Below, in pieces: positions 1 to 64,000 of a DNA stretch of 64,000 nt. A program made the position numbers and the translations under genes. The stretch spans positions 1,121,001 to 1,185,000 of the forward strand of contig JAPWJY010000008.1 in the NCBI GenBank assembly GCA_028283765.1. The letters are read 5' to 3'. The DNA comes from Parvibaculaceae bacterium (GTDB taxonomy: Bacteria > Pseudomonadota > Alphaproteobacteria > Parvibaculales > Parvibaculaceae). Each line of letters begins with the position of its first letter. Position 1 is the stretch's first letter. A model generated the notes under the pieces. It saw only the letters and a list, made by a program, of their open reading frames with translations, made no database searches and was not told where the DNA came from.

Positions 1-329
1 GGGGAAAGGCCCAGCTCGTCGAGCAGCGCTTCCGCCTCGTAGGATTCGGCGCCCCCCGCCATGACATAATCGAGCACGCTCGCCATCTCGCCGAAATCGG
101 GCATCTGCGGCAGATAGGCGACGCGGGTGCCCGGTTGCAGGAAGCGCTCCCCGCCGTCCGGCTCGACAAGGCCCGCCGCGATCCGCAGCAGGGTGGATTT
201 GCCCGTGCCGTTGCGTCCGACAAGGCAGAGCCGGTCGCCCCGGCCGAGCGAGAAGCCCGCGCCATCGATGAGGGCCTGATCGGCGAAACGGACGACAATG
301 TCCTTGAGCATGAGCAACGGAGGCGCCAA
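1..329 (-). CDS. ABC-F family ATP-binding protein, N-terminal part (cut by window edge)
   Basis: The minus strand reads as the first ~110 residues of an ABC ATPase. A Walker A GRNGTGKST lies near residue 40, followed by a Q-loop-like YLPQMPDF segment. With no membrane domain visible, the start resembles Uup/EttA-type ABC-F proteins, which act on ribosomes or stalled translation rather than in transport. The start is probably the TTG at 329, which has AAGGA six bases upstream; the in-frame ATG at 311 is the alternative. The signature motif and second ATPase domain lie outside the window, so the subfamily (Uup, EttA or other) cannot be set. It is divergent from the YcgN-like gene, about 125 bp apart. 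Confidence 0.75.
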   Translation of the reverse strand, partial: MAPPLLMLKDIVVRFADQALIDGAGFSLGRGDRLCLVGRNGTGKSTLLRIAAGLVEPDGGERFLQPGTRVAYLPQMPDFGEMASVLDYVMAGGAESYEAEALLDELGLS

Positions 330-455
330 GGGATTTCCTTAAAATGGATGGATTTGGCCCGCTTATATACCGATGAAGCGACAAGTCACAGGGCCGCCCG
401 CCGGATTCGGCCGGATTTGGATTGCGGGCAGGGCAAAGCCTGTGGCAAATGAACC

Positions 456-953
456 ATGGCCGAGCCCTTGCCCTTCTGGAAAACCAAGACCCTGGCGGAA
501 ATGACCGCGCCGGAATGGGAGAGCCTGTGCGACGGCTGCGGCAAGTGCTGCCTCGTCAAGCTGGAGGACGAGGACACCGGCGCGCTCGCCTTCACGGAAA
601 TCGCCTGCCACCTGCTCGATTGCCAGAGCTGCCAGTGCAAGGACTATGAGAACCGTTCGCAGATCGTGCCCGATTGCGTGAAGCTGACGCCGGAATCCCT
701 CGACGAGATCGACTGGCTGCCCGACAGCTGCGCCTACCGGCTGGTCGCGGACGGCGACGACCTGCCCAACTGGCATCCGCTGGTGAGCGGCGAGCGCGAC
801 AGCGTGCACCGGGCGGGCGCTTCGGTGCAGGGCCGGGTGCATCTGACCGACCGGGACGTGCCGCTCGAACATTTTCAGGATTATATCGCGGACTGGCCGA
901 TGGACTGGCCCGAAGACTGGCCAGCGGACGAGACTGCCGGGCGTTCCTCATAG
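456..953 (+). CDS. YcgN/YkgJ family cysteine-cluster protein (UPF0260)
   Basis: The 165-aa protein has the family's cysteine pattern near the N terminus: CDGCGKCC around residues 25-32, then a C-x6-C-x2-C-x-C series around 51-62 and a PDC motif near 73. The family is common in proteobacteria and is thought to bind a metal or Fe-S cofactor through these cysteines. Its reaction is unknown. The C-terminal end carries a small repeat of WPMDW/WPEDW type, which is usual for the family. Full length and with no sign of damage. It stands alone between the ABC-F gene and the GTA cluster. Confidence 0.85.
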
Positions 954-995
954 TTTTCGCTTTATTTTGAGCGCGCCAACTTATCCCCACTTGTC

Positions 996-1048
996 GAGCG
1001 CGCGGACGATCCCATTTCTTCTCCATATCCAGAAATGTATCTGAACGG
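996..1048 (+). repeat. Copy 1 of a ~53-bp direct repeat upstream of the GTA cluster
   Basis: This non-coding stretch matches 1095-1148 at about 40 of 53 positions by eye, with one single-base gap. The longest exact block is TCCATATCCAGAA (1022-1034 and 1122-1134), spaced exactly 100 bp apart. The two copies flank the hairpin at 1055-1080. A duplicated regulator site or a remnant of a duplicated gene start would both fit. Confidence 0.6.
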
Positions 1049-1054
1049 ACGAAA

Positions 1055-1080
1055 CGGAATTATTTTCAAGAATAATTCCG
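1055..1080. repeat. Perfect 10-bp inverted repeat directly before the GTA g1 gene
   Basis: CGGAATTATT (1055-1064), a 6-base loop, and AATAATTCCG (1071-1080) form a perfect hairpin or dyad ending one base before the first possible ATG of g1. It is AT-rich in a GC-rich context. There is no T-run after it on the plus strand, so an operator is more likely than a terminator. Confidence 0.65.
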
Positions 1081-1081
1081 T

Positions 1082-1600
1082 ATGCGTCTTGATGGAGCGA
1101 GCGGTCGAGCCCATCTCATGGTCCATATCCAGAATTGCGCAGAAACGGCCGACTGGTCCCGCATCGAGCGGGACTATGTGGCCGGTGTCCGTCCCGTCAT
1201 CGAAATCGCGAACGAGGCGGGGATGCCCGTGGGCGTGCTCGTGCGCGAAGTACGCCGTCGCGGCTGGCCGCTCAGGACCGGCAAGAAGAAAGCCGGATCG
1301 CGCCATGGCCTTGCCGCCCGGCTGAAAAAGCTGATCGAGGCGGAAATAGAAGACATAGAGGGACAGGAGCTGGGCGAGCGCAACGCGGCTGATCGCGAGC
1401 GCGACGCCCGCCGCCTGTCCTCGTTGCTGGGTTCGCTCGGCAAGCTTTTCGAGATCGAGCGCGACCAGTCAAAGGGGAAAAAGACCCCGGTCAGGAAGGG
1501 GGAAGGCGATGCTTTCATCCAGGAGCTTGAACGCCGCCTCGCTCGCATCGCAGCCGCCGGACATCCGGCTGAAATTCCTGAAGAGCCTCAACCCGCGTGA
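1082..1600 (+). CDS. GTA small terminase-like protein (g1)
   Basis: The 172-aa protein occupies the g1 position, directly before the large terminase. In RcGTA, g1 is the small terminase (TerS). The N-terminal third (residues ~24-62, DWSRIERDYVAG onward) reads as a helix-turn-helix, and residues ~80-150 are charged and coiled-coil-like. Its 3' end overlaps the large terminase start by 92 bp, implying translational coupling. The start is uncertain: the ATG at 1082 abuts a hairpin and has no clear ribosome binding site, while the ATG at 1118 would give a 160-aa protein that keeps the HTH. The assignment rests mainly on position and on size and shape; sequence recognition is weaker. Confidence 0.7.
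   Translation: MRLDGASGRAHLMVHIQNCAETADWSRIERDYVAGVRPVIEIANEAGMPVGVLVREVRRRGWPLRTGKKKAGSRHGLAARLKKLIEAEIEDIEGQELGERNAADRERDARRLSSLLGSLGKLFEIERDQSKGKKTPVRKGEGDAFIQELERRLARIAAAGHPAEIPEEPQPA
1095..1148 (+). repeat. Copy 2 of the ~53-bp direct repeat, inside the 5' end of g1
   Basis: This is the partner of the element at 996-1048, with the exact core TCCATATCCAGAA at 1122-1134. It overlaps the alternative g1 start codon at 1118, so the two copies could be regulatory sites on both sides of the real start. Confidence 0.6.
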
Positions 1601-2819
1601 AGCGGAACGATTGACCGGCCACTGGCCGTTCTGGGCGCGCACCGACCAGTTGCCGCCCGAAGGCGACTGGACGACATGGCTGGTGCTGGGGGGACGGGGT
1701 GCAGGCAAAACCCGCACAGGCGCCGAATGGGTGCGCGAGGAAGTGACGCGCGGCCGGGCCGGGCGGATCGCGCTCATCGGCGAAACCTATAATGACGTGC
1801 GCGAGGTGATGATCGAGGGGCCTTCGGGCCTGCGCTCGCTCAGCATGGGCGACGAGCGGCCGCGCTATGAAGCGACAAGGCGGCGTCTGCTCTGGCCCAA
1901 CGGCGCGGTGGCGCAGGCCTTTTCGGCGACGGAACCAGACGGGCTGCGCGGTCCGCAGTTCGATGCGGCCTGGACCGATGAACTGGCCAAGTGGCGCTAT
2001 GCGGATGCGGCCTGGGACATGCTGCAATTCGGCCTGCGGCTGGGCGAACGGCCCCGGCAGGTGGTGACGACGACGCCGCGCCCGGTGCCGATCCTGAAGC
2101 GGCTGCTGGCGGATGCGTCCACCGTGACGAGCCGCGCCGCGACATATATGAACCGGGCCCATCTCGCGGAAGCGTTTCTGGGGCAGGTGATCGCGCGCTA
2201 TGAGGGCACAAGGCTCGGGCGGCAGGAACTCGATGCGGAACTGATCGAGGACAATCCCGATGCGCTGTGGCAGCGCGAGGGGATCGAGCGCACGCGAGTG
2301 CGGCGCGAACCGGAGATGCGGCGCATCGTCGTCGCCATCGACCCGCCGGCGACGTCGGGACCCGATGCGGACGAATGCGGAATCATAATCGCGGGGCTGG
2401 GCGCAGACGGACGGGGCTATGTTCTTGACGACCGCTCGGGCGGCGGCCTTTCGCCGCTTGCCTGGGCGCGGCGCGCGGCGGAAGCGTTCCGCTTTCATCA
2501 GGCCGACCGGATCGTGGCGGAAGCCAATCAGGGCGGCGACATGGTTTCCACGATCATGCGTCAGGTGATGCCCGACGCGCCGGTGAAACTGGTGCGGGCG
2601 ACGCGCGGCAAGCGGGCCCGGGCGGAGCCGGTGGCGGCGCTTTACGAACAGGGGCGGGTATCGCATGTGGGGGCTTTCGCGAAACTGGAGGACCAGCTTT
2701 GCGACCATGTGCCGGGAGAAGGCGCAAAGAGCCCCGACCGGCTGGATGCGCTGGTCTGGGCGCTGACGGAACTGATGCTGGACGGCGAAGCGGGCGCGCC
2801 CAAGGTGCGGACCTTGTGA
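1509..2819 (+). CDS. Phage/GTA terminase large subunit (g2)
   Basis: The DNA-packaging motor ATPase-nuclease. Of 436 aa, residues 61-69 hold the Walker A GGRGAGKTR and residues ~151-158 the Walker B-like FDAAWTDE. The C-terminal nuclease shows VVAIDPPAT (D278) and a late RLDALVWAL acidic motif. Length and motif spacing match the DNA-packaging terminase of RcGTA-type clusters, which packages host DNA by headful. It overlaps g1 and is followed 73 bp later by the portal gene. No truncation is seen. The precise start is not critical: there is no strong ribosome binding site, as expected for a coupled gene. Confidence 0.93.
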   Translation: MLSSRSLNAASLASQPPDIRLKFLKSLNPREAERLTGHWPFWARTDQLPPEGDWTTWLVLGGRGAGKTRTGAEWVREEVTRGRAGRIALIGETYNDVREVMIEGPSGLRSLSMGDERPRYEATRRRLLWPNGAVAQAFSATEPDGLRGPQFDAAWTDELAKWRYADAAWDMLQFGLRLGERPRQVVTTTPRPVPILKRLLADASTVTSRAATYMNRAHLAEAFLGQVIARYEGTRLGRQELDAELIEDNPDALWQREGIERTRVRREPEMRRIVVAIDPPATSGPDADECGIIIAGLGADGRGYVLDDRSGGGLSPLAWARRAAEAFRFHQADRIVAEANQGGDMVSTIMRQVMPDAPVKLVRATRGKRARAEPVAALYEQGRVSHVGAFAKLEDQLCDHVPGEGAKSPDRLDALVWALTELMLDGEAGAPKVRTL

Positions 2820-2892
2820 TTGATTTTCTCGCTCTCCCCCAAGGGAGCGGGATGCCTTTGAAGGCAATCTTCCAATTACCGGAGAGCGGAAC

Positions 2893-4107
2893 ATGGCGCG
2901 TGAAAGCGTGTGGGCGCGGCTGTGGCCGCGCCGTGAGATGGAGAGTGCGTCTCCGGCCGAAACGAAGCGCAGCCGGGCGGGCGGCATTGTCGCCATCGAG
3001 TGGCGTGGCCAGCCGGCATGGACGCCGCGCGACTATCTGGCGCTGGCGGATGAGGGTTTTGCCCGCAACGCCATCGCTTATCGCTGTGTGCGGATGATCT
3101 CGGAGGCTGCTGCTTCGGTGCCGTGGCTGCTTTATGAAGGCAAACGGGAACTGGAAACGCATCCGCTGCTCGATCTCATCAACCGGCCCAATCCCAATGA
3201 AGCCGGGCCGGACCTGTTCGAAGCCTGGTACGGGTTTCTGCAGGTGGCGGGCAACGCCTATATGGAGCGGGTCGATCTCGACGGGGCTCCACGCGAACTC
3301 TATGCGCTGAGACCGGACCGGATGAAGGTGGTGCCGGGGGACAGCGGCTGGCCGCAGGCCTATGACTATACGGTGGACGGGCGCAGCGTGCGCTTCGCCC
3401 ATGACGCCGCGCGGGGACATGCGCCGATCCTGCACATGAAGCTCTTCAACCCCCGCGACGATCATTACGGCATGAGCCCGCTGGAAGCGGCGGCCTTTGC
3501 GGTCGACATTCACAATGCGGCGGGGGCCTGGAACAAGGCGTTGCTGGACAATGCAGCAAGGCCGAGCGGGGCGCTCGTCTATCGCGGGGGCGACGGCAAC
3601 GCGAACCTGACCGACGACCAGTTCAACCGGCTCAAGCAGGAACTGGCCGACAATTACCAGGGCGCCGCCAATGCGGGCCGCCCGCTGCTGCTGGAGGGCG
3701 GCCTTGACTGGACGGGCATGGGCCTGACGCCGCAGGAGATGGACTTCATCGAGGCCAAACATGTGGCGGCGCGCGAGATCGCGCTTGCCTTCGGCGTGCC
3801 GCCGATGCTGCTCGGCATTCCCGGCGACAACACGTTTTCAAACTATCAGGAGGCGAACCGGACCTTGTGGCGGCAGACCGTGCTGCCGCTGGTCGGGCGC
3901 ACGGCGCGCGCGCTGACGCATTGGCTTGAACCAGCCTTCGGCAACGGTCTGAAGCTCTGGTACGACACCGACGCCATTGACGCGCTGTCGAGTGAACGCG
4001 AGGCGCTGTGGGCGCGGGTGAATGCGGCGGGCTTTCTCAGCGATGAGGAAAAGCGCGCGGCGGTGGGCTATGGCGCGCGCCGGAAAGAAGGGCGGGGGAA
4101 GACATGA
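2893..4107 (+). CDS. Phage/GTA portal protein, HK97 family (g3)
   Basis: The portal forms the dodecameric ring at the capsid vertex through which DNA enters. The 404-aa sequence has the family hallmarks: an early RCVRMISEAAASVPW helix, NRPNPNEAG, and late PPMLLGIPGDNTFSNYQEA. The length fits RcGTA-type portals. The start ATG has CGGAGAG upstream. The gene overlaps the following one by 4 bp (ATGA), the usual GTA arrangement. Confidence 0.93.
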   Translation: MARESVWARLWPRREMESASPAETKRSRAGGIVAIEWRGQPAWTPRDYLALADEGFARNAIAYRCVRMISEAAASVPWLLYEGKRELETHPLLDLINRPNPNEAGPDLFEAWYGFLQVAGNAYMERVDLDGAPRELYALRPDRMKVVPGDSGWPQAYDYTVDGRSVRFAHDAARGHAPILHMKLFNPRDDHYGMSPLEAAAFAVDIHNAAGAWNKALLDNAARPSGALVYRGGDGNANLTDDQFNRLKQELADNYQGAANAGRPLLLEGGLDWTGMGLTPQEMDFIEAKHVAAREIALAFGVPPMLLGIPGDNTFSNYQEANRTLWRQTVLPLVGRTARALTHWLEPAFGNGLKLWYDTDAIDALSSEREALWARVNAAGFLSDEEKRAAVGYGARRKEGRGKT

Positions 4108-4358
4108 TGAGGGCTGATGAAGAAAGCCGGAGCTGGCGCATCGACCGGCGCGTGCCTTTGGCGCTTGTTTGCGCCGTGATGATGCAGACGGGCGTGGGGC
4201 TGGTGTGGGCGGGTTCCGCCGCGCAACGCCTCGACATGCTGGAAACGGGCGCGGACGAGAGCCGGGAGCTGATCGAGCGGACGACCCGGCTGGAGGAGCG
4301 CACCCGCAGCATCGACGCCACGGTGACGCGCATCGAAGCCAAGCTCGACAAGAACTAG
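4104..4358 (+). CDS. Small GTA membrane/coiled-coil protein (g3.5-like)
   Basis: The 84-aa protein lies between portal and protease, where RcGTA-type clusters have g3.5. Residues ~17-36 form one hydrophobic segment (VPLALVCAVMMQTGVGLVW). The remainder is a charged heptad-rich coiled coil (LDMLETG through RIEAKLDKN). Role unknown. It overlaps the portal stop by 4 bp and is followed by a strong terminator-like palindrome. Confidence 0.75.
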   Translation: MMRADEESRSWRIDRRVPLALVCAVMMQTGVGLVWAGSAAQRLDMLETGADESRELIERTTRLEERTRSIDATVTRIEAKLDKN

Positions 4359-4383
4359 TTTGTTGACGGATTTACATGATTAC

Positions 4384-4409
4384 AGGCGCCCGCGGGCGCC
4401 TTTTTCTTT
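4384..4409 (+). terminator. Rho-independent terminator-like hairpin inside the GTA operon
   Basis: A perfect 18-bp palindrome AGGCGCCCGCGGGCGCCT (4384-4401) runs into TTTTTCTTT. It lies between g3.5 and the protease gene, in the coding direction of the cluster. It has textbook terminator form, so it should reduce read-through or mark a new transcription unit. Confidence 0.8.
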
Positions 4410-4415
4410 GGGGCG

Positions 4416-4967
4416 ATGATGATGCAGCAGGCAGGACGGACGGGGCGAAAGCCGGATTATGAGCGCAAGGCCATTCCCTTCGACTTCAAGAGTGTGAAGG
4501 CGGATGGCCAGTTCCAGGGCTATGCGAGCCTGTTCGGCAAGGTGGATCTGGGACGGGACATGGTGATGCCCGGCGCGTTCCGCAGTTCGCTGGAAGCGCG
4601 CGGCGCGCGCGGCGTGAAGCTGCTCTATCAGCATGACCCCAATGAACCCATCGGCGTCTGGCTGGACATAAAGGAAGACATGCGCGGGCTGCTGGTGGAA
4701 GGCCAGTTGCTGATTTCGCTCGCCCGGGCGCGCGAGGTTCAGGCGCTGATGAAGGCGGGCGCGCTCGACGGGCTTTCCATCGGCTTTCATCCGACCAAGG
4801 CGAAGACGGACGAGAAATCCGGCCTGAGGAAGCTATACGAGGTCGATCTCTGGGAGATTTCCATCGTGACGTTTCCGATGCAGCCGCAGGCGCGCATCCA
4901 CGCCATGAAGCAGGCTGGGCACGCCATGAAGCAAGCGGGACACGCCCTGAAGCAGGCCGGATGGTGA
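4416..4967 (+). CDS. HK97-family prohead protease (g4)
   Basis: The maturation protease that removes the capsid scaffold domain. It is 183 aa. The catalytic pair is visible as YQHDPNEPIG (H73) and LDGLSIGF (S121), followed by the family's LWEISIVTFPM block. Three consecutive ATGs open the gene, with TGGGG upstream. The C terminus ends in three repeats of HA(M/L)KQAG, encoded by a 21-bp DNA repeat, so the tail length may vary between strains. It is followed 43 bp later by the capsid gene. Confidence 0.9.
   Translation: MMMQQAGRTGRKPDYERKAIPFDFKSVKADGQFQGYASLFGKVDLGRDMVMPGAFRSSLEARGARGVKLLYQHDPNEPIGVWLDIKEDMRGLLVEGQLLISLARAREVQALMKAGALDGLSIGFHPTKAKTDEKSGLRKLYEVDLWEISIVTFPMQPQARIHAMKQAGHAMKQAGHALKQAGW
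4899..4961 (+). repeat. Three 21-bp tandem repeats in the protease C terminus
   Basis: Units at 4899-4919, 4920-4940 and 4941-4961 each start CACGCC(A/C)TGAAGCA and encode HAMKQAG, HAMKQAG and HALKQAG. Unit size is a multiple of 3, so gain or loss of units would keep the frame. The gene stops two codons later. Confidence 0.9.
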
Positions 4968-5010
4968 ATCCAGAACCGGAAGACCATCCCTTTTTTGAAG
5001 GAACACACCA

Positions 5011-6327
5011 ATGACCATGAGACAGACGGGCGTGCCTCGCGTCGGGGCGTCGCTGAAAGCGGATATTGCGCCGGAGGAGGGCGCGCCGGAGCGCAAGAGC
5101 TTCGGCGAAGGGCGGCCTCTTACGGGCGACGTGCGCGATGCGATGGACGAATTCATGTCCGCGTTCGACGCCTTCAAGGATGCGAACGACGAACGGCTCG
5201 GCCAGATCGAGCGCAAGCTTTCCGCCGACGTGGTGACGGAAGAAAAGGTGGAGCGCATCAACCGCGCGCTCGACCGGCAGAAGAAGACCGTCGACGATCT
5301 GGCGCTGGCGCTCGCCCGCCCGGAACTGGGCACGGAGCGGGGCGACCCGGCGCGGCGCGAGCACAAGGACGCCTGGACGCTTTATGTGCGCAAGGGCGAG
5401 ATGCACGGGCTGCGCCAGATCGAGGCGAAGGCGCTTTCCGTGCAGTCCGATCCCGATGGCGGCTATCTGGTGCCGAGCGAGACGGAGCGGCTGATCGACC
5501 GGATCGTGACGCAGGCATCTCCGATCCGGTCAATTGCAGGCGTACGCCAGATCAGCGGCGCGAGCTACAAGAAGCCTTTCACCACCTCCGGCCTTTCCTC
5601 GGGCTGGGTCGGGGAAACGGAATCACGCGGAGAGACCCAGAGCCCGCAGCTCTCGGAACTCGAATTTCCGGCGATGGAGCTTTACGCCATGCCCTCGGCC
5701 ACGAGCACGCTGCTCGATGACGCCGCCATCAACATCGACCAGTGGCTGGCCGAGGAAGTGCAGACGGTGTTCGCCGAGCAGGAGGGCGCGGCCTTCGTAA
5801 ATGGCGATGGCGTGCGCAGGCCGCGCGGCTTTCTCTCCTATCCCGTGGTGGCCGATGCGAGCTGGAGCTGGGGCAATGTCGGGTACATCACCACGGGCGT
5901 GCCGGGAGATTTCGACTCGACCGGACCTTGCGATGAACTGATCGATCTCACCTTCGCGATCAAGGCCGGCTATCGCGCCAACGCCAGCTTCGTGATGAAC
6001 CGGCGCACCCAGGCGCGCATCCGCAAGATGAAGGACCAGGAGGGCAACTATCTCTGGCAGCCCGGCCTGACCGCGGGCATGCCGGCCACGCTGCTGAATT
6101 TTCCGGTGACGGAAGCCGAGGACATGCCCGATGTGGCGGCCAACAGCCTCTCCATCGCGTTCGGCGATTTCAAGCGCGGCTATCTCATCGTCGACCGGCT
6201 CGGCGTGCGCGTGCTGCGCGATCCCTACAGCGCCAAACCCTACGTGCTTTTCTATACGACCAAGCGCGTGGGCGGCGGCATCCAGAATTTCGAGGCGCTG
6301 AAGCTTCTGAAATTCGGCACGGCCTGA
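5011..6327 (+). CDS. Phage/GTA major capsid protein, HK97 fold (g5)
   Basis: The head shell protein, 438 aa. Residues ~1-115 form a charged, coiled-coil-rich scaffold (delta) region likely removed by the g4 protease. The HK97 core follows with SDPDGGYLVPSE, YKKPFTTSGLSSGWVGE and the E-loop/A-domain segments to the C-terminal VGGGIQNFEALKLLKF. The start ATG has GAAGGAAC upstream. The repeated TTTTTTGAAGG leader and the terminator hairpin before g4 suggest that protease plus capsid form their own expression block. Confidence 0.93.
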   Translation: MTMRQTGVPRVGASLKADIAPEEGAPERKSFGEGRPLTGDVRDAMDEFMSAFDAFKDANDERLGQIERKLSADVVTEEKVERINRALDRQKKTVDDLALALARPELGTERGDPARREHKDAWTLYVRKGEMHGLRQIEAKALSVQSDPDGGYLVPSETERLIDRIVTQASPIRSIAGVRQISGASYKKPFTTSGLSSGWVGETESRGETQSPQLSELEFPAMELYAMPSATSTLLDDAAINIDQWLAEEVQTVFAEQEGAAFVNGDGVRRPRGFLSYPVVADASWSWGNVGYITTGVPGDFDSTGPCDELIDLTFAIKAGYRANASFVMNRRTQARIRKMKDQEGNYLWQPGLTAGMPATLLNFPVTEAEDMPDVAANSLSIAFGDFKRGYLIVDRLGVRVLRDPYSAKPYVLFYTTKRVGGGIQNFEALKLLKFGTA

Positions 6328-6337
6328 GGAGGGCTAC

Positions 6338-6769
6338 ATGCGAGATCTACATAACAATATCAAGCTGGCGTCGAGCCTCATTCCGGCGGTGACGCTGGCT
6401 GCCCGCGCGGGCGCGCCCGTCGACCGGCGCGGCTTCCAGTCGGTCGACTATCTGGTGCTGGTCGGCACGAACGGCAACGCGCTTTCAGCTTCGGTCAAGC
6501 TGGAACTCAAAATCGAGACGTCGGAAGATGGCACGAACTGGACGCCGGTGACGGACTCCAGGCTGGTGCAGGGGGCGAGCGTTACCGCCGTCGGAATTTT
6601 CCTGAGCCTCGATGCGGCGGCGAAGACGGCGCAGGAATACCGGCTCGGCCTGCTCGGCAACGATCGCTACAGCCGGGTTTCCATAGTCGTGACCGGCACA
6701 CACGCCACAGGCACCCCGATCGGCGTGGTCGCCCTGCTCTCGCACGCCAGCGTGAAGCCGGCTGCCTGA
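6338..6769 (+). CDS. Small phage protein after the capsid gene (possible head decoration), unknown
   Basis: The 143-aa protein is predicted mostly beta (alternating hydrophobic strands such as DYLVLVGTNG and VKLELKIETSEDGTNW). Proteins of this size and style often follow capsid genes in alphaproteobacterial phages and GTA-like clusters, and may be head-decoration or fibre proteins. RcGTA has no equivalent that I recognise in this position. The gene starts 10 bp after the capsid stop with GAGGAGGG as ribosome binding site. Function is inferred from position only. Confidence 0.6.
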   Translation: MRDLHNNIKLASSLIPAVTLAARAGAPVDRRGFQSVDYLVLVGTNGNALSASVKLELKIETSEDGTNWTPVTDSRLVQGASVTAVGIFLSLDAAAKTAQEYRLGLLGNDRYSRVSIVVTGTHATGTPIGVVALLSHASVKPAA

Positions 6770-6778
6770 TCATCAGGC

Positions 6779-6816
6779 GTGCCCCGCGCGGGATGCGGGG
6801 CACAACTTCTTTTCCC
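6779..6816 (+). terminator. Second terminator-like hairpin inside the GTA cluster
   Basis: GTGCCCCGC (6779-6787), a 7-base loop and GCGGGGCAC (6795-6803) form a perfect 9-bp stem followed by AACTTCTTTTCCC. It lies between the post-capsid gene and the adaptor gene g6. The T-run is imperfect, so a partial terminator or processing hairpin is the safer reading. Confidence 0.65.
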
Positions 6817-6828
6817 GATGGAACGATC

Positions 6829-7389
6829 ATGACGCTCATTCTGCTGGAAGGCCCGGCGCTGGAGCCGGTGACGCTCGCGCAGGCGCGCGCCTATCTGCGC
6901 CTTGACGCGACCGATGAGGACACGCTGGTGCCGGCGCTGATCAGCGTGGCCCGGACGAGCCTTGAAACGGAACTGCGCCGGGCCTTCATAAGTCAGCGCT
7001 GGACCCTGCTGCCCGACCGCTGGCCGGGTTCGTCCGTGACGATACCATTGACGCCGGTGCAGAGCATCGATGCGGTGCGGGTTTCGGGCATCACGCTCGC
7101 GGCTGACTCTTATGCCTGTGAATGCAGACGCGACCCCGCCGTGATCCATGGCAGGGCGGGCATGGGCTGGCCGCTTCCCGCGGACCCCGCAGGCGGGATC
7201 GAGATCGATTTCACGGCGGGCTATGGCGATGCGGCCGATGACGTGCCCGCGCCGGTCCGCCAGGCGATATTGATGCTCGCCGCTCACTGGTTCGAGACGC
7301 GGGAACCGGTGGCGATGGGAACGCCTGTGCTGGAAATGCCGTTCACCGTTTCGCGGCTGATCGAGCCTTACCGGAGGCCGAGATTGTGA
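6829..7389 (+). CDS. Head-tail connector protein (g6; phage gp6/gp8-like adaptor)
   Basis: The 186-aa protein starts MTLILLEGPALEPVTLAQARAYLRLD, the typical opening of adaptor proteins that sit below the portal. It also shows a central TPVQSIDAVRV and a C-terminal VRQAILMLAAHWFETRE helix. The ATG at 6829 fits the family start better than an upstream ATG in the hairpin region. It overlaps g7 by 4 bp (GTGA). Confidence 0.88.
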   Translation: MTLILLEGPALEPVTLAQARAYLRLDATDEDTLVPALISVARTSLETELRRAFISQRWTLLPDRWPGSSVTIPLTPVQSIDAVRVSGITLAADSYACECRRDPAVIHGRAGMGWPLPADPAGGIEIDFTAGYGDAADDVPAPVRQAILMLAAHWFETREPVAMGTPVLEMPFTVSRLIEPYRRPRL

Positions 7390-7718
7390 GCGGCAGGATC
7401 GGCCCGCTGCGCGAGCGGGTGACCATCGAGCAGGCCAGCATGGTGTTCGACGATGCGGGTGGCCATACGCTTTCATGGACCCCGATTGCCACCGTCTGGG
7501 CGCAGGTGGAAAACCGCAGCGGCAGCGAAGTGGTGGTGGGCGAACGGATCGAAAGCCGAGGCACGCGGCGGGTGCGCATCCGCAGGCGCACGAACATCGG
7601 GCCGGGCATGCGTCTGGTCTGGGGCAGCAAGGTGCTCGACATTCGCGCGGTGACGGACTCGGCCAGCGGGGCGGGCTATATCTGGCTGATCTGCGATGAG
7701 GTTTCCTATGGCGCTTGA
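7386..7718 (+). CDS. Phage head closure / head-tail adaptor protein (g7)
   Basis: The 110-aa protein has the head-closure pattern: GPLRERVTIEQ, then WAQVENRSGSEVVVGERIESRGTRRVRIR, and the late LVWGSKVLDIRAV strand. It is thought to seal the portal and receive the tail. It begins with GTG overlapping the g6 stop, and its own end overlaps the g8 start by 11 bp, so translation of g6-g7-g8 looks coupled. Confidence 0.88.
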   Translation: MSGRIGPLRERVTIEQASMVFDDAGGHTLSWTPIATVWAQVENRSGSEVVVGERIESRGTRRVRIRRRTNIGPGMRLVWGSKVLDIRAVTDSASGAGYIWLICDEVSYGA

Positions 7719-8115
7719 TGCGGGACTGGCCTTGCAGAAGGCGCTTTACGCTACACTTTCAGGCGATACGGCGCTCACCGGACTGATCGGGCTGCGGCTT
7801 TACGACAATGTGCCGGGCGATACCGCCTTTCCCTATATCACGATGGGCGAAGGCCGGATGATGGACTGGAGCAGCGACACCCATGACGGCGCCGAGCACC
7901 GGCTGGTCTTTCACATCTACACCCGGACTGGCGGGCGTTCGCTGATCAAGACCATTGCCGGCGCATTGAAGGCCAGGCTCCACAATGCATCGCTGGTGCT
8001 GACCGATCACCGGCTGGTCAACATGCGGTTCATCGAGGCGGATATCGTGCGGCTGGCCGACGGCGTGACATGGCACGGGATGGTGCGCTTTCGCGCCGTG
8101 ACCGAGGCGATCTGA
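7708..8115 (+). CDS. Tail terminator protein, DUF3168 family (g8)
   Basis: The 135-aa protein reads as DUF3168: LALQKALYATLSGDTALTGLIG at the start, FPYITMGEG in the middle, and a C-terminal MVRFRAVTEAI strand. DUF3168 proteins cap the tail tube in siphophages. The ATG at 7708 has GAGG 7 bases upstream, inside the end of g7. Confidence 0.88.
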   Translation: MALDAGLALQKALYATLSGDTALTGLIGLRLYDNVPGDTAFPYITMGEGRMMDWSSDTHDGAEHRLVFHIYTRTGGRSLIKTIAGALKARLHNASLVLTDHRLVNMRFIEADIVRLADGVTWHGMVRFRAVTEAI

Positions 8116-8145
8116 TTTTCATTTCATATCTGGCAGGGTTTCATC

Positions 8146-8553
8146 ATGGTGGCGCAAAAGGGCAAGGACCTGTTGCTCAAGCTCGACAGCACGGGAAGCG
8201 GCGTTTATGTGACGGTGGCGGGTTTGCGCAGTCGCACGCTCGCCTTCAACGCGCGCGCGGTGGATGCAACCAACGCGGATTCAACCGGCGCCTGGCGCGA
8301 GCTGCTGGCGGGCGCGGGCATCCGCTCGGCCAGCGTGAGCGGGCGCGGCGTGTTTCGCGACGAGGCGGCGGACGAAACGATCCGCTCCCTCTTCTTCGCG
8401 GCGACACAGCGCAACTGGCAGATCGTCATTCCCGGTTTCGGCACGGTGACGGGCCCCTTCCATATTTCGGCGCTTGAATATGCGGGCGAACATGATGGCG
8501 AGATGACCTATGAGCTGTCGCTCGAATCCGCCGGCGCGCTGAGTTTCGCGTGA
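8146..8553 (+). CDS. Major tail (tube) protein, TP901-1 family (g9)
   Basis: The 135-aa protein opens MVAQKGKDLLLKLD and contains FNARAVDATNADSTGAWRELL and FHISALEYAGEHDGEMTYELSLESAG. This pattern marks the TP901-1-type major tail protein that polymerises into the tail tube. The stop overlaps the next start (GTGATG context), again in a coupled chain. Confidence 0.9.
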   Translation: MVAQKGKDLLLKLDSTGSGVYVTVAGLRSRTLAFNARAVDATNADSTGAWRELLAGAGIRSASVSGRGVFRDEAADETIRSLFFAATQRNWQIVIPGFGTVTGPFHISALEYAGEHDGEMTYELSLESAGALSFA

Positions 8554-8879
8554 TGGAGCGCCATCCCAATCGGCACCGGGGCGAGATTGCCGCTGTGCTC
8601 GATGGCGAGACGCGCATCCTGTGCCTGACGCTGGGGGCGCTTGCCGAACTCGAGGCCGCCTATGGCGGCGAGGACCTGCTGCAACTCGCCAGCCGCTTCG
8701 AGAGCGGACGGATCGCGGCCGGTGACGCGATCCGCATCATCGGCGCGGGGCTGCGCGGCGCAGGCGAAAACGTGAGCGACGAGGCGGTGGCGCGGATGAG
8801 CGTGGAAGGCGGCGCGCTCGGTTTCGTGCGGATCGTCGCCCGGCTGCTGACGGCGACCTTCGGGCAGGAAGATGGCTGA
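8553..8879 (+). CDS. GTA tail assembly chaperone-like protein (g10, GTA_gp10 family)
   Basis: The 108-aa protein includes ILCLTLGALAELEAAYGGEDLLQLASRFESG, the signature of the GTA_gp10 family, thought to be a tail tube chaperone. A GTG at 8550 is an alternative start one codon earlier. The ATG overlaps the g9 stop by one base. The gene overlaps the next by 8 bp. Confidence 0.85.
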   Translation: MERHPNRHRGEIAAVLDGETRILCLTLGALAELEAAYGGEDLLQLASRFESGRIAAGDAIRIIGAGLRGAGENVSDEAVARMSVEGGALGFVRIVARLLTATFGQEDG

Positions 8880-9084
8880 GGCGCGCTTTCCCTGGCACGA
8901 GGCGATGGCTTTCGGTTTCGGGCATCTGCGCCTTGGACCGGATGCTTTCTGGCGGATGACGCTGAAGGAGCTGTCCGCCGCCGCATCCGCGCATGGACGG
9001 CAGACGAACGATCCCATCAGCCGCGAAAGATTCGCTGCGCTGCAGGCGGCCTACCCAGACAAGGGAGACGGAAATGGCGATTGA
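8872..9084 (+). CDS. Small phage tail assembly chaperone-like protein (g10.1)
   Basis: The 70-aa protein reads FPWHEAMAFGFGHLRLGPDAFWRMTLKELSAAA. It is the short WHEAM/LxPxxFWxMT type encoded between g10 and g11 in GTA clusters (rcc01693-like) and in related phages. It overlaps g10 by 8 bp and g11 by 11 bp. Confidence 0.82.
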   Translation: MAEARFPWHEAMAFGFGHLRLGPDAFWRMTLKELSAAASAHGRQTNDPISRERFAALQAAYPDKGDGNGD

Positions 9085-9715
9085 CGATTCTGGTTCGAGC
9101 GACGGGCGGCAGGCCGCCGCCGATATGCAGGATGCGACGGCGGCCACCCGGGCCTATGGCGAGGAGGCACAAAAGACCTATCGCCTTGTCGCGGACGAGC
9201 AGCGCCGGGCAGGCGACGCGAGCCGCAGCTTTTCATCGAGTCTCGCTTCCGCCTTTTCAGGCGCGCTGACGCAGGGCAAGTCGCTCTCCAGCGTCATGCA
9301 GGGGCTGGCATCGGATATTTCGCGGCTGGCGCTGAATTCGGCGCTGAAGGGTTTCACATCGGGCCTGACCGGGTCGCTTTCGGGTGTGGCCGCCAATGTG
9401 GTGGCGAGCGCTGACGGCAATGTGTTTTCCGGCGGCAGGGTTCGACCTTTCGCCCAGGGCGGCGTGGTCAACTCGCCGATGCTGTTCCCGCTGCGAGGGG
9501 GCATGGGTCTTGCGGGCGAAGCAGGGGCCGAGGCGATCCTGCCCCTGACGCGCGGCAGCGACGGGCGATTGGGCGTGGCGTCGCAAGGCGGCATGGCCGC
9601 TCCGCAGATCATCTTCAATGTGACCGCAACGGACGCCGACAGCTTCCGCCGCTCGGAAGGGCAGATGGCGGCGATGCTGTCGCGGCTTTCAGGGCGCGGC
9701 GCGCGCAATCTGTAA
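9074..9715 (+). CDS. Short tail tape-measure protein (g11)
   Basis: The 213-aa protein has an alpha-helical N-terminal half and the C-terminal signature common to short tape-measure proteins: FAQGGVVNSPMLFPLRGG, then GEAGAEAILPLTRGSDGRLGV. GTA tape measures are short, consistent with a short tail. Start chosen at the ATG with GGAGACGGAA upstream, since the upstream in-frame ATG lies deep in g10.1. Confidence 0.88.
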   Translation: MAIDDSGSSDGRQAAADMQDATAATRAYGEEAQKTYRLVADEQRRAGDASRSFSSSLASAFSGALTQGKSLSSVMQGLASDISRLALNSALKGFTSGLTGSLSGVAANVVASADGNVFSGGRVRPFAQGGVVNSPMLFPLRGGMGLAGEAGAEAILPLTRGSDGRLGVASQGGMAAPQIIFNVTATDADSFRRSEGQMAAMLSRLSGRGARNL

Positions 9716-9744
9716 CGGCCCTGCGGGCGGCATCGGGAGGCAGC

Positions 9745-10383
9745 ATGGAATTTCACGACATACGGTTTCCGACCCGGATTTCGTTCGGGGCGACCGGCGG
9801 GCCTGAGCGGCGCACGGAAGTCGTGACGCTCGGGTCCGGCCGGGAGGAGCGCAACAGTCCCTGGGCTCATTCGCGGCGGCGCTACAACGCCGGGCTCGGT
9901 CTTTCAACCCTGGATGACCTCCACGACGTTCTCGCTTTTTTTGAAGCGCGCCATGGCAGGCTTTACGGCTTTCGCTGGAAGGACCATGCCGATTTCCGCT
10001 CCGGCACGCCGGGCGTGGCACCATTGCCCGGCGACCAGCGCGTCGGCACCGGCGACGGGGCGACGGCGGCGTTCGATCTGGTGAAGCTCTATGTTTCGGG
10101 GAGCCAGACCTATTCAAGGCCCATCGCCAAACCGGTGGCGGGCACGGTGCGCATTGCCGTGAACGGCACGGAGAAGGTCGCGGGCACGCATTTCACCGTC
10201 GATACGGGGTCCGGGCGCGTGACGTTTCTCGCAGGTCAGATCCCCTTGGCGGGCGCTGCCATAACGGCGGGTTATGAGTTCGATGTGCCGGTGCGCTTCG
10301 ACACTGATTTTCTGGAAGTCAACATCTCGGCCTTCAAGGCCGGGTCCGTGCCGAACATTCCCGTGATCGAGACAAGGGTCTGA
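9745..10383 (+). CDS. DUF2460 distal tail protein (g12)
   Basis: The 212-aa protein begins FHDIRFPTRISFGATGGPERRTEVVTLGSGREERN and contains ARHGRLYGFRWKDHADFRS, both diagnostic for DUF2460. In GTA particles g12 is a distal-tail protein at the tube end. The ribosome binding site GGGAGG lies 4 bases before the ATG. Confidence 0.92.
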   Translation: MEFHDIRFPTRISFGATGGPERRTEVVTLGSGREERNSPWAHSRRRYNAGLGLSTLDDLHDVLAFFEARHGRLYGFRWKDHADFRSGTPGVAPLPGDQRVGTGDGATAAFDLVKLYVSGSQTYSRPIAKPVAGTVRIAVNGTEKVAGTHFTVDTGSGRVTFLAGQIPLAGAAITAGYEFDVPVRFDTDFLEVNISAFKAGSVPNIPVIETRV

Positions 10384-10386
10384 TTC

Positions 10387-11277
10387 ATGAAAAATCTTTC
10401 TCCTGCACTCGCCGGGCATCTGGCGGGGGGGACGACGACGCTTGCGACCTGCTGGAAGATCGTGCGCAGCGACGGCGTGGCGCTGGGCTTCACCGACTGC
10501 GATGTGGACATCAGCTTTGACGGCGTGACCCATGAGGCGGCAGCGGGCATGAGCGCGGGCGCGATGGAAAGCAGCGCCGGGCTTGCGGTCGATAATCTCG
10601 ATGTCGCGGGCGCGCTGCAATCGGAAAAGCTGAACGAGCGGGATCTGGCCGCCGGGCTGTTCGATAATGCCGATGTTGAAATCTGGCGCGTCAACTGGCG
10701 CGACGTGAGCCAGCGCGTGCTGATGCGCAAGGGCACCATTGGCGAAGTGTCGCGGGGCAGCGGCGCTTTTCAGGCGGAGGTGCGCGGCCTTGCCCATGTG
10801 CTCAACCAGTCCACCGGACGGCTGCATCAATATGGCTGCGACGCGACGTTTGGAGATGCGCGCTGCAGCATCGATGCGACGGGGCCCGGCTATCTGGGCG
10901 GGGGCGCGGTGATCACGGCCGACAGCAATCGGATACTCACCGTCAGCGGGATCAATGCCTATCCATCGGGTTTTTTCACGCGCGGGCTGCTCAAGTTCAA
11001 CACCGGTGACAATGCGGGCATTCACTGCGAGGTCAAATCCCACGGGGTGAGCGGCGGCGTGGTGGGCATCGAGCTTTGGCAGGAGCCCGTGGCGGCGATC
11101 GCCGTCGGTGACGGTTTCAGCATCCGCGCCGGCTGCGACAAGCAATTTTCGACCTGCCGGACGATCTTCAACAACCAGATCAATTTTCGCGGCTTTCCGC
11201 ATATGCCCGGCAATGATTTCGTCCAGGCCTTTCCGGCTTCGGGAGGCGTCAATGATGGCGGCAGCCAGAATGGATGA
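10387..11277 (+). CDS. DUF2163 tail hub/baseplate protein (g13)
   Basis: The 296-aa protein starts MKNLSPALAGHLAGGTTTLATCWKI. It carries conserved CDVDISFDGVTHEAAAGM and the cysteine-containing YGCDATFGDARCSIDATG and GCDKQFSTCRTIFNNQINFRGFP segments. These are the DUF2163 domain and its C-terminal cysteine-rich extension, which is proposed to bind an Fe-S cluster or metal in the GTA baseplate. The end overlaps g14 by 26 bp. Confidence 0.92.
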   Translation: MKNLSPALAGHLAGGTTTLATCWKIVRSDGVALGFTDCDVDISFDGVTHEAAAGMSAGAMESSAGLAVDNLDVAGALQSEKLNERDLAAGLFDNADVEIWRVNWRDVSQRVLMRKGTIGEVSRGSGAFQAEVRGLAHVLNQSTGRLHQYGCDATFGDARCSIDATGPGYLGGGAVITADSNRILTVSGINAYPSGFFTRGLLKFNTGDNAGIHCEVKSHGVSGGVVGIELWQEPVAAIAVGDGFSIRAGCDKQFSTCRTIFNNQINFRGFPHMPGNDFVQAFPASGGVNDGGSQNG

Positions 11278-11701
11278 GGCGGTCCGGCAGGACATCGTGA
11301 CAAGGGCGCGGGCGTGGATCGGCACGCCCTATCGCCATCAGTCGAGCCTGAAGGGTGTGGGGGCGGATTGCCTGGGCCTTGTCCGGGGTCTCTACCGCGA
11401 ACTCCACGGCGTGGAGCCGGAAAAGATGCCCGCCTATTCGCCGGATTGGGCGGAGCGGACGGGGGCGGAAACGATGGCGGAAGCTGCGCGCCGCCATCTC
11501 GATGAAATCGCGCTGGCCGATGCGCTGGCGGGCGACATTGTGCTGTTCCGCATGAAGGAGAACGGCCCGGCCAAACACGCCGCCGTGCTGGTGGACCGGC
11601 AGCGGATGATCCATGCCTGGTCTGGCCACGCGGTGGCGGAAACCGGACTCGATGCGGGCTGGCGGCGGCGCATGGCCTTTGCTTTTTCGTTCCGGCGCTA
11701 A
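11252..11701 (+). CDS. NlpC/P60 peptidase of the tail (g14)
   Basis: The 149-aa protein has the NlpC/P60 catalytic Cys in GVGADCLGLVRG (C40) and a His in GPAKHAAVLV (H109). It likely cleaves peptidoglycan peptides during particle entry or tail assembly. The ATG at 11252 follows GGGAGG by 5 bases; a second ATG follows directly. The gene overlaps g13, as is usual. Confidence 0.92.
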   Translation: MMAAARMDEAVRQDIVTRARAWIGTPYRHQSSLKGVGADCLGLVRGLYRELHGVEPEKMPAYSPDWAERTGAETMAEAARRHLDEIALADALAGDIVLFRMKENGPAKHAAVLVDRQRMIHAWSGHAVAETGLDAGWRRRMAFAFSFRR

Positions 11702-11715
11702 AGGGAGAAGGATGG

Positions 11716-14700
11716 ATGGCGACGCTTCTTCTGAGCACGGCCGGGGCGGCGATAGGCAATGCGCTGATGCCGGCAGGCGGCACGGTGCTGGGCATGAGCG
11801 GGGCGACGCTCGGCTCGCTCGCGGGCGCGGTGGCGGGAAGCTATATCGACCAGGCGCTGTTTGGCGCGACGGTGGCCCATCAGGAAGGGCCGCGCCTTTC
11901 CGAGCTCACGGTGATGACGTCGAGCGAGGGCGCGCCCGTTCCGCGCGCCTATGGCCGCGTCCGCCTTTCCGGGCAGGTGATCTGGGCGACCCGGTTTCGC
12001 GAAACAGTGACGACCGTGACAAGCGGCGGCCATGGCGGCAAGGGCGGCGGCGGCGGGGGCGGGGCCAGCACGACAAGCTACAGCTATTCGGTTTCCTTCG
12101 CGGTGTCGCTCTGCGAAGGGCCGGTGACGCGGATCGGGCGGGTCTGGGCCGATGGCAATCCGCTCGACCTTACGGGGATAGAGTGGCGGCTGCATCAGGG
12201 CGGCGAGGGGGAATTGCCCGACCCGCTGATCGAGGCCGTGGAGGGTACGGGCAATGTGCCCGCCTATCGCGGCACCGCCTATGTGGTGTTCGAGGATATG
12301 GCGCTCGCCGCCTTCGGCAACCGGCTGCCGCAGCTTTCGTTCGAGATTTTCCGTGGGCTCGGCGACCTGGAAACGCGGGTCAAGGCGGTGACGCTCATTC
12401 CCGGCGCGAGCGAATTCGCCTATGACACGCAGGCCCAGCGGATCGAGCTTTATGAAGGCGTGACCTCGCCGGTGAATGTGCATAACGGCACGGGCAAAAG
12501 CGACTATAGCGCCGCGCTCGACCAGTTGCAGGCGACATGCCCCCATGTGGAAGCCGTGTCGCTGGTGGCAGCCTGGTTCGGCAGTGACTTGCGCTGTGGC
12601 GCGTGCACGATTGAGCCCAGAACCGAGAACGCCACCGTCTACACCGTTCCCGATCAGTGGAAGGTGGGAGGGCTCATACGCGGCAGCGTGAATGTGGTGA
12701 GCCTCAAGGATGGGCTGCCCGCCTATGGCGGCACGCCATCGGACCAGTCGGTCATCCGCGCCATTCGCGACCTGAGCGCGCGGGGGCTTGCGGTGACTTT
12801 TTATCCGTTCGTCATGATGGATGTGCCCGAGGGAAACGGGTTGCCCGACCCTTACGTGGCGGGCGGAACGCAGGGAGCCTATCCATGGCGCGGGCGGATC
12901 ACCTGCCATCCGGCGCCGGGCGTCGCGGGCTCGCCCGACAAGACGGCGGGCGCGGCGGCGCAGGTGGCGGCCTTCTTCGGCACGGCCGGACCGGGGCAGT
13001 TCACCATTGTCGGGGAAGAAGTGCGCTATACCGGCGCGGCTGAATGGTCCTACCGGCGGATGATCCTGCATTATGCCCATCTCTGCGCGCTCGCGGGCGG
13101 GGTTGAGACGTTCCTGATCGGATCGGAACTGCGCGGGCTGGTACAGGTGAGAAGCGCCGCGGGAAGCTATCCCGCCGTGGCGGCCCTGAAGACGCTGGCA
13201 CAGGATGTCCGCTCGATCCTTGGGCCGGGAGTGAAAATTTCCTATGCCGCGGACTGGAGCGAATATGGCGCGCACCAGCCGGGCGACGGCAGCGGCGATC
13301 TCTATTTCCCGCTCGATCCGCTGTGGGCGGACAGCAACATCGATTTTGTCGGCATCGACAATTATCTGCCGCTTTCCGATTGGCGGGATGGCTCATCCCA
13401 TCTGGATGCGACGGAGGCCGCCTCGATTTACGATCCCGCTTATCTGCGGCGCGGGATCGAGGGTGGCGAGAATTACGACTGGTATTATGCCAGCGATGCC
13501 GCGCGCGCGGCACAGAGCCGCACGCCGATCACGGATGGCGCTTATGGCAAGCCATGGGTGTGGCGGGCGAAAGACATCCGCAACTGGTGGGCGCAGGCGC
13601 ATTATAACCGGCCGGGTGGCGTGGAGAGTGGTGCTGCGACCGCCTGGACGCCGCAATCAAAGCCGATTCGCTTTACCGAATTCGGTTGTCCCGCCGTCGA
13701 CAAGGGCACGAACCAGCCCAATGTGTTCGTCGACCCCAAATCCTCTGAATCAGCCCTGCCGCATTTTTCCAATGGCAGCCGCGACGACATGATGCAGCGC
13801 GCCTATCTCGACGCGATGCTGGGCTACTGGCAGCCGGATCATCCAGCCTATGACGGGGACAATCCCATATCATCCGTTTACGGTGGATATATGATCGAGC
13901 CTGCACGCATGGCGGTGTGGACCTGGGACGCGCGACCATTTCCAGCCTTTCCCAATCTGACGCAGGTGTGGGCCGACGGCGGCAACTGGCGGCTGGGTCA
14001 TTGGCTGAACGGGCGGCTGGGGGCGGCGCCTCTGGCCGATCTGGTGGCCGCGATCCTGAGCGGCGTGGGATTCGCGCGCTTTGACGTGTCCGGCCTTTCC
14101 GGTCTTGTCGACGGCTACGTGATCGACCGGATCATGTCGCCCCGGCAGGCGCTGGAGCCCCTGATGCTGGCCTGCTTCTTCGATGCGGTCGAAAGCGAGG
14201 GCGTGATCCGCTTTCGCCATCTGGCCCGCGCGACGGAGGTGACCTTGAGCCGCGACGGGCTGGTGGAAGGAGACGGCGGCGCGGCGGGTTTCAGCCTGAC
14301 GCGCGGGCAGGAGAGCGAACTGCCGCTGGCGGCGAAATTTCTCTATATCGACGGGGATCATGATTACAGGCAGGCGAGCGTCGAGGCGCGCCGCCAGAGC
14401 GGCGGCAGCCTGCGTGTTTCCTCGGCCACGCTGCCCATCGTGATGACTCAGGAACTGGGCCAGCGCAGCGTGGACGTGTTTCTGCAGAAGGCGTGGCGCG
14501 AACGCGAACGGGCCACGCTGAAGCTGCCGCCCTCGCTGCTGGCGCTTGATCCCGGCGACGTGGTGGCGCTGTCGCTGGCCGGTGATACGCGCCGCTACAG
14601 GTTGACGGAAGTGACCGATGAGACCTCGCGCGAGGCGGCGGGCGTCATCAGCGACGACAGCCTTTACAGCGCCGTGCCAGACGTGATCCGCCCGAAAGCG

Positions 14701-15660
14701 CAAGCTATCCCGGCGAGCTATGGAACGCCGGTCTTCGCGGTCCTGGATCTGCCGATCCTGACCGGCACGGAAACGCCGGGCCAGCCGGTGGCGGCGGGGA
14801 GCGCCGATCCATGGCCGGGCGCCATCGCGGTCTATCGGGACTGGGCCGGGAGCGGGCTCGCCTTCGACCGGCTGATCGACCGGCAGGCGGTGATGGGGCG
14901 GACGCTGACGACATTGATGCCGGGGCCGGTGGGGCGGTGGGATGAGGGCAATCGTCTGGAGGTCCGGCTCGTGGCGGGCAGCCTGTCGAGCATTGATGCA
15001 CTGACTCTGCTGAATGGCGGCAATGTCGCGGCGCTCGAAACGCCCGAAGGCGATGTGGAAATCATCCAGTTCCGGGATGCGATGCTGACCGGCGCGAACC
15101 AGTACCGGCTTTCAGGACTGCTGCGCGGGCAGGCGGGCACGGAAGCGGCGATGGAGACGCTGGCAGCGGGCGCGCGCTTCGTTCTGCTCGGCAGCGCGCT
15201 TGCGCCCCTGAGCTTCAACGTGAGCGAGCGCGGGCTGGCGCGGAGCTGGCGATATGGGCCCGCGCCGCGCCCATCCGATGACGTGAGCTATGCTGAGGTG
15301 ACGAAGATCGTGACGGGCGTGGGCCTGCGGCCTCTCAGCCCCTGCCATCTGAAGGGCGCGCGGCTGACGGGCGGCGATATCAATCTTTCATGGATCAGGC
15401 GGACCCGGATCGACGGTGATAGCTGGCAAGGTCTCGATGTGCCGCTGGGCGAGGAGAGCGAGGCTTATGAACTCGATATTCTCGATGGCGCCAACGTTGT
15501 GCGGACCCTGTCCGTGACAAGTCCCGGCGCGATCTATAGCGCCACGCAGCAGATTGCCGATTTCGGTTCATCAAGCTTTCCCACCCTCAGCATTCGCGTC
15601 TGCCAGTTGAGCCGGAGTTTCGGCCGGGGCACGGCGCGGGGAGCCATATTGAATGTCTGA
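11716..15660 (+). CDS. GTA host-specificity/hub megaprotein with TIM-barrel domain (g15)
   Basis: A 1314-aa protein. The first ~60 residues are hydrophobic and Gly/Ala-rich (AGAAIGNALMPAGGTV). A Gly-rich linker lies near 105-115. A glycoside-hydrolase-like TIM barrel follows from about 430 to 760 (GGVETFLIGSELRGL, SYAADWSEYG, NIDFVGIDNYLPLSDW). The C-terminal half is a phage tail hub region with beta-rich receptor-contact segments. This is the largest structural gene of RcGTA-type clusters, where it forms the hub and megatron spike. The TIM barrel may degrade surface polysaccharide. The stop overlaps the DUF2793 start by 8 bp. Confidence 0.92.
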   Translation: MATLLLSTAGAAIGNALMPAGGTVLGMSGATLGSLAGAVAGSYIDQALFGATVAHQEGPRLSELTVMTSSEGAPVPRAYGRVRLSGQVIWATRFRETVTTVTSGGHGGKGGGGGGGASTTSYSYSVSFAVSLCEGPVTRIGRVWADGNPLDLTGIEWRLHQGGEGELPDPLIEAVEGTGNVPAYRGTAYVVFEDMALAAFGNRLPQLSFEIFRGLGDLETRVKAVTLIPGASEFAYDTQAQRIELYEGVTSPVNVHNGTGKSDYSAALDQLQATCPHVEAVSLVAAWFGSDLRCGACTIEPRTENATVYTVPDQWKVGGLIRGSVNVVSLKDGLPAYGGTPSDQSVIRAIRDLSARGLAVTFYPFVMMDVPEGNGLPDPYVAGGTQGAYPWRGRITCHPAPGVAGSPDKTAGAAAQVAAFFGTAGPGQFTIVGEEVRYTGAAEWSYRRMILHYAHLCALAGGVETFLIGSELRGLVQVRSAAGSYPAVAALKTLAQDVRSILGPGVKISYAADWSEYGAHQPGDGSGDLYFPLDPLWADSNIDFVGIDNYLPLSDWRDGSSHLDATEAASIYDPAYLRRGIEGGENYDWYYASDAARAAQSRTPITDGAYGKPWVWRAKDIRNWWAQAHYNRPGGVESGAATAWTPQSKPIRFTEFGCPAVDKGTNQPNVFVDPKSSESALPHFSNGSRDDMMQRAYLDAMLGYWQPDHPAYDGDNPISSVYGGYMIEPARMAVWTWDARPFPAFPNLTQVWADGGNWRLGHWLNGRLGAAPLADLVAAILSGVGFARFDVSGLSGLVDGYVIDRIMSPRQALEPLMLACFFDAVESEGVIRFRHLARATEVTLSRDGLVEGDGGAAGFSLTRGQESELPLAAKFLYIDGDHDYRQASVEARRQSGGSLRVSSATLPIVMTQELGQRSVDVFLQKAWRERERATLKLPPSLLALDPGDVVALSLAGDTRRYRLTEVTDETSREAAGVISDDSLYSAVPDVIRPKAQAIPASYGTPVFAVLDLPILTGTETPGQPVAAGSADPWPGAIAVYRDWAGSGLAFDRLIDRQAVMGRTLTTLMPGPVGRWDEGNRLEVRLVAGSLSSIDALTLLNGGNVAALETPEGDVEIIQFRDAMLTGANQYRLSGLLRGQAGTEAAMETLAAGARFVLLGSALAPLSFNVSERGLARSWRYGPAPRPSDDVSYAEVTKIVTGVGLRPLSPCHLKGARLTGGDINLSWIRRTRIDGDSWQGLDVPLGEESEAYELDILDGANVVRTLSVTSPGAIYSATQQIADFGSSSFPTLSIRVCQLSRSFGRGTARGAILNV

Positions 15661-16369
15661 CAGTCCCAATCTCAATCTGCCCTATCTGGAACCGGCGCAG
15701 GCGCAAAAGCATGTGACCGTGAACGAGGCGCTGAAGGCGCTGGATGCGCTGGTTGCACTTTCGGTGTTGTCGCGCGGGCTTGCGACGCCCCCTGCATCCC
15801 CCATGGATGGTAGCCGCTATCTGGTGGCGGCGAGCGCTACGGGCGCATGGGCAGGGCAGGAGAAGCGGATCGCGAGCTGGATCGACGGGGCCTGGTCGTT
15901 TTTTGCACCGCAGGCCGGGTGGCGCGCCTTTGTTGTCAGCGAGAAGCTCGTCGTCCTGTTTGACGGGACGGCATGGCGTGACGGGCCGAAGGAAACCGCT
16001 GCCAGCGTAGCGGCAAGCAACGCATCTATCCGTCTACGCATCATAGAGACGGAACACACGATCGCGGCGGGAGCGACCAACAGCGTCGCGCTTTCCATTC
16101 CCGACCGGGCCATCGTGCTGGGCGTAACCGCAAGGGTGAGCCTCGCCATTACCGGCGCGACAAGCTGGAGCGTGGGCGTTGCCGCCGATGCGGCGCGCTA
16201 TGGGAACAGCATCGGCGTGGCGCTCAACTCGACGCTCAATGGCGTCAGCGGCACGCCCACGGCCTATTACGGGGCAACGCCGCTGCTGCTGACGGCGGCG
16301 GGCGGCAATTTCACCGGCGGCAAGGTCAAGCTCGCGATCCATTATTTTCTGCTGACCGGGCCGCAATGA
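15653..16369 (+). CDS. DUF2793 domain protein (tail fibre-like)
   Basis: The 238-aa protein has the DUF2793 signature: NLNLPYLEPAQAQKHVTVNEALKALDAL, then RYLVAASATGAWAGQEKRIASWIDGAWSFFAPQAGWRAFV. The C-terminal half is a separate beta-rich domain (SIPDRAIVLGVTARVSLAITGATSW) seen on alphaproteobacterial phage fibres. It probably mediates attachment to the recipient surface. Overlap with g15 implies co-translation. Confidence 0.88.
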   Translation: MSDSPNLNLPYLEPAQAQKHVTVNEALKALDALVALSVLSRGLATPPASPMDGSRYLVAASATGAWAGQEKRIASWIDGAWSFFAPQAGWRAFVVSEKLVVLFDGTAWRDGPKETAASVAASNASIRLRIIETEHTIAAGATNSVALSIPDRAIVLGVTARVSLAITGATSWSVGVAADAARYGNSIGVALNSTLNGVSGTPTAYYGATPLLLTAAGGNFTGGKVKLAIHYFLLTGPQ

Positions 16370-16413
16370 CAGGCGTCTGACGTTGACTGATCCCTTTAAC
16401 ACAGGAGAGTTTG

Positions 16414-16632
16414 ATGAATTTGCTGAGCTTCTTATCCGCCGACATGGGGCAATGGCTCAATGCCGGACTTTCGGTGGTGGGGGCCGCGTCCGCCGTGGCC
16501 GCGCTGACCCCCACGCCCAAAGACGATGCGATTATCGGCAAGCTTTACAGCCTGCTCGATTTTCTGGCGCTGAATATCGGTTACGCCAAGGATCGCGCAC
16601 CAAACAAGACAAACGGCAAAGCCGGTCAGTGA
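16414..16632 (+). CDS. Small phage-associated membrane protein, unknown (holin-like size)
   Basis: The 72-aa protein has one hydrophobic stretch, WLNAGLSVVGAASAVAALTPTPKDD, followed by a helical segment ending in a Lys/Asn-rich tail. Similar short proteins sit at the end of alphaproteobacterial phage tail modules. A role in membrane release is possible, but its single span is not proof of a holin. A TTG at 16411 is an alternative start; AGGAGAG lies just upstream. Confidence 0.65.
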   Translation: MNLLSFLSADMGQWLNAGLSVVGAASAVAALTPTPKDDAIIGKLYSLLDFLALNIGYAKDRAPNKTNGKAGQ

Positions 16633-16693
16633 AGCCTTGACGCAAGGTTTTCCTGATTATTCCTTCTGCTCCATCGTTTCCCTTCATCATTTT

Positions 16694-16741
16694 GGCCGCA
16701 TGTGGGCGGGCCGGGGCTTGTCCGGTCACCCACATGCGGCC
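16694..16741. repeat. 13-bp perfect inverted repeat at the end of the GTA cluster
   Basis: GGCCGCATGTGGG (16694-16706) pairs perfectly with CCCACATGCGGCC (16729-16741) across a 22-base loop. No T-run follows on either strand. It could be a factor-dependent terminator, an mRNA-stabilising hairpin for the GTA transcript, or an operator of the following SDR gene. The remainder of the 160-bp gap shows no other clear signal. Confidence 0.6.
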
Positions 16742-16793
16742 ATTCTGCGTTTCCGGCGGCCCTTCAAGAAGGCCGCGAACAGGCGGGATGAAG

Positions 16794-17597
16794 ATGGACC
16801 TTGGACTTCAGGGCAAAGCGGCGCTGGTGACCGGCGCGCATCGCGGCACCGGACGGGCGATTGCCCACGCGCTGGCGCGCGAAGGCGTGCGCGTGGCGGT
16901 CCATGGCCATGAGCCGGGCGAGGCCGACGAGGCCGCCGCCGAAATCCGCGCGGCGGGCGGCGAGGCCGTATCCATATGGGGTCTCCTTACACAGGACGAG
17001 GGCGCTCTTTCCGTTGCCCGGCAGGCGCATGAGGCTTTGGGGCCCATCGATATTCTCATCAATAATTATGGCACGGCGGAGGCGGGCTCCTGGGCGCGCA
17101 CGAACATCGACGGCTGGATCGAGGCCTATGAAAAGAACGTGCTCTCCATCGTGCGGCTGACGAAGCTGCTGGCCGATCCGATGAAGGAGCGCGGCTGGGG
17201 CCGGATCATCATGCTGGGCACCGTCGGCTCGACCGAGCCCGCCGCGCGGATGCCGGCTTATTATTCGGCGAAGGGCGCGCTCCACACCATGACGGTGAGC
17301 CTCGCCAAGGAGCTGGCGCGCACCGGCGTGAACGTCAATCTGGTCAGCCCCGGCCTTATCCGCACCCGCGAGGTCGAGGAACGGTTTCTGGAAAAGGGAC
17401 GGCGCGAGGGCTGGGGCGCGACGTGGGAAGAGATCGAGCCCAGGGTGCTTGAAAGCTTCATGGACAATCTGACCGGCCATATTCCCCGGACGGAGGAGGT
17501 GGCGGATCTCGTCTGCTATCTGGCGAGCCCGCGGGCGGACGCGATCACGGCGGCGAATTTCCGCATCGACGGCGGCTCGTCGGCCCTGGCCATCTGA
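16794..17597 (+). CDS. SDR family NAD(P)-dependent oxidoreductase
   Basis: A 267-aa Rossmann-fold dehydrogenase. The cofactor motif is VTGAHRGTGRAI (variant TGxxxGxG) near residue 11. The catalytic YYSAKGAL (Y-x3-K) lies near 160, with NNYG near 88 and the C-terminal FRIDGGSSALAI typical of SDRs. The ATG at 16794 gives the usual MDLGLQGKAALVTG start; 16788 is an alternative. The downstream acyl-CoA dehydrogenase pair suggests a role in oxidation of an acyl-CoA or alcohol intermediate, but the substrate cannot be read. Confidence 0.9.
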   Translation: MDLGLQGKAALVTGAHRGTGRAIAHALAREGVRVAVHGHEPGEADEAAAEIRAAGGEAVSIWGLLTQDEGALSVARQAHEALGPIDILINNYGTAEAGSWARTNIDGWIEAYEKNVLSIVRLTKLLADPMKERGWGRIIMLGTVGSTEPAARMPAYYSAKGALHTMTVSLAKELARTGVNVNLVSPGLIRTREVEERFLEKGRREGWGATWEEIEPRVLESFMDNLTGHIPRTEEVADLVCYLASPRADAITAANFRIDGGSSALAI

Positions 17598-17645
17598 TAA
17601 GCCGCGATCCGGAACAAGGACAAGACACAAGAAAAGAGTTTGGCG

Positions 17646-18794
17646 ATGGAGACATTCAGGTTCGATCTGTGCGAACTGCCCGAGGAGACAAAGGGCCTTC
17701 GCGAGGAGGTGCGCGCCTTTCTGCGCGACAATCTCAAGGGCATTCCCCTCGTGACACGAGCCCAGACATGGTCCGGCTCGGACGCAAGGTTCAGTGCCGC
17801 CATGGGTGCGCAAGGCTGGATCGGCATGACCTGGCCCAAACAATATGGCGGCGGCGAGCGCTCCTTCTTCGAGCGCTATGTCGTATTGGAGGAAATGCTG
17901 GCGGCGGGCGCGCCGGTGGGCGCGCACTGGATCGCGGACCGGCAGAGCGGCCCGCTGCTGCTGCGTTTCGGTAATGAAGAACAGCGGCAATTCTTCCTGC
18001 CGAAAATCGCGACCGGCACCTGCTTTTTCTGCATCGGCATGAGCGAGCCGGATTCAGGGTCCGATCTCGCCGCGACGCGCACAAGGGCGGACAAGGTGGA
18101 GGGCGGCTATCTGGTCAACGGCACCAAGCTGTGGACCAGTGGCGCGCACCATGCCCATTACATGATCGGGCTCTTCCGCACCCATTACGATCCGGCGAAG
18201 AAACATGACGGGCTGACGCAATTTCTCGTCGATCTGAAAACGCCCGGGATCACCATCCGCCCGATCCGCGATCTTTCCGGCAACGCGCATTTCAATGAGG
18301 TCATCTTCGAGGATGTCTTCGTGCCGGAGAACCGGCTGGTCGGCGCGGAGGGCACGGGCTGGGATCAGGTGCGCGCCGAGCTTGCCTTCGAGCGTTCCGG
18401 GCCGGAACGCTATCTCTCCAGTTTTCTGCTGTTGGTGGAACTGATCCGCGAGGTGCAGAAAACCGGCGGTACGCGCGCCGAGGAGGAAATCGGCCGGCTG
18501 GTCGCGCACCTGGTCACGTTGCGCCAGATGTCGCTTTCCGTGGCCGGGATGCTGAACGCGGGCGAGAACCCCGCGCTCGAGGCTTCAGTGGTGAAGGATC
18601 TGGGCGCTCTCTACGAGCAGGAGCTGCCCGTACGCGCTCATGAACTGACCGGCATTGAGCCGACCATCGGCACGGGCAGCGATTTCCAGCAGGTGCTGGG
18701 CTATCTGACGCAGGTTACGCCTTCTTTCTCATTGCGCGGCGGCACGCGCGAGATCCTGCGCGGGATCATCGCCCGCGGCCTCGGTCTGCGCTGA
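17646..18794 (+). CDS. Acyl-CoA dehydrogenase, alpha-type half (C-terminal GGTxEI motif)
   Basis: A 382-aa flavoprotein with the ACAD fold. MSEPDSGSDLAATRTRA marks the substrate/FAD pocket, KLWTSGAHHAHY the W-x-S FAD contact. The C-terminal GGTREILRGIIARGLGLR is present, but no R-x-QFG FAD-binding motif is seen. The following gene supplies R-x-QFG, so the two probably make a heterotetramer (alpha2beta2), as known for FadE-type enzymes of steroid and ring-acid catabolism. A TTG at 17640 is a possible earlier start. The neighbour SDR and nitroreductase suggest a catabolic operon. Confidence 0.88.
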   Translation: METFRFDLCELPEETKGLREEVRAFLRDNLKGIPLVTRAQTWSGSDARFSAAMGAQGWIGMTWPKQYGGGERSFFERYVVLEEMLAAGAPVGAHWIADRQSGPLLLRFGNEEQRQFFLPKIATGTCFFCIGMSEPDSGSDLAATRTRADKVEGGYLVNGTKLWTSGAHHAHYMIGLFRTHYDPAKKHDGLTQFLVDLKTPGITIRPIRDLSGNAHFNEVIFEDVFVPENRLVGAEGTGWDQVRAELAFERSGPERYLSSFLLLVELIREVQKTGGTRAEEEIGRLVAHLVTLRQMSLSVAGMLNAGENPALEASVVKDLGALYEQELPVRAHELTGIEPTIGTGSDFQQVLGYLTQVTPSFSLRGGTREILRGIIARGLGLR

Positions 18795-18815
18795 GACGGC
18801 AGGAAGGAAACGATC

Positions 18816-19838
18816 ATGAATGAATTACAGACGATCCTTCACGGCACCATCCACCGCCTGTTCGGCGACTTCGTGGACAAGAACCTGATCCAGAAGGCCG
18901 AGGAGGGCGTGTGGCCTGAAAAGCTGTGGGCGGCGCTTGAGGAGGCGGGCATGACCCGCGTGCTGGTGCCCGAGGAGCAGGGCGGGGCGGGCGGCGGCTG
19001 GGCCGACGCGATGATCCTGATCAAGGCTGCGGGCGAACACAAGGTTCCCCTGCCGCTGGCCGAGACGATCCTTGCCAGCGCCATATTGGCCGAAGCCGGA
19101 ATCGCAGTGCCGGAGGGTGTATTGACGGTCCTTACCGGCGATCTGGCACTGGATGGAAAGACGGTAAGCGGGACGGCGGAGCGGACGCCCTGGGGGCGGA
19201 ACGCGGACCATGGCGTTGCTGTGCTGGAACAGGACGGCGGGCGCGTCGCCGTGCTGGTTCTGCTTAAAGGAAGCGTCATTGACGAGGATGTGAACCTTGC
19301 CCGGGAACCGCGCGACGAGGTGACCTTGCAAAATGCCGACGCGCTGGTGGGTGGTGCGGTCGATCCGGACCGCATCGGGCTGCTGGGCGCGCTGGTGCGC
19401 TCGGGCCAGATGGCGGGCGCACTTTCCTTTCTCATCCGCCAGTCTGTTGAATATGCCAACGAGCGGACCCAGTTCGGCAAACCCATCGGCAAGTTTCAGG
19501 CCATCCAGCAGCAATTGGCCATTCTCTCGACGCAGGCCGCCGCCGCCAATCTCGCCGCTTCCCACGCCGCGGCAAAGGCAGACGCCGGAGACGCGCTTTT
19601 CGAAATCGCCATCGCCAAGGTGCGGGCGGATGAGGCCGTCAGCCTCGCCACCTCCATCGCCCATCAGGTGCATGGCGCCATCGGCTTTACCTATGAACAT
19701 GAGCTTCACTTCGCCACGCGCCGGCTCTGGTCGTGGCGGGCCGAGTTCGGCTCGGGTTCCCAATGGGCGGGCGTGCTGGGGCGCGCCGTCATCGCGCGCG
19801 GGCCGGATGCGCTGTGGCCTTATGTAACGGCACGTTGA
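18816..19838 (+). CDS. Acyl-CoA dehydrogenase, beta-type half (R-x-QFG motif)
   Basis: A 340-aa ACAD-like protein. It has the NERTQFGKPIGKFQAIQQQLA FAD/CoA segment and QVHGAIGFTYEHELH near the C terminus, but lacks the terminal GGTxEI motif present in its upstream partner (21 bp away). This complementary split fits a two-subunit acyl-CoA dehydrogenase. GGAAGGAAACG precedes the ATG. Confidence 0.88.
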   Translation: MNELQTILHGTIHRLFGDFVDKNLIQKAEEGVWPEKLWAALEEAGMTRVLVPEEQGGAGGGWADAMILIKAAGEHKVPLPLAETILASAILAEAGIAVPEGVLTVLTGDLALDGKTVSGTAERTPWGRNADHGVAVLEQDGGRVAVLVLLKGSVIDEDVNLAREPRDEVTLQNADALVGGAVDPDRIGLLGALVRSGQMAGALSFLIRQSVEYANERTQFGKPIGKFQAIQQQLAILSTQAAAANLAASHAAAKADAGDALFEIAIAKVRADEAVSLATSIAHQVHGAIGFTYEHELHFATRRLWSWRAEFGSGSQWAGVLGRAVIARGPDALWPYVTAR

Positions 19839-19863
19839 TTATGACGATTGAGGAGTACCGATC

Positions 19864-20532
19864 ATGAAAGTTTCTGACGCTCTGGCTAGCCGTATCACCT
19901 GCCGCGCCTTTCTGGACAAGCCTGTGCCGGACGAGACGCTCAAGGCCGTTCTTGAGGGTGCGCGGCATGCGCCATCGGGAGGCAATCTGCAGCCTTGGCA
20001 TGTCTATGCGGTGAGTGGGGACAAACTCAAATCCTTCATTTCGCTCATCGCCGAAAAGCAGAAGACCACGCCGATGGGAGAGGGGTCGGAATATGACATC
20101 TATCCCAAGGGATTGAAGGAACCCTACAAGGCGCGCCGCTTCAAGTGCGGTGAAGACCTTTATGCGACCATGAATATCGCCCGCGATGACAAGGTGGGGC
20201 GGCTGATGCAGTTCGCCCGCAACTTCCAGTTCTTCGGTGCGCCGACGGGGCTGTTCTTTGCCATCGACCGGCAGATGGGCCTTGGCCAATGGTCCGATCT
20301 CGGCATGTTCATCCAGTCGCTCATGCTGCTGGCGCGCGAACATGGGCTGCACACGGCGGCGCAGGAAGCCTGGGCGATCTGGCACACGACAGTGACGGAA
20401 TTCATCGGCATTCCGGACGAACTGATGCTGTTCTGCGGCATGGCCATCGGCTACATGGACGAAAGCCATCCGATGAACAGTCTTCGTACTGACCGTGCGC
20501 CGCTGGAAGAGGTGGCGACGTTTATTTCCTAG
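19864..20532 (+). CDS. Nitroreductase family FMN oxidoreductase
   Basis: A 222-aa protein of the nitroreductase fold. SRITCRAFLDKPVPDETLKAVLEGARHAPSGGNLQPWHVYAV holds the FMN-binding Arg, Ser-x-Gly-Asn and Gln-Pro-Trp residues. A second block, MLLAREHGLHTAAQEAW, is also typical. It probably uses NAD(P)H to reduce nitro, quinone or enone substrates; the true substrate is not known. GAGGAGT precedes the ATG. It closes the SDR-ACAD-ACAD-nitroreductase set. Confidence 0.9.
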   Translation: MKVSDALASRITCRAFLDKPVPDETLKAVLEGARHAPSGGNLQPWHVYAVSGDKLKSFISLIAEKQKTTPMGEGSEYDIYPKGLKEPYKARRFKCGEDLYATMNIARDDKVGRLMQFARNFQFFGAPTGLFFAIDRQMGLGQWSDLGMFIQSLMLLAREHGLHTAAQEAWAIWHTTVTEFIGIPDELMLFCGMAIGYMDESHPMNSLRTDRAPLEEVATFIS

Positions 20533-20725
20533 GCAATTTCTGCGGGAAGGCCAGAGTTAGAAAAGGCTTTTCTGTTGGCATCGACCCCCGGGAGGAGCCG
20601 CCCCGGGCGCCTGCCGTACCGTTTCATGCCGCCTTCCGGGTCAGATGTTATGGGGATCTGTAATTCTATCTAAAGTTTTTCATGTCATTTTCTTGCTTCA
20701 GTGTTTCTCACGAGGGAGCAAGAAT
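20533..20725 (+). other. Intergenic region opening a lower-GC island
   Basis: No gene seen. It contains CCCGGG direct/inverted copies (near 20587-20607) that can form a short hairpin without a T-run, then a T-rich stretch (20660-20700) with TTTTTCATGTCATTTTC, unlike the GC-rich surroundings. The T-rich stretch may carry the promoter of the following ORF. No good -35/-10 pair is evident. Confidence 0.4.
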
Positions 20726-21136
20726 ATGCAGGATATTAAACATCTGACTTCGGCTTCTTTCCATTGCGGCATTCTTCAGCAGCAACAAGAGGAATTTTCT
20801 CCCGTACATCAACAGCGTACCCAGAATAAACCGGAAGCGTCTGTCACACGGTTTGATGAGGACAAAAAGCTGCGCCTCGAAGCAATGACGCAATTCGATG
20901 AGGCCTCAAGCGCGGAAAGCGACAATACTGCAAACCGGACACGCAGAGCGGTAAAGACTGCCTCCGGACCGGCAGTTCATTCCGTTTCGGCAAGTCAGGA
21001 CGTTGAAGTGAGAGCCATGACGGATAGTGCGCCAGGAGGGGGCGTTGGAGCGATTATTTCCAAATTCATTGAATCCCTCCAGAATATCATGGGTCAGGAA
21101 GAATTCATGATAGCGACGATGACGAAGAGGAAATGA
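20726..21136 (+). CDS. Orphan hypothetical protein, 136 aa
   Basis: Not recognised. The ATG at 20726 has GAGGGAG six bases upstream, a convincing ribosome binding site. The longer reading from 20645 lacks one. The N-terminal ~110 residues are hydrophilic and Gln/Ser/Glu-rich, probably disordered. The C terminus has a PGGGVGAI break followed by an amphipathic helix (IISKFIESLQNIM) and a basic tail, which recalls a leader plus membrane-active peptide, though this is conjecture. Codon use is visibly less GC-biased than in neighbours, suggesting transfer. It may be a real small gene, a toxin-like peptide or a decayed remnant. Confidence 0.5.
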   Translation: MQDIKHLTSASFHCGILQQQQEEFSPVHQQRTQNKPEASVTRFDEDKKLRLEAMTQFDEASSAESDNTANRTRRAVKTASGPAVHSVSASQDVEVRAMTDSAPGGGVGAIISKFIESLQNIMGQEEFMIATMTKRK

Positions 21137-21193
21137 ATTACAGATCGTCATATGTCGCGGCAGGTGCGTGACAGGGGCTCCTGAAAGGGAAAA

Positions 21194-21229
21194 GGCCGCT
21201 GTACCAAGGGTGCAACCCGTACAGCGGCC
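21194..21229 (-). terminator. Rho-independent terminator on the minus strand
   Basis: GGCCGCTGTAC (21194-21204) and GTACAGCGGCC (21219-21229) form a perfect 11-bp stem. Read on the minus strand it is followed by TTTTCCCTTT. It would end a minus-strand transcript coming from the small ORF at 21446 or from yihY. Confidence 0.75.
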
Positions 21230-21250
21230 AGTTCAGAACGATCAGCAACG

Positions 21251-21301
21251 CGGCTTCTTGTGATTGTTCCCGGGGCCTTTTTCAGGCCCATCATGAAGCC
21301 G
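21251..21301 (-). other. Nested hairpins downstream of the tiny ORF
   Basis: CGGCTTC (21251-21257) and GAAGCCG (21295-21301) can enclose an inner stem GGGCCT/AGGCCC. With the terminator at 21194 they make the ~110 bases after the tiny ORF highly structured. This might be a small RNA or an mRNA 3' leader. Confidence 0.45.
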
Positions 21302-21338
21302 CCCCGTTTACAGCCAAGCAGTTACTTACGTGAATAGG

Positions 21339-21446
21339 TCAGGCAGAAAGGTCCCCTGAAGTGTCCGACCTTACCTGCTTCGCCCCATCCTCCGTCATAA
21401 ACGGCACCTCGGCGATAGCAAACGGTGTCACCAAACCGTTAGACAT
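21339..21446 (-). CDS. Tiny ORF, 35 aa, behind a near-perfect Shine-Dalgarno
   Basis: On the minus strand AAAGGAGGTGA sits 5 bases before ATG at 21446, the strongest ribosome binding site in the window. The ORF encodes 35 residues beginning MSNGLVTPFAIAEVPF and stops at 21339. There is no Cys and no recognisable domain. Third-position GC is moderate (about two thirds by count). A different minus frame through the same DNA (about 21325-21441, no start codon, stop at 21325) reads a Gly- and aromatic-rich stretch such as GAVYDGGWGEAGKV. A one-base indel near the start would join it to the same Shine-Dalgarno. Which frame is used cannot be decided here. Confidence 0.45.
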   Translation of the reverse strand: MSNGLVTPFAIAEVPFMTEDGAKQVRSDTSGDLSA

Positions 21447-21533
21447 CGGATCACCTCCTTTCAAGTTGTTGCAGCCAGAACTGAAGCCTGCGGTGAGTCC
21501 GGCCCGGCGTCAACAAGGGGCTGTAGGAGAAAG

Positions 21534-21556
21534 GCCCCATTCACCCAGATATGGGG
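21534..21556 (-). terminator. Probable yihY terminator hairpin
   Basis: On the minus strand GCCCCAT and ATGGGGC form a 7-bp stem with a ~10-base loop, followed by CTTTCTCC. It lies ~115 bp after the yihY stop and before the tiny ORF, which would therefore need its own promoter. The T-run is weak. Confidence 0.45.
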
Positions 21557-21670
21557 CAAATGTCGTGCAAATTTCATGAAAATCGAACGATTTCAGGGCT
21601 GTAGACGCCGACTGAGACCTGGTTTCGGAAGTTGCGGCAGGTATTGGACGGTAACAGCCGCACGAATCAC

Positions 21671-23035
21671 TTATGCTCTTTGTGAGGATTGTCCGGCCGG
21701 CTCGTCGCGCTGGTCCGCTTCCAGCAGGTCGGCAAAGGAAATATCGCCCAGCCGTTTGCGCTCTTCGGCTGCGATATGTTGGAAAAGCTCTTCGATGGCC
21801 GGGTTATGGGCCAGCCTGTTTTCAGGCAGAGCGCGCTCTGCGCCTTCCTGGCGGATGGCCTGAATGGCGTCGCCGATACTGGTCTGGCTGGCGGCCCGGC
21901 TCGGCAGGTAGCGGCCTGCGGGCGCTTCGGCGCGGGCGATCAGATGGGCGCTCAGAAATGCCGCCAGAATGACCTCCATCGCCTCGACAGGCGCGAGCAG
22001 GCGGGAGGAGAGGTCTTCCTCCGTCAGAGGACCTTCGCCGCGCTCATAGGCCTCATGGATGAGGAGCAGCGCATGGGTGCCGATCCGCTCCATCTGCTGG
22101 GGCGAAAGCTCGACCACGCCCGCGACCGGCGACAGGTGCTTGCGGTTCTGAAAATAGAAGGACACCGAGCAGCCGACCAGAAGGATCAGCCAGCCGACAT
22201 AGAGCCAGATCATGAAGAAGAAGAGCGCCGCAAACGCGGAATAGATCACCGCATAGCTGGTGGAGTTGGCAACGAAGCTGGCAAAGCCCCAGCCGGTGAT
22301 GGTCCACAATATGCCTGCGACTGTAGCGCCCAGAAAGGCCGATGAAGTTCTGACCCGTGTATTGGGGACAAATTTATAAAGTGCCGCGAAGGCGAGAATG
22401 GCAATCGCATAGGGCAGATAGCGGCTCAATTCCCGCGAGAAGCTCTTGATGGGTGCGGGGCCGAGGCCGGTGATGGAAAGAGCGCTCGTGATGAAACTGG
22501 CGATCACCCCGATCGACATCAGCAGGAACAGGGGCCCGGCCACGCCGAAGCTCACGAAGTCGCGCAACTGGCGGATGATCGAGCGTGAATTGCGCGCGCG
22601 CCAGATGGTGTTGAACGATTCCTCGATCTTCATCACCATCGAGATGACGGTATAGATGAGAAACGCAAAGCCGACCGTGCCGAGGACGCTGGAGTTGACG
22701 CGCTCGACGAAGCGCATGGTCGTCTGGGTTATTTCGATCCCCTGATCTCCAAGAGGAGAGAGGAATTCGAGCATGAAGCGCTGAAGATAGACGTGATAGC
22801 CGACCATGCGGAAAACCGCGAAGGCCACGGCGATGGCGGGCACGAAGGAAAGCAGAGTGGTGTAGACGAGGCTGACGGCGCGCAGCCCCAGCCGTCCTTC
22901 AATCAGATCCCGGGTAATGACCCAGATGATCCGGAGTGTTTCGACAAGGGCGGCCCGGCCACGGGCCATGCCCTCCAGGGGTGTTTCCCAGACGAAGCTG
23001 TAGAAATGGCGGATCAGATTGAACGAGACTCTCAT
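21671..23035 (-). CDS. YihY/virulence factor BrkB family membrane protein
   Basis: A 454-aa inner-membrane protein. The YihY/BrkB core (residues ~40-320) holds about six hydrophobic spans, including TTLLSFVPAIAVAFAVF, FLIYTVISMVMKIEESFNTIWRA and LYVGWLILLVGCSVSFYF. The ESFNxIWRA motif is diagnostic. A ~130-residue hydrophilic cytoplasmic tail follows. Function is unresolved in the family (an RNase BN assignment was withdrawn; a transporter role is suspected). It is monocistronic on the minus strand, with a weak terminator downstream. Confidence 0.9.
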   Translation of the reverse strand: MRVSFNLIRHFYSFVWETPLEGMARGRAALVETLRIIWVITRDLIEGRLGLRAVSLVYTTLLSFVPAIAVAFAVFRMVGYHVYLQRFMLEFLSPLGDQGIEITQTTMRFVERVNSSVLGTVGFAFLIYTVISMVMKIEESFNTIWRARNSRSIIRQLRDFVSFGVAGPLFLLMSIGVIASFITSALSITGLGPAPIKSFSRELSRYLPYAIAILAFAALYKFVPNTRVRTSSAFLGATVAGILWTITGWGFASFVANSTSYAVIYSAFAALFFFMIWLYVGWLILLVGCSVSFYFQNRKHLSPVAGVVELSPQQMERIGTHALLLIHEAYERGEGPLTEEDLSSRLLAPVEAMEVILAAFLSAHLIARAEAPAGRYLPSRAASQTSIGDAIQAIRQEGAERALPENRLAHNPAIEELFQHIAAEERKRLGDISFADLLEADQRDEPAGQSSQRA

Positions 23036-23191
23036 GGGGCAAGTCTAGTGGCATCGCCGGTTTGATGAAATGAGAACCGGGATTGCCGATCCCGTGAGAG
23101 CGTCCGGCTCTCAGGTAAAGACTTCCTGCCGCAGGCCAGCGCATCGGACTGGCCGCCCACAGGCTTTGCCTGCTCCAGCCGGCAAGGGCGG

Positions 23192-23227
23192 GTAAAACAG
23201 GAAGGCCCTCCACAGGGGAGGGCCTTC
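23192..23227 (-). terminator. Terminator of the cold-shock gene
   Basis: GAAGGCCCTC (23201-23210) and GAGGGCCTTC (23218-23227) form a perfect 10-bp stem. Read on the minus strand it is followed by CTGTTTTACC. It lies 11 bp after the csp stop codon. Confidence 0.85.
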
Positions 23228-23237
23228 ATCGCTTCAA

Positions 23238-23492
23238 TCAGTAGCGATCGCGAGACGGGCGGCCGCCGGAAGGCGCTCCGCCTCCCTCAACCACCAGCTC
23301 TTCTGCCGAGACGCGGCCATTACGGCCTTCGACCAGTTCATACTCGATGCCCTGACCTTCATTGAGCGTGCTCAGCCCCACCCGTTCAACGGCCGAGATG
23401 TGAACGAAAACGTCCTTGCTGCCATCCTCAGGCTCGATGAAACCGAAACCCTTCGTTGCGTTAAACCACTTAACGCGTCCCTTGTTAGCCAT
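23238..23492 (-). CDS. Cold-shock domain protein (CspA family)
   Basis: An 84-aa OB-fold RNA chaperone. RNP1 KGFGFIE (residues 14-20) and RNP2 VFVHI (28-32) are intact. A short flexible Gly/Arg tail ([15 protein letters not shown]) follows the ~68-residue domain. It would melt mRNA secondary structure and can act as an antiterminator. Its own leader is strongly structured, consistent with post-transcriptional control in this family. Single gene with its own terminator. Confidence 0.95.
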
Positions 23493-23527
23493 AGATCTGT
23501 GCGCCTTGTCGTATAAAAATCGTAGAT

Positions 23528-23562
23528 AAAAGGGCCGCTCGCACCTGTGTGCAAGCGGCCCA
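23528..23562 (-). terminator. Hairpin with T-run between the CoA transferase and csp
   Basis: GGGCCGCT (23531-23538) and AGCGGCCC (23555-23562), with an inner GCAC/GTGC pair, form a long interrupted stem. On the minus strand it is followed by TTTTATC. It either terminates the CoA-transferase transcript or acts as a leader attenuator for csp, ~40 bp upstream of its start. Confidence 0.7.
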
Positions 23563-23601
23563 TGATGCTAGCAGCTTCACTATGGCGACGATATGACATT
23601 T

Positions 23602-23620
23602 CCGCGGGAAAGAACCGCGG
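23602..23620. repeat. CCGCGG-N7-CCGCGG hairpin downstream of the CoA transferase
   Basis: Two copies of the self-complementary hexamer CCGCGG, at 23602-23607 and 23615-23620, form a 6-bp stem. It may be part of the csp leader or a 3' mRNA stem of the CoA-transferase gene. Confidence 0.4.
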
Positions 23621-23659
23621 AACCCTATTTTTGTGGCTAAAAGAGCGTGATTTGGCGAT

Positions 23660-24868
23660 TCAGACCGTTCCGCTGGCGCGCAGCGCTGCAATTTCCGCCT
23701 CGCTGTAGCCCAGAGCCGAGAGAATTTCGTCTGTATGCTCTCCTAAAAGCGGGGCTCGATGACGGATTTCGCCGGGGCTTTGGGAGAGGCGTATGGGCGT
23801 TTCCATGATCTGCGCCGGGCCGGGCAGGCCGGGGAAGTCCAGTGGCCGGAGATAGTTCATCGCCGCGATGTGCGGATCGTCCAGCGCCTGTTGCGGCGTA
23901 TAAATCGGGCCCGCGGGGATGCGGGCTTTTTCAAGCAGGGCAAGGGCTTCATCCGTGCCTTTGCCGGCGGCCCATTGCGCCGTGCGTTCGGACAGGATTT
24001 TCCCATTATCGCCGCGTGAAATATCATCGGCGAAGCGCGGGTCGGTGAGCCAGTGATCCTCCCCCATCAGTTTGGCCCAGCGCCTGAACAGCGGGGCGCC
24101 GATGACCTGAACAAGGATCCAGCCATCCCGGGTGCGGACAATGTCGGCGGGACCTGCGTAGGGAGAGCGGTTGCCAATGGCGACGCGGTTTGTCTGGCGA
24201 AGATCCTGTTCGATCAGATGAAAATTGAAATAGGCAAGCGCGGTTGAAAGCAGCGAACCTTCGACCTGCTGTCCTTTGCCCGACCGGGAGCGTTCCATGA
24301 GAGCGGCCATGGTGCCGAAGGCCGACAGGGAGGCCGTGCCGAAGTCGACCCACGGTGCATAGCTCTTTACCGGCTCGCCGGGTTCGCCCGTGAGATAGGC
24401 AGCCCCGACCATGGATTGGGCGACGCCATCGAAACCGGTCCGCTCGCTATAGGGGCCGCCATGGCCGAAGGCCGAAACCGTGGTCAGGATGATGCCGGGC
24501 CTGATGGCGCTGAGGCTGTCGTAATCGAGACCCATCTGCTTCAGGGTCGATGGCGGCAGGTTGGCGACGACGACATCGGCGGTGGCGACGAGGCGTTTCA
24601 CCACCTCGCGGCCTGCTGGTGTCATGGGATCGAGGGTCAGGCCCTGCTTGTTCCGGTTCATCTGGAGATACATGGCGCCTTCGCCGCCCTCACCTGCCCC
24701 GGCATGGGGTACGATCGGCTGGACGAAACGGTCCTCGCTGCCTTCGCGCTTTTCGATGCGGATGACTTCGGCGCCCATGTCGCCGAGCAGGGCCGCGCAA
24801 TAAGGTCCCGCGATATAGCGTCCGAAATCCAGCACCCGGATTCCGGCCAGAACGCCTGCCTTTGTCAT
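23660..24868 (-). CDS. CaiB/BaiF CoA-transferase family protein
   Basis: A 402-aa class III CoA transferase. RVLDFGRYIAGPYCAALLGDMGAEVIRIEKREGSEDRF at the N terminus and NRNKQGLTLD near 75 are family marks. The likely catalytic Asp sits in APWVDFGTASL near residue 175. It moves CoA between an acyl-CoA donor and a carboxylic acid. Together with the ACAD and SDR genes about 4 kb away it suggests acid catabolism, but the acid is unknown. It is divergent from ccmI. Confidence 0.92.
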   Translation of the reverse strand: MTKAGVLAGIRVLDFGRYIAGPYCAALLGDMGAEVIRIEKREGSEDRFVQPIVPHAGAGEGGEGAMYLQMNRNKQGLTLDPMTPAGREVVKRLVATADVVVANLPPSTLKQMGLDYDSLSAIRPGIILTTVSAFGHGGPYSERTGFDGVAQSMVGAAYLTGEPGEPVKSYAPWVDFGTASLSAFGTMAALMERSRSGKGQQVEGSLLSTALAYFNFHLIEQDLRQTNRVAIGNRSPYAGPADIVRTRDGWILVQVIGAPLFRRWAKLMGEDHWLTDPRFADDISRGDNGKILSERTAQWAAGKGTDEALALLEKARIPAGPIYTPQQALDDPHIAAMNYLRPLDFPGLPGPAQIMETPIRLSQSPGEIRHRAPLLGEHTDEILSALGYSEAEIAALRASGTV

Positions 24869-25040
24869 GATTTCCCGTTCTCCCCTGTCGCATTTTCAAT
24901 GTCTTGTTGGCTTCTTTATCCCGGAATGGGGCGGACGGGGCAAGGTTGCCTGGGCAAATGGTGCGTCGCCGCGCCGCTATGAAGCCGGGGGAGAGCGCTT
25001 TATAAGACCTCCAGCAATCTGCGATTTCGAGGACTTCCGT

Positions 25041-26162
25041 TTGAACATTCCGGTCAACAGTCAGGCAATCATCCTGTGCGTGCTGTTCGCGATCCTGACG
25101 GCGCTGGCCATCGGGGCCGTGCTGCGCCCGCTGGCCCGGCGCGGCAGGAATCAGGAAGGCGCACACGAGATTGCGATCTATCGCGACCAGCTTGGTGAAA
25201 TCGGCCGCGATCTCGAACGCGGCCTGATCGCGCCGGAAGAAGCGGAGGGGGCGAGGCTCGAAGTCTCGCGCCGCCTGATCGCAGCGGGCAAGGCGGTGGA
25301 TGCGGGTGAAAGCAACAATCCGGCAAGGCGCAAGCTGGCGGCGCTCGCCATCGTCATCGTCGTGCCTCTTGTCGCTCTGGTGTTCTATCTCTCTGAGGGC
25401 TCGCCCGAATTGCCCGATCAGCCGTTCGAAGCGCGGGTCAATGTGCCTGTCGATCAACTGCCGCTGGAAGGGCTGGTCGCCCGGATCGAACAGCAATTGA
25501 TGAAAGCGCCGGAAGATGAACGCGCGCTGACCGTGATCGGCCCGGCCTATATGGAGCTTGGCCGCTATGACGATGCGGCCAATACCTATCGCACGCTGCT
25601 CGCGCTCAAGGGACCGGCCGCCAGCCTCTATATTTCACTGGGAGAGGCGCTTGCCGCCGCATCGCAGGGGGGGCTTATACAGCCCGACGCGCGCAAGGCC
25701 TTCGAGGCGGCAGCGGCGCTTGATCCTAAAAATCCCCGTGCGGATTATTATCTGGGGCTCGCCCAGTTGCAGAGCGGCGACAGGGAAGGCGCGTTGAAGC
25801 GCTGGAAGGCGTTGCTGGAAGATACCCCTGCCGATGCGCCGTGGCACGCGGGGCTTGAGCAGGCCATCGCCCAGGCCTCCGCGCCCTCAGCGCCGGGGCC
25901 GGATGCGGATGCTGTGGCCGCGGCTCAGGATATGACGCCGCAGGCCCGCCAGCAGATGATCGAGGGCATGGTCGGGCGGTTGGCAGACCAGCTGGCGCAG
26001 AAGCCCGACGATCTGGACGGCTGGTTGCGCCTGATCCGGGCCTATCAGGTGCTGGGACAGAAGGACAAGGCCGTGGCGGCGCTGGCCTCGGCCCGGTCCC
26101 ATTTCAGGAATGACAAGACCGCCCTGATGCGGCTGGACGAAGCGCAAAACGCCCTGAACTGA
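25041..26162 (+). CDS. ccmI: Cytochrome c biogenesis protein CcmI (CycH)
   Basis: 373 aa. Two N-terminal membrane spans (residues ~8-25 and ~95-113) bracket a cytoplasmic loop with a conserved YRDQLGEIGRDLERGLI segment. A periplasmic TPR region (ALTVIGPAYMELGRYDDAANTYRTLL, DYYLGLAQLQSGDREGALKRWKALL) binds apocytochrome c. The TTG at 25041 is chosen because GAGGA lies 7 bases upstream and the membrane span starts at once; upstream in-frame ATGs give an unlikely charged extension. It heads the ccmI-x-E-F-H run. Confidence 0.9.
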   Translation: MNIPVNSQAIILCVLFAILTALAIGAVLRPLARRGRNQEGAHEIAIYRDQLGEIGRDLERGLIAPEEAEGARLEVSRRLIAAGKAVDAGESNNPARRKLAALAIVIVVPLVALVFYLSEGSPELPDQPFEARVNVPVDQLPLEGLVARIEQQLMKAPEDERALTVIGPAYMELGRYDDAANTYRTLLALKGPAASLYISLGEALAAASQGGLIQPDARKAFEAAAALDPKNPRADYYLGLAQLQSGDREGALKRWKALLEDTPADAPWHAGLEQAIAQASAPSAPGPDADAVAAAQDMTPQARQQMIEGMVGRLADQLAQKPDDLDGWLRLIRAYQVLGQKDKAVAALASARSHFRNDKTALMRLDEAQNALN

Positions 26163-26262
26163 CTTATCCCCGCCCCGGTTGTGCGCGCCGACAATCAGGC
26201 GAGCGCACACTCCCGGCAGATGGACTCCCGGCAAGTGCAAGCGCCTCGATCAGGGGGATCTC

Positions 26263-26976
26263 ATGCCGGATGAACTGCAAAAGGCGGCGGCGCAGGCCAT
26301 CGTCAATATTTTCGAGACGGGTAAGGCGCAGGGGGCTTATGACGCGGTTACGGTGCTGAGGGGTGACAGCGGCCATCTGACCTACGGGCGCTCCCAGACG
26401 ACGCTGGGCAGCGGCAATCTCCATAAGCTTCTGCGATCATATCTGGACCTGCCGGGGGCGGCGCTGGCGGATGATCTGACGCCTTATTTCCCCCGTCTGG
26501 CGAAAAAGGACTTTTCGCTCGACCGGGATATGCCCTTCAAGGCTCTGCTGAGGCAGGCAGCGGCAGATCCCCTGATGAGGGCAGTGCAGGACCGGTTTTT
26601 CGATGAGCAGTTCTGGCAGCCGGCCCTCAGAGCCGCCACCGGTCTTGGATTGGCGGAGGCGCTTTCGGTCACGGTGGTCTATGACAGTACGGTTCATGGC
26701 TCGTTCCGGCTGATCCGCGACCGGGTAAGGCCGGTTTCCCGACTCGGGGAACGCGGCTGGGTTTTAGCCTATCTGGCCGCCCGGAAAAGCTGGCTTGGCA
26801 GCCATTCCAACCCGGTCCTGCGCCGCTGCACCTACCGGATGATGGCCTTGCAGGGGCTGGCGGCGGCGGGAAACTGGAACCTGAGCCTGCCGCTGACGGT
26901 TCGGGGCGTCGTTCTGACAGCGGAGGCCCTGAGCGGTCCTGCAGAGGAAAAGACGGTTTCGGGGCCCACAAGCTGA
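26263..26976 (+). CDS. Chitosanase/lysozyme-superfamily (GH46-like) protein
   Basis: A 237-aa protein. Segments such as GDSGHLTYGRSQTTLGSGNLHKLLRSY, VVYDSTVHGSFRLIRDR and the late LRRCTYRMMALQGLAAAGNWNLSLPLTVRG resemble the two-helix-lobe layout of GH46 chitosanases and related peptidoglycan-acting proteins. The assignment is by pattern memory, not a search. No signal peptide is seen, which is odd for a cell-wall hydrolase. It lies within the ccm cluster, between ccmI and ccmE. AGGGGG precedes the ATG. Confidence 0.55.
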   Translation: MPDELQKAAAQAIVNIFETGKAQGAYDAVTVLRGDSGHLTYGRSQTTLGSGNLHKLLRSYLDLPGAALADDLTPYFPRLAKKDFSLDRDMPFKALLRQAAADPLMRAVQDRFFDEQFWQPALRAATGLGLAEALSVTVVYDSTVHGSFRLIRDRVRPVSRLGERGWVLAYLAARKSWLGSHSNPVLRRCTYRMMALQGLAAAGNWNLSLPLTVRGVVLTAEALSGPAEEKTVSGPTS

Positions 26977-27062
26977 GCGGAGCGCGACTATTTGGCGGTT
27001 CCCCCTTGCCCATCCCCCGGCTATATCAGGCGGGCAGGGGGGCGGAGAGTGACGAGGATGGC

Positions 27063-27527
27063 ATGGCGCGAAAGCTGACGCGCAAACAGAAGCGGGCGAC
27101 CTTTATCGTGCTGGGGCTCGCCATCCTCGGCGGCGCGGTGGCGCTTGCGCTTTTCGCGCTCCGGGACAATGTGGTGTTCTTCTACAGCCCGACGGAGATC
27201 AGCGAACGCGGTCTGGGCGTCGGCCAGCGCATCCGTCTGGGCGGGCTGGTGGAGCAGGGCAGCGTCAAGCAGGCCGGGCCCGCGACGATCCATTTCACCG
27301 TCACCGACCTCAAGGACAAGATCAAGGTGACCTATACCGGGATTCTGCCGGACCTGTTCCGCGAGGGGCAGGGCGTGGTCGCCGAGGGCGCCATCGGACC
27401 TGACGGCGTGTTCGTGGCCGACAGCGTGCTCGCCAAGCATGACGAGAAATACATGCCGCCCGAAGTGGCGGCGGCGCTGAAGAAAAGTGGCGAGTGGCGT
27501 CCTGAAGGCGCTACGGGAGGAAGCTGA
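27063..27527 (+). CDS. ccmE: Cytochrome c maturation protein CcmE (periplasmic heme chaperone)
   Basis: 154 aa. One N-terminal membrane anchor (residues ~12-31) is followed by the OB-fold heme-carrier domain: FFYSPTEISERGLGVGQRIRLGGLVEQGSV. The covalent-heme histidine is in LAKHDEKYMPPEV (H126), with the conserved Tyr at 130. It receives heme from CcmC and hands it to CcmF/H. GAGGA precedes the ATG. Three bases separate it from ccmF. Confidence 0.96.
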   Translation: MARKLTRKQKRATFIVLGLAILGGAVALALFALRDNVVFFYSPTEISERGLGVGQRIRLGGLVEQGSVKQAGPATIHFTVTDLKDKIKVTYTGILPDLFREGQGVVAEGAIGPDGVFVADSVLAKHDEKYMPPEVAAALKKSGEWRPEGATGGS

Positions 27528-27530
27528 GAC

Positions 27531-29519
27531 ATGTTTGCCGAAATCGGCCATTTCGCGCTGGTGCTCGCGCTGGCCATCGCCCTCGTGCAGACATTCGTGC
27601 CACTTTATGGCGCGCATGTCCGCGACCGGGGCCTGATGGCGATCGCCGTGCCCGCGGCGGTGGTGCAGTTCGTGTGTATCGCAGCGGCGTTCATGGCGCT
27701 CGAACAGGCGTTCATCGTTTCCGATTTCTCGATCAAGCTGGTGGCGGACAATTCCCATGCCGCCAAGCCCCTGTTCTATAAAATCGCCGGAGTCTGGGGC
27801 AACCATGAAGGTTCCATGGTGCTCTGGGTGTTCATCCTTTCGCTCTTTGGCGCGCTCGTCGCGCTCTTCGGCAACAATCTGCCGGATGCGCTCAAGGCGC
27901 GCGTGCTGGCGGTGCAGGGCTCGATCGGGGTCGCGTTCCTGCTGTTCATCCTGATCACCTCGAACCCGTTCATAAGGCTCGATCCAGCTCCGTTCGAGGG
28001 TAGCGGGCTCAATCCGCTGTTGCAGGATCCAGGTCTCGCCAGCCACCCGCCATTTCTCTATACGGGCTATGTCGGTTTCTCCATGGCCTTCTCGTTCGCC
28101 GTCGCGGCGCTGATCGAGGGCAAGGTGGACGCAAGCTGGGCGCGCTGGGTGCGCCCATGGACGCTGCTTGCCTGGACCGCGCTGACCATCGGCATCGCGC
28201 TTGGCTCCTGGTGGGCTTATTACACGCTCGGCTGGGGCGGCTACTGGTTCTGGGACCCGGTGGAGAACGCCTCGCTGCTGCCCTGGCTTGCAGGTACGGC
28301 GCTGCTCCATTCCGCCGTGGTGCTGGAAAAGCGCGGCACGCTCAAAAGCTGGACGGTGCTGCTCGCGATCCTCGCCTTCTCGTTGTCGCTGATCGGCACC
28401 TTTCTGGTCCGCTCCGGTGTGCTGACCTCGGTCCATGCCTTCGCGACCGATCCAAGGCGCGGCTTTGCCATCCTGATCATCATCTGCCTTTTCATCGGTG
28501 GCGCGCTGTCGCTCTATGCGTGGCGGGCGCCGCTGTTGAAGACGGGCGCTCTCTTCGCCCCGATGTCGCGGGAAGGCGCGCTCATCCTCAACAATCTGCT
28601 GCTGGCGGCGGCGACGGCGGCGGTGTTCATCGGCACGCTTTATCCGCTGCTGCTCGACAGTCTGGGTGGACCCAAAATCTCGGTCGGGCCGCCCTATTTC
28701 AATGCGACCTTCGGGCCGATCATGCTGCCTCTGCTTTTCGTTGTACCGTTTGGGCCTTTTCTGGCCTGGAAGCGGGCGGATGCCGCAGCCGCGGCCCAGC
28801 GGCTGACGGTGGCGGCCCTGATCGCCTTGGCCGTCGGCATTGCGGCCTATGCCGTCCATCACCGGGGCCCGTGGCTCGCGCCGCTGGGTATCGCGCTCGG
28901 CGCATGGCTGATCGCAGGCAGCTTTTCGGAAACCGCCTACCGGGTCCGGCTCTTTCGCATTCCGCTGGAGGAAAGCCTGAAAAAGGCGCGCCATCTGCCC
29001 CGCTCGGCCTGGGGCACGGCGCTTGCCCATGCCGGACTCGGCGTCACCCTGATCGGCATTGTCGGCGTCACCGCCTGGAGGCAGGAAGTTGTGACGGCCA
29101 TTCCGGTCGGCGGGCGGATCGAGATCGGTGGCTATTCCCTGTTGCTCAAGGATGTTCGGGGTCTTGTCGGTCCAAACTATCAGGCGACGGAAGGCGTGTT
29201 CGAGGTCAGCGAGAACGGGGCGTTCCTGACCTATATGCAGCCGCAAAAGCGTTTCTTCCCGGTGGAGAAGCAGGAGACGACCAAGACCGCCATTCACACC
29301 AATCTGGTTTCCGACCTTTATGTGGTGATCGGCGACCGCGACGATGAAAAGCGCTGGTCCGTGCGGGTCTATTACAATCCGCTCGTGCCGCTGATCTGGA
29401 TCGGCGTGGTGGTGATGGGCTTTGGCGGGCTGGTCTCGCTGCTCGACCGGCGCTTGCGGGTGGGCGCGCCGGCTCCGGCCCGGTCGCGGCGGCTTGCCGC
29501 TGCGCAGCCTGCGGAGTAG
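27531..29519 (+). CDS. ccmF: Heme lyase CcmF
   Basis: A 662-aa polytopic membrane protein. The tryptophan-rich heme-handling WWD motif appears as GWGGYWFWDPVENASLLPW near residue 240. Several periplasmic His residues (WGNHEGSMVLW, LLHSAVVLEKRG) are in place for heme ligation. It joins heme to apocytochrome c with CcmH and CcmI. Full length; ends 4 bp before ccmH. Confidence 0.97.
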   Translation: MFAEIGHFALVLALAIALVQTFVPLYGAHVRDRGLMAIAVPAAVVQFVCIAAAFMALEQAFIVSDFSIKLVADNSHAAKPLFYKIAGVWGNHEGSMVLWVFILSLFGALVALFGNNLPDALKARVLAVQGSIGVAFLLFILITSNPFIRLDPAPFEGSGLNPLLQDPGLASHPPFLYTGYVGFSMAFSFAVAALIEGKVDASWARWVRPWTLLAWTALTIGIALGSWWAYYTLGWGGYWFWDPVENASLLPWLAGTALLHSAVVLEKRGTLKSWTVLLAILAFSLSLIGTFLVRSGVLTSVHAFATDPRRGFAILIIICLFIGGALSLYAWRAPLLKTGALFAPMSREGALILNNLLLAAATAAVFIGTLYPLLLDSLGGPKISVGPPYFNATFGPIMLPLLFVVPFGPFLAWKRADAAAAAQRLTVAALIALAVGIAAYAVHHRGPWLAPLGIALGAWLIAGSFSETAYRVRLFRIPLEESLKKARHLPRSAWGTALAHAGLGVTLIGIVGVTAWRQEVVTAIPVGGRIEIGGYSLLLKDVRGLVGPNYQATEGVFEVSENGAFLTYMQPQKRFFPVEKQETTKTAIHTNLVSDLYVVIGDRDDEKRWSVRVYYNPLVPLIWIGVVVMGFGGLVSLLDRRLRVGAPAPARSRRLAAAQPAE

Positions 29520-29523
29520 GGCG

Positions 29524-29979
29524 ATGCGCCGTTTTTTTCTGGCCCTTTCCCTGCTGCTGCTCATGGCTGGACATGCCTATGCCATCGATCCCGGGGAAGC
29601 GTTGAACGATCCGGCGCTGGAAGGCCGTGCGCGCGCTATTTCCTCGGAATTGCGCTGCCTTGTCTGCCAGAATGAATCCATCGAGGAATCCCATGCCGAT
29701 CTGGCCAAGGACTTGCGCCTGCTTGTGCGCAAGCGGGTGCTGGCGGGCGACAGCGACCAGCAGGTGCTTGATTATGTCGTGGCGCGTTACGGGGCCTTCG
29801 TGCTGCTCAAGCCCCCGTTCGAGCCCGCGACATGGGCTCTCTGGTTCGGGCCGCTGGGGCTGCTGATCTGCGGCGGACTGGGCGTTTTCCTCTTCTTCCG
29901 CCGTCCCCGCCGCGAAGCACAGGCCCCGCTTGGCGCTGACGAGGTGGAAGCCCTGCGCCGGTTGACAGGGCCTGAATAG
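29524..29979 (+). CDS. ccmH: Cytochrome c biogenesis protein CcmH
   Basis: 151 aa with an N-terminal signal segment (RRFFLALSLLLLMAGHAYA). The redox LRCLVCQN motif follows near residue 40, and a C-terminal membrane span sits around 108-126. It reduces the CXXCH cysteines of apocytochrome c. The ATG lies 4 bases after ccmF. No ccmG follows, so the thioredoxin-like partner and ccmABCD must be elsewhere, a usual alphaproteobacterial split. Confidence 0.95.
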   Translation: MRRFFLALSLLLLMAGHAYAIDPGEALNDPALEGRARAISSELRCLVCQNESIEESHADLAKDLRLLVRKRVLAGDSDQQVLDYVVARYGAFVLLKPPFEPATWALWFGPLGLLICGGLGVFLFFRRPRREAQAPLGADEVEALRRLTGPE

Positions 29980-30116
29980 CGTCTGCCCCGCGCCGAAGGC
30001 TCCCCCTGCCATATTATTGCTATTTTGTAATGTTTTATCCACTTTATAGAAACGTTATGTTCAGCATTCTCGGTGGAGCAGATAATCAGGCAGTACCAGC
30101 AGGCAGGAGTTCAAGA

Positions 30117-31631
30117 ATGAGGAAGACCGAGACCATGGCGCATGCGCCTTCCGTCCGGCGGACAAGATCCCTCGCGATGGCGCTTGCGGCCGCCGGTGTG
30201 ATCGGTTCGAGCGTTCTGGCCGGCAGCGTTTCCCCGCTTCGTGCGGAATCGCTCACGCCCGGCCCGATCAATACCCAGCCCGTCGCGCCCGGCGCGCCCG
30301 TTTCGGGCCATCCGGCAAGCTTTGCCGATCTCGTCGAGAAGGTGAGTCCGGCCGTGGTCAGCATCCGCGTGGTGGAGGAGGAAACGGTGGGGGCCAGCGA
30401 GATGCCCGACAACCCGTTCCCGCCTGGCAGCCCGTTCGAGCATTTCTTCGACCAGCTCCAGCCCAAGGGCCCGGATGGCAAGCCGATGAAGCGCAAGGCG
30501 ATGGCGCAGGGCTCAGGCTTCATCATTTCGCCCGATGGCTTCATCGTCACCAACAATCATGTGGTTGAGGGCGGCAAGGAGATCACGGTCGTCTTCAAGG
30601 ACGGCACGGAGGAAACCGCCAAGCTGATCGGCCGCGATCCCAAGACCGATCTGGCACTGGTCAAGGTGAAACCAACCAAGCCGCTGCCCTATGTGCAGTT
30701 CAGCAAGAAGGACACGCTGCGCGTCGGTGACTGGGTCGTCGCCGTCGGCAATCCGTTCGGGCTTGGCGGCTCGGTGACGGCGGGCATCGTTTCAGCACGT
30801 GGCCGCGACATCGGGTCGGGGCCCTATGATGATTTCATCCAGATCGATGCGCCGATCAACAAGGGCAATTCCGGCGGTCCTACCTTCGATGTCGATGGCA
30901 ATGTGGTGGGCGTGAACACGGCGATCTATTCGCCGTCCGGCGGCAGCGTCGGTATCGGCTTCGCCATTCCCGCCGAAACGGTGTCGAGCGTGATCGAGCA
31001 GCTCAAGACCCATGGCAAGGTGGTGCGCGGCTATCTTGGCGTCACCATCCAGCCGCTCGACAAGGACATTGCCTCAAGCCTCGGTCTTGAGGCGGACAAG
31101 GGCGCGATCGTCGCCCAGGTCAGCCCGGACAGCCCGGCCGCCAAGGCTGGAATCAAGCAGGGCGATGTGATCCTGAAGCTCGGTGACGAGGACATGCCGG
31201 ACGCCCGCGCCGTCAGCCGTCACGTGGCCGCGCTCCAGCCCGGCGACAAGGCGGTCGTGACGATCTGGCGTGATGGCAAGAAACAGGCCGTGAACGTCAA
31301 TATCGGCACGTTCCCCGATAATCTCGATACGGCGTCGGCGGCGCCTGCCGATGCGGCAAAGCCCAAGACGGCAACGAGTCTCGGGCTCTCCCTGCAGGGA
31401 GGCAAGGACGGCGTCGTCATCCAGAATGTCGATCCCAACAGCGATGCCGCCGACAAGGGCGTCCAGACGGGCGATGTCATTCTCAATGTCGACGGCAAGG
31501 GCGCCAAGGCACCCGCCGACGTGGTGGACGCCGTTGCGGCTGCGAAGAAAGCGGCGAAGAAATCCGTGCTGCTTCTTATCCGGACCGGCGGCCAGCAGCG
31601 CTTCGTGGCGCTGACGCTTGGCGATAACTGA
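30117..31631 (+). CDS. DegP/Do-family periplasmic serine protease
   Basis: 504 aa. A signal peptide (residues ~1-43, cleaved after LRA) leads to the trypsin-like domain with triad H148 (TNNHVV), D178 (TDLALVK) and S252 (GNSGGP). Two PDZ domains follow (~290-385 and ~410-500; GYLGVTIQPL, GVVIQNVDPNSDAADKG). It degrades or refolds misfolded envelope proteins. The ATG at 30117 has CAGGAG upstream; an earlier in-frame ATG lacks one. It is followed by a terminator and then a two-component system, a common arrangement in alphaproteobacteria. Confidence 0.95.
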   Translation: MRKTETMAHAPSVRRTRSLAMALAAAGVIGSSVLAGSVSPLRAESLTPGPINTQPVAPGAPVSGHPASFADLVEKVSPAVVSIRVVEEETVGASEMPDNPFPPGSPFEHFFDQLQPKGPDGKPMKRKAMAQGSGFIISPDGFIVTNNHVVEGGKEITVVFKDGTEETAKLIGRDPKTDLALVKVKPTKPLPYVQFSKKDTLRVGDWVVAVGNPFGLGGSVTAGIVSARGRDIGSGPYDDFIQIDAPINKGNSGGPTFDVDGNVVGVNTAIYSPSGGSVGIGFAIPAETVSSVIEQLKTHGKVVRGYLGVTIQPLDKDIASSLGLEADKGAIVAQVSPDSPAAKAGIKQGDVILKLGDEDMPDARAVSRHVAALQPGDKAVVTIWRDGKKQAVNVNIGTFPDNLDTASAAPADAAKPKTATSLGLSLQGGKDGVVIQNVDPNSDAADKGVQTGDVILNVDGKGAKAPADVVDAVAAAKKAAKKSVLLLIRTGGQQRFVALTLGDN

Positions 31632-31649
31632 GACTGAACGGGCGTGCGA

Positions 31650-31679
31650 AGCGGGCAGGCCAGGGGCCAGCCCGCTTTT
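31650..31679 (+). terminator. Terminator of the degP-like gene
   Basis: AGCGGGC (31650-31656) and GCCCGCT (31670-31676) form the stem, with an inner GGCC pair in the loop. The stem runs into TTTTG. It lies 19 bp after the protease stop codon and before the response regulator. Confidence 0.75.
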
Positions 31680-31703
31680 GCCGCGAAAAGATCGGAAGAC
31701 GCC

Positions 31704-32381
31704 ATGCGCATTCTCATCATCGAAGACGACCTTGAAGCCGCTGCCTACGCGGTGAAGGGCCTGCGCGAAAGCGGCCATGTGGTGGACCACGCCGCCGATG
31801 GCGACGAGGGCCTGACCATGGCGCTTGCAGGTTCCTACGACGTCATGATTGTCGATCGTATGCTGCCCCGGCGCGACGGGCTGGCGCTGGTTGAAATGGT
31901 TCGCACGGAAGGGCTGACGACGCCGGTGCTTTTCCTCTCCGCGCTGGGAGAGGTGGACGACCGGATCAAGGGCCTGCGTGCGGGTGGCGACGATTATCTG
32001 ACCAAACCCTATGCCTTTGCCGAACTGCTGGCGCGCATCGACGCGCTGGTGCGCCGTGCCAACCCTGACCAGGTGCGCACGCGCCTGCAGGTGGCGGATC
32101 TCGAAGTGGATCTGCTGGCGCGCAAGGTGACGCGGGCGGGCGAGGAAATCGATCTTCAGCCGCGCGAGTTCCGGCTGCTCGAATATATGATGAAACATGC
32201 AGGCCAGGTGGTGACGCGCACCATGCTGCTGGAAAATGTCTGGGAGTATCATTTCGATCCGCAGACGAACGTGATCGACGTGCATATCTCCCGGCTGCGC
32301 TCGAAGATCGACAAGAACTACAAGCAGCCGTTGCTGCATACGGTGCGCGGCGCAGGATATTCACTCCGTGCCGCTGATTAA
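31704..32381 (+). CDS. OmpR/PhoB-family response regulator
   Basis: 225 aa. The receiver domain has acidic residues D8-D9, phosphoacceptor D51 (VMIVDRMLP) and Lys in YLTKPYAF. The winged-helix DNA-binding domain (~125-222) includes VIDVHISRLRSKID and TVRGAGYSLR. It overlaps its kinase gene by 14 bp, so the two are a couple. The ATG at 31704 follows GGAAGACGCC. Its placement after a DegP-like protease suggests an envelope or metal/copper stress circuit, an inference from neighbourhood. Confidence 0.95.
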   Translation: MRILIIEDDLEAAAYAVKGLRESGHVVDHAADGDEGLTMALAGSYDVMIVDRMLPRRDGLALVEMVRTEGLTTPVLFLSALGEVDDRIKGLRAGGDDYLTKPYAFAELLARIDALVRRANPDQVRTRLQVADLEVDLLARKVTRAGEEIDLQPREFRLLEYMMKHAGQVVTRTMLLENVWEYHFDPQTNVIDVHISRLRSKIDKNYKQPLLHTVRGAGYSLRAAD

Positions 32382-33762
32382 GCTCCTCAAGACCACCGCC
32401 TTTCGTCTGGCGGTGATCTATCTGGCGCTCTTCGCCATTTCGGCGGCGGCGGTGCTGGCCTATGTCTACTGGAACACGGCCGGCTTTCTGGTGCGCCAGA
32501 CCGACGAGGCGGTGCAGAGCGAGATCACCGGCCTTGCCGAGCAATATGCGCAGGGCGGCCTGCCGCTGCTGGTCAACACCGTCATCCAGCGATCGCGCGA
32601 TCCCGACCAGAGCCTTTATCTCGTGCTGGGCCCCGGCGGCCATATGCTGGCGGGCAATCTGACCGCGCGCCCTTCGGTGGAGCCGGGAGAGGATGGCTGG
32701 ATCGACTTTCGCTACAACCGCAAGACGGCGGAGGGCGAGATCGTCGTGAAGGCCGCCCGCGCCCGCGCCTTCATGCTGCCGGAAGGCTTTTATCTTCTCG
32801 TCGGCCGCGACATTCAGGAACGAAAGGGCGTCGAGCACCTGATCACCGGCTCCCTTGTCTGGGCGGTGGCGCTGACAGTCGGGCTCGGCCTCATCGGCGG
32901 CCTGCTGATGAGCCGCAACATGCTGGCCCGCGTCGACGCCATCAACCGCACCAGCCGCGACATCATGCAGGGCGAGCTGGGGCGGCGTCTGCCGGTTGCG
33001 GGGACGGGCGATGAACTCGACCAGCTCGCGCTCAACCTCAACGCCATGCTCGACCAGATCGAGAAGCTGATGACGGGGATGCGGCAGGTCACCGACAATG
33101 TGGCGCATGATCTGCGCTCGCCGCTCAGCCGGTTACGCAACCGGCTTGAGGTCAGCCTGATGGAGGATGATCTGTCACGGGAGGATTACCGCTCGGTGCT
33201 GGAGCGCACCATTGGTGAAGCGGACCAGCTTCTGCGCACCTTCAACGCCTTGCTGATGATCGCGCGCGCGGAAGCAGGCTCGGTGCGCGAGGCCATGACC
33301 ACCATCGATATTTCCGACATCGTGCGCGACATCGCCGAGCTTTATGAGCCTTTGCTGGAAGAGAACGGCTTTGAACTCCACACCAGCGTTGCCGACGGGC
33401 TCGCCATCCGGGGCAATCGCGAACTGGTGTTTCTCGCGCTCTCCAACATGATCGACAACGCCATCAAGCACGGACGCCCGGTGGAATGTGAGGGCGGCGC
33501 TTTTGTCGAGGTTGGAGCCTCGCTGCGCGACGGGCATGTCGCCATCTCGGTGGGCGATCATGGCGAGGGCGTGCCGCCGGAGGAACGCGACCGGGTGCTT
33601 GACCGGTTCGTGCGGCTGGAGGCCAGCCGCAATACGCCGGGCAGCGGGCTTGGCCTCAGCCTCGTCGCCGCCGCTGCGCGTCTCCATGGCGGCCGGGTCG
33701 AACTGGCGGACAATGCCCCGGGCCTGAAGGTGACGCTGATCTTTCCGGTAATGGCGGGCTGA
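32368..33762 (+). CDS. Membrane sensor histidine kinase
   Basis: 464 aa. Two membrane spans (~12-34 and ~161-182) enclose a ~125-residue periplasmic sensor. A HAMP linker (~183-236) leads to the H box VAHDLRSPLSRLRN (H247). The N box (MIDNAIKHGRP), G1 (VGDHGEGVPP) and G2 (GSGLGLSLV) boxes of the ATPase domain are intact. The start is a GTG within the regulator's 3' end. The signal is unknown. Confidence 0.95.
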   Translation: MPLIKLLKTTAFRLAVIYLALFAISAAAVLAYVYWNTAGFLVRQTDEAVQSEITGLAEQYAQGGLPLLVNTVIQRSRDPDQSLYLVLGPGGHMLAGNLTARPSVEPGEDGWIDFRYNRKTAEGEIVVKAARARAFMLPEGFYLLVGRDIQERKGVEHLITGSLVWAVALTVGLGLIGGLLMSRNMLARVDAINRTSRDIMQGELGRRLPVAGTGDELDQLALNLNAMLDQIEKLMTGMRQVTDNVAHDLRSPLSRLRNRLEVSLMEDDLSREDYRSVLERTIGEADQLLRTFNALLMIARAEAGSVREAMTTIDISDIVRDIAELYEPLLEENGFELHTSVADGLAIRGNRELVFLALSNMIDNAIKHGRPVECEGGAFVEVGASLRDGHVAISVGDHGEGVPPEERDRVLDRFVRLEASRNTPGSGLGLSLVAAAARLHGGRVELADNAPGLKVTLIFPVMAG

Positions 33763-33793
33763 TCTCTCTGCTAGTCTGCCTGACCGGAACAGG

Positions 33794-36730
33794 ATGGAGA
33801 GAGTGATGGAGGCGACGCCGGGGGAGAGGGGCCAGCAGGCCCCGAAGCCGTTCGATGGGACGCGCGCCGATTTCGAACTGGCTTATTTCTCCGATGACGC
33901 GCGTTCCGCCGCCGTTCTTGAAGACCCGGGCGTTCGCGCGCTGGTGGCGGCGCTGACCGGCAACTCCTCCTATCTGGCCCGCCTGCTCAAGGTGCATCCG
34001 GAATGGATCGCGGCGCTTTTCTGTGAGCCGCCCTCGCAGGTACTGGACCGCCTGATCGAGGAAATGACGGATGCGATCAACGCGCCGGATCAGGCAAACC
34101 TGATGAAGCTCTTGCGGCTGGCCAAGGCGAAACACGCGGTGCTGGTCGCGTCCGCCGATATAACCGGCATCTGGACGCTGGAGCAGGTGACGGACGCTCT
34201 TACCCGGCTTGCCGATGTTTGTGTGCGGGTAACGCTCGACTGGCTGATGAAGGAGGCGGCGCGCAAGGGGCAATTGCTGGTGCCGCCGGAGACGGCCTGT
34301 TGCGAGGGAAGCGGTATCGTCATTCTCGGCATGGGAAAATATGGCGCGGGTGAACTCAATTATTCGAGCGATATCGATCTGGTCATTTTCTATGAGCCTG
34401 ACACATTGCCGCTTAAGGAAGGGATTTATGACGGCGAGTTCTGCGTGAAGCTCGGCCAGGGGCTGGTCAGGATCATGCAGGAGCGCACCGGCGACGGCTA
34501 TGTGTTCCGTACGGACCTGCGTCTGCGGCCCGATCCCGGCGCAACGCCGATCGCCGTGTCGCTGCCCGCGGCCGAAGTCTATTATGAAAGCCGGGGGCAG
34601 AACTGGGAGCGTGCCGCCTTCATCAAGGCGCGTCCGGTGGCGGGCGATCTTGAAGCCGGGGCGCGCTTCCTCAAGGGGCTTGAGCCCTATGTCTGGCGGC
34701 GCAATCTCGACTTTGCCGCCATCGCCGACATTCATTCCATGAAGCGCCAGATCCATGCGGTGCAGGGCCATGGCCACATCGCGGTTGCGGGGCACAATAT
34801 CAAGCTCGGACGCGGCGGCATCCGCGAGATCGAGTTTTTCGTGCAGACCCAGCAATTGATCGCGGGCGGCCGGGATCGCGACCTGCGTGGCAGGGCGACG
34901 GTGCCGATGCTGCATATGCTGGCACAAAAGAAATGGATTTCGGATCGGACCGCAGGCGAGATGGAGGCGGCCTACCGGTTTCTGCGCACGCTCGAACATC
35001 GCCTGCAAATGATCAATGACGAGCAGACCCAGATGCTTCCCTCAAGTGAGCGGGGACTGGACCATGTCGCCTGTTTCATGGGGTTCGGGACGCGCGACGC
35101 ATTCGCTGCGGTGCTGACGCAGCATCTGGAAAACGTGCAGTCGCATTACGCCCAGCTTTTCGAAATGGCGCCCTCGCTCGCGGAGGAGGGGGGGAGCCTC
35201 GTCTTTACCGGGACGGAGGACGATCCCGAAACATTGGAAACGCTGCGCAGGCTCGGCTTTCATCAGGTCTCGGAAATTTCACAAACAGTGCGTGGCTGGC
35301 ATAGCGGCCGCTTCGCGGCGACCCGCTCGCCCCGCTCGCGCGAACTGCTGACCGCCCTGATGCCCGAACTGCTGAAGGCGCTGGGGCGCACCTCAGATCC
35401 CGACCGCGCCTTCACCCATTTCGACCGTTTCCTGACCGGCCTTCCCGCAGGCGTTCAGCTTTTCTCGATGTTCTATTCCAACCCCAGTCTGCTGACGCTG
35501 CTGGCGGGCATTTGCGGCACGGCGCCGAGGCTCGCCCATTATCTGAGCCAGAATCCCGCCGTGCTCGACGCCGTGCTGGCGCCGGACTTTTTCACGGTTC
35601 TGCCGGACCGCGAGGTGCTGCGCGAAAGCCTGGCACAGGCCCTCGCGCCCGCCCGCGATTATCAGGACGTGCTCGATTTCGCCCGCGTCTGGGCGCGGGA
35701 CCATCGCTTCCGGCTTGGCGTGCGCGTGCTGACAGGCAGCGCCGACGCGGAGGAGGCGGGCCCTGCCTATGCGGCGCTGGCGGGCGAACTGGTAACGGCG
35801 ATGGTGCCGGTGGCCGAGACGCAGATGGCCGGGCGGCATGGCGTGATGCCGGGGGGCGAATGCGTGGTCGTCGCCATGGGCAAGCTTGGCAGCGAGGAAA
35901 TGAGCGCGGGATCCGATCTCGATCTCATCATGATTTACGATGTGGAAAACGAGGAAACGCAGTCGCAGGGGCCAAGGCCGCTCTTTGCCTCGCAATATTA
36001 TGCCCGCCTTTGCCAGCAGCTTGTGAGTTCGCTTACCGCGCCTACGGCGGAGGGCAAGCTCTATGAGGTCGACCTGCGGTTGCGGCCCTCGGGCAATGCC
36101 GGACCCGTCGCCACGCGGCTGGCGAGCTTCATCGCCTATCAGGCGAGCGAAGCCTGGACCTGGGAACATATGGCCCTGACCCGCGCCCGGGCGCTGAGCG
36201 GGCCCGGGAGGCTGAAAAGCAAGGTGTCACAGGCGATCCACGCCACGCTGACGGCCCGGCGCGACCCGGAGAAGACGGCGGCCGATGTGGCCGACATGCG
36301 ACGCCGGATCGCCGGGGAATTTCCCGGCGCAAGCCCATGGGACCTCAAATATGTGCCGGGGGGGCTGATCGATCTGGAGTTCATCTGCCAGCATCTGCAA
36401 CTGGTCCATGGCCACGCCCATGAACAGGTTCTGGCGACGCACACCCGCCTGTCCTTTCAGCGGCTGCATGAGGCGGGCGTGTTGACGGCTTCCGCCGCGG
36501 ATACGCTGATCGCGGGACTCGACCTCCATCAGAACCTGACGCAGATCTTGCGGATCTGCGTGACCGGCCCCTTCCAGCCGGCGGAGGTGGGCGAAGGGCT
36601 GCGGGCCTTGCTGGCCCGGGCGGGCAACGCCCCTGATTTTTCCGCCCTTGAAGCCCAGCTTCGCGAAACCCAGGGCGATATCCGCGATCTGTTCGAGACG
36701 CTGGTGGCGCCGCTCCAGACTTCCATCTGA
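33794..36730 (+). CDS. glnE: Glutamine synthetase adenylyltransferase/deadenylylase
   Basis: 978 aa, full length. Two nucleotidyltransferase domains carry the paired motifs GMGKYGAGELNYSSDIDLV (~178) and AMGKLGSEEMSAGSDLDLIM (~694), the hallmark of GlnE. A regulatory linker joins them. It modifies and reverses AMP on glutamine synthetase in response to PII. The ATG at 33794 has GGATGGAGAG nearby; an ATG four codons later (33806) is possible. It is 31 bp after the kinase gene. Confidence 0.97.
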   Translation: MERVMEATPGERGQQAPKPFDGTRADFELAYFSDDARSAAVLEDPGVRALVAALTGNSSYLARLLKVHPEWIAALFCEPPSQVLDRLIEEMTDAINAPDQANLMKLLRLAKAKHAVLVASADITGIWTLEQVTDALTRLADVCVRVTLDWLMKEAARKGQLLVPPETACCEGSGIVILGMGKYGAGELNYSSDIDLVIFYEPDTLPLKEGIYDGEFCVKLGQGLVRIMQERTGDGYVFRTDLRLRPDPGATPIAVSLPAAEVYYESRGQNWERAAFIKARPVAGDLEAGARFLKGLEPYVWRRNLDFAAIADIHSMKRQIHAVQGHGHIAVAGHNIKLGRGGIREIEFFVQTQQLIAGGRDRDLRGRATVPMLHMLAQKKWISDRTAGEMEAAYRFLRTLEHRLQMINDEQTQMLPSSERGLDHVACFMGFGTRDAFAAVLTQHLENVQSHYAQLFEMAPSLAEEGGSLVFTGTEDDPETLETLRRLGFHQVSEISQTVRGWHSGRFAATRSPRSRELLTALMPELLKALGRTSDPDRAFTHFDRFLTGLPAGVQLFSMFYSNPSLLTLLAGICGTAPRLAHYLSQNPAVLDAVLAPDFFTVLPDREVLRESLAQALAPARDYQDVLDFARVWARDHRFRLGVRVLTGSADAEEAGPAYAALAGELVTAMVPVAETQMAGRHGVMPGGECVVVAMGKLGSEEMSAGSDLDLIMIYDVENEETQSQGPRPLFASQYYARLCQQLVSSLTAPTAEGKLYEVDLRLRPSGNAGPVATRLASFIAYQASEAWTWEHMALTRARALSGPGRLKSKVSQAIHATLTARRDPEKTAADVADMRRRIAGEFPGASPWDLKYVPGGLIDLEFICQHLQLVHGHAHEQVLATHTRLSFQRLHEAGVLTASAADTLIAGLDLHQNLTQILRICVTGPFQPAEVGEGLRALLARAGNAPDFSALEAQLRETQGDIRDLFETLVAPLQTSI

Positions 36731-36877
36731 TGCATATTTGCCACAGATTCGCGCGCCGTTGAAACAGGGCGACGGAACAGGATTTTCCTCGCGTTGAACT
36801 GGTTGAGAAACAGGGCGTGCGGGCGCGGCCTCGAATCCCCATCTCCGTGGTCTTGCCCGGCTGTTTCTCGGGGATGT

Positions 36878-36895
36878 ACGGGGTGCGCACCCCGT
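36878..36895. repeat. 18-bp perfect palindrome upstream of the ECF sigma gene
   Basis: ACGGGGTGCGCACCCCGT (36878-36895) is its own reverse complement and sits 64 bp before the sigma-factor start in a 229-bp gap. No T-run follows. An operator is plausible; the rest of the gap shows no clear promoter pair. Confidence 0.6.
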
Positions 36896-36959
36896 GCATC
36901 CGGCCTTTCGGTCCGGATTGCGGACAGCCGTTCGACAGGAGCCCGAATGGGGTATCTTC

Positions 36960-37625
36960 ATGGCGATGACAGCAGATTACGCCTTCAGCGGCAAGGTAGC
37001 ACCGGCAGCGGCTAGGGCGAAGGTGCCGCAAGGGATGGGAACGATATTGGAACAGGCATCCGACGATGCGCTCCTGAATCTGGTGGGAGCCGGAGATCAG
37101 AAGGCGTGCGAGGTGCTGATGCGGCGACACCTTGGCCGTACGCTGGCCGTTGCGCGGCGCATGCTGGGCAATGGCGCGGATGCCGAAGAGATCGCCCAGG
37201 AGGTCTTCCTGCGGGTCTGGACCCATGCCGGCCGCTGGGAGCCGGGCAAGGCGGCCCTTTCGACCTGGCTTCACCGGGTTGCGATGAATTTGTGTCTGGA
37301 CCGGCTGCGGCGCAAAGGCATGGTCGATATCGACGCCATTCCCGAACCTGTCAGCGAGGAGCCGGGGCCGCATGAGAATCTCGAACGCAGCGATCTCGCA
37401 CGTCAGATCGATGTGGCCTTGCAGGCACTGCCGGCGCGCCAGAGAGCGGCGATAACGCTCGTCCATTATCAGGGCCTCTCCAACATCGAGGCGGCCGGGA
37501 TACTCGAAGTGACCGTGGAAGCGGTCGAATCACTGCTCGCGCGGGGGCGCCGGCAGCTCAAGATCGCCCTGGCCGAGGAGGCATCGAGCCTGCATATCGG
37601 CGTCAGATCAGGCCGGAGCGAATGA
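36960..37625 (+). CDS. ECF-type RNA polymerase sigma factor
   Basis: 221 aa. Region 2 spans ~47-115, with DAEEIAQEVFLRVW and ALSTWLHRVAMNLCLDRLR. Region 4 spans ~150-202 (LPARQRAAITLVHYQGLSNIEAAGIL, VEAVESLLARGRRQL). There is no region 3, so the class is ECF. The stop overlaps the next gene's first possible ATG by 4 bases. The downstream membrane protein and metal-sensor-like protein suggest regulation by a membrane-bound anti-sigma and a periplasmic signal. Confidence 0.93.
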   Translation: MAMTADYAFSGKVAPAAARAKVPQGMGTILEQASDDALLNLVGAGDQKACEVLMRRHLGRTLAVARRMLGNGADAEEIAQEVFLRVWTHAGRWEPGKAALSTWLHRVAMNLCLDRLRRKGMVDIDAIPEPVSEEPGPHENLERSDLARQIDVALQALPARQRAAITLVHYQGLSNIEAAGILEVTVEAVESLLARGRRQLKIALAEEASSLHIGVRSGRSE

Positions 37626-37642
37626 AAGAAGGATCGGGAGCC

Positions 37643-38164
37643 ATGGAAAAGAGCAATGGCATGACAATGGAACGGCTGGAGGCGCTGCTGGACGCTTATG
37701 GCGCCAGCCCCGCGCGCTGGCCGGGTGCCGAGCGGCCCGCGGCCGAAGACCTTGTCGCCCGCTCGCAGGAAGCCCGTTTGCGGGTGGATGAGGCCCGGCA
37801 TCTTGATCTGCTGCTCGCCGAAGCGCCCCTTGAAGCCCCTTCCGCTGCCTTGACGGCTCGTTTGCTGGCGGCGCGGCCGCGTCAGATCGCCGCTTCGCCG
37901 GTTTCTTCAACAGCCGGGACATCGCTGCTTGGACGGTTTCTGGCTCTGGTCTGGCCTTACGGTTCGCCAGCCTTTCCGGCGGGAGCCGTTCTCGCCTCCC
38001 TTGCGCTCGGCATCGTGACCGGGGTGGGCGTGAGTTCTTTAGCTGTTCCTCAACAGACGGCGCTCACGACGGTTGCCTCCGCCGATCTGTCCGGCGAACC
38101 CGGTGGAGAGCTTGTCTCCCTTGCGCTTGCCCACACCAGCTATCCGGAGGACTGGACCCAATGA
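37643..38164 (+). CDS. Single-span membrane protein, probable anti-sigma factor
   Basis: 173 aa. A cytoplasmic N-terminal domain begins MTMERLEALLDAYGASPARWP, a pattern I associate with alphaproteobacterial proteins next to ECF sigma genes. A membrane span follows at about residues 115-140 (AGAVLASLALGIVTGVGVSS), then a short periplasmic end. The ATG at 37643 has AAGGATCGGGAGCC upstream; the ATG at 37622, overlapping the sigma stop, is the alternative start. No Zn-finger HxxxCxxC motif is present, so it is not a ZAS-type anti-sigma. The role is inferred from context. Confidence 0.7.
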   Translation: MEKSNGMTMERLEALLDAYGASPARWPGAERPAAEDLVARSQEARLRVDEARHLDLLLAEAPLEAPSAALTARLLAARPRQIAASPVSSTAGTSLLGRFLALVWPYGSPAFPAGAVLASLALGIVTGVGVSSLAVPQQTALTTVASADLSGEPGGELVSLALAHTSYPEDWTQ

Positions 38165-38763
38165 GTGTGACTTCTCCTGTACCCCCTGAAACGACCGGAC
38201 AGGCGCGGCCTCCGGCGCGCTGGATCAGGCTGGTCCTGTTCGCCTCTCTGCTGCTCAATCTGTTTCTGGCAGGCGTTATCGGGGTTTCCGTCGTCCGCCA
38301 TCTCAATGGCCGGGACAAGCCGGATGATGACGGCCCTCCCATTCCCGGGATCGGGATGCTGCATGACGGCTCATCGTCATTGCCCCTTCTGGAACAGAAA
38401 AAGCTGCGCAAGGTCATGCGCGACTCATTCCCCGCCATCCGCCCCTATCTCAAGGCGGTCATGGACGCCCGGCGCAATCTGGCGGACGCCATTGCCGTCG
38501 AGCCTTTCAATCCCGATGGTGTCAGGGCTGGACTGGAAGCAATCGATAAATCCGTTGCGGACGTGACCAGAGCGAGCCAGGACGCTATTATCGGCGGACT
38601 ATCGCAGCTGACGCCCCAGGACAGGGCCATCATCGCGGATCGTCTCAGGAAGCCTCCTGAAAAATTCCGCTTCAAGGTTCCGGCCGGTGACGGGCCGGGC
38701 CCCCGGGACGATGGTCCCAAAGATGATGGTCCCCCGCCTTCAGAGCCGCCCTCAAATCCCTGA
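38161..38763 (+). CDS. Periplasmic heavy-metal-sensor-like protein (CnrX/Spy type)
   Basis: 200 aa. A membrane anchor lies at ~24-44, followed by a helical periplasmic domain with the CnrX/CpxP-like pattern: KLRKVMRDSFPAIRPYLKAVMDARRNLADAI, then DKSVADVTRASQDAIIGGLSQLTPQDRAII. The last ~35 residues are Pro/Asp-rich (GDGPGPRDDGPKDDGPPP). It overlaps the upstream gene by 4 bp. In Cnr-type systems such a sensor works with an anti-sigma factor; here that is inference. Obvious metal ligands (His/Met clusters) are few, so the signal may not be a metal. Confidence 0.75.
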   Translation: MSVTSPVPPETTGQARPPARWIRLVLFASLLLNLFLAGVIGVSVVRHLNGRDKPDDDGPPIPGIGMLHDGSSSLPLLEQKKLRKVMRDSFPAIRPYLKAVMDARRNLADAIAVEPFNPDGVRAGLEAIDKSVADVTRASQDAIIGGLSQLTPQDRAIIADRLRKPPEKFRFKVPAGDGPGPRDDGPKDDGPPPSEPPSNP

Positions 38764-38812
38764 GTGAGCGGAAAGGAGTGGCCGTGCTGCGCGTGAAAGG
38801 TGCAGGACGGCC

Positions 38813-40150
38813 ATGAGTTTTTATCATCCAAGCATGTATGACGCGTCGCGCCCGGTCGGGAGCTGGTGGGAGGATGACGCCCCGTTGTTGCCGGTCGGCG
38901 TCGATGCCGGTCCTGCCGCGGATGCAAGCTGCGACGTGGCCATTATCGGCGGCGGCTATACCGGCCTTTCCTGCGCCCTGCATCTTGCCCGCGACCACAA
39001 GGTGGATGTCCGGGTTCTTGAATCAGGACCGCTCGGCTGGGGTGCGTCGGGCCGCAATGGCGGTTTCTGCACCTTTCCGCCGAGCCATACGAGCTTTGAA
39101 GGGCTGATCAAGAACTTCGGCCTTGAAGAAGCGCGACGGTTCATCGATTCCCAGCGTGATGCCGTCGCGCTGGTCCGCAGCCTTGCTGAAAGCGAGGGGA
39201 TCGATCTTCAGCCGCAGGGCGACAGCACCATGATCGTTGCCCACGCCCCCAATCGCTGGGCCGGTCTGCAAAGCGAAGCCAAGGCGATGGAGCGGCTGGG
39301 CGTCCCCCATGAACTGCACCGCGCAGGGGCTTTCGCCGAGCGCTTCTATGATTCGGCCGAACAGTTCGGCGGATTGCAGGTGAAGGTCGGCTTCGGGCTC
39401 CAGCCCTTGCGTTTTGCCCGGGGTCTGGCCGCCGCAGCGGCCCGGCATGGAGCCAGGCTGCACGGCCATTCCAAGGTATTGGGCTGGACCAGACAGGACG
39501 GCCACCATTTGCTGGCGACCTCCGGCGGCACCATCCGCGCCAGGCGGGTGGTGGTGGCGACCAACGGTTTTCTTGAGGACAAACTGCTCCCCTCGCTCGC
39601 CAATCAGGTCATGCCGGTCATTTCCAATATCATCGTGACCCGTCCCCTGACCGACAGCGAACTGCGCAGCCAACGCTGGCAGACCGAGATTCCGTGCAGC
39701 AATACGCGCGAACTGCTGTTCTATTACCGTCTTCTGCCCGACAAGCGGTTCCTGTTCGGCGCGCGCGGCGATACGACCGGCAAACCGGAAGATGCCGCCG
39801 TGATGCGTGCCGGTATGGAACGCCGTCTCGGCGAAGTGTTTCCAGGATGGAAGGATGTCGAAACCACCCATTACTGGCGCGGTTTCGTGTGCATGACCCG
39901 TTCTTCGTTCCCGACCATCGGGCAGACGGAGGAGGATCCGACCGTCTGGTACGGGCTGGGCTATCACGGCAATGGCGTCTCAGCCGCCCCATGGACTGGC
40001 CGGACCCTTGCAAGGCTGATTGCAGGCGCGCAAACGCTGGCTTCCGTGCCGGTGCAGCTGACGACGAAGCCTGCTGCGATACCTTTCCCGCAATTGAAGC
40101 GCTGGTATCTGAAGCTTGCTCTGGCGTACTATCGCTTTGCTGATCTTTAA
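38813..40150 (+). CDS. FAD-dependent oxidoreductase (gamma-glutamylputrescine oxidase-like)
   Basis: 445 aa of the DAO/GMC-like amine oxidase fold. The FAD-binding VAIIGGGYTGLSCALHLA motif lies near residue 41, with WGASGRNGGFC next to it. The C-terminal WYGLGYHGNGVSAAPW block is typical. The gene is followed 17 bp later by a glutamine-synthetase-like ligase, matching the PuuB-PuuA pair that oxidises gamma-glutamylputrescine. Pathway assignment is therefore likely but not proven, as the substrate could be another amine. Confidence 0.85.
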   Translation: MSFYHPSMYDASRPVGSWWEDDAPLLPVGVDAGPAADASCDVAIIGGGYTGLSCALHLARDHKVDVRVLESGPLGWGASGRNGGFCTFPPSHTSFEGLIKNFGLEEARRFIDSQRDAVALVRSLAESEGIDLQPQGDSTMIVAHAPNRWAGLQSEAKAMERLGVPHELHRAGAFAERFYDSAEQFGGLQVKVGFGLQPLRFARGLAAAAARHGARLHGHSKVLGWTRQDGHHLLATSGGTIRARRVVVATNGFLEDKLLPSLANQVMPVISNIIVTRPLTDSELRSQRWQTEIPCSNTRELLFYYRLLPDKRFLFGARGDTTGKPEDAAVMRAGMERRLGEVFPGWKDVETTHYWRGFVCMTRSSFPTIGQTEEDPTVWYGLGYHGNGVSAAPWTGRTLARLIAGAQTLASVPVQLTTKPAAIPFPQLKRWYLKLALAYYRFADL

Positions 40151-40167
40151 CAACTTTATAGGAAATC

Positions 40168-41553
40168 ATGAGTGAACGTGAAAAACCGGGCATAAACGGG
40201 CGAGCAGACCTCGCCGAATTCAAGGCTTTTCTCGCCGAAAACGGTGAGATTGATTACATTGACGCTGTATTCGTCGATATGTGCGGCACCGTTCGCGGCA
40301 AACGTTTTCCGATTGCGGAAGCTGAGAAAATCTTTACTTCGGGCATCCAGATGCCCCAGTCCCTGTATTTCTTCGACGTCACTGGCGTTAACGAAGATGT
40401 ATGCGGAATGGGCTTCTCGGATGGCGATCCCGATGGTGAAGGATTTCCCATTTCGGGGACGATCGTGCCCGTTCCCTGGGCACCGATGCCGCATGCGCAA
40501 GTGCTGATGACCATGGATGACCCCGATGGCGGTCCCTGCCTTCTGGAGCCGCGCAATATCCTCGCCCGGGTCAAGGACCGGCTGAAGGAAATCGGCCTCA
40601 ACCCTGTTGTTGCCTGTGAATTCGAGTTCTATGTGCTCGACTCCCAGCGCGACGCCAAGGGCCGTCCGCAAGCGCCGGTCAATCCGGCGACCGGGGAACG
40701 CGAAACCGCCAACGAGGTTTACGGGATCACCGAACTCGACGGTTTCATGGCTTTGCTGACGAATATCGACGAAGCCGCCGAAGCGCAGGGCGTGCCGGCG
40801 TCGGGCGCCACCGCCGAATATGCGCCGGGCCAGTATGAGATCAACCTCAAGCATGAAACCGATGTGCTGAGGGCCTGCGACCATGCCGTGATGCTGCGCC
40901 ATCTGGTCAGCGCCGTGACCCGCAAGCACGGCTTTATTTCCAGCTTCATGGCAAAGCCCTTCGCCAACCAGACCGGCAACGGGCTTCACGTCCATTGTTC
41001 CGTGATGGACGACGAGGGACGGAACATCTTCGATGATGGAGGCGACGAGGGCACGGATCTGCTGCGCTGGGCCATCGGCGGTCTGCAGAAGACCTTGCCG
41101 GATTCAATGGCGATCTTTGCCCCGAACCTCAATTCCTATCGCCGTTTCGGGCCGAACCTGTTCGTGCCGGTAAACGGGGCGTGGGGCTATAACAACCGCT
41201 CCGTCGCCTTCCGCGTTCCCTCGGGCGAGCCTGCGGGACGGCGCGTGGAGCACCGGGTTTCCGGCGCCGACGCAAATCCCTATCTGGTCTGCGCCGCCAT
41301 TCTGGCCGGCATCCATTATGGCATCGTCAACAAGATCGATCCGGGCGAGCCTGCCGAGGGCAATGCCTGCGAGGAGCCGGACGACGATATGCCGTTTTTC
41401 CTGCCTTCGGCGCTCAAGCGGTTCCGCAATTCGCGGGTGCTGCGCGATTATTTCGGCGACCGCTATGTCGACGTTTATGCCGAAACCAAGCTTCTCGAAT
41501 TCGAGAAATTCCAGCGTGTGATCTCCTCGCTGGAATATGACTGGTACCTGTAG
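40168..41553 (+). CDS. Glutamine synthetase-family ligase (gamma-glutamylpolyamine synthetase-like)
   Basis: 461 aa. The N-terminal GS beta-grasp is followed by the catalytic domain: FEFYVLDS, AEYAPGQYEINL, NGLHVHCSVMDDEG and the NRSVAFRVPSGEPAGRRVEHRVSGADANPYL block. It lacks the adenylylation loop layout of GlnA. Next to a PuuB-like oxidase it probably joins glutamate to putrescine or another amine. AGGAAATC precedes the ATG. A 13-bp inverted repeat lies just downstream. Confidence 0.88.
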   Translation: MSEREKPGINGRADLAEFKAFLAENGEIDYIDAVFVDMCGTVRGKRFPIAEAEKIFTSGIQMPQSLYFFDVTGVNEDVCGMGFSDGDPDGEGFPISGTIVPVPWAPMPHAQVLMTMDDPDGGPCLLEPRNILARVKDRLKEIGLNPVVACEFEFYVLDSQRDAKGRPQAPVNPATGERETANEVYGITELDGFMALLTNIDEAAEAQGVPASGATAEYAPGQYEINLKHETDVLRACDHAVMLRHLVSAVTRKHGFISSFMAKPFANQTGNGLHVHCSVMDDEGRNIFDDGGDEGTDLLRWAIGGLQKTLPDSMAIFAPNLNSYRRFGPNLFVPVNGAWGYNNRSVAFRVPSGEPAGRRVEHRVSGADANPYLVCAAILAGIHYGIVNKIDPGEPAEGNACEEPDDDMPFFLPSALKRFRNSRVLRDYFGDRYVDVYAETKLLEFEKFQRVISSLEYDWYL

Positions 41554-41566
41554 GCCATCGTTTTCC

Positions 41567-41605
41567 CCGGGCGTTTCAGCTTCGTTCCTGTTCTGAAACG
41601 CCCGG
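41567..41605. repeat. 13-bp perfect inverted repeat after the ligase gene
   Basis: CCGGGCGTTTCAG (41567-41579) and CTGAAACGCCCGG (41593-41605) pair perfectly across a 13-base loop. No T-run follows on the plus strand. It may be an mRNA hairpin between the ligase and the M24 peptidase, or an operator. Confidence 0.65.
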
Positions 41606-41636
41606 TTCGGGAAGGGCCGGTGCGGAAGGACAAGCC

Positions 41637-42299
41637 ATGAGCGTTGCCGTTTCTCAGGAAGCCGTGGGGCCGGCTTACGCCTTGTCGTCCATGAAAATGG
41701 CGCAGCAGGTGACCTGGCGGGTAATCGAGCGGATCGCCGCGGCACTGCGTCCCGGCATGAAGGAGTCGCAGGCCCAGGCGTTCGGCAAGGAACTCCTTTC
41801 GGAAATGGGCATAGACCATGCCTGGCATCCTCTCCTGATCCGGTTCGGGGTCAATACGCTGAAAACCTTCAAGGAGCGTTCCGACGGCGACCCGGTGCTG
41901 GGTGAAGACGATATTTTCTTCATCGATATGGGGGCGGTCTGGGAGGGGCATGAAGGCGATGCCGGCGCCACTTTCACGACGGGCGCCGACTCCGAAATGC
42001 AGGCATGCGCCAGCGCCGCCAAGACCCTTTTCAACCATGTCGAGGATTACTGGCGAAGCTCGGGTGCTTCGGGGCAGGACCTCTATCGCTTCGCGGAGAA
42101 AACCGCGAACGAGATGGGCTGGGTCTTGAATCTGCATATCAAGGGACACCGCGTCAGCGATTTTCCCCATGCGATCTACAAGGCCGGGGATCTGGGCGAT
42201 TTCGGAAGCCGTCCCAATTCGGGCCTGTGGATACTGGAGATCCAGATCGCCCATCCGACAAGGCCGTTCGGTGCTTTTTACGAGGATCTGCTGGTCTGA
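41637..42299 (+). CDS. M24 family metallopeptidase-like (short)
   Basis: 220 aa of the pita-bread fold. Metal ligands are recognisable: Asp in FFIDMGAVW, Asp in EGDAGATF, His in NLHIKGHR and Glu in WILEIQIAH. It has no creatinase N-terminal domain. The protein may be a Xaa-Pro-type peptidase or a non-peptidase family member. The close position after PuuA/PuuB-like genes suggests a role in amine or dipeptide breakdown. ATG at 41637 follows GGAAGGACAAGCC. Confidence 0.85.
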   Translation: MSVAVSQEAVGPAYALSSMKMAQQVTWRVIERIAAALRPGMKESQAQAFGKELLSEMGIDHAWHPLLIRFGVNTLKTFKERSDGDPVLGEDDIFFIDMGAVWEGHEGDAGATFTTGADSEMQACASAAKTLFNHVEDYWRSSGASGQDLYRFAEKTANEMGWVLNLHIKGHRVSDFPHAIYKAGDLGDFGSRPNSGLWILEIQIAHPTRPFGAFYEDLLV

Positions 42300-42403
42300 T
42301 CGCAAAGGGTGACGGTGCGCCGTTCCGGGTGCCGGGGGATGCCTCAGTCTGAAATGTCCGCATTAAGTGGCCAAGTGTATTTGGATTATCAAAGAGGATA
42401 TCC

Positions 42404-42694
42404 ATGGCAGCATACGTTCATGTCAACCTGCGTGTTATCGATGCGACCAAGCAGGCTGCCCTCGCGCCGCGCTTCCAGGCAGCTCTCCAGAATGCGGGCG
42501 GACGTATCCTTCACTTCGGGCCGGTAGCGCAGGTGCTTGAAGGCGATGTCGAGCCATTGCCGCTGGCAGGTGTCTTCGAGTTTCCGACGCTCGCTGATGC
42601 ACTCGCGTTCTACCACTCGGACGTATATGGACCGATTAAGCTAGAGCGCGAGGAGGCTCAACAGGCGCGAATGTTCGTGGTCGAAGCGGTTTAG
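42404..42694 (+). CDS. DUF1330-like small protein
   Basis: 96 aa. The pattern AAYVHVNLRVIDATKQAALAPRFQAALQNAGGRIL...EFPTLADALAFYHSDVYGPIK fits the DUF1330 ferredoxin-like (dimeric alpha-beta barrel) fold, whose function is unknown. GAGGATATCC precedes the ATG. It stands alone, ~105 bp after the M24 gene. Confidence 0.8.
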   Translation: MAAYVHVNLRVIDATKQAALAPRFQAALQNAGGRILHFGPVAQVLEGDVEPLPLAGVFEFPTLADALAFYHSDVYGPIKLEREEAQQARMFVVEAV

Positions 42695-42823
42695 GGATTG
42701 CCTGTTATCTGCGCCGCCTGAGGCTCTGCCAGATGCTGCGGACCGGTGACGGGGTGCCTTCAAGCGGCTATAATGCAAAAACATTTAAGTATCGTGCCGC
42801 GCTGAAAGCACAAGGGGGCTTCA

Positions 42824-43282
42824 TTGGCGATTTCGCAGCAGCAGGTCATCATCATTGTTGTGGCTCTCGCGATCGCCTTGCCGGTTATCCGGTTCATGTG
42901 GTCGCAGGTCTTCATGCGGGTGTTGAAATACAGCATCCTGGGGCTGGTGCTTGTCGCAGGTGTCCTCGGTTACATGCTGTTCTCGGGCAAGGGCGGCGAG
43001 ATCAATGTCCCCGGCGTCGGCTCGGGCAGACCGTTGCAGGCCAGCATGTCATGTCCGGGCGGCGGCATTGGCCAGTCGCTGGCTGCGAACGGCGAACTTT
43101 CAGGACATCTGCTCCAGAGCCTGATCACGCAGGCGCTGGCCAATTCGCCGACGCTGGCAAGCTGGGCGAACAATTTCTTTAATGACCCCAGGCCTGCCAC
43201 CGTCAATGGAATTCCCTGTGTGCCGGTCTATGCGGGCACGGCGCCTTCGGCGGGCGTCTATCAGGCGGCCCCCGGTCAGTAG
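42824..43282 (+). CDS. Hypothetical membrane protein
   Basis: 152 aa. Two hydrophobic segments (residues ~6-24 and ~32-53) are followed by a polar periplasmic-like domain with two Cys (ASMSCPGGG, NGIPCVPVY). It is not recognised. The start is a TTG at 42824 with AAGGGGG 5 bases upstream. Its 3' end overlaps the convergent LysR gene by 7 bases. Confidence 0.65.
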   Translation: MAISQQQVIIIVVALAIALPVIRFMWSQVFMRVLKYSILGLVLVAGVLGYMLFSGKGGEINVPGVGSGRPLQASMSCPGGGIGQSLAANGELSGHLLQSLITQALANSPTLASWANNFFNDPRPATVNGIPCVPVYAGTAPSAGVYQAAPGQ

Positions 43283-44160
43283 GCCTCCCGGCACAGGCTG
43301 ACGAGGGTTTCGGCGGCCCGGCTCGGGCGGCGCTCGCGGTGTCTGAGCACATGAAACGGGCGAGGCGGCAGCGACGGACCCACAGGGGCGAGCGCGCCAA
43401 GCTTTATGGCCGGTTCCGCCGACAGGTTGGAAATACCCCCGATGCCGGCGCCTGCCTGAATGGCGGCGCGGACGGCTTCGACCGAGGGCAGTTCAAGGGC
43501 GACCCTGAAAGCGTCCGGCTCAAGGCCCAGCGCTTTCAGGCGCGCGGCGAGTTCCGAGCGCGTGCCCGAGCCCTGTTCGCGTAAAATCCATGAGGCCGAT
43601 TGAAGGTCGGCAAGCTCCACAACCTCTTTGAGCGCCAGAGGATGCTCGGGAGAGGCGACCAGCATCAGCCGGTCCTCGCCGATCGGGGCGAGAGAAAGGG
43701 CGGGCGCATCGATCTCCCCTTCGACAAAGCCGATGTCGGCCTGGCCCGCCAGTACGGCGTCCGTGACTTCCCGGGTATTGCCGACCGAGACGTGAAGCCT
43801 GATGCCCGGATGGGCGAGATGGAACCGGGCAAGCCGGGCGGGCAGCCAGTAGCTGGCGACGGTGAGGCTGGCGTGGATATTGATCGCGCCGCGTTCGAGC
43901 GAGCCAAGCTCGCTCAGGGCCAGTTCGGCGGATGACGCGCGAACCAGCACGGCCCGGGCTTCCTCCAGAAAGATGTGCCCGGCGCTCGTCAGTTCGATCC
44001 GCCGCCCGACCCTGTCGAACAGGCGTGTGTCATATTGGGCTTCCAGCGCGGCCACGGCGGCGCTGACGGCCGACTGGGTGAGGTGGAGGGCTTCGCTTGC
44101 GCGGGTCACATGCTCGCGCTCGGCCACCGCAACGAAGATTCTGAGTTGTTCGAGGGTCAT
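43276..44160 (-). CDS. LysR-family transcriptional regulator
   Basis: 294 aa. The N-terminal winged HTH (residues ~1-60; EHVTRASEALHLTQSAVSAAVAALE) is followed by the two-lobe effector domain. It lies directly downstream of the YeiH-like exporter on the same strand, so the two may be one operon, unlike the divergent yeiE-yeiH arrangement. It probably regulates the exporter. Confidence 0.93.
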   Translation of the reverse strand: MTLEQLRIFVAVAEREHVTRASEALHLTQSAVSAAVAALEAQYDTRLFDRVGRRIELTSAGHIFLEEARAVLVRASSAELALSELGSLERGAINIHASLTVASYWLPARLARFHLAHPGIRLHVSVGNTREVTDAVLAGQADIGFVEGEIDAPALSLAPIGEDRLMLVASPEHPLALKEVVELADLQSASWILREQGSGTRSELAARLKALGLEPDAFRVALELPSVEAVRAAIQAGAGIGGISNLSAEPAIKLGALAPVGPSLPPRPFHVLRHRERRPSRAAETLVSLCREAY

Positions 44161-44169
44161 GCGCCCATG

Positions 44170-45225
44170 TCAGCCTGCAACGAGGACAAGCGCAAGACCC
44201 AGCGTCGAGATGAAAAGCCAGGAAAGCGCGCCCAGCGCGAGGGGGCGAAGGCCTCTGGCCCTGAGCTTTGCAATATCCGTTTCCAGTCCCATGGCGGCCA
44301 GCGCCATCGAGAGCAGGAACGTGGTGAGCGAGACCAGCCCGTCGTGCCCGTCCTTCGGCAGGGTCACATAGCTGTTGAGGACGACCACCGCCAGAAAGCC
44401 CAGTGCGAACCATGGCATGGGCGCCGATCCTGACCGGACACCCTGGCGCGCCGGTCGGCTACGGTTCCAGAACAGGGCAAGCGCAAGACAGACCGGGGCC
44501 AGCATCAGCACGCGCGTGAGTTTTGACACGGTGGCGGCTTCGCCTGCGTCCTGCCCGGCCTGAAAACCGGCGGCGACGACCTGTGCGATCTCGTGGACCG
44601 TCGCGCCCGTCCACAACCCGTAAGCCGCCGGGGACAGCGCGACGAGATGGGCCTCGATCAACGGATAGAGCAGCATGGATAGCGAGCCGAACACGGTGAC
44701 GCAGGCGACGGCATAGGCGACATCCTCATCGCGTCCTTCGATAACCGCGTTGGCGGCGATGACGGCGGAGGCGCCGCAGATGGAGGTGCCGGACGCGATC
44801 AGGCCGGCAAGGGGCCGCTCGACCCCGAGCCAGCGTCCGGCCCTGAGCGTGAAAAAGAAGGTGGCTGTGAGACAGATAAGGATGGTGGCAAGGCCGGGAA
44901 GGCCGACCTCGCGGATGTCGGCCAGGGTCAGCTGAAAGCCGAGCAGCACGATGGCGGCGCGCAGCACCCGGCGCAGGGAGAAGGCGATGCCGGCTTTCGC
45001 CTGAGCCGGGGTGCCGATCAGATTATGCCCGGCCATGCCGATGATGATGGCGAGGATGAGAGGGCTGAGCCCCGGGAGCAGTCTGAGGTCATGGAGAGCA
45101 AAGGCCGCAGTGGCGATCAGCGCCGTGATCAGCAGGCCGGGGGCGAGGCGCATGAAAGCCCCCGGCTTCCTGCCGGTGACGGCAGGAAGGGGCGCTATGG
45201 AGTGGATCGTGGAATGACGGCTCAT
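44170..45225 (-). CDS. YeiH-family putative sulfate exporter
   Basis: 351 aa with about ten hydrophobic spans. The conserved core GTSICGASAVIAANAVI and LWTGATVHEIAQVVAAG is intact. Members are annotated as putative sulfate exporters; evidence is limited. It is followed by LysR (9 bp gap). An AT-rich region upstream holds a dyad suited to the regulator. Confidence 0.9.
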   Translation of the reverse strand: MSRHSTIHSIAPLPAVTGRKPGAFMRLAPGLLITALIATAAFALHDLRLLPGLSPLILAIIIGMAGHNLIGTPAQAKAGIAFSLRRVLRAAIVLLGFQLTLADIREVGLPGLATILICLTATFFFTLRAGRWLGVERPLAGLIASGTSICGASAVIAANAVIEGRDEDVAYAVACVTVFGSLSMLLYPLIEAHLVALSPAAYGLWTGATVHEIAQVVAAGFQAGQDAGEAATVSKLTRVLMLAPVCLALALFWNRSRPARQGVRSGSAPMPWFALGFLAVVVLNSYVTLPKDGHDGLVSLTTFLLSMALAAMGLETDIAKLRARGLRPLALGALSWLFISTLGLALVLVAG

Positions 45226-45275
45226 CGGACTCTCCCTGGATAATCGCCAGAGGAGAATGACGGTCTCTATCGTTC

Positions 45276-45291
45276 ATTAATAACGATTAAT
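45276..45291. promoter_or_regulatory. Possible LysR operator: ATTAAT-N4-ATTAAT
   Basis: Two copies of the self-complementary hexamer ATTAAT (45276-45281 and 45286-45291) lie ~50 bp before the YeiH start in the only strongly AT-rich spot of the region. The spacing suits a LysR-type dimer site. The area 45270-45320 also offers several A/T-rich -10-like hexamers on the minus strand. Inferred, not proven. Confidence 0.45.
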
Positions 45292-45431
45292 ATGAGTTGT
45301 TATAATCTGTTTATATGATTGATTTGAGCGCTTGCGGAGGCAATCTGGCTTGTGATTATGGGGCCTCTGCAAGCCTCCGGTCTTGAGAATTCACATGATA
45401 TTTCTCACGAAATTCAATGTAAATCATATTG

Positions 45432-48077
45432 TTATGCAAGAATCTTCGAGCATATCTCGAAGGAATCCTTCGACAGGTTTTCAGTTGCCAGCACCCGGCG
45501 CATTTCCGCTTCCATCAAGGTGCGTCGGCGGGGTTCGAACTGACGCCATGTGCGAAAGCCGTTGAGCAGGCGGGCGGTCGTCTGCGGATTGATCGGGTCA
45601 AGCTCGATCAGCTTGTCGACCACGAAGGCATAGCCCGCGCCGCTTGCGTCATGGAAGGAAACCGGATTGGCGGCGGCAAAGCTGCCGATGACGGCGCGGA
45701 AGCGGTTGGGATTCTTCATGCTGAAGGCAGGGTGCCGGGTCAGCGCCTTGACGCGCTCCAGCGTGTCCGGCAGCGCCGCCATGGACTGGATCGTGAGCCA
45801 TTTGTCGATGACCAGCGGATCCTTCTGCCATTTGGCGTAGAAGCGGTCGAGGGCGTCCTGACGCGCCGGGCCGTCGCTGTTGGCGAGCACGCCCAGCGCG
45901 GCGATCTCGTCCGTCATGTTGGTGGCGGCATCGAACTGCTTTGCGGCAAGTTCCACCCCTTCCGGGCCGGTGGCGAGGAAGGAGAGCACCGTGTTGCGCA
46001 ACAGGCGGTCGGCGGCGCTGCGGGCATCCGGGCTGAACGGGGCGGTGGAGGTCTGTTTCGTGTAGATATTCAAGAGTCTGTCTTTAAGTGCTGTATTTAT
46101 TGATTCTTTCAGATTCTTGTATGCGGCGTGAATAGCGTCGGGATCGACATCCTGACCGATCTCCTGCGCGACGGAGGCTTCCGCCGGCAACTGGATGGCG
46201 TGGGCGACAAAGGCCGGGTCCTCATCGGCCAGATCCAGCAGCGTGCCATAGGCGGCAATCAGGGCGGCTGGAGAGGGTTCAGGCGTACCCTTCCGAATGG
46301 CGGCGGCGCCTTCGATCATCAGCCGGGTTGCGTAGGACTGGACAGCCTCCCAGCGATTGAAGGGATCGCTGTCATGGGTCATCAGGAACAGGCGCTCGGC
46401 CTCGCTCAGGTCTGCATGAAGCTTGACCGGCGCGGAAAAGCCCCGCAGAAGCGAGGGTACTGGTTTCGATGGAATATCAGTAAAAACAAATCTTTGAGCC
46501 GTTTCCTTCAATTCCAGAATGCGGGTCGTGGCCTTGCCGGATGTTTCACCTTCGAGCCGCAGGGGCAGATCCTTGCCGTCTTCGCCGATCAGGCCGAGCG
46601 CGAAGGGAATATGCAGCGGAAGCTTGTGGGACTGGCCAGGCGTGGGCTTCGATGATTGACGCAGGTTTACGGTATAAGACCTTGTTTCAGCATTATATTC
46701 CGTCGTTACATAAACGTCCGGCGTACCTGCCTGTACATACCAGCGCTTGAACCGGGTGAGATCGAGCTCTGCGCCGTCCGCCAGCGCGCTGAGGAAATCC
46801 TCGACCGTGGCGGCTTCGCCGTCATGGCGCTCGAAATAGAGATCCATGCCCTTGCGGAACCGTTCCGGCCCCGCCAGCGTGTGGATCATCCGGCAGAGTT
46901 CCGCGCCCTTCTCATAGACCGTGGCCGTATAGAAGTTATTGATCTCGATATAGCTGTCGGGGCGGACGGGGTGGGCGAGCGGCCCCTGATCCTCGGGAAA
47001 CTGGGCGGCGCGCAGCAGGCGGACATCGGCAATGCGCTTGACGGCGCGCGAGCGCATGTCGCTGGTGAACTCCTGATCGCGGAAAACCGTCAGCCCTTCC
47101 TTGAGGCAAAGCTGGAACCAGTCGCGGCAGGTGATGCGGTTGCCGGTCCAGTTGTGAAAATATTCATGGGCGATGATCGCCTCGATATTCTCATAATCCA
47201 CGTCGGTCGCGGTGTCGGGGCTCGCCAGCACATATTTGTCGTTGAAGACGTTGAGGCCCTTGTTCTCCATCGCGCCCATGTTGAAGGCGGAGACAGCCAC
47301 CACCATGAAGATGTCGAGGTCATATTCGCGGCCGAAGCGCTCCTCGTCCCATTTGAACGAGCGCTTGAGGGCGTCCATGGCATAGGCGCAGCGGCCCTCA
47401 TTGCCCGGCTCGACGAAAATGCGCAGCGTCACCTCGCGGCCCGACATGGTGACGAACTTGTCCTCGATATGGGCGAGATGGCCGGCGACGAGGGCGAAAA
47501 GATAGCTGGGTTTGGGGAACGGATCATGCCATTCGGCGAATTTGCGGCCGTCATCCAGCGTGCCGCTATCGACCAGATTGCCGTTGGAGAGCAGCACCGG
47601 AGCCTGGTCTTCCGAAGCGATGATGCGGGTGCGATAGGTCGCCATCACGTCGGGGCGGTCGGCGAAATAGGTGAGGCGGCGGAAGCCCTCGGCCTCGCAC
47701 TGGGTGCAGTAGATGTCTTCGGTAAGGTAGAGCCCGATCAGCGCCGTGTTGCTCTCGGGCGCGCAGCGGGTGGTGATTTCGAGCGTGAAGGCGTCCGGCA
47801 CGTCGGGGATCGTCAGCGTTTCGCTATCGACCTGATAGTGGTTCGCGCCCAGCAGGGCCCCGTCGATCTCTACCTTGTCGAGCTTGAGCAGCTTGCCGTC
47901 GAGAACAAGGGGCAAACCACCCTCGGGCCGGTCAGGATTGCGGCGGATGGTCAGCCGTGACTTGACGCGCGTATCGGCCGGGTGAAGCTCGACCTCCAGA
48001 AAAACCTCGTCGATCAGAAAGGCGGGAGCCTGATAATCGGCAAGGTTGATGGCGCGCGGTTCATCATTTTTCATCAC
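45432..48077 (-). CDS. pepN: Aminopeptidase N (M1 family)
   Basis: 881 aa, full length. The exopeptidase motif GAMEN (residues 268-272) and zinc-binding HEYFH...LKEG (H304, H308, E327) are intact. The M1 beta-barrel N-terminal domain and the helical C-terminal domain (to ~880) are present. It removes N-terminal residues from peptides in the cytoplasm. A second ATG directly after the first is the other start. It is divergent from the next ACAD gene. Confidence 0.97.
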   Translation of the reverse strand: MMKNDEPRAINLADYQAPAFLIDEVFLEVELHPADTRVKSRLTIRRNPDRPEGGLPLVLDGKLLKLDKVEIDGALLGANHYQVDSETLTIPDVPDAFTLEITTRCAPESNTALIGLYLTEDIYCTQCEAEGFRRLTYFADRPDVMATYRTRIIASEDQAPVLLSNGNLVDSGTLDDGRKFAEWHDPFPKPSYLFALVAGHLAHIEDKFVTMSGREVTLRIFVEPGNEGRCAYAMDALKRSFKWDEERFGREYDLDIFMVVAVSAFNMGAMENKGLNVFNDKYVLASPDTATDVDYENIEAIIAHEYFHNWTGNRITCRDWFQLCLKEGLTVFRDQEFTSDMRSRAVKRIADVRLLRAAQFPEDQGPLAHPVRPDSYIEINNFYTATVYEKGAELCRMIHTLAGPERFRKGMDLYFERHDGEAATVEDFLSALADGAELDLTRFKRWYVQAGTPDVYVTTEYNAETRSYTVNLRQSSKPTPGQSHKLPLHIPFALGLIGEDGKDLPLRLEGETSGKATTRILELKETAQRFVFTDIPSKPVPSLLRGFSAPVKLHADLSEAERLFLMTHDSDPFNRWEAVQSYATRLMIEGAAAIRKGTPEPSPAALIAAYGTLLDLADEDPAFVAHAIQLPAEASVAQEIGQDVDPDAIHAAYKNLKESINTALKDRLLNIYTKQTSTAPFSPDARSAADRLLRNTVLSFLATGPEGVELAAKQFDAATNMTDEIAALGVLANSDGPARQDALDRFYAKWQKDPLVIDKWLTIQSMAALPDTLERVKALTRHPAFSMKNPNRFRAVIGSFAAANPVSFHDASGAGYAFVVDKLIELDPINPQTTARLLNGFRTWRQFEPRRRTLMEAEMRRVLATENLSKDSFEICSKILA

Positions 48078-48091
48078 GGAAACTCACATTG

Positions 48092-48122
48092 GCCGCCTGT
48101 CTTGAAAGGCCGGACAGGCGGC
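48092..48122. repeat. 10-bp perfect inverted repeat between pepN and the ACAD pair
   Basis: GCCGCCTGTC (48092-48101) and GACAGGCGGC (48113-48122) pair across an 11-base loop. It lies in the 267-bp divergent region and may be an operator. The remaining stretch has no clear promoter by eye. Confidence 0.5.
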
Positions 48123-48344
48123 GGGTGTCGAGCCGCGAACTTAATCTTTCGCACCCTCATTGCCAACCTTGGGGCGGTGGCGGCGCTCCGGCGGGCGATT
48201 TGCCGCCGCCAAGGCCATGGCGCCGCGACGTCAAGCTTTAAGCCCTTTTCAGACCCTGTTTTTGCAGAAAGAATGTGCCCCAAACGGGGCTTTCGCCCCT
48301 CGAAAACAAGCGTTCCACGCAAAGCGGAGCGCATGGGAGGCACC

Positions 48345-49460
48345 ATGAATCTCGATTTTTCCGACGACCAGAAATTGCTGAAGGAGCAGGTCCGAAAGTT
48401 CCTGGCGGACAAGAGCCCCTTCACCGTAACCCGGCGCATTCTCAATGCCGAGGGCGCGGAGCCTTATGCGAAGGAGGTCTGGAAGGGCCTCGTCGACATG
48501 GGACTCACCGGGGCCGCCGTGCCGGAGGCTTATGGCGGGCTCGGGCTCGGCGCGCTTGAGCTGTGCGTGATCGCGGAGGAACTTGGCCGGTCTGTCGCGG
48601 CGGTGCCGTTCTCGTCCTCCATCTATCTCGCCGCCGAGGCGCTGCGGCTCTACGGCTCCGAGGCGCAGAAACAGCAGTGGCTGACGAAGCTCGCGAGCGG
48701 CGAGGCCATCGGCACGCTGGCGGTGGGCGAAGGGACCTTTGCCGCCTCACCCAAGAACATCAAGACGAGCTTTGCCGGGGGCAAGGTTTCCGGCGAAAAG
48801 CTGCCGGTGCCGGATGGCGACATCGCCGACCTGGCGATCGTGCTGGTCAATGCCGGGGGCAAACCGGCGCTGGCGATTGTCGATCTTTCCGCCAATGTGG
48901 CGAAGGAAGTTCTCAAGACCATCGATCCGACCCGCAGCCATGCGCGGCTGACCTTCAAGGACGCGCCCGCCGAACTGCTGGGCGAGCAGGGCGATGGCTG
49001 GGCGGCGCTGACCCGGGTGCTCGAGGGAGCGGCCGTGCTCTTCGCCTTCGAACAGGTCGGGGGGGCCGAGGCGGCGCTGGAGCAGGCGCGCGGCTATGCC
49101 ATGGAGCGCTACGCTTTCGGCCGCCTGATCGGCTCCTATCAGGCGATCAAGCACAAGCTCGCCGACATGTATGTGAAGAAGGAAGTGGCGAAGTCGAACG
49201 CCTATTATGGCGCGATGATGCTGAACGACGAGGGCGCGGAGCTGACGGAAGCCGCCGCCGCCTCCCGGATCGCCGGTTCGGAGGCTTATGTCTTCGCGGC
49301 GCAGGAAAATATCCAGACCCATGGCGGCATCGGCTTCACCTGGGAATCGGACGCGCAGTTCCATTACCGCCGCGCCAAGCTGCTGGCCCTCACCATCGGC
49401 AGCCCGGTGCAGTGGAAGGAAAAACTCGTCCGCCAGCTCGAAGCCAAAAACGCGGCCTGA
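48345..49460 (+). CDS. Acyl-CoA dehydrogenase, beta-type half
   Basis: 371 aa. R-x-FG-like segment ERYAFGRLIGSYQAIKHKLADM and the C-terminal NIQTHGGIGFTWESDAQFHYRRAKLL are present, while a terminal GGTxEI block is missing. The next gene has that block, so the two look like subunits of one enzyme, as at 17646-19838, but in reverse gene order. The ATG at 48345 follows GGGAGG by 4 bases; an ATG at 48333 is an alternative. Confidence 0.88.
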   Translation: MNLDFSDDQKLLKEQVRKFLADKSPFTVTRRILNAEGAEPYAKEVWKGLVDMGLTGAAVPEAYGGLGLGALELCVIAEELGRSVAAVPFSSSIYLAAEALRLYGSEAQKQQWLTKLASGEAIGTLAVGEGTFAASPKNIKTSFAGGKVSGEKLPVPDGDIADLAIVLVNAGGKPALAIVDLSANVAKEVLKTIDPTRSHARLTFKDAPAELLGEQGDGWAALTRVLEGAAVLFAFEQVGGAEAALEQARGYAMERYAFGRLIGSYQAIKHKLADMYVKKEVAKSNAYYGAMMLNDEGAELTEAAAASRIAGSEAYVFAAQENIQTHGGIGFTWESDAQFHYRRAKLLALTIGSPVQWKEKLVRQLEAKNAA

Positions 49461-49507
49461 AAAGAGCGCCGCTCAAGCCATAAAATCAAGGATCGGGGAG
49501 AATACCC

Positions 49508-50734
49508 ATGGACTTCAACGACACACCGGAAGAGGCGGCTTATCGCGCCGAGGTGCGGGCCTGGCTCGACAAGAACGCGGTGCGCAAGGAAAACGTGCCC
49601 GCCTCCGAGGTTCCGGGCCGGGGCGACGTGCTCAGGGCCTCCAAAGCCTGGCAGGCCAAAAAGGCGGATGCAGGCTATGCCTGCATCACCTGGCCCAAGG
49701 AATGGGGCGGGGCCGGCGGCAGCTCCATTCACAACGTCATCTATTCGCAGGAAGAATCGAACTATGCCGTGCCGGGCGGCGTTTTCGCCATCGGCCTTGG
49801 CATGTGCATTCCGACGCTGATGAGCTGGGGGCCGGAAGAGGCCAAGCAGCGCTATGTGAAGCCCGCCGTGCGTGGCGAGGAAATCTGGTGCCAGCTCTTT
49901 TCGGAACCCGCGGGCGGCTCCGACGTCGCGGGCCTGCGCACCCGCGCCGAGCGCGATGGCGATGACTGGGTCATCAATGGCCAGAAGGTCTGGACGTCGG
50001 GCGCGCATTATTCCGACTTCGGCATCGTCGTTGTGCGCACCGATCCCACCGTGCCCAAGCACAAGGGGCTGACCATGTTCTATATCGACATGAAGAGCCC
50101 CGGCATCGAGGTCCGCCCGATCAAGCAGATGTCTGGCGGTTCCGAGTTCAACGAGGTGTTCTTCACCAATGTCCGGGTCAAGGACAGCCAGCGTCTCGGC
50201 AAGGTCGGCGAGGGCTGGAAGGTGGCGCTGACCACGCTCATGAACGAGCGTCTCGCGGTCGGCGGCAATCAGGGCAACGCGGATGTGAAGGAGCTGATCA
50301 GCCTCGCCCGGGAAACCAATATCGACGGGGAGGCCGCCATCGGCAATGGCGCGGTGCGCGAGCGCATCGCCGACTGGTATGTGCAGGCGCAGGGCCTCAA
50401 GTTCACCCGCTTCCGTACCCTGACCGCGCTGTCGAAAGGGCAGACGCCCGGACCTGAATCCTCGATCAGCAAGATCATCGCGGCCAAGAAGATGCAGGAA
50501 CTTGGCTCGTTCGGCATGGATTTGCAGGACATGGGCGGCGTCATCCGCGACCGTGAAATCTCGGCGGAAGGCGCGGCCTATCAGGAGCAGTGGCTGGGCG
50601 CGGCGGGTTACCGCATTGCGGGCGGCACGGACGAAATCCTGCGTAACATCGTGGCCGAGCGGGTGCTGGGCCTGCCCTCCGACATCCGCGTCGACAAGGA
50701 CATCCCCTTCAACCAGATGCCCAAGGGCAAGTAA
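49508..50734 (+). CDS. Acyl-CoA dehydrogenase, alpha-type half (GGTxEI motif)
   Basis: 408 aa. FAD contacts appear as LFSEPAGGSDVAGLRTRA and KVWTSGAHYSDFG. The C-terminal YRIAGGTDEILRNIVAERVLGLP motif is complete. No R-x-QFG motif is present; the partner upstream (47 bp) supplies one. Likely a heterotetrameric acyl-CoA dehydrogenase. A strong terminator follows 26 bp after the stop. Confidence 0.9.
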   Translation: MDFNDTPEEAAYRAEVRAWLDKNAVRKENVPASEVPGRGDVLRASKAWQAKKADAGYACITWPKEWGGAGGSSIHNVIYSQEESNYAVPGGVFAIGLGMCIPTLMSWGPEEAKQRYVKPAVRGEEIWCQLFSEPAGGSDVAGLRTRAERDGDDWVINGQKVWTSGAHYSDFGIVVVRTDPTVPKHKGLTMFYIDMKSPGIEVRPIKQMSGGSEFNEVFFTNVRVKDSQRLGKVGEGWKVALTTLMNERLAVGGNQGNADVKELISLARETNIDGEAAIGNGAVRERIADWYVQAQGLKFTRFRTLTALSKGQTPGPESSISKIIAAKKMQELGSFGMDLQDMGGVIRDREISAEGAAYQEQWLGAAGYRIAGGTDEILRNIVAERVLGLPSDIRVDKDIPFNQMPKGK

Positions 50735-50759
50735 GCTTGGCGGCTGGCCGATGAGATGA

Positions 50760-50792
50760 AAAGCCCGGTCCATCTTCTGGACCGGGCTTTTT
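50760..50792. terminator. Strong bidirectional terminator
   Basis: AAAGCCCGGTCC (50760-50771) and GGACCGGGCTTT (50779-50790) form a perfect 12-bp stem with a 7-base loop and T-runs on both sides. It ends the ACAD operon and the convergent EamA transporter gene. Confidence 0.93.
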
Positions 50793-50797
50793 GCTGC

Positions 50798-51673
50798 TCA
50801 GCCCCGGCTGGCGATGGCGACACCGAGGGCGGCCAAGGCCATGCCGCCGATCTGGACCGGGGAGAGGCTGTCGCCGAACAGGAAAAAGGCGAAAAGGGCC
50901 GTTGCAGGCGGCACGAGGTAAAAGAGCGAGGCGACGCCGCTGACCGCCCCGCGTCTCAGCAGGATCATCAGGAGCGTGATCGCGCCGATGGAAAGCCCGA
51001 GCGCCGACCAGAGCAGGCCGACGATCAGCGGAACGTTTATCGTCAGGTTTCCGTGTTCGGTGAAGAAAGCAAAGGGCGCGGTGACAAGCGCGCCGCCGAT
51101 GAACTGGGCGACCGCATTGGTGCGCATGTCCACCTGAGCGCCGGTGCGCTTCTGCCAGATGGTGCCGAGCGTCATGGAGATCATGGCGATGAGGGCGGCG
51201 ACAACGGTGACCGCGGGAAAGCCGGTTCCGGTCCCGATTTCGGGTGCAATGACCAGCACCGCCCCGGCAAAGCCTGCGCCGATCCCCAGCCAGCGCCTGC
51301 GGGTGACGGTTTCCCCGAGCAGAGGAGCGGCCAGAACGGCCGTCAGCAAGGGTTGAAGCCCGCCGATGAGCGCCGAGATGGCGGCGGGGAGGCCGTGGTG
51401 AACGGCCCAGAACACGCCTCCCAGATAGAAGCCGTGGAGCAGCACGCCCGCAATCAGCGCATCGCGCCAGCCCCTGACGCCTTGCGGCCATGAGGCGCGC
51501 AGGAGCAAGGCGGCGAGGGTCAGAACCGTGATGGCCAGCGCATAGCGCGCCATCAGGAAGGTCAGCGGATCGGCATAGGGCGCGACGAGGCGCGCCACGA
51601 TGAAACCCGTCGCCCAGATGAGCACGAAGAGGGCAGGCGCGGCGCGCAACGCAAGGGATGACGGGTTCGACAT
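50798..51673 (-). CDS. EamA/DMT-superfamily transporter
   Basis: 291 aa with ten hydrophobic spans in two five-helix EamA repeats: LFVLIWATGFIVARLVAP at the start and GLLWSALGLSIGAITLLMI in the second half. A charged loop lies between repeats. Substrate unknown; family members export metabolites or amino acids. It is convergent with the ACAD operon. Confidence 0.93.
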   Translation of the reverse strand: MSNPSSLALRAAPALFVLIWATGFIVARLVAPYADPLTFLMARYALAITVLTLAALLLRASWPQGVRGWRDALIAGVLLHGFYLGGVFWAVHHGLPAAISALIGGLQPLLTAVLAAPLLGETVTRRRWLGIGAGFAGAVLVIAPEIGTGTGFPAVTVVAALIAMISMTLGTIWQKRTGAQVDMRTNAVAQFIGGALVTAPFAFFTEHGNLTINVPLIVGLLWSALGLSIGAITLLMILLRRGAVSGVASLFYLVPPATALFAFFLFGDSLSPVQIGGMALAALGVAIASRG

Positions 51674-51716
51674 GGAAGCCGTTCAAAAACGGGTGAGCCG
51701 GGAGATAATTCCCGGT

Positions 51717-52892
51717 CTACCGGCTCAGTTCGCGCATCGCCTTGTCGAGGCCTTCGAGCGTCAGCGGATACATGCGCTCACTGAAGATCTGCTTGATGAT
51801 CTGGAGCGAGGGCGTGTATTCCCAGTGCTTCTCGGCAATGGGATTGAGCCAGACGCAATGCTCGTAGATCTGGTTCACGCGTTCGAGCCAGAGGCCGCCC
51901 GGCTCCTCGTTCCAGTGCTCCACCGAGCCGCCCGCATAGGTGATCTCGTAGGGGCTCATGGAGGCGTCGCCGACGAAGATCACCTTGTAGTCGGACGGGA
52001 ACTTGTGGAGCACGTCCCAGGTGTTCATCTTTTCGTTATGGCGGCGGCGGTTGTCTTTCCACAGGCCTTCATAAAGGCAGTTGTGGAAATAGAAGAACTC
52101 CATGTTCTTGAATTCGGTGCGCGCGGCGGAAAAAAGCTCCTCGCACATCTTGATATGGGAATCCATCGAACCGCCGATATCGAAGAAGATCACCACATTG
52201 ATCTTGTTCTTGCGCTCGGCGACCATCTGGATGTCCAGATAACCGTTATGCGCGGTCTTGCGGATCGTGTTGTCGAGATCGAGTTCGGTCGGCAGGCCCT
52301 CGCGGGCGAACTTGCGCAGGCGGCGCAGCGCCACCTTGATATTGCGGGTGCCGAGTTCCACGCTGTCGTCGAGGTTCTTGTACTCGCGCTTGTCCCACAC
52401 CTTCACGGCCTTGCCCTGACGGCCTTCCTTCTGGCCGATGCGTACGCCTTCCGGGTTGAAGCCATAGGCGCCATAGGGGGAGGTGCCCGCCGTGCCGATA
52501 TATTTCGAGCCGCCTTCATGGCGCTTTTTCTGTTCTTCGAGGCGCTTTTGCAGCTCCTCCATGATCTTTTCCCAGCCGCCGAGCGCCTCGATCTGGGCTT
52601 TTTCCTCCTCGGTCAGGAACTTCTCGGTGAGCTTCTTCAGCCATTCTTCCGGGATCTGCGCGATATCGCCCTCGGCCATCAGGTCGAGGCCCTTGAAGAC
52701 GTGGGAGAACACCTGATCGAACCGGTCGAGGTTTCGCTCGTCCTTGACCAGCGCGGCGCGGGACAGGAAGTAGAATTCCTCGACCTTGCGGTCGATCACA
52801 TCGGAGTCGAGCGCTTCAAGCAGCATCAGATATTCGCGCAGCGAAACCGGCACGCTGGCTTTCTTCAGCTCATGGAAAAAATGGACGAACAT
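51717..52892 (-). CDS. CoxE-type VWA-domain protein, MoxR-associated
   Basis: 391 aa. The N-terminal helical region (~1-200) is followed by a von Willebrand factor A domain. The MIDAS is DIGGSMDSH (D238, G240, S242), with Gly in place of the first Ser of canonical DxSxS. Phe/Asn-rich segments EFKNMEFFYFHNCLYEGLW and VIFVGDASMSPYEI belong to the same fold. Encoded downstream of a MoxR ATPase gene, so the pair may act as an ATPase-adaptor chaperone for metalloenzyme or envelope assembly. The target is not known. Confidence 0.88.
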   Translation of the reverse strand: MFVHFFHELKKASVPVSLREYLMLLEALDSDVIDRKVEEFYFLSRAALVKDERNLDRFDQVFSHVFKGLDLMAEGDIAQIPEEWLKKLTEKFLTEEEKAQIEALGGWEKIMEELQKRLEEQKKRHEGGSKYIGTAGTSPYGAYGFNPEGVRIGQKEGRQGKAVKVWDKREYKNLDDSVELGTRNIKVALRRLRKFAREGLPTELDLDNTIRKTAHNGYLDIQMVAERKNKINVVIFFDIGGSMDSHIKMCEELFSAARTEFKNMEFFYFHNCLYEGLWKDNRRRHNEKMNTWDVLHKFPSDYKVIFVGDASMSPYEITYAGGSVEHWNEEPGGLWLERVNQIYEHCVWLNPIAEKHWEYTPSLQIIKQIFSERMYPLTLEGLDKAMRELSR

Positions 52893-52924
52893 GGGCGTCT
52901 CCCGGAATTCCCTGAATTTTCATT

Positions 52925-53564
52925 TTAGCGCGGGATGGCGAAAACATGAAGCCAGTCCACGCCTCCGCCGCCAGCGCTGTTTTCAAACCTTGTTTCGGCC
53001 CAGTCCTGGTAGAGCAGCCGGGCCCGGCGCTCATCGAGGGCTGTATAGTGGCGGCCCCGCGCGTCCCGGCTTTCGCCTGCACCGGCCCGGTAGCTTGCAT
53101 AAAAGAGCCCGCCCGGACGAAGCGCCAGCTGGATGAGCCCGATAACCCGCCCCAGCGCCCGGGCGGGCACATGGGAGAGGCAGGCGCTGGCCCAGATGCC
53201 GTCATAGGCCGCGACGGCGTCGAGGTCCCCGAACAGCAGCACTTCCACGGGGCGGCCAAGCCGGATTGCCGCTTCGCGCGCCATTTCCGGGCTGCCATCC
53301 GTGGGGATGACGTCAAAGCCGCGCTGCGCCATTTCCGCGCTGTCGTGACCCGCGCCGCAGCCAAGCTCCAGAATACGCGCCCCAGTGGGAAGCGCCGCCA
53401 GAAACCTGTCGAGGCGGGGAGACGGCCTGAAGCCGTCCGCCCGCGCCGCATAGGCTGCCGCATGACCGGCATAGAACCTCAGCGTCTCCCCGTCGTGCGA
53501 CGAAAGGGATAAAGCCGAAGTCCTTGCCAGGGTCTCCGCCAGAGGCCTGCTCAGTTGCGCTCAC
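52925..53564 (-). pseudogene. Class I SAM-dependent methyltransferase, frameshifted at 53503-53505
   Basis: From GTG at 53564 (overlapping the moxR stop) the frame reads MSATEQASGGDPGKDFGFIP. After a three-T run (plus-strand AAA at 53503-53505) the correct continuation needs one base less. The following frame then reads HDGETLRFYAGHAAAYAAR, motif I ILELGCGAGHD, and on to the stop at 52925. Removing one T restores a single ~212-aa reading frame, as expected for the family. The second part alone has no normal start before its internal ATG at 53332. Options: sequencing error in the homopolymer, real pseudogene, or programmed slippage at CCCTTTC. Confidence 0.75.
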
Positions 53565-54396
53565 GGCGGGCCAGGAACGCCAGCCGCTCGAACAGGTGCA
53601 CGTCCTGCTCGTTCTTCAAAAGCGCGCCGTGGAGCGGCGGGATGAGCTTTGTGGGGTCTTTCTCGCGCAGGGTCTCGGGCGAGATGTCGTCGGCCATCAG
53701 AAGCTTCAGCCAGTCGAGCAGTTCCGAGGTGGAGGGCTTCTTCTTCAGGCCCGGCACTTCGCGCATGTCATAGAAGACCTTGAGCGCTTCCTGCGTCAGG
53801 CGGCCTTTGACGCCCGGGAAATGGACCTCGACGATCTGGTTCATCACCTCTTCATCGGGGAACTTGATGTAATGGAAGAAGCAGCGGCGCAGGAAGGCGT
53901 CCGGCAGTTCCTTCTCATTGTTCGAGGTGATGATGACGATCGGGCGGTTGTCGGCCTTGATGGTTTCATCCGTCTCGTAGACGTAGAATTCCATCCGGTC
54001 GAGTTCCTGAAGCAGGTCGTTGGGGAATTCGATGTCGGCCTTGTCGATTTCGTCGATCAGCAGCACAACCCGGTCCCTGGCCTCGAAAGCCTCCCAGAGC
54101 TTGCCCTTCTTGATGTAGTTGCGGATGTCCTTGACCCGCTCATCGCCGAGCTGGCTGTCGCGCAGGCGCGAAACCGCGTCATATTCATAAAGGCCCTGAT
54201 GCGCCTTGGTGGTCGATTTGATGTGCCAGGTGATGAGGCGGGCGCCCAGCGCCTTGGCCACTTCCTCGGCGAGGACCGTCTTGCCGGTGCCGGGCTCGCC
54301 CTTGACGAGCAGGGGACGCTGAAGCGTTACAGCCGCGTTGACCGCCACGCGCAGATCGTCTGTGGCGATATAATCCTTGGTTCCTTCGAACTTCAT
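53551..54396 (-). CDS. MoxR-family AAA+ ATPase
   Basis: 281 aa from the ATG at 54396. Walker A GEPGTGKT (residues 33-40), Walker B VVLLIDEIDKAD, sensor 1 IITSNNEKELPDAFLRR and the conserved KFPDEE segment are intact. It is encoded upstream of the CoxE-type VWA gene, with a methyltransferase in between, and likely acts with the VWA protein. An upstream in-frame ATG at 54471 gives an unsupported extension. Confidence 0.93.
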   Translation of the reverse strand: MKFEGTKDYIATDDLRVAVNAAVTLQRPLLVKGEPGTGKTVLAEEVAKALGARLITWHIKSTTKAHQGLYEYDAVSRLRDSQLGDERVKDIRNYIKKGKLWEAFEARDRVVLLIDEIDKADIEFPNDLLQELDRMEFYVYETDETIKADNRPIVIITSNNEKELPDAFLRRCFFHYIKFPDEEVMNQIVEVHFPGVKGRLTQEALKVFYDMREVPGLKKKPSTSELLDWLKLLMADDISPETLREKDPTKLIPPLHGALLKNEQDVHLFERLAFLARRERN

Positions 54397-54732
54397 TGTT
54401 CTTACTGTTCTCCCTTGCCGTCCGGGAAGCGGGCCACTGGCCACTCCCACCGGGCCGGACATGAATTCCACAATGGAACTGAAACTAGGGCCTCAACGCC
54501 TGCCGTTCAAGCGGGCTTCTCCGCGCCTGCCGGGTCCGGGCCGTCCCTGACGAAGGGCCTCAAGGCCCGGTTTCCCTGCGCCTGAGGGAAAAATCCGGCC
54601 ATTTCAGGACCCGGTTTTTCCGCTTGCCGGGCATTCCGCAGGGGGAGGCAAGCAACCCATTGAGAATCCCCGGTCTCCTACCTATACTCCGCGCCGTTTC
54701 GTAAGCGAACGGTTGCAGGGAGAAGATGGCTG
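54397..54732. other. 336-bp divergent region between moxR and dksA
   Basis: No gene seen. The right end holds the dksA promoter (54660-54688) and a leader with AGGGAGAAG. The left part is GC-rich with short imperfect repeats (GCCCGG, CCGGG) but no clear hairpin with a T-run. The moxR promoter is not evident by eye. Confidence 0.5.
54660..54696 (+). promoter_or_regulatory. Promoter of dksA with GC-rich discriminator
   Basis: TTGAGA (54660-54665), a 17-bp spacer and TATACT (54683-54688) form a good -35/-10 pair. The following CCGCGCCG is a GC-rich discriminator, a feature of promoters inhibited by ppGpp. The block TATACTCCGCGCCG is identical at the rpsD promoter (63485-63498). Confidence 0.8.
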
Positions 54733-55149
54733 ATGGTGACCCGGTTACCGAAGGGCTATGCGCCCACCGAAGATGAGCCGTTCATGAACAAGCGGATGAA
54801 GGAGTATTTTCGCCGCAAGCTCCTCAAGTGGAAAGAAGACATTCTTGAGGAGAACCGCGAAACCATTCAGCATTTGCAGGATGACTCGGCCCAGCATCCC
54901 GATCTGGTGGACAGGGCGACCTCCGAAAGCGAGCGGACGCTGGAACTGAGGGCCCGGGACCGGGAGCGCAAGCTGGTTTCCAAGATCGACGCCGCCCTGC
55001 GCCGGCTGGACGACGGCAGCTACGGTTTCTGCGAGGAAACGGGCGAGCCGATCTCGATCAAGCGGCTGGAAGCCCGCCCCATCGCGACCCTGTCGCTGGA
55101 AGCGCAGGAGCGCCATGAGCGCCGCGAGCGGGTCTACCGCGACGATTGA
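54733..55149 (+). CDS. dksA: RNA polymerase-binding transcription factor DksA
   Basis: 138 aa. A coiled coil with the tip motif HPDLVDRATSE (D57, D60, A62) enters the RNA polymerase secondary channel. Only one of the four zinc cysteines remains: C100, T103, S121, A124 stand where C-C-C-C is usual. This pattern is known in alphaproteobacterial DksA, so it should be active but not zinc-bound. It works with ppGpp in the stringent response. The ATG at 54733 follows AGGGAGAAG. Its promoter carries a GC-rich discriminator. Confidence 0.95.
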   Translation: MVTRLPKGYAPTEDEPFMNKRMKEYFRRKLLKWKEDILEENRETIQHLQDDSAQHPDLVDRATSESERTLELRARDRERKLVSKIDAALRRLDDGSYGFCEETGEPISIKRLEARPIATLSLEAQERHERRERVYRDD

Positions 55150-55308
55150 GCCTCGCCCGGTTATTTTCAGGTTCTGACGCGGTTCCCGCCCATGGCGGGA
55201 GCCGCGTTTTCTTTTGATAGCCTTTCAATCTGGATTGGAAACCTTTCGTTAAGGTCCATGCCCTAGTGCCTATCCTGTAGCCGGATATCTGGAGCAGGGA
55301 GGGTGCAG

Positions 55309-56889
55309 GTGTGGAATCGCAGGGCGCGGCAGGAGCGGCCGGGGCCTCTCCGGCGTGGCCTGAGGTTCGCCGCGGGCGCCGTGGCCGAACGGCTGGTGCC
55401 GGGCGGCACGAAGGCGGACGCCTGTGCGGCGCTCGACGCCATGGATGTTCCCTGTGCGGTTACCGGCCCTCTGGGCATGCTCCATCTCGCCAACAATGCC
55501 TATGGAGCGCTCTGTGGCGACGGGCGCGCCATGGTCGCGCCACGGGAACTGATCGGAGCGGGGGCGGACAATGCCCCCGCACTCTACAGGCTTCTGCGGG
55601 CCGCCCGGCAGGGCGTGGAGGGGCGGGAGCGGATCGTGCTGGGGGAAGCCCCTTTCGAGGTCCGGCTCATGAGCGAGCCCGGCCGCGCCATCTGGCTCTT
55701 CCAGCTTGCCGATTCTGATGACGAACCGGCTGCGGAAACTATCGCGCCGCCGCTTGATCCCCAGGCTGCGAAACTGCTCGCCATCGGCCAGCTTGCGGGC
55801 GGCGTGGCCCATGATTTCAACAATCTGCTCACCGCCATTCTGGGCTATGGCGATCTGCTGCTTGCCCGCCATCCGGTGGGCGATCCCTCCTTCAACGATC
55901 TGATGCAGATTCAGCAAACCGCCAACCGGGCCGCCAGCCTGACCCGTCAGCTCCTCGCCTTTTCGCGTCGGCAGGTGCTGCATACCCGGCCGGTTTCGCT
56001 GATCGACAGCCTTGCCGAAACGGCCCATCTGCTCTCGCGCATGCTGGGCGAGCGCATCACGCTCGATATCCGCCACGACCGCTCGCTCTGGCGCGTCAGC
56101 ATCGATCCAACCCAGCTTGAGCAGGTCATCCTCAACCTTGCCGTCAATGCCCGCGACGCCATGGAGGAAGGGGGCACGCTCACCATACGCACACAGAACA
56201 TCGAGGCGGGCAGGGTGCCTGTGCCGGATGCGCAGGGCGATTTCGTGCTGGTGGAGGTGGCCGATACCGGCCATGGCATCGAAAAGGAGCATCTTTCGCG
56301 CATTTTCGATCCTTTTTTCACGACCCGGGAGGCGGGCAAGGGCACCGGGCTGGGGCTTTCCACGGTGCATGGCATCGTCCACCAGATGGATGGGCATATC
56401 CGCGTCGCCTCGGAACCGGGGCAGGGCACCCGTTTTTCCATCTATCTGCCCCGCTACCGGGGGGAGGGGGCGGCTGGCTCTTCAACGCCGGTTTCTGCGC
56501 CGTTGGCGGCCCCCCCGGCACAGGACATGACCGGCAGCGGCACGATCCTGCTTGTGGAGGATGAAGATGTGGTCCGCACCTTTGCCGCGCGCGCGCTGTC
56601 GAGCCGGGGCTATGAGGTGATCGAGGCCCGGAACGGCGAGGAGGCGCTTTCCCTGTTTGATGAGTCTGACGTTGATCTGGTCATCTCGGACGTGATCATG
56701 CCGGGCATCAGCGGGCCGGATCTGGTGGCGGGTCTCAGGGAGCGCCGTCCCTCGCTCAAGGCCATTTTCGTTTCCGGCTATACGAACGAGGTTCTGGCCT
56801 CCCGCCCGGAATTCGCCCGTGCCCGCTTCCTGACCAAGCCTTTCAGCCTGAAGGCGCTCGCCGCCGCGGTGAAGGCGGAACTGGGCTGA
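55309..56889 (+). CDS. CckA-like hybrid histidine kinase without membrane segment
   Basis: 526 aa. After an N-terminal region with no clear domain (1-150) come the H box AIGQLAGGVAHDFNNLL (H168, counting from 55309), the ATPase domain with NLAVNARDAMEEG, DTGHGIE and GKGTGLGLSTV, and a C-terminal receiver with phosphoacceptor Asp in VISDVIMPG. The H box and receiver match CckA, which feeds the ChpT-CtrA relay and affects GTA production in other alphaproteobacteria. CckA normally has N-terminal membrane spans and PAS domains; none is visible here. The GTG at 55309 has GGGAGG 6 bases upstream; a GTG at 55303 is too close to it. It lies just before recA. Confidence 0.85.
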   Translation: MWNRRARQERPGPLRRGLRFAAGAVAERLVPGGTKADACAALDAMDVPCAVTGPLGMLHLANNAYGALCGDGRAMVAPRELIGAGADNAPALYRLLRAARQGVEGRERIVLGEAPFEVRLMSEPGRAIWLFQLADSDDEPAAETIAPPLDPQAAKLLAIGQLAGGVAHDFNNLLTAILGYGDLLLARHPVGDPSFNDLMQIQQTANRAASLTRQLLAFSRRQVLHTRPVSLIDSLAETAHLLSRMLGERITLDIRHDRSLWRVSIDPTQLEQVILNLAVNARDAMEEGGTLTIRTQNIEAGRVPVPDAQGDFVLVEVADTGHGIEKEHLSRIFDPFFTTREAGKGTGLGLSTVHGIVHQMDGHIRVASEPGQGTRFSIYLPRYRGEGAAGSSTPVSAPLAAPPAQDMTGSGTILLVEDEDVVRTFAARALSSRGYEVIEARNGEEALSLFDESDVDLVISDVIMPGISGPDLVAGLRERRPSLKAIFVSGYTNEVLASRPEFARARFLTKPFSLKALAAAVKAELG

Positions 56890-56936
56890 GGGGCGATTCT
56901 GTCGCCTGCTACCGGTCCGGGGCTGCGCCTCAGCGG

Positions 56937-56951
56937 GAACAGTTGCGGAAC
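56937..56951. promoter_or_regulatory. LexA operator (SOS box) upstream of recA, site 1
   Basis: GAAC (56937-56940), 7 bases and GAAC (56948-56951) match the alphaproteobacterial LexA box GAAC-N7-GAAC exactly. It lies 134 bp before the recA start. Confidence 0.8.
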
Positions 56952-56994
56952 ATGAATAAAATAACCTTTTGATAACAGTCGCTTAAAAGAGCGC

Positions 56995-57022
56995 TTGCGC
57001 ATGAGAACAAAATGCGTACATT
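56995..57022 (+). promoter_or_regulatory. recA promoter with a second LexA-like box
   Basis: TTGCGC (56995-57000), a 16-bp spacer and TACATT (57017-57022) form a plausible promoter. Between them GAAC-N7-GTAC (57005-57019) matches 7 of 8 LexA positions. A 10-bp perfect inverted repeat GCTTGCGCAT/ATGCGCAAGC (56993-57002, 57024-57033) brackets the site. Confidence 0.6.
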
Positions 57023-57084
57023 TATGCGCAAGCACCCATTGATTGCGCCTTCCGGGGCCATATGGAAAACTGGAGCGAGGATAC

Positions 57085-58182
<1,098 letters not shown>

Positions 58183-58277
58183 CAAGGTTCGTCTCCGTAA
58201 GTCCGGTTCGCCCCTGCCATAGCGCGCGCCGGATTTACGAGAGACGTTCTCCGCTCCCCGGGAGCGGCGACAGACAA

Positions 58278-58311
58278 GGCGCTGCCCTCCGGGGCGGCGC
58301 TTTTTGGTTTT
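58278..58311 (+). terminator. Terminator of recA
   Basis: AAGGCGCTGCCC and GGGGCGGCGC form a GC stem (one T-G wobble, near 58278-58300) running into TTTTTGGTTT. It lies ~95 bp after recA. The rest of the 264-bp gap to alaS has short GC-rich repeats only. Confidence 0.75.
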
Positions 58312-58446
58312 GGCCGGCGGATTTGATATGGCAGGCCTTGCCTGATGGCCCTGATCCGGCCGCTTTGCCTCCACCGCTGGACAGGGGGAGGGGCGGACAG
58401 GTAAAAGCTCAGGTTTGCTGACGGGTTTGCGAGAAGTGGAAAGACC

Positions 58447-61131
<2,685 letters not shown>

Positions 61132-61154
61132 GGGCATCTATCCCGGAATAAAGG

Positions 61155-61190
61155 AAACGGCCCCCGCGGCAGAACCGGAGGGCCGTTTTT
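61155..61190. terminator. Terminator between alaS and icd (convergent)
   Basis: AAACGGCCC (61155-61163) and GGGCCGTTT (61180-61188) form a perfect 9-bp stem with T-run TTTTT on the plus strand. It lies 23 bp after alaS and 20 bp before the icd stop on the other strand. Confidence 0.85.
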
Positions 61191-61209
61191 ATTGGTGTCT
61201 GGAGCAGCG

Positions 61210-62427
61210 TTACTTGCCCAGCGCCTTGTCGAGGTTGGAGGCGACCTTGTCGAGGAAGCCTTCGGTCGAGAGCCAGGACTGTTCGGAGCCGACGAGCAGG
61301 GCCAGATCCTTGGTCATGTAGCCGCTTTCCACGGTCTGCACGCAGACCTTCTCCAGCGTATGGCCGAAATTCTCAAGCTCCGGATTGCCGTCGAGCTTGG
61401 CGCGATGGACGAGGCCACGGGTCCAGGCGAAGATTGAGGCGATGGAGTTGGTCGAGGTTTCCTCGCCGCGCTGGTGGGCGCGATAATGGCGGGTGACGGT
61501 GCCGTGGGCGGCCTCGGCCTCCATGGTCTTGCCATCGGGCGTCAGCAGCACGCTGGTCATGAGGCCGAGCGAGCCGAACCCCTGCGCAACCGAGTCCGAC
61601 TGCACGTCGCCATCATAGTTCTTGCACGCCCAGAGATAGCCACCGGACCATTTCATGGCGGAAGCCACCATGTCGTCGATCAGGCGGTGTTCATAGACGA
61701 TCTTCGCGTCGGTGAAGGCGGTCTTGAATTCGGCTTCGTAAATCTCGGCGAAGATGTCCTTGAAGCGGCCGTCATAGGCCTTGAGGATGGTGTTCTTGGT
61801 CGAGAGATAGCAGGGATATTTGCGGTCGAGGGCGAACTGGAGGCAGGCGCGGGCAAAATCGCGGATCGACTCGTCCAGATTGTACATGCCCATGGCGACG
61901 CCGGAGGACTGGAAATGGTAGACCTCCTCCTCGATCTTGGCGCTGCCGTCCTCGGCTTCCCACGTCATGGTCAGCTTGCCCTTGCCGGGCACCCGGAAAT
62001 CGGTGGCCTTGTACTGGTCGCCGAAAGCATGGCGGGCGATCACAATGGGCTCGGTCCAGCCGGGCACGAGGCGGGGAATGTTGCGGCAGATGATGGGCTC
62101 GCGAAACACGGTGCCATTGAGGATGTTGCGGATGGTGCCGTTGGGCGACTTCCACATCTTCTTGAGGTTGAATTCCTTAACGCGGGCTTCATCCGGGGTG
62201 ATGGTGGCGCATTTGACGCCGACGCCGAACTGCCTGATCGCCTCGGCCGACTCGATCGTCACCTTGTCGTCGGTGGCGTCCCGGTTTTCCATGCCCAGGT
62301 CGTAATAACGAAGGTCGATGTCGAGGTAGGGAAAAATCAGTTTGTCCTTGATCCATTGCCAGATGATCCGGGTCATTTCGTCGCCGTCGAGTTCGACGAC
62401 CGGATTTTGCACTTTGATCTTGGACAT
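61210..62427 (-). CDS. icd: NADP-dependent isocitrate dehydrogenase
   Basis: 405 aa. The eukaryote-type (type II) NADP-IDH pattern: [37 protein letters not shown] at the start, [21 protein letters not shown], and [33 protein letters not shown] near the C terminus. It oxidises isocitrate to 2-oxoglutarate in the TCA cycle. The ATG at 62427 is preceded on the minus strand by GAGGA 11 bases away. It is convergent with alaS. Confidence 0.96.
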
Positions 62428-62615
62428 GGGAGAGGGATCCTCAAGAAGCGGTGAGCACACAGACCATGGCGTCGGGGGCGTTTCGCGGCAGGAAAGCGGG
62501 CGCTTTGCCAACGGGACACCGGGACCATGTTCCCTATATCATCCCGTGAGCGTTGATTAAAGCCAGCAAACCCCTTAATTGACGGCCTCTTTCTTCCCCG
62601 AGCATAAAGTGACGC

Positions 62616-63419
62616 ATGGCTGGAACTGATCGAAGCAAGAAGAGCGGGCCGGATGACGCAGCGACAGCCCGGCCTGTGCCCGCTGTTGTTCTGGTCGAGC
62701 CCCAGCTTGGAGAAAATATCGGCACCGCCAGCCGGGCCATGCTGAACTTCGCCCTGACCGATCTGCGTCTGGTCAATCCGCGCGACGGCTGGCCGAACGA
62801 GCGCGCAAGGGCTGTTTCCTCTGGCGCGGATCAGGTGATCGACGGGGCGCGGCTCTGCGCCAGCACGGTCGAGGCCATCGCCGATCTTGATTATGTCATC
62901 GCCACCACGGCGCGCGCGCGCGATCTGGTGAAGCCGGTTTTTACGCCCGAAACCGCCGCTGCGAAGCTGAAACAGGTGATCGAGGGCGGCGGCAAGGCGG
63001 GCGTGCTGTTCGGCCCGGAGCGCACCGGCCTCAACAATGACGACGTGACGCTGGCCGACGCGGTGATGATGGTGCCGGTCAACCCGTCCTTCGCCTCGCT
63101 CAACCTTGCCCAGGCGGTGCTTCTGATGGGCTGGGAATGGTTCAAGCTGGGAGATGCGACTGCGCCCGAGCGGGTGGAATATCTGGATACGCGCCCGGCT
63201 AACAAGGAAGAGCTGGTCGGCTTTTACGAACATCTGGAAGGCGCGCTCGACAAGTCCGGCTTCCTGCGCCCGGTCGAGCGGCGCTACCTGATGGTCCGTA
63301 ATATCCGGAACATGTTCAACCGGGCCGGGCTGACCGAGCAGGAGGTGCGCACGCTGCGCGGCATCGTCGCCTCGCTCACCCGCCGGGTGCCGAGGGGCGA
63401 GGGGCCGGAGGAGGGGTGA
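62616..63419 (+). CDS. TrmH/SpoU-family RNA methyltransferase (TrmJ-like)
   Basis: 267 aa. SPOUT-fold segments: VVLVEPQLGENIGTASRAMLNFALTDLRLVNPRDGW (motif 1), VLFGPERTGLNNDDV (motif 2) and NPSFASLNLAQAVLLMGWEW (motif 3 knot). They fit the TrmJ-type 2'-O-methyltransferase of tRNA position 32. A C-terminal helical extension is usual. It ends ~230 bp before rpsD. Confidence 0.9.
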   Translation: MAGTDRSKKSGPDDAATARPVPAVVLVEPQLGENIGTASRAMLNFALTDLRLVNPRDGWPNERARAVSSGADQVIDGARLCASTVEAIADLDYVIATTARARDLVKPVFTPETAAAKLKQVIEGGGKAGVLFGPERTGLNNDDVTLADAVMMVPVNPSFASLNLAQAVLLMGWEWFKLGDATAPERVEYLDTRPANKEELVGFYEHLEGALDKSGFLRPVERRYLMVRNIRNMFNRAGLTEQEVRTLRGIVASLTRRVPRGEGPEEG

Positions 63420-63462
63420 TTTTGTCTGATCTTCTCCGGGAAAACTGCAATCTCAACCGGAT

Positions 63463-63498
63463 TTGACATCCACGCGCCAAAACATATACTCCGCGCCG
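63463..63498 (+). promoter_or_regulatory. rpsD promoter with GC-rich discriminator
   Basis: TTGACA (63463-63468), a 16-bp spacer and TATACT (63485-63490) form a near-consensus promoter. The next bases CCGCGCCG repeat the dksA block exactly. Strong -35 and -10 plus GC discriminator fit a stringently controlled ribosomal promoter. Confidence 0.85.
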
Positions 63499-63528
63499 CA
63501 CAGCGGGTCCTTGGGCCCGCTTCGTGTT
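63499..63528 (+). terminator. Hairpin with T-run just after the rpsD promoter
   Basis: AGCGGGTCC and GGGCCCGCT can form a short stem followed by TCGTGTTTTA. It may terminate the methyltransferase transcript or act as an attenuator in the rpsD leader. Confidence 0.55.
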
Positions 63529-63540
63529 TTATCGAGTAAC

Positions 63541-63600
63541 GCACCCGCGGGTGCCGGCCTGCGCGGCCGGGGCCCTGTCGGCCCGGCTTCCGCAAGGAGG
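63541..63600 (+). promoter_or_regulatory. Structured 5' leader of rpsD
   Basis: GCACCCGCGGGTGC (63541-63554) is a perfect palindrome. It is followed by CCGGCC/GGCCGG (63554-63570) and GGGCC/GGCCC (63570-63584), three consecutive hairpins ahead of the AAGGAGG at 63594-63600. S4 autoregulates its operon in other bacteria by binding such a leader; that role here is inference. Confidence 0.55.
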
Positions 63601-63647
63601 TTCGAGGGCAAAGGAGGGCGCGTTTCCTGAACCATGGGAAACAGCGA

Positions 63648-64000
63648 ATGTCGAAGCGCCAAAACGCTAAGTACAAAATTGATCGCCGTCTGGGCGAAAA
63701 TATCTGGGGCCGTCCCAAGAGCCCGGTGAACCGCCGCGATTACGGTCCGGGCCAGCATGGCCAGCGCCGCAAGAGCAAGCTGTCGGACTTCGGTGTCCAG
63801 CTTCGCGCCAAGCAGAAGCTCAAGGGCTATTACGGCAACATCACCGAAAAGCAGTTCCGCCTGATCTATCGCGAGGCCGCCCGTCTGCGTGGCGATACCG
63901 GCGAGATTCTGATCGGCCTGCTGGAGCGCCGTCTCGACGCCGTGGTCTACCGCGCCAAGTTCGTGCCGACCGTGTTCGCGGCCCGTCAGCTCGTCAGCCA
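63648..64000 (+). CDS. rpsD: 30S ribosomal protein S4 (partial, cut by window edge)
   Basis: The first ~117 residues: [39 protein letters not shown], then [47 protein letters not shown]. This is the alphaproteobacterial S4 form; the N-terminal zinc cysteines of the C+ form are absent. It nucleates 30S assembly on 16S rRNA and represses its own translation. The C-terminal S4 RNA-binding half lies outside. Confidence 0.97.

Follow-up and report, generated by a model that had tools for sequence, protein, structure and literature searches.

An extended Shine-Dalgarno sequence and a short open reading frame in a divergent relative of the alphaproteobacterial CC2171 RNA

In a stretch of 64,000 nt of Parvibaculaceae DNA (contig JAPWJY010000008.1, positions 1,121,001 to 1,185,000; hereafter the window, whose numbering is used throughout), a frame of 35 codons on the minus strand is preceded by an exceptionally long Shine-Dalgarno (SD) sequence and followed by hairpins and a terminator, which raises the question of what so strong a ribosome binding site is for. 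A sequence-only reading of this DNA had suggested a small-protein gene, a dual-function RNA or a recently frameshifted gene. The observation is more general than a single window, and concerns an RNA family of many Alphaproteobacteria. Since only 24.6% of Caulobacter coding sequences have an SD, as stated in the available portion of PMC4117421, the conservation of a near-perfect SD in so many members of this class needs explaining. The family itself is known; the extended SD, together with an ORF that is kept in length and free of content, is the part deserving work. As a whole, the locus is best explained as a small RNA gene, autonomous and about 290 nt long, whose RNA acts by way of the ribosome, a reading to which we assign a probability of about 0.5.

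All parts of the element lie on the minus strand. A probable −35 hexamer, TTGACG (21508..21513), was read by eye 17 nt upstream of a probable −10 hexamer, CAGGCT (21485..21490), and similar hexamers at the same spacing were seen by eye in the window family and in several Rhodobacterales. A generic sigma-70 scan found no promoter at the element, and a tRNA/tmRNA scan returned none. From the sequence we infer that the transcript starts near 21477. The short 5′ leader (21462..21477), with a CAAC motif (GCAACAACTTG), ends before the extended SD, AAAGGAGGTGATCC (21461-21448), and the ATG start codon (21446-21444) lies one base (G) 3′ of this 14-mer. The ORF, MSNGLVTPFAIAEVPFMTEDGAKQVRSDTSGDLSA (21446-21339), has Ser at codon 2 and closes with a TGA stop at 21339.

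Since the window genome's own 16S gene ends in GGATCACCTCCTTT, the match of the SD to the 16S rRNA 3′ tail is complete over 14 bases, and base 15 (G) of the element can add one G.U pair. The near-perfect SD noticed earlier upstream of the 35-codon frame is accordingly a 14/14 complement of the genome's own 16S 3′ end; the 5-base spacer then given for it needs correcting, the gap from AAAGGAGGTGA to the ATG being 4 bases. The pairing energy of the SD with the tail was computed here as −26.0 kcal/mol. Among the 48 ORFs of at least 150 codons in the window, each taken with its most generous start, the strongest SD reached −13.1 kcal/mol and the median −8.6 kcal/mol, so that within this window-only comparison the element has the one exceptional SD, far beyond those of other genes. 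The lowest energy among 10,000 random 20-mers was −19.6 kcal/mol. Genome-wide, the 14-mer of the element is the only exact copy, since the one further exact site belongs to the 16S gene, as the complementary strand of its 3′ end.

The element is very probably related to CC2171 (Rfam RF01867), an sRNA of Caulobacter. Positions 1-159 of the RF01867 model aligned to 21470-21273 with SD and start codon in register, at 21.7 bits (E 0.026) against a curated cut-off of 75; in this alignment the terminal hairpin of the model falls on an inner hairpin and so misses the real terminator, and most of the closing stem is aligned to gaps. A search of the window with Rfam at the gathering score gave no matches, and a strict-filter search of the window's genome did not find its own element, the sub-threshold match of 21.7 bits being the sole one. 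Since this score is far below the cut-off and the element was unreported in the strict genome-wide search, it is a divergent relative of RF01867 and not a curated member. Both RNAs appear to share one order of parts, namely leader, AAAGGAGGUGAUCC, start codon, UCU, closing stem and terminal hairpin, and the window element, in the manner of an RF01867-type RNA, stands alone as a gene with a terminator; it differs in its longer inner part and in an ORF of 35 codons, compared with 18-26 codons in most model matches. The gap in score is bridged by three genomes of the same family, which the model matched at E values per genome of 2.5e-8 (G006), 5.6e-6 (G002) and 3.1e-4 (G005).

Across the class, the RF01867 cut-off was reached by 5 of the 18 related loci submitted and in 13 of 385 alphaproteobacterial genomes. 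At E≤0.01 per genome, 95 of these 385 genomes matched, in a search that gave 107 matches, about four genomes being expected by chance. At 1e-4, 77 of 398 genomes in a phylum sample matched, and all 77 were Alphaproteobacteria, in a listing that does not give the share of the 398 from outside the class. The 14 control genomes yielded matches in Caulobacter and in Deinobacterium, from outside the class, at 0.01, and in Caulobacter alone at 1e-4; the Deinobacterium match is probably due to chance. When 61 relatives were searched at the DNA level, 36 matched, of which 34 fell among the 37 same-family genomes (own genome included), and in several genomes the match was limited to the region of SD and start. 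A search for the exact pattern, the 14-mer plus RRTG with one genome per species, returned at least 116 stretches; among the matches listed, 101 were in Alphaproteobacteria, 11 in other classes look unrelated, and four without a class in the table carry elements of the family type. In the literature searched, we found no function reported for CC2171/RF01867. Just two sources there name it as an RNA, the Rfam 15 paper and a Mesorhizobium sRNA list, and their available passages on CC2171 mention neither an SD nor an ORF.

Invariance of the SD in sets selected with the exact pattern holds by construction, and only the model matches, for which the SD need not be exact, test its conservation. The SD was read in 69 of the 107 RF01867 matches, comprising the best 30 and then hand-picked ones, at first mostly without the exact pattern and later mostly with it; it was present in 67 and absent from two. 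Perfect in 44 of the 67, it was altered in 18 by A→G or C→U substitutions alone, all compatible with a G.U pair to the tail, and included a pair-breaking change in five, so that pairing with the tail was fully kept in 62, although the share of perfect SDs is not a random-sample figure, since the matches beyond the best 30 were hand-picked. Counted as substitutions, 21 keep the pairing and seven break it. In the 30 matches with long flanks the SD is at the place given by the model, at a distance of 7-9 bases from where the model match starts. A single base separates the 14-mer from the start codon in 66 of the 67, and in the remaining one the start codon is one base closer. Here, as for the stop positions and stem pairs below, the counts are of sequences and not of independent events. 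Judged from these alignments, the SD is conserved as a pairing and not merely as letters. Two genomes each had two model matches at E≤1e-4: in one (G047) both carry the SD (L216, L029), giving two divergent copies, and in the other (G311) the second is without it (9 of 14 bases) and may be a chance match.

The frame behind the SD is held to a narrow range of lengths. An in-frame ORF of 14-36 codons was found in 74 of 77 representatives (<65% identity), compared with 25 and 16 in the other two frames. To obtain the representative set, 21 loci had been dropped for a short flank or as duplicates, and a filter had removed seven more; it was built on a codon 2 that starts with TC, or on a leader of CAAC type, and limited the ORF to 45 and 60 codons. 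Among the seven, L173 and L184 are alphaproteobacterial, with ORFs of 39 and 57 codons. Since ORF limits were applied, this filter touches ORF length. The model matches bypass it, and in that set, which was not chosen on the ORF, 66 of the 67 SD-bearing matches have an ORF of 14-36 codons. The tests of ORF length, SD energy and promoter, and own versus foreign pairing were made without six loci from outside the Alphaproteobacteria (L066, L079, L140, L141, L153 and L156). The stop stands at codon 19 in 23 of 23 sequences of a Rhodobacterales-type clade (TAG 13, TGA 5, TAA 5) and in 25 of 28 of a Sphingomonadales-type clade (TAA 13, TGA 12), so that the stop codon itself varies, and codon 2 is TCN in 64 of the 67 SD-bearing matches, keeping Ser. 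Behind the same SD, L136, L170 and L227 have 55-59 codons, which by eye resemble a small exported protein with a signal peptide, and L099 and L184 are similar; in such lineages the ORF may have been co-opted.

The full-length RNA of the window element is predicted to fold back on this ORF. The 291-nt fold had a z score of −4.63, and none of 200 shuffles folded as well. In the predicted closing stem, P1, codons 3-7 (AACGGT...GGTGAC, 21427..21440) pair with GTTGCTGATCGTT (21237..21249), directly before the terminator, with pair probabilities of 0.24-0.58, and in P2 codons 8-10 (CCGTTTGC, 21418..21425) pair with GTAAACGG (21304..21311) with probabilities of 0.96-0.98. The intrinsic terminator (21229-21190) consists of an 11-bp stem (GGCCGCTGTAC/GTACAGCGGCC, 21229-21219 / 21204-21194) with a small inner hairpin, followed by TTTT at 21193-21190. 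The hairpins and 11-bp terminator of the sequence-only reading are borne out by this stem and by the long-range fold. Six core pairs of P1 are standard in 25 of 25 family members, its outer pair being U.G in 20, U-A in four and C-G in one; of the eight pairs of P2, six are kept in all 25, one in 24 and one in 20. RNAalifold, run on 22 sequences, found 17 of 55 pairs changed on both sides, the terminator helix among those with such changes, and preferred a local hairpin for the first strand. This strand may therefore pair in either of two ways.

Across the class, ORF starts form better pairings with their own 3′ regions than with foreign ones (z −4.8, 0/10,000, without terminator calls). Control segments likewise favour their own 3′ regions, clearly for ORF nt 22-39 (z −5.7) and weakly for nt 40-57 (z −2.0), and the single ranks of the ORF starts are modest (≤0.05 in 5 of 77, ≤0.10 in 15 of 77). 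A first test of the closing stem, which relied on automatic terminator calls obtained in 126 of 163 elements, gave a rank below 0.05 in 14 of 42 representatives. Since single ranks are modest and a control segment is significant, the claim made here is of a fold involving the ORF and not of a stem unique to the start. By prediction, then, complementarity between the 3′ part and the ORF allows the full-length RNA to close its start region by folding. The SD itself may be paired in one clade: in the Rhodobacterales type a [CT]CTCC core is present in the 3′ part of 23 of 23 elements (CACCTCC in 7 of 23), and 21 of 23 predicted folds pair it with the core of the SD. Pairing of the SD with its own 3′ region lay below the 5% level of shuffles in 9 of 23 elements of this type and in 12 of 140 elsewhere, and a CCTCC motif that could cage the SD was found in 0 of 25 members of the window family. 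The CACCTCC-like stretches in Rhodobacterales-type 3′ parts (e.g. L077, L051, L058) resemble the 16S tail itself.

A frame kept in place and length, with Ser retained at codon 2 and, in a few lineages, extended into a longer signal-peptide-like ORF, might simply be a small-protein gene with an unusually strong SD, as the sequence-only reading had proposed. The check suggested there, conservation of each frame with its synonymous bias, was run as dN/dS. In the window family (21 distinct 36-codon sequences, the window itself excluded) the ratio was 0.70 in the ORF frame against 1.01 (+1) and 0.85 (+2), which leaves room for weak constraint on the peptide. The ORF frame had no such advantage in three other clades, with 1.27 in the Sphingomonadales type (+1 0.71, +2 0.54; 24 sequences), 0.77 in the Rhodobacterales type (+1 0.61, +2 0.71; 24 sequences, including L158, a same-length element from a Methylovirgula record of another order) and 1.11 in the Hyphomicrobiales type (+1 0.99, +2 0.74; 12 sequences). 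Substitutions are spread about evenly over the codon positions, and the peptides of different orders have little in common beyond their first residues. On these comparisons the peptide appears to be under little or no protein-level constraint, and the small-protein gene is very unlikely. Of the dual-function RNA, the RNA half stands, supported by the divergent Rfam sRNA relative, the element's own terminator and the lack of a neighbour common to most relatives; a functional peptide is not supported, there being no clear protein selection in any of the four clades. The second, Gly- and aromatic-rich frame without a start is indeed present in the window. By a count made by eye, it is internally stopped in 8 of 25 family members, the window included, and the 35-37-codon frame is open in all 25, so that the recently frameshifted gene was rejected. 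Equally, SD, short ORF, terminator and drawable alternative pairings could make up a leader-peptide attenuator controlling a downstream gene, and we consider this extremely improbable: the next long ORF downstream (20645-21136, plus strand, 163 codons, no Pfam match at 0.001) is convergent with the RNA gene, and the downstream genes vary in kind and strand between loci. With no conserved regulated gene downstream, the element was rejected as a leader. Since the peptide is barely constrained and the length of the ORF is nevertheless held, initiation and early termination, rather than the product, seem to be selected; the short ORF is quite probably translated without its product being needed.

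Two further explanations dispense with the peptide as well. The RNA could be a trans-acting base-pairing sRNA whose 3′ half, or whose GGAGG-rich region, pairs with mRNAs or acts as a sponge for CUCC-rich sRNAs, translation of the ORF only tuning its stability. Rfam files RF01867 as an sRNA, and GGAGG could pair with motifs of the UUUCCUCCCU type; in Caulobacter, the available text of PMC12559287 describes CrfA, a sponge RNA acting against sRNAs that carry the motif UUUCCUCCCU. Such a sponge would need only GGAGG(AAA), however, which leaves unexplained the conservation of TGATCC with changes that mostly keep a G.U pair to 16S, as well as the kept start codon and ORF length, so that we regard this explanation as doubtful. 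The RNA might instead serve maturation, quality control or subunit storage by pairing with the 3′ end of 16S, the ORF being secondary. Complementarity to the tail is strongly constrained and reaches the start codon, and in 21 of 67 model matches the SD is followed by AGTG, of which the next two bases can also pair (with the 16S of the window genome). The start codon one base behind the 14-mer in all SD-bearing matches read but one, together with the kept stop, points instead to real initiation and termination, and this explanation is unlikely.

For the small RNA gene preferred here, we infer an action by way of the ribosome and not of a peptide. Its extended SD would capture 30S subunits with a free anti-SD, and the 3′ cage would set how readily a captured subunit goes on to initiate; a single short round of translation might then open the cage, refolding or exposing the 3′ half. 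In this way the RNA would bait or sense 30S subunits that are free or of special composition, with effects on its own 3′ half or on the pool of subunits. Since the product is dispensable as far as the sequence tells, one expects the read-out to lie in the RNA or in the captured subunit. Sensing or baiting of ribosomes is a possible function, held at somewhat less than even odds. Counting against capture of ribosomes are the longer signal-peptide-like ORFs of a few lineages and a report of ribosome profiling in Caulobacter that ncRNA regions are not translated, a general statement that in the available text does not name CC2171 (PMC4117421). The wider proposal, that Alphaproteobacteria have a dedicated ribosome-status RNA translated for the act of translation alone, in which the extended SD reads 30S subunits with a free anti-SD and the 3′ cage changes the fate of the RNA or the pool of subunits, is put forward more tentatively still.

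Several known systems share features with the element. In type I toxin mRNAs such as hok and tisB the translation start is shut off by the 3′ part of the folded full-length transcript; the window RNA is like them in a predicted 3′ part closing the start and unlike them in having no conserved peptide. The closest circuit that has been worked out is rpsU of Flavobacteriales, according to the available passages of PMC9976891 typically the one gene per genome whose SD reaches −14 to −21 kcal/mol, and a gene that ribosomes without bS21 translate preferentially. Autoregulated rpsU and the window element are alike in being a single locus with an exceptional SD. They differ in that the pairing of the window RNA amounts to −26 kcal/mol (our calculation) and the RNA is structured and terminated, and in that the rpsU ORF encodes ribosomal protein bS21 (PMC9976891, same passages), whereas the ORF in the window has no constrained product. 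No ribosomal protein feeding back was found here, the short peptide not being conserved between clades; and the reading of free-anti-SD ribosomes, which the SD performs in rpsU, is for the window RNA only proposed. The dual-function trp attenuator RNA of Sinorhizobium, rnTrpL, is likewise a small RNA with a short ORF, but as described in the available part of PMC10117765 its peptide or downstream operon has a function, neither of which is supported for the window RNA. A family filed as non-coding sRNA appears to be built around an exceptionally strong SD and a frame kept for its length. Should it prove to sense or bait free 30S subunits, it would gauge translation capacity at the level of RNA and, next to rpsU in Bacteroidota, be a second case in which extended SDs are put to use independently, forming an RNA-only counterpart of the rpsU circuit.

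Signals upstream of the SD recur across the 146 representatives. TTGAC occurs upstream in 33 of them (4.3 in shuffles), and CAAC, CAAA or TAAC within 20 nt before the SD in 129 (34.7 in shuffles), a motif for which the member filter had partly selected. In the window, a GANTC site (GACTC, 21495-21499) lies inside the spacer between −35 and −10. GANTC, the CcrM methylation site, was present between −60 and −20 in 38 of the 146 representatives compared with 18 in shuffles; since seven control palindromes ranged from 6 to 36, this excess is suggestive only, and if meaningful it would hint at cell-cycle control via DNA methylation.

The surroundings of the element differ between loci. With up to two flanking ORFs per side considered at 146 loci (L051-L196), no neighbour was common to most loci, and the neighbour clusters examined, all smaller than the largest one of 27 ORFs, are order-bound or nearly so: a Vut_1 transporter lies upstream at 16 loci (Rhodobacterales and two unplaced), and a cluster of 20 stays within Sphingomonadales. 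Upstream of the window element, 21671-23035 on the minus strand encodes a BrkB-family membrane protein, with a C-terminal stretch that is Rrf2-like below the Pfam cut-off (25.5 bits vs 30), and this BrkB-family gene recurs in two relatives. A gene with an RF-1 domain (Pfam PF00472 for the L058 copy), resembling the ribosome-rescue hydrolase ArfB, lies within two ORFs of the element at seven loci, five in Rhodobacterales, one unplaced and one in Hyphomonadales (L058, L065, L085, L095, L122, L131 and L108).
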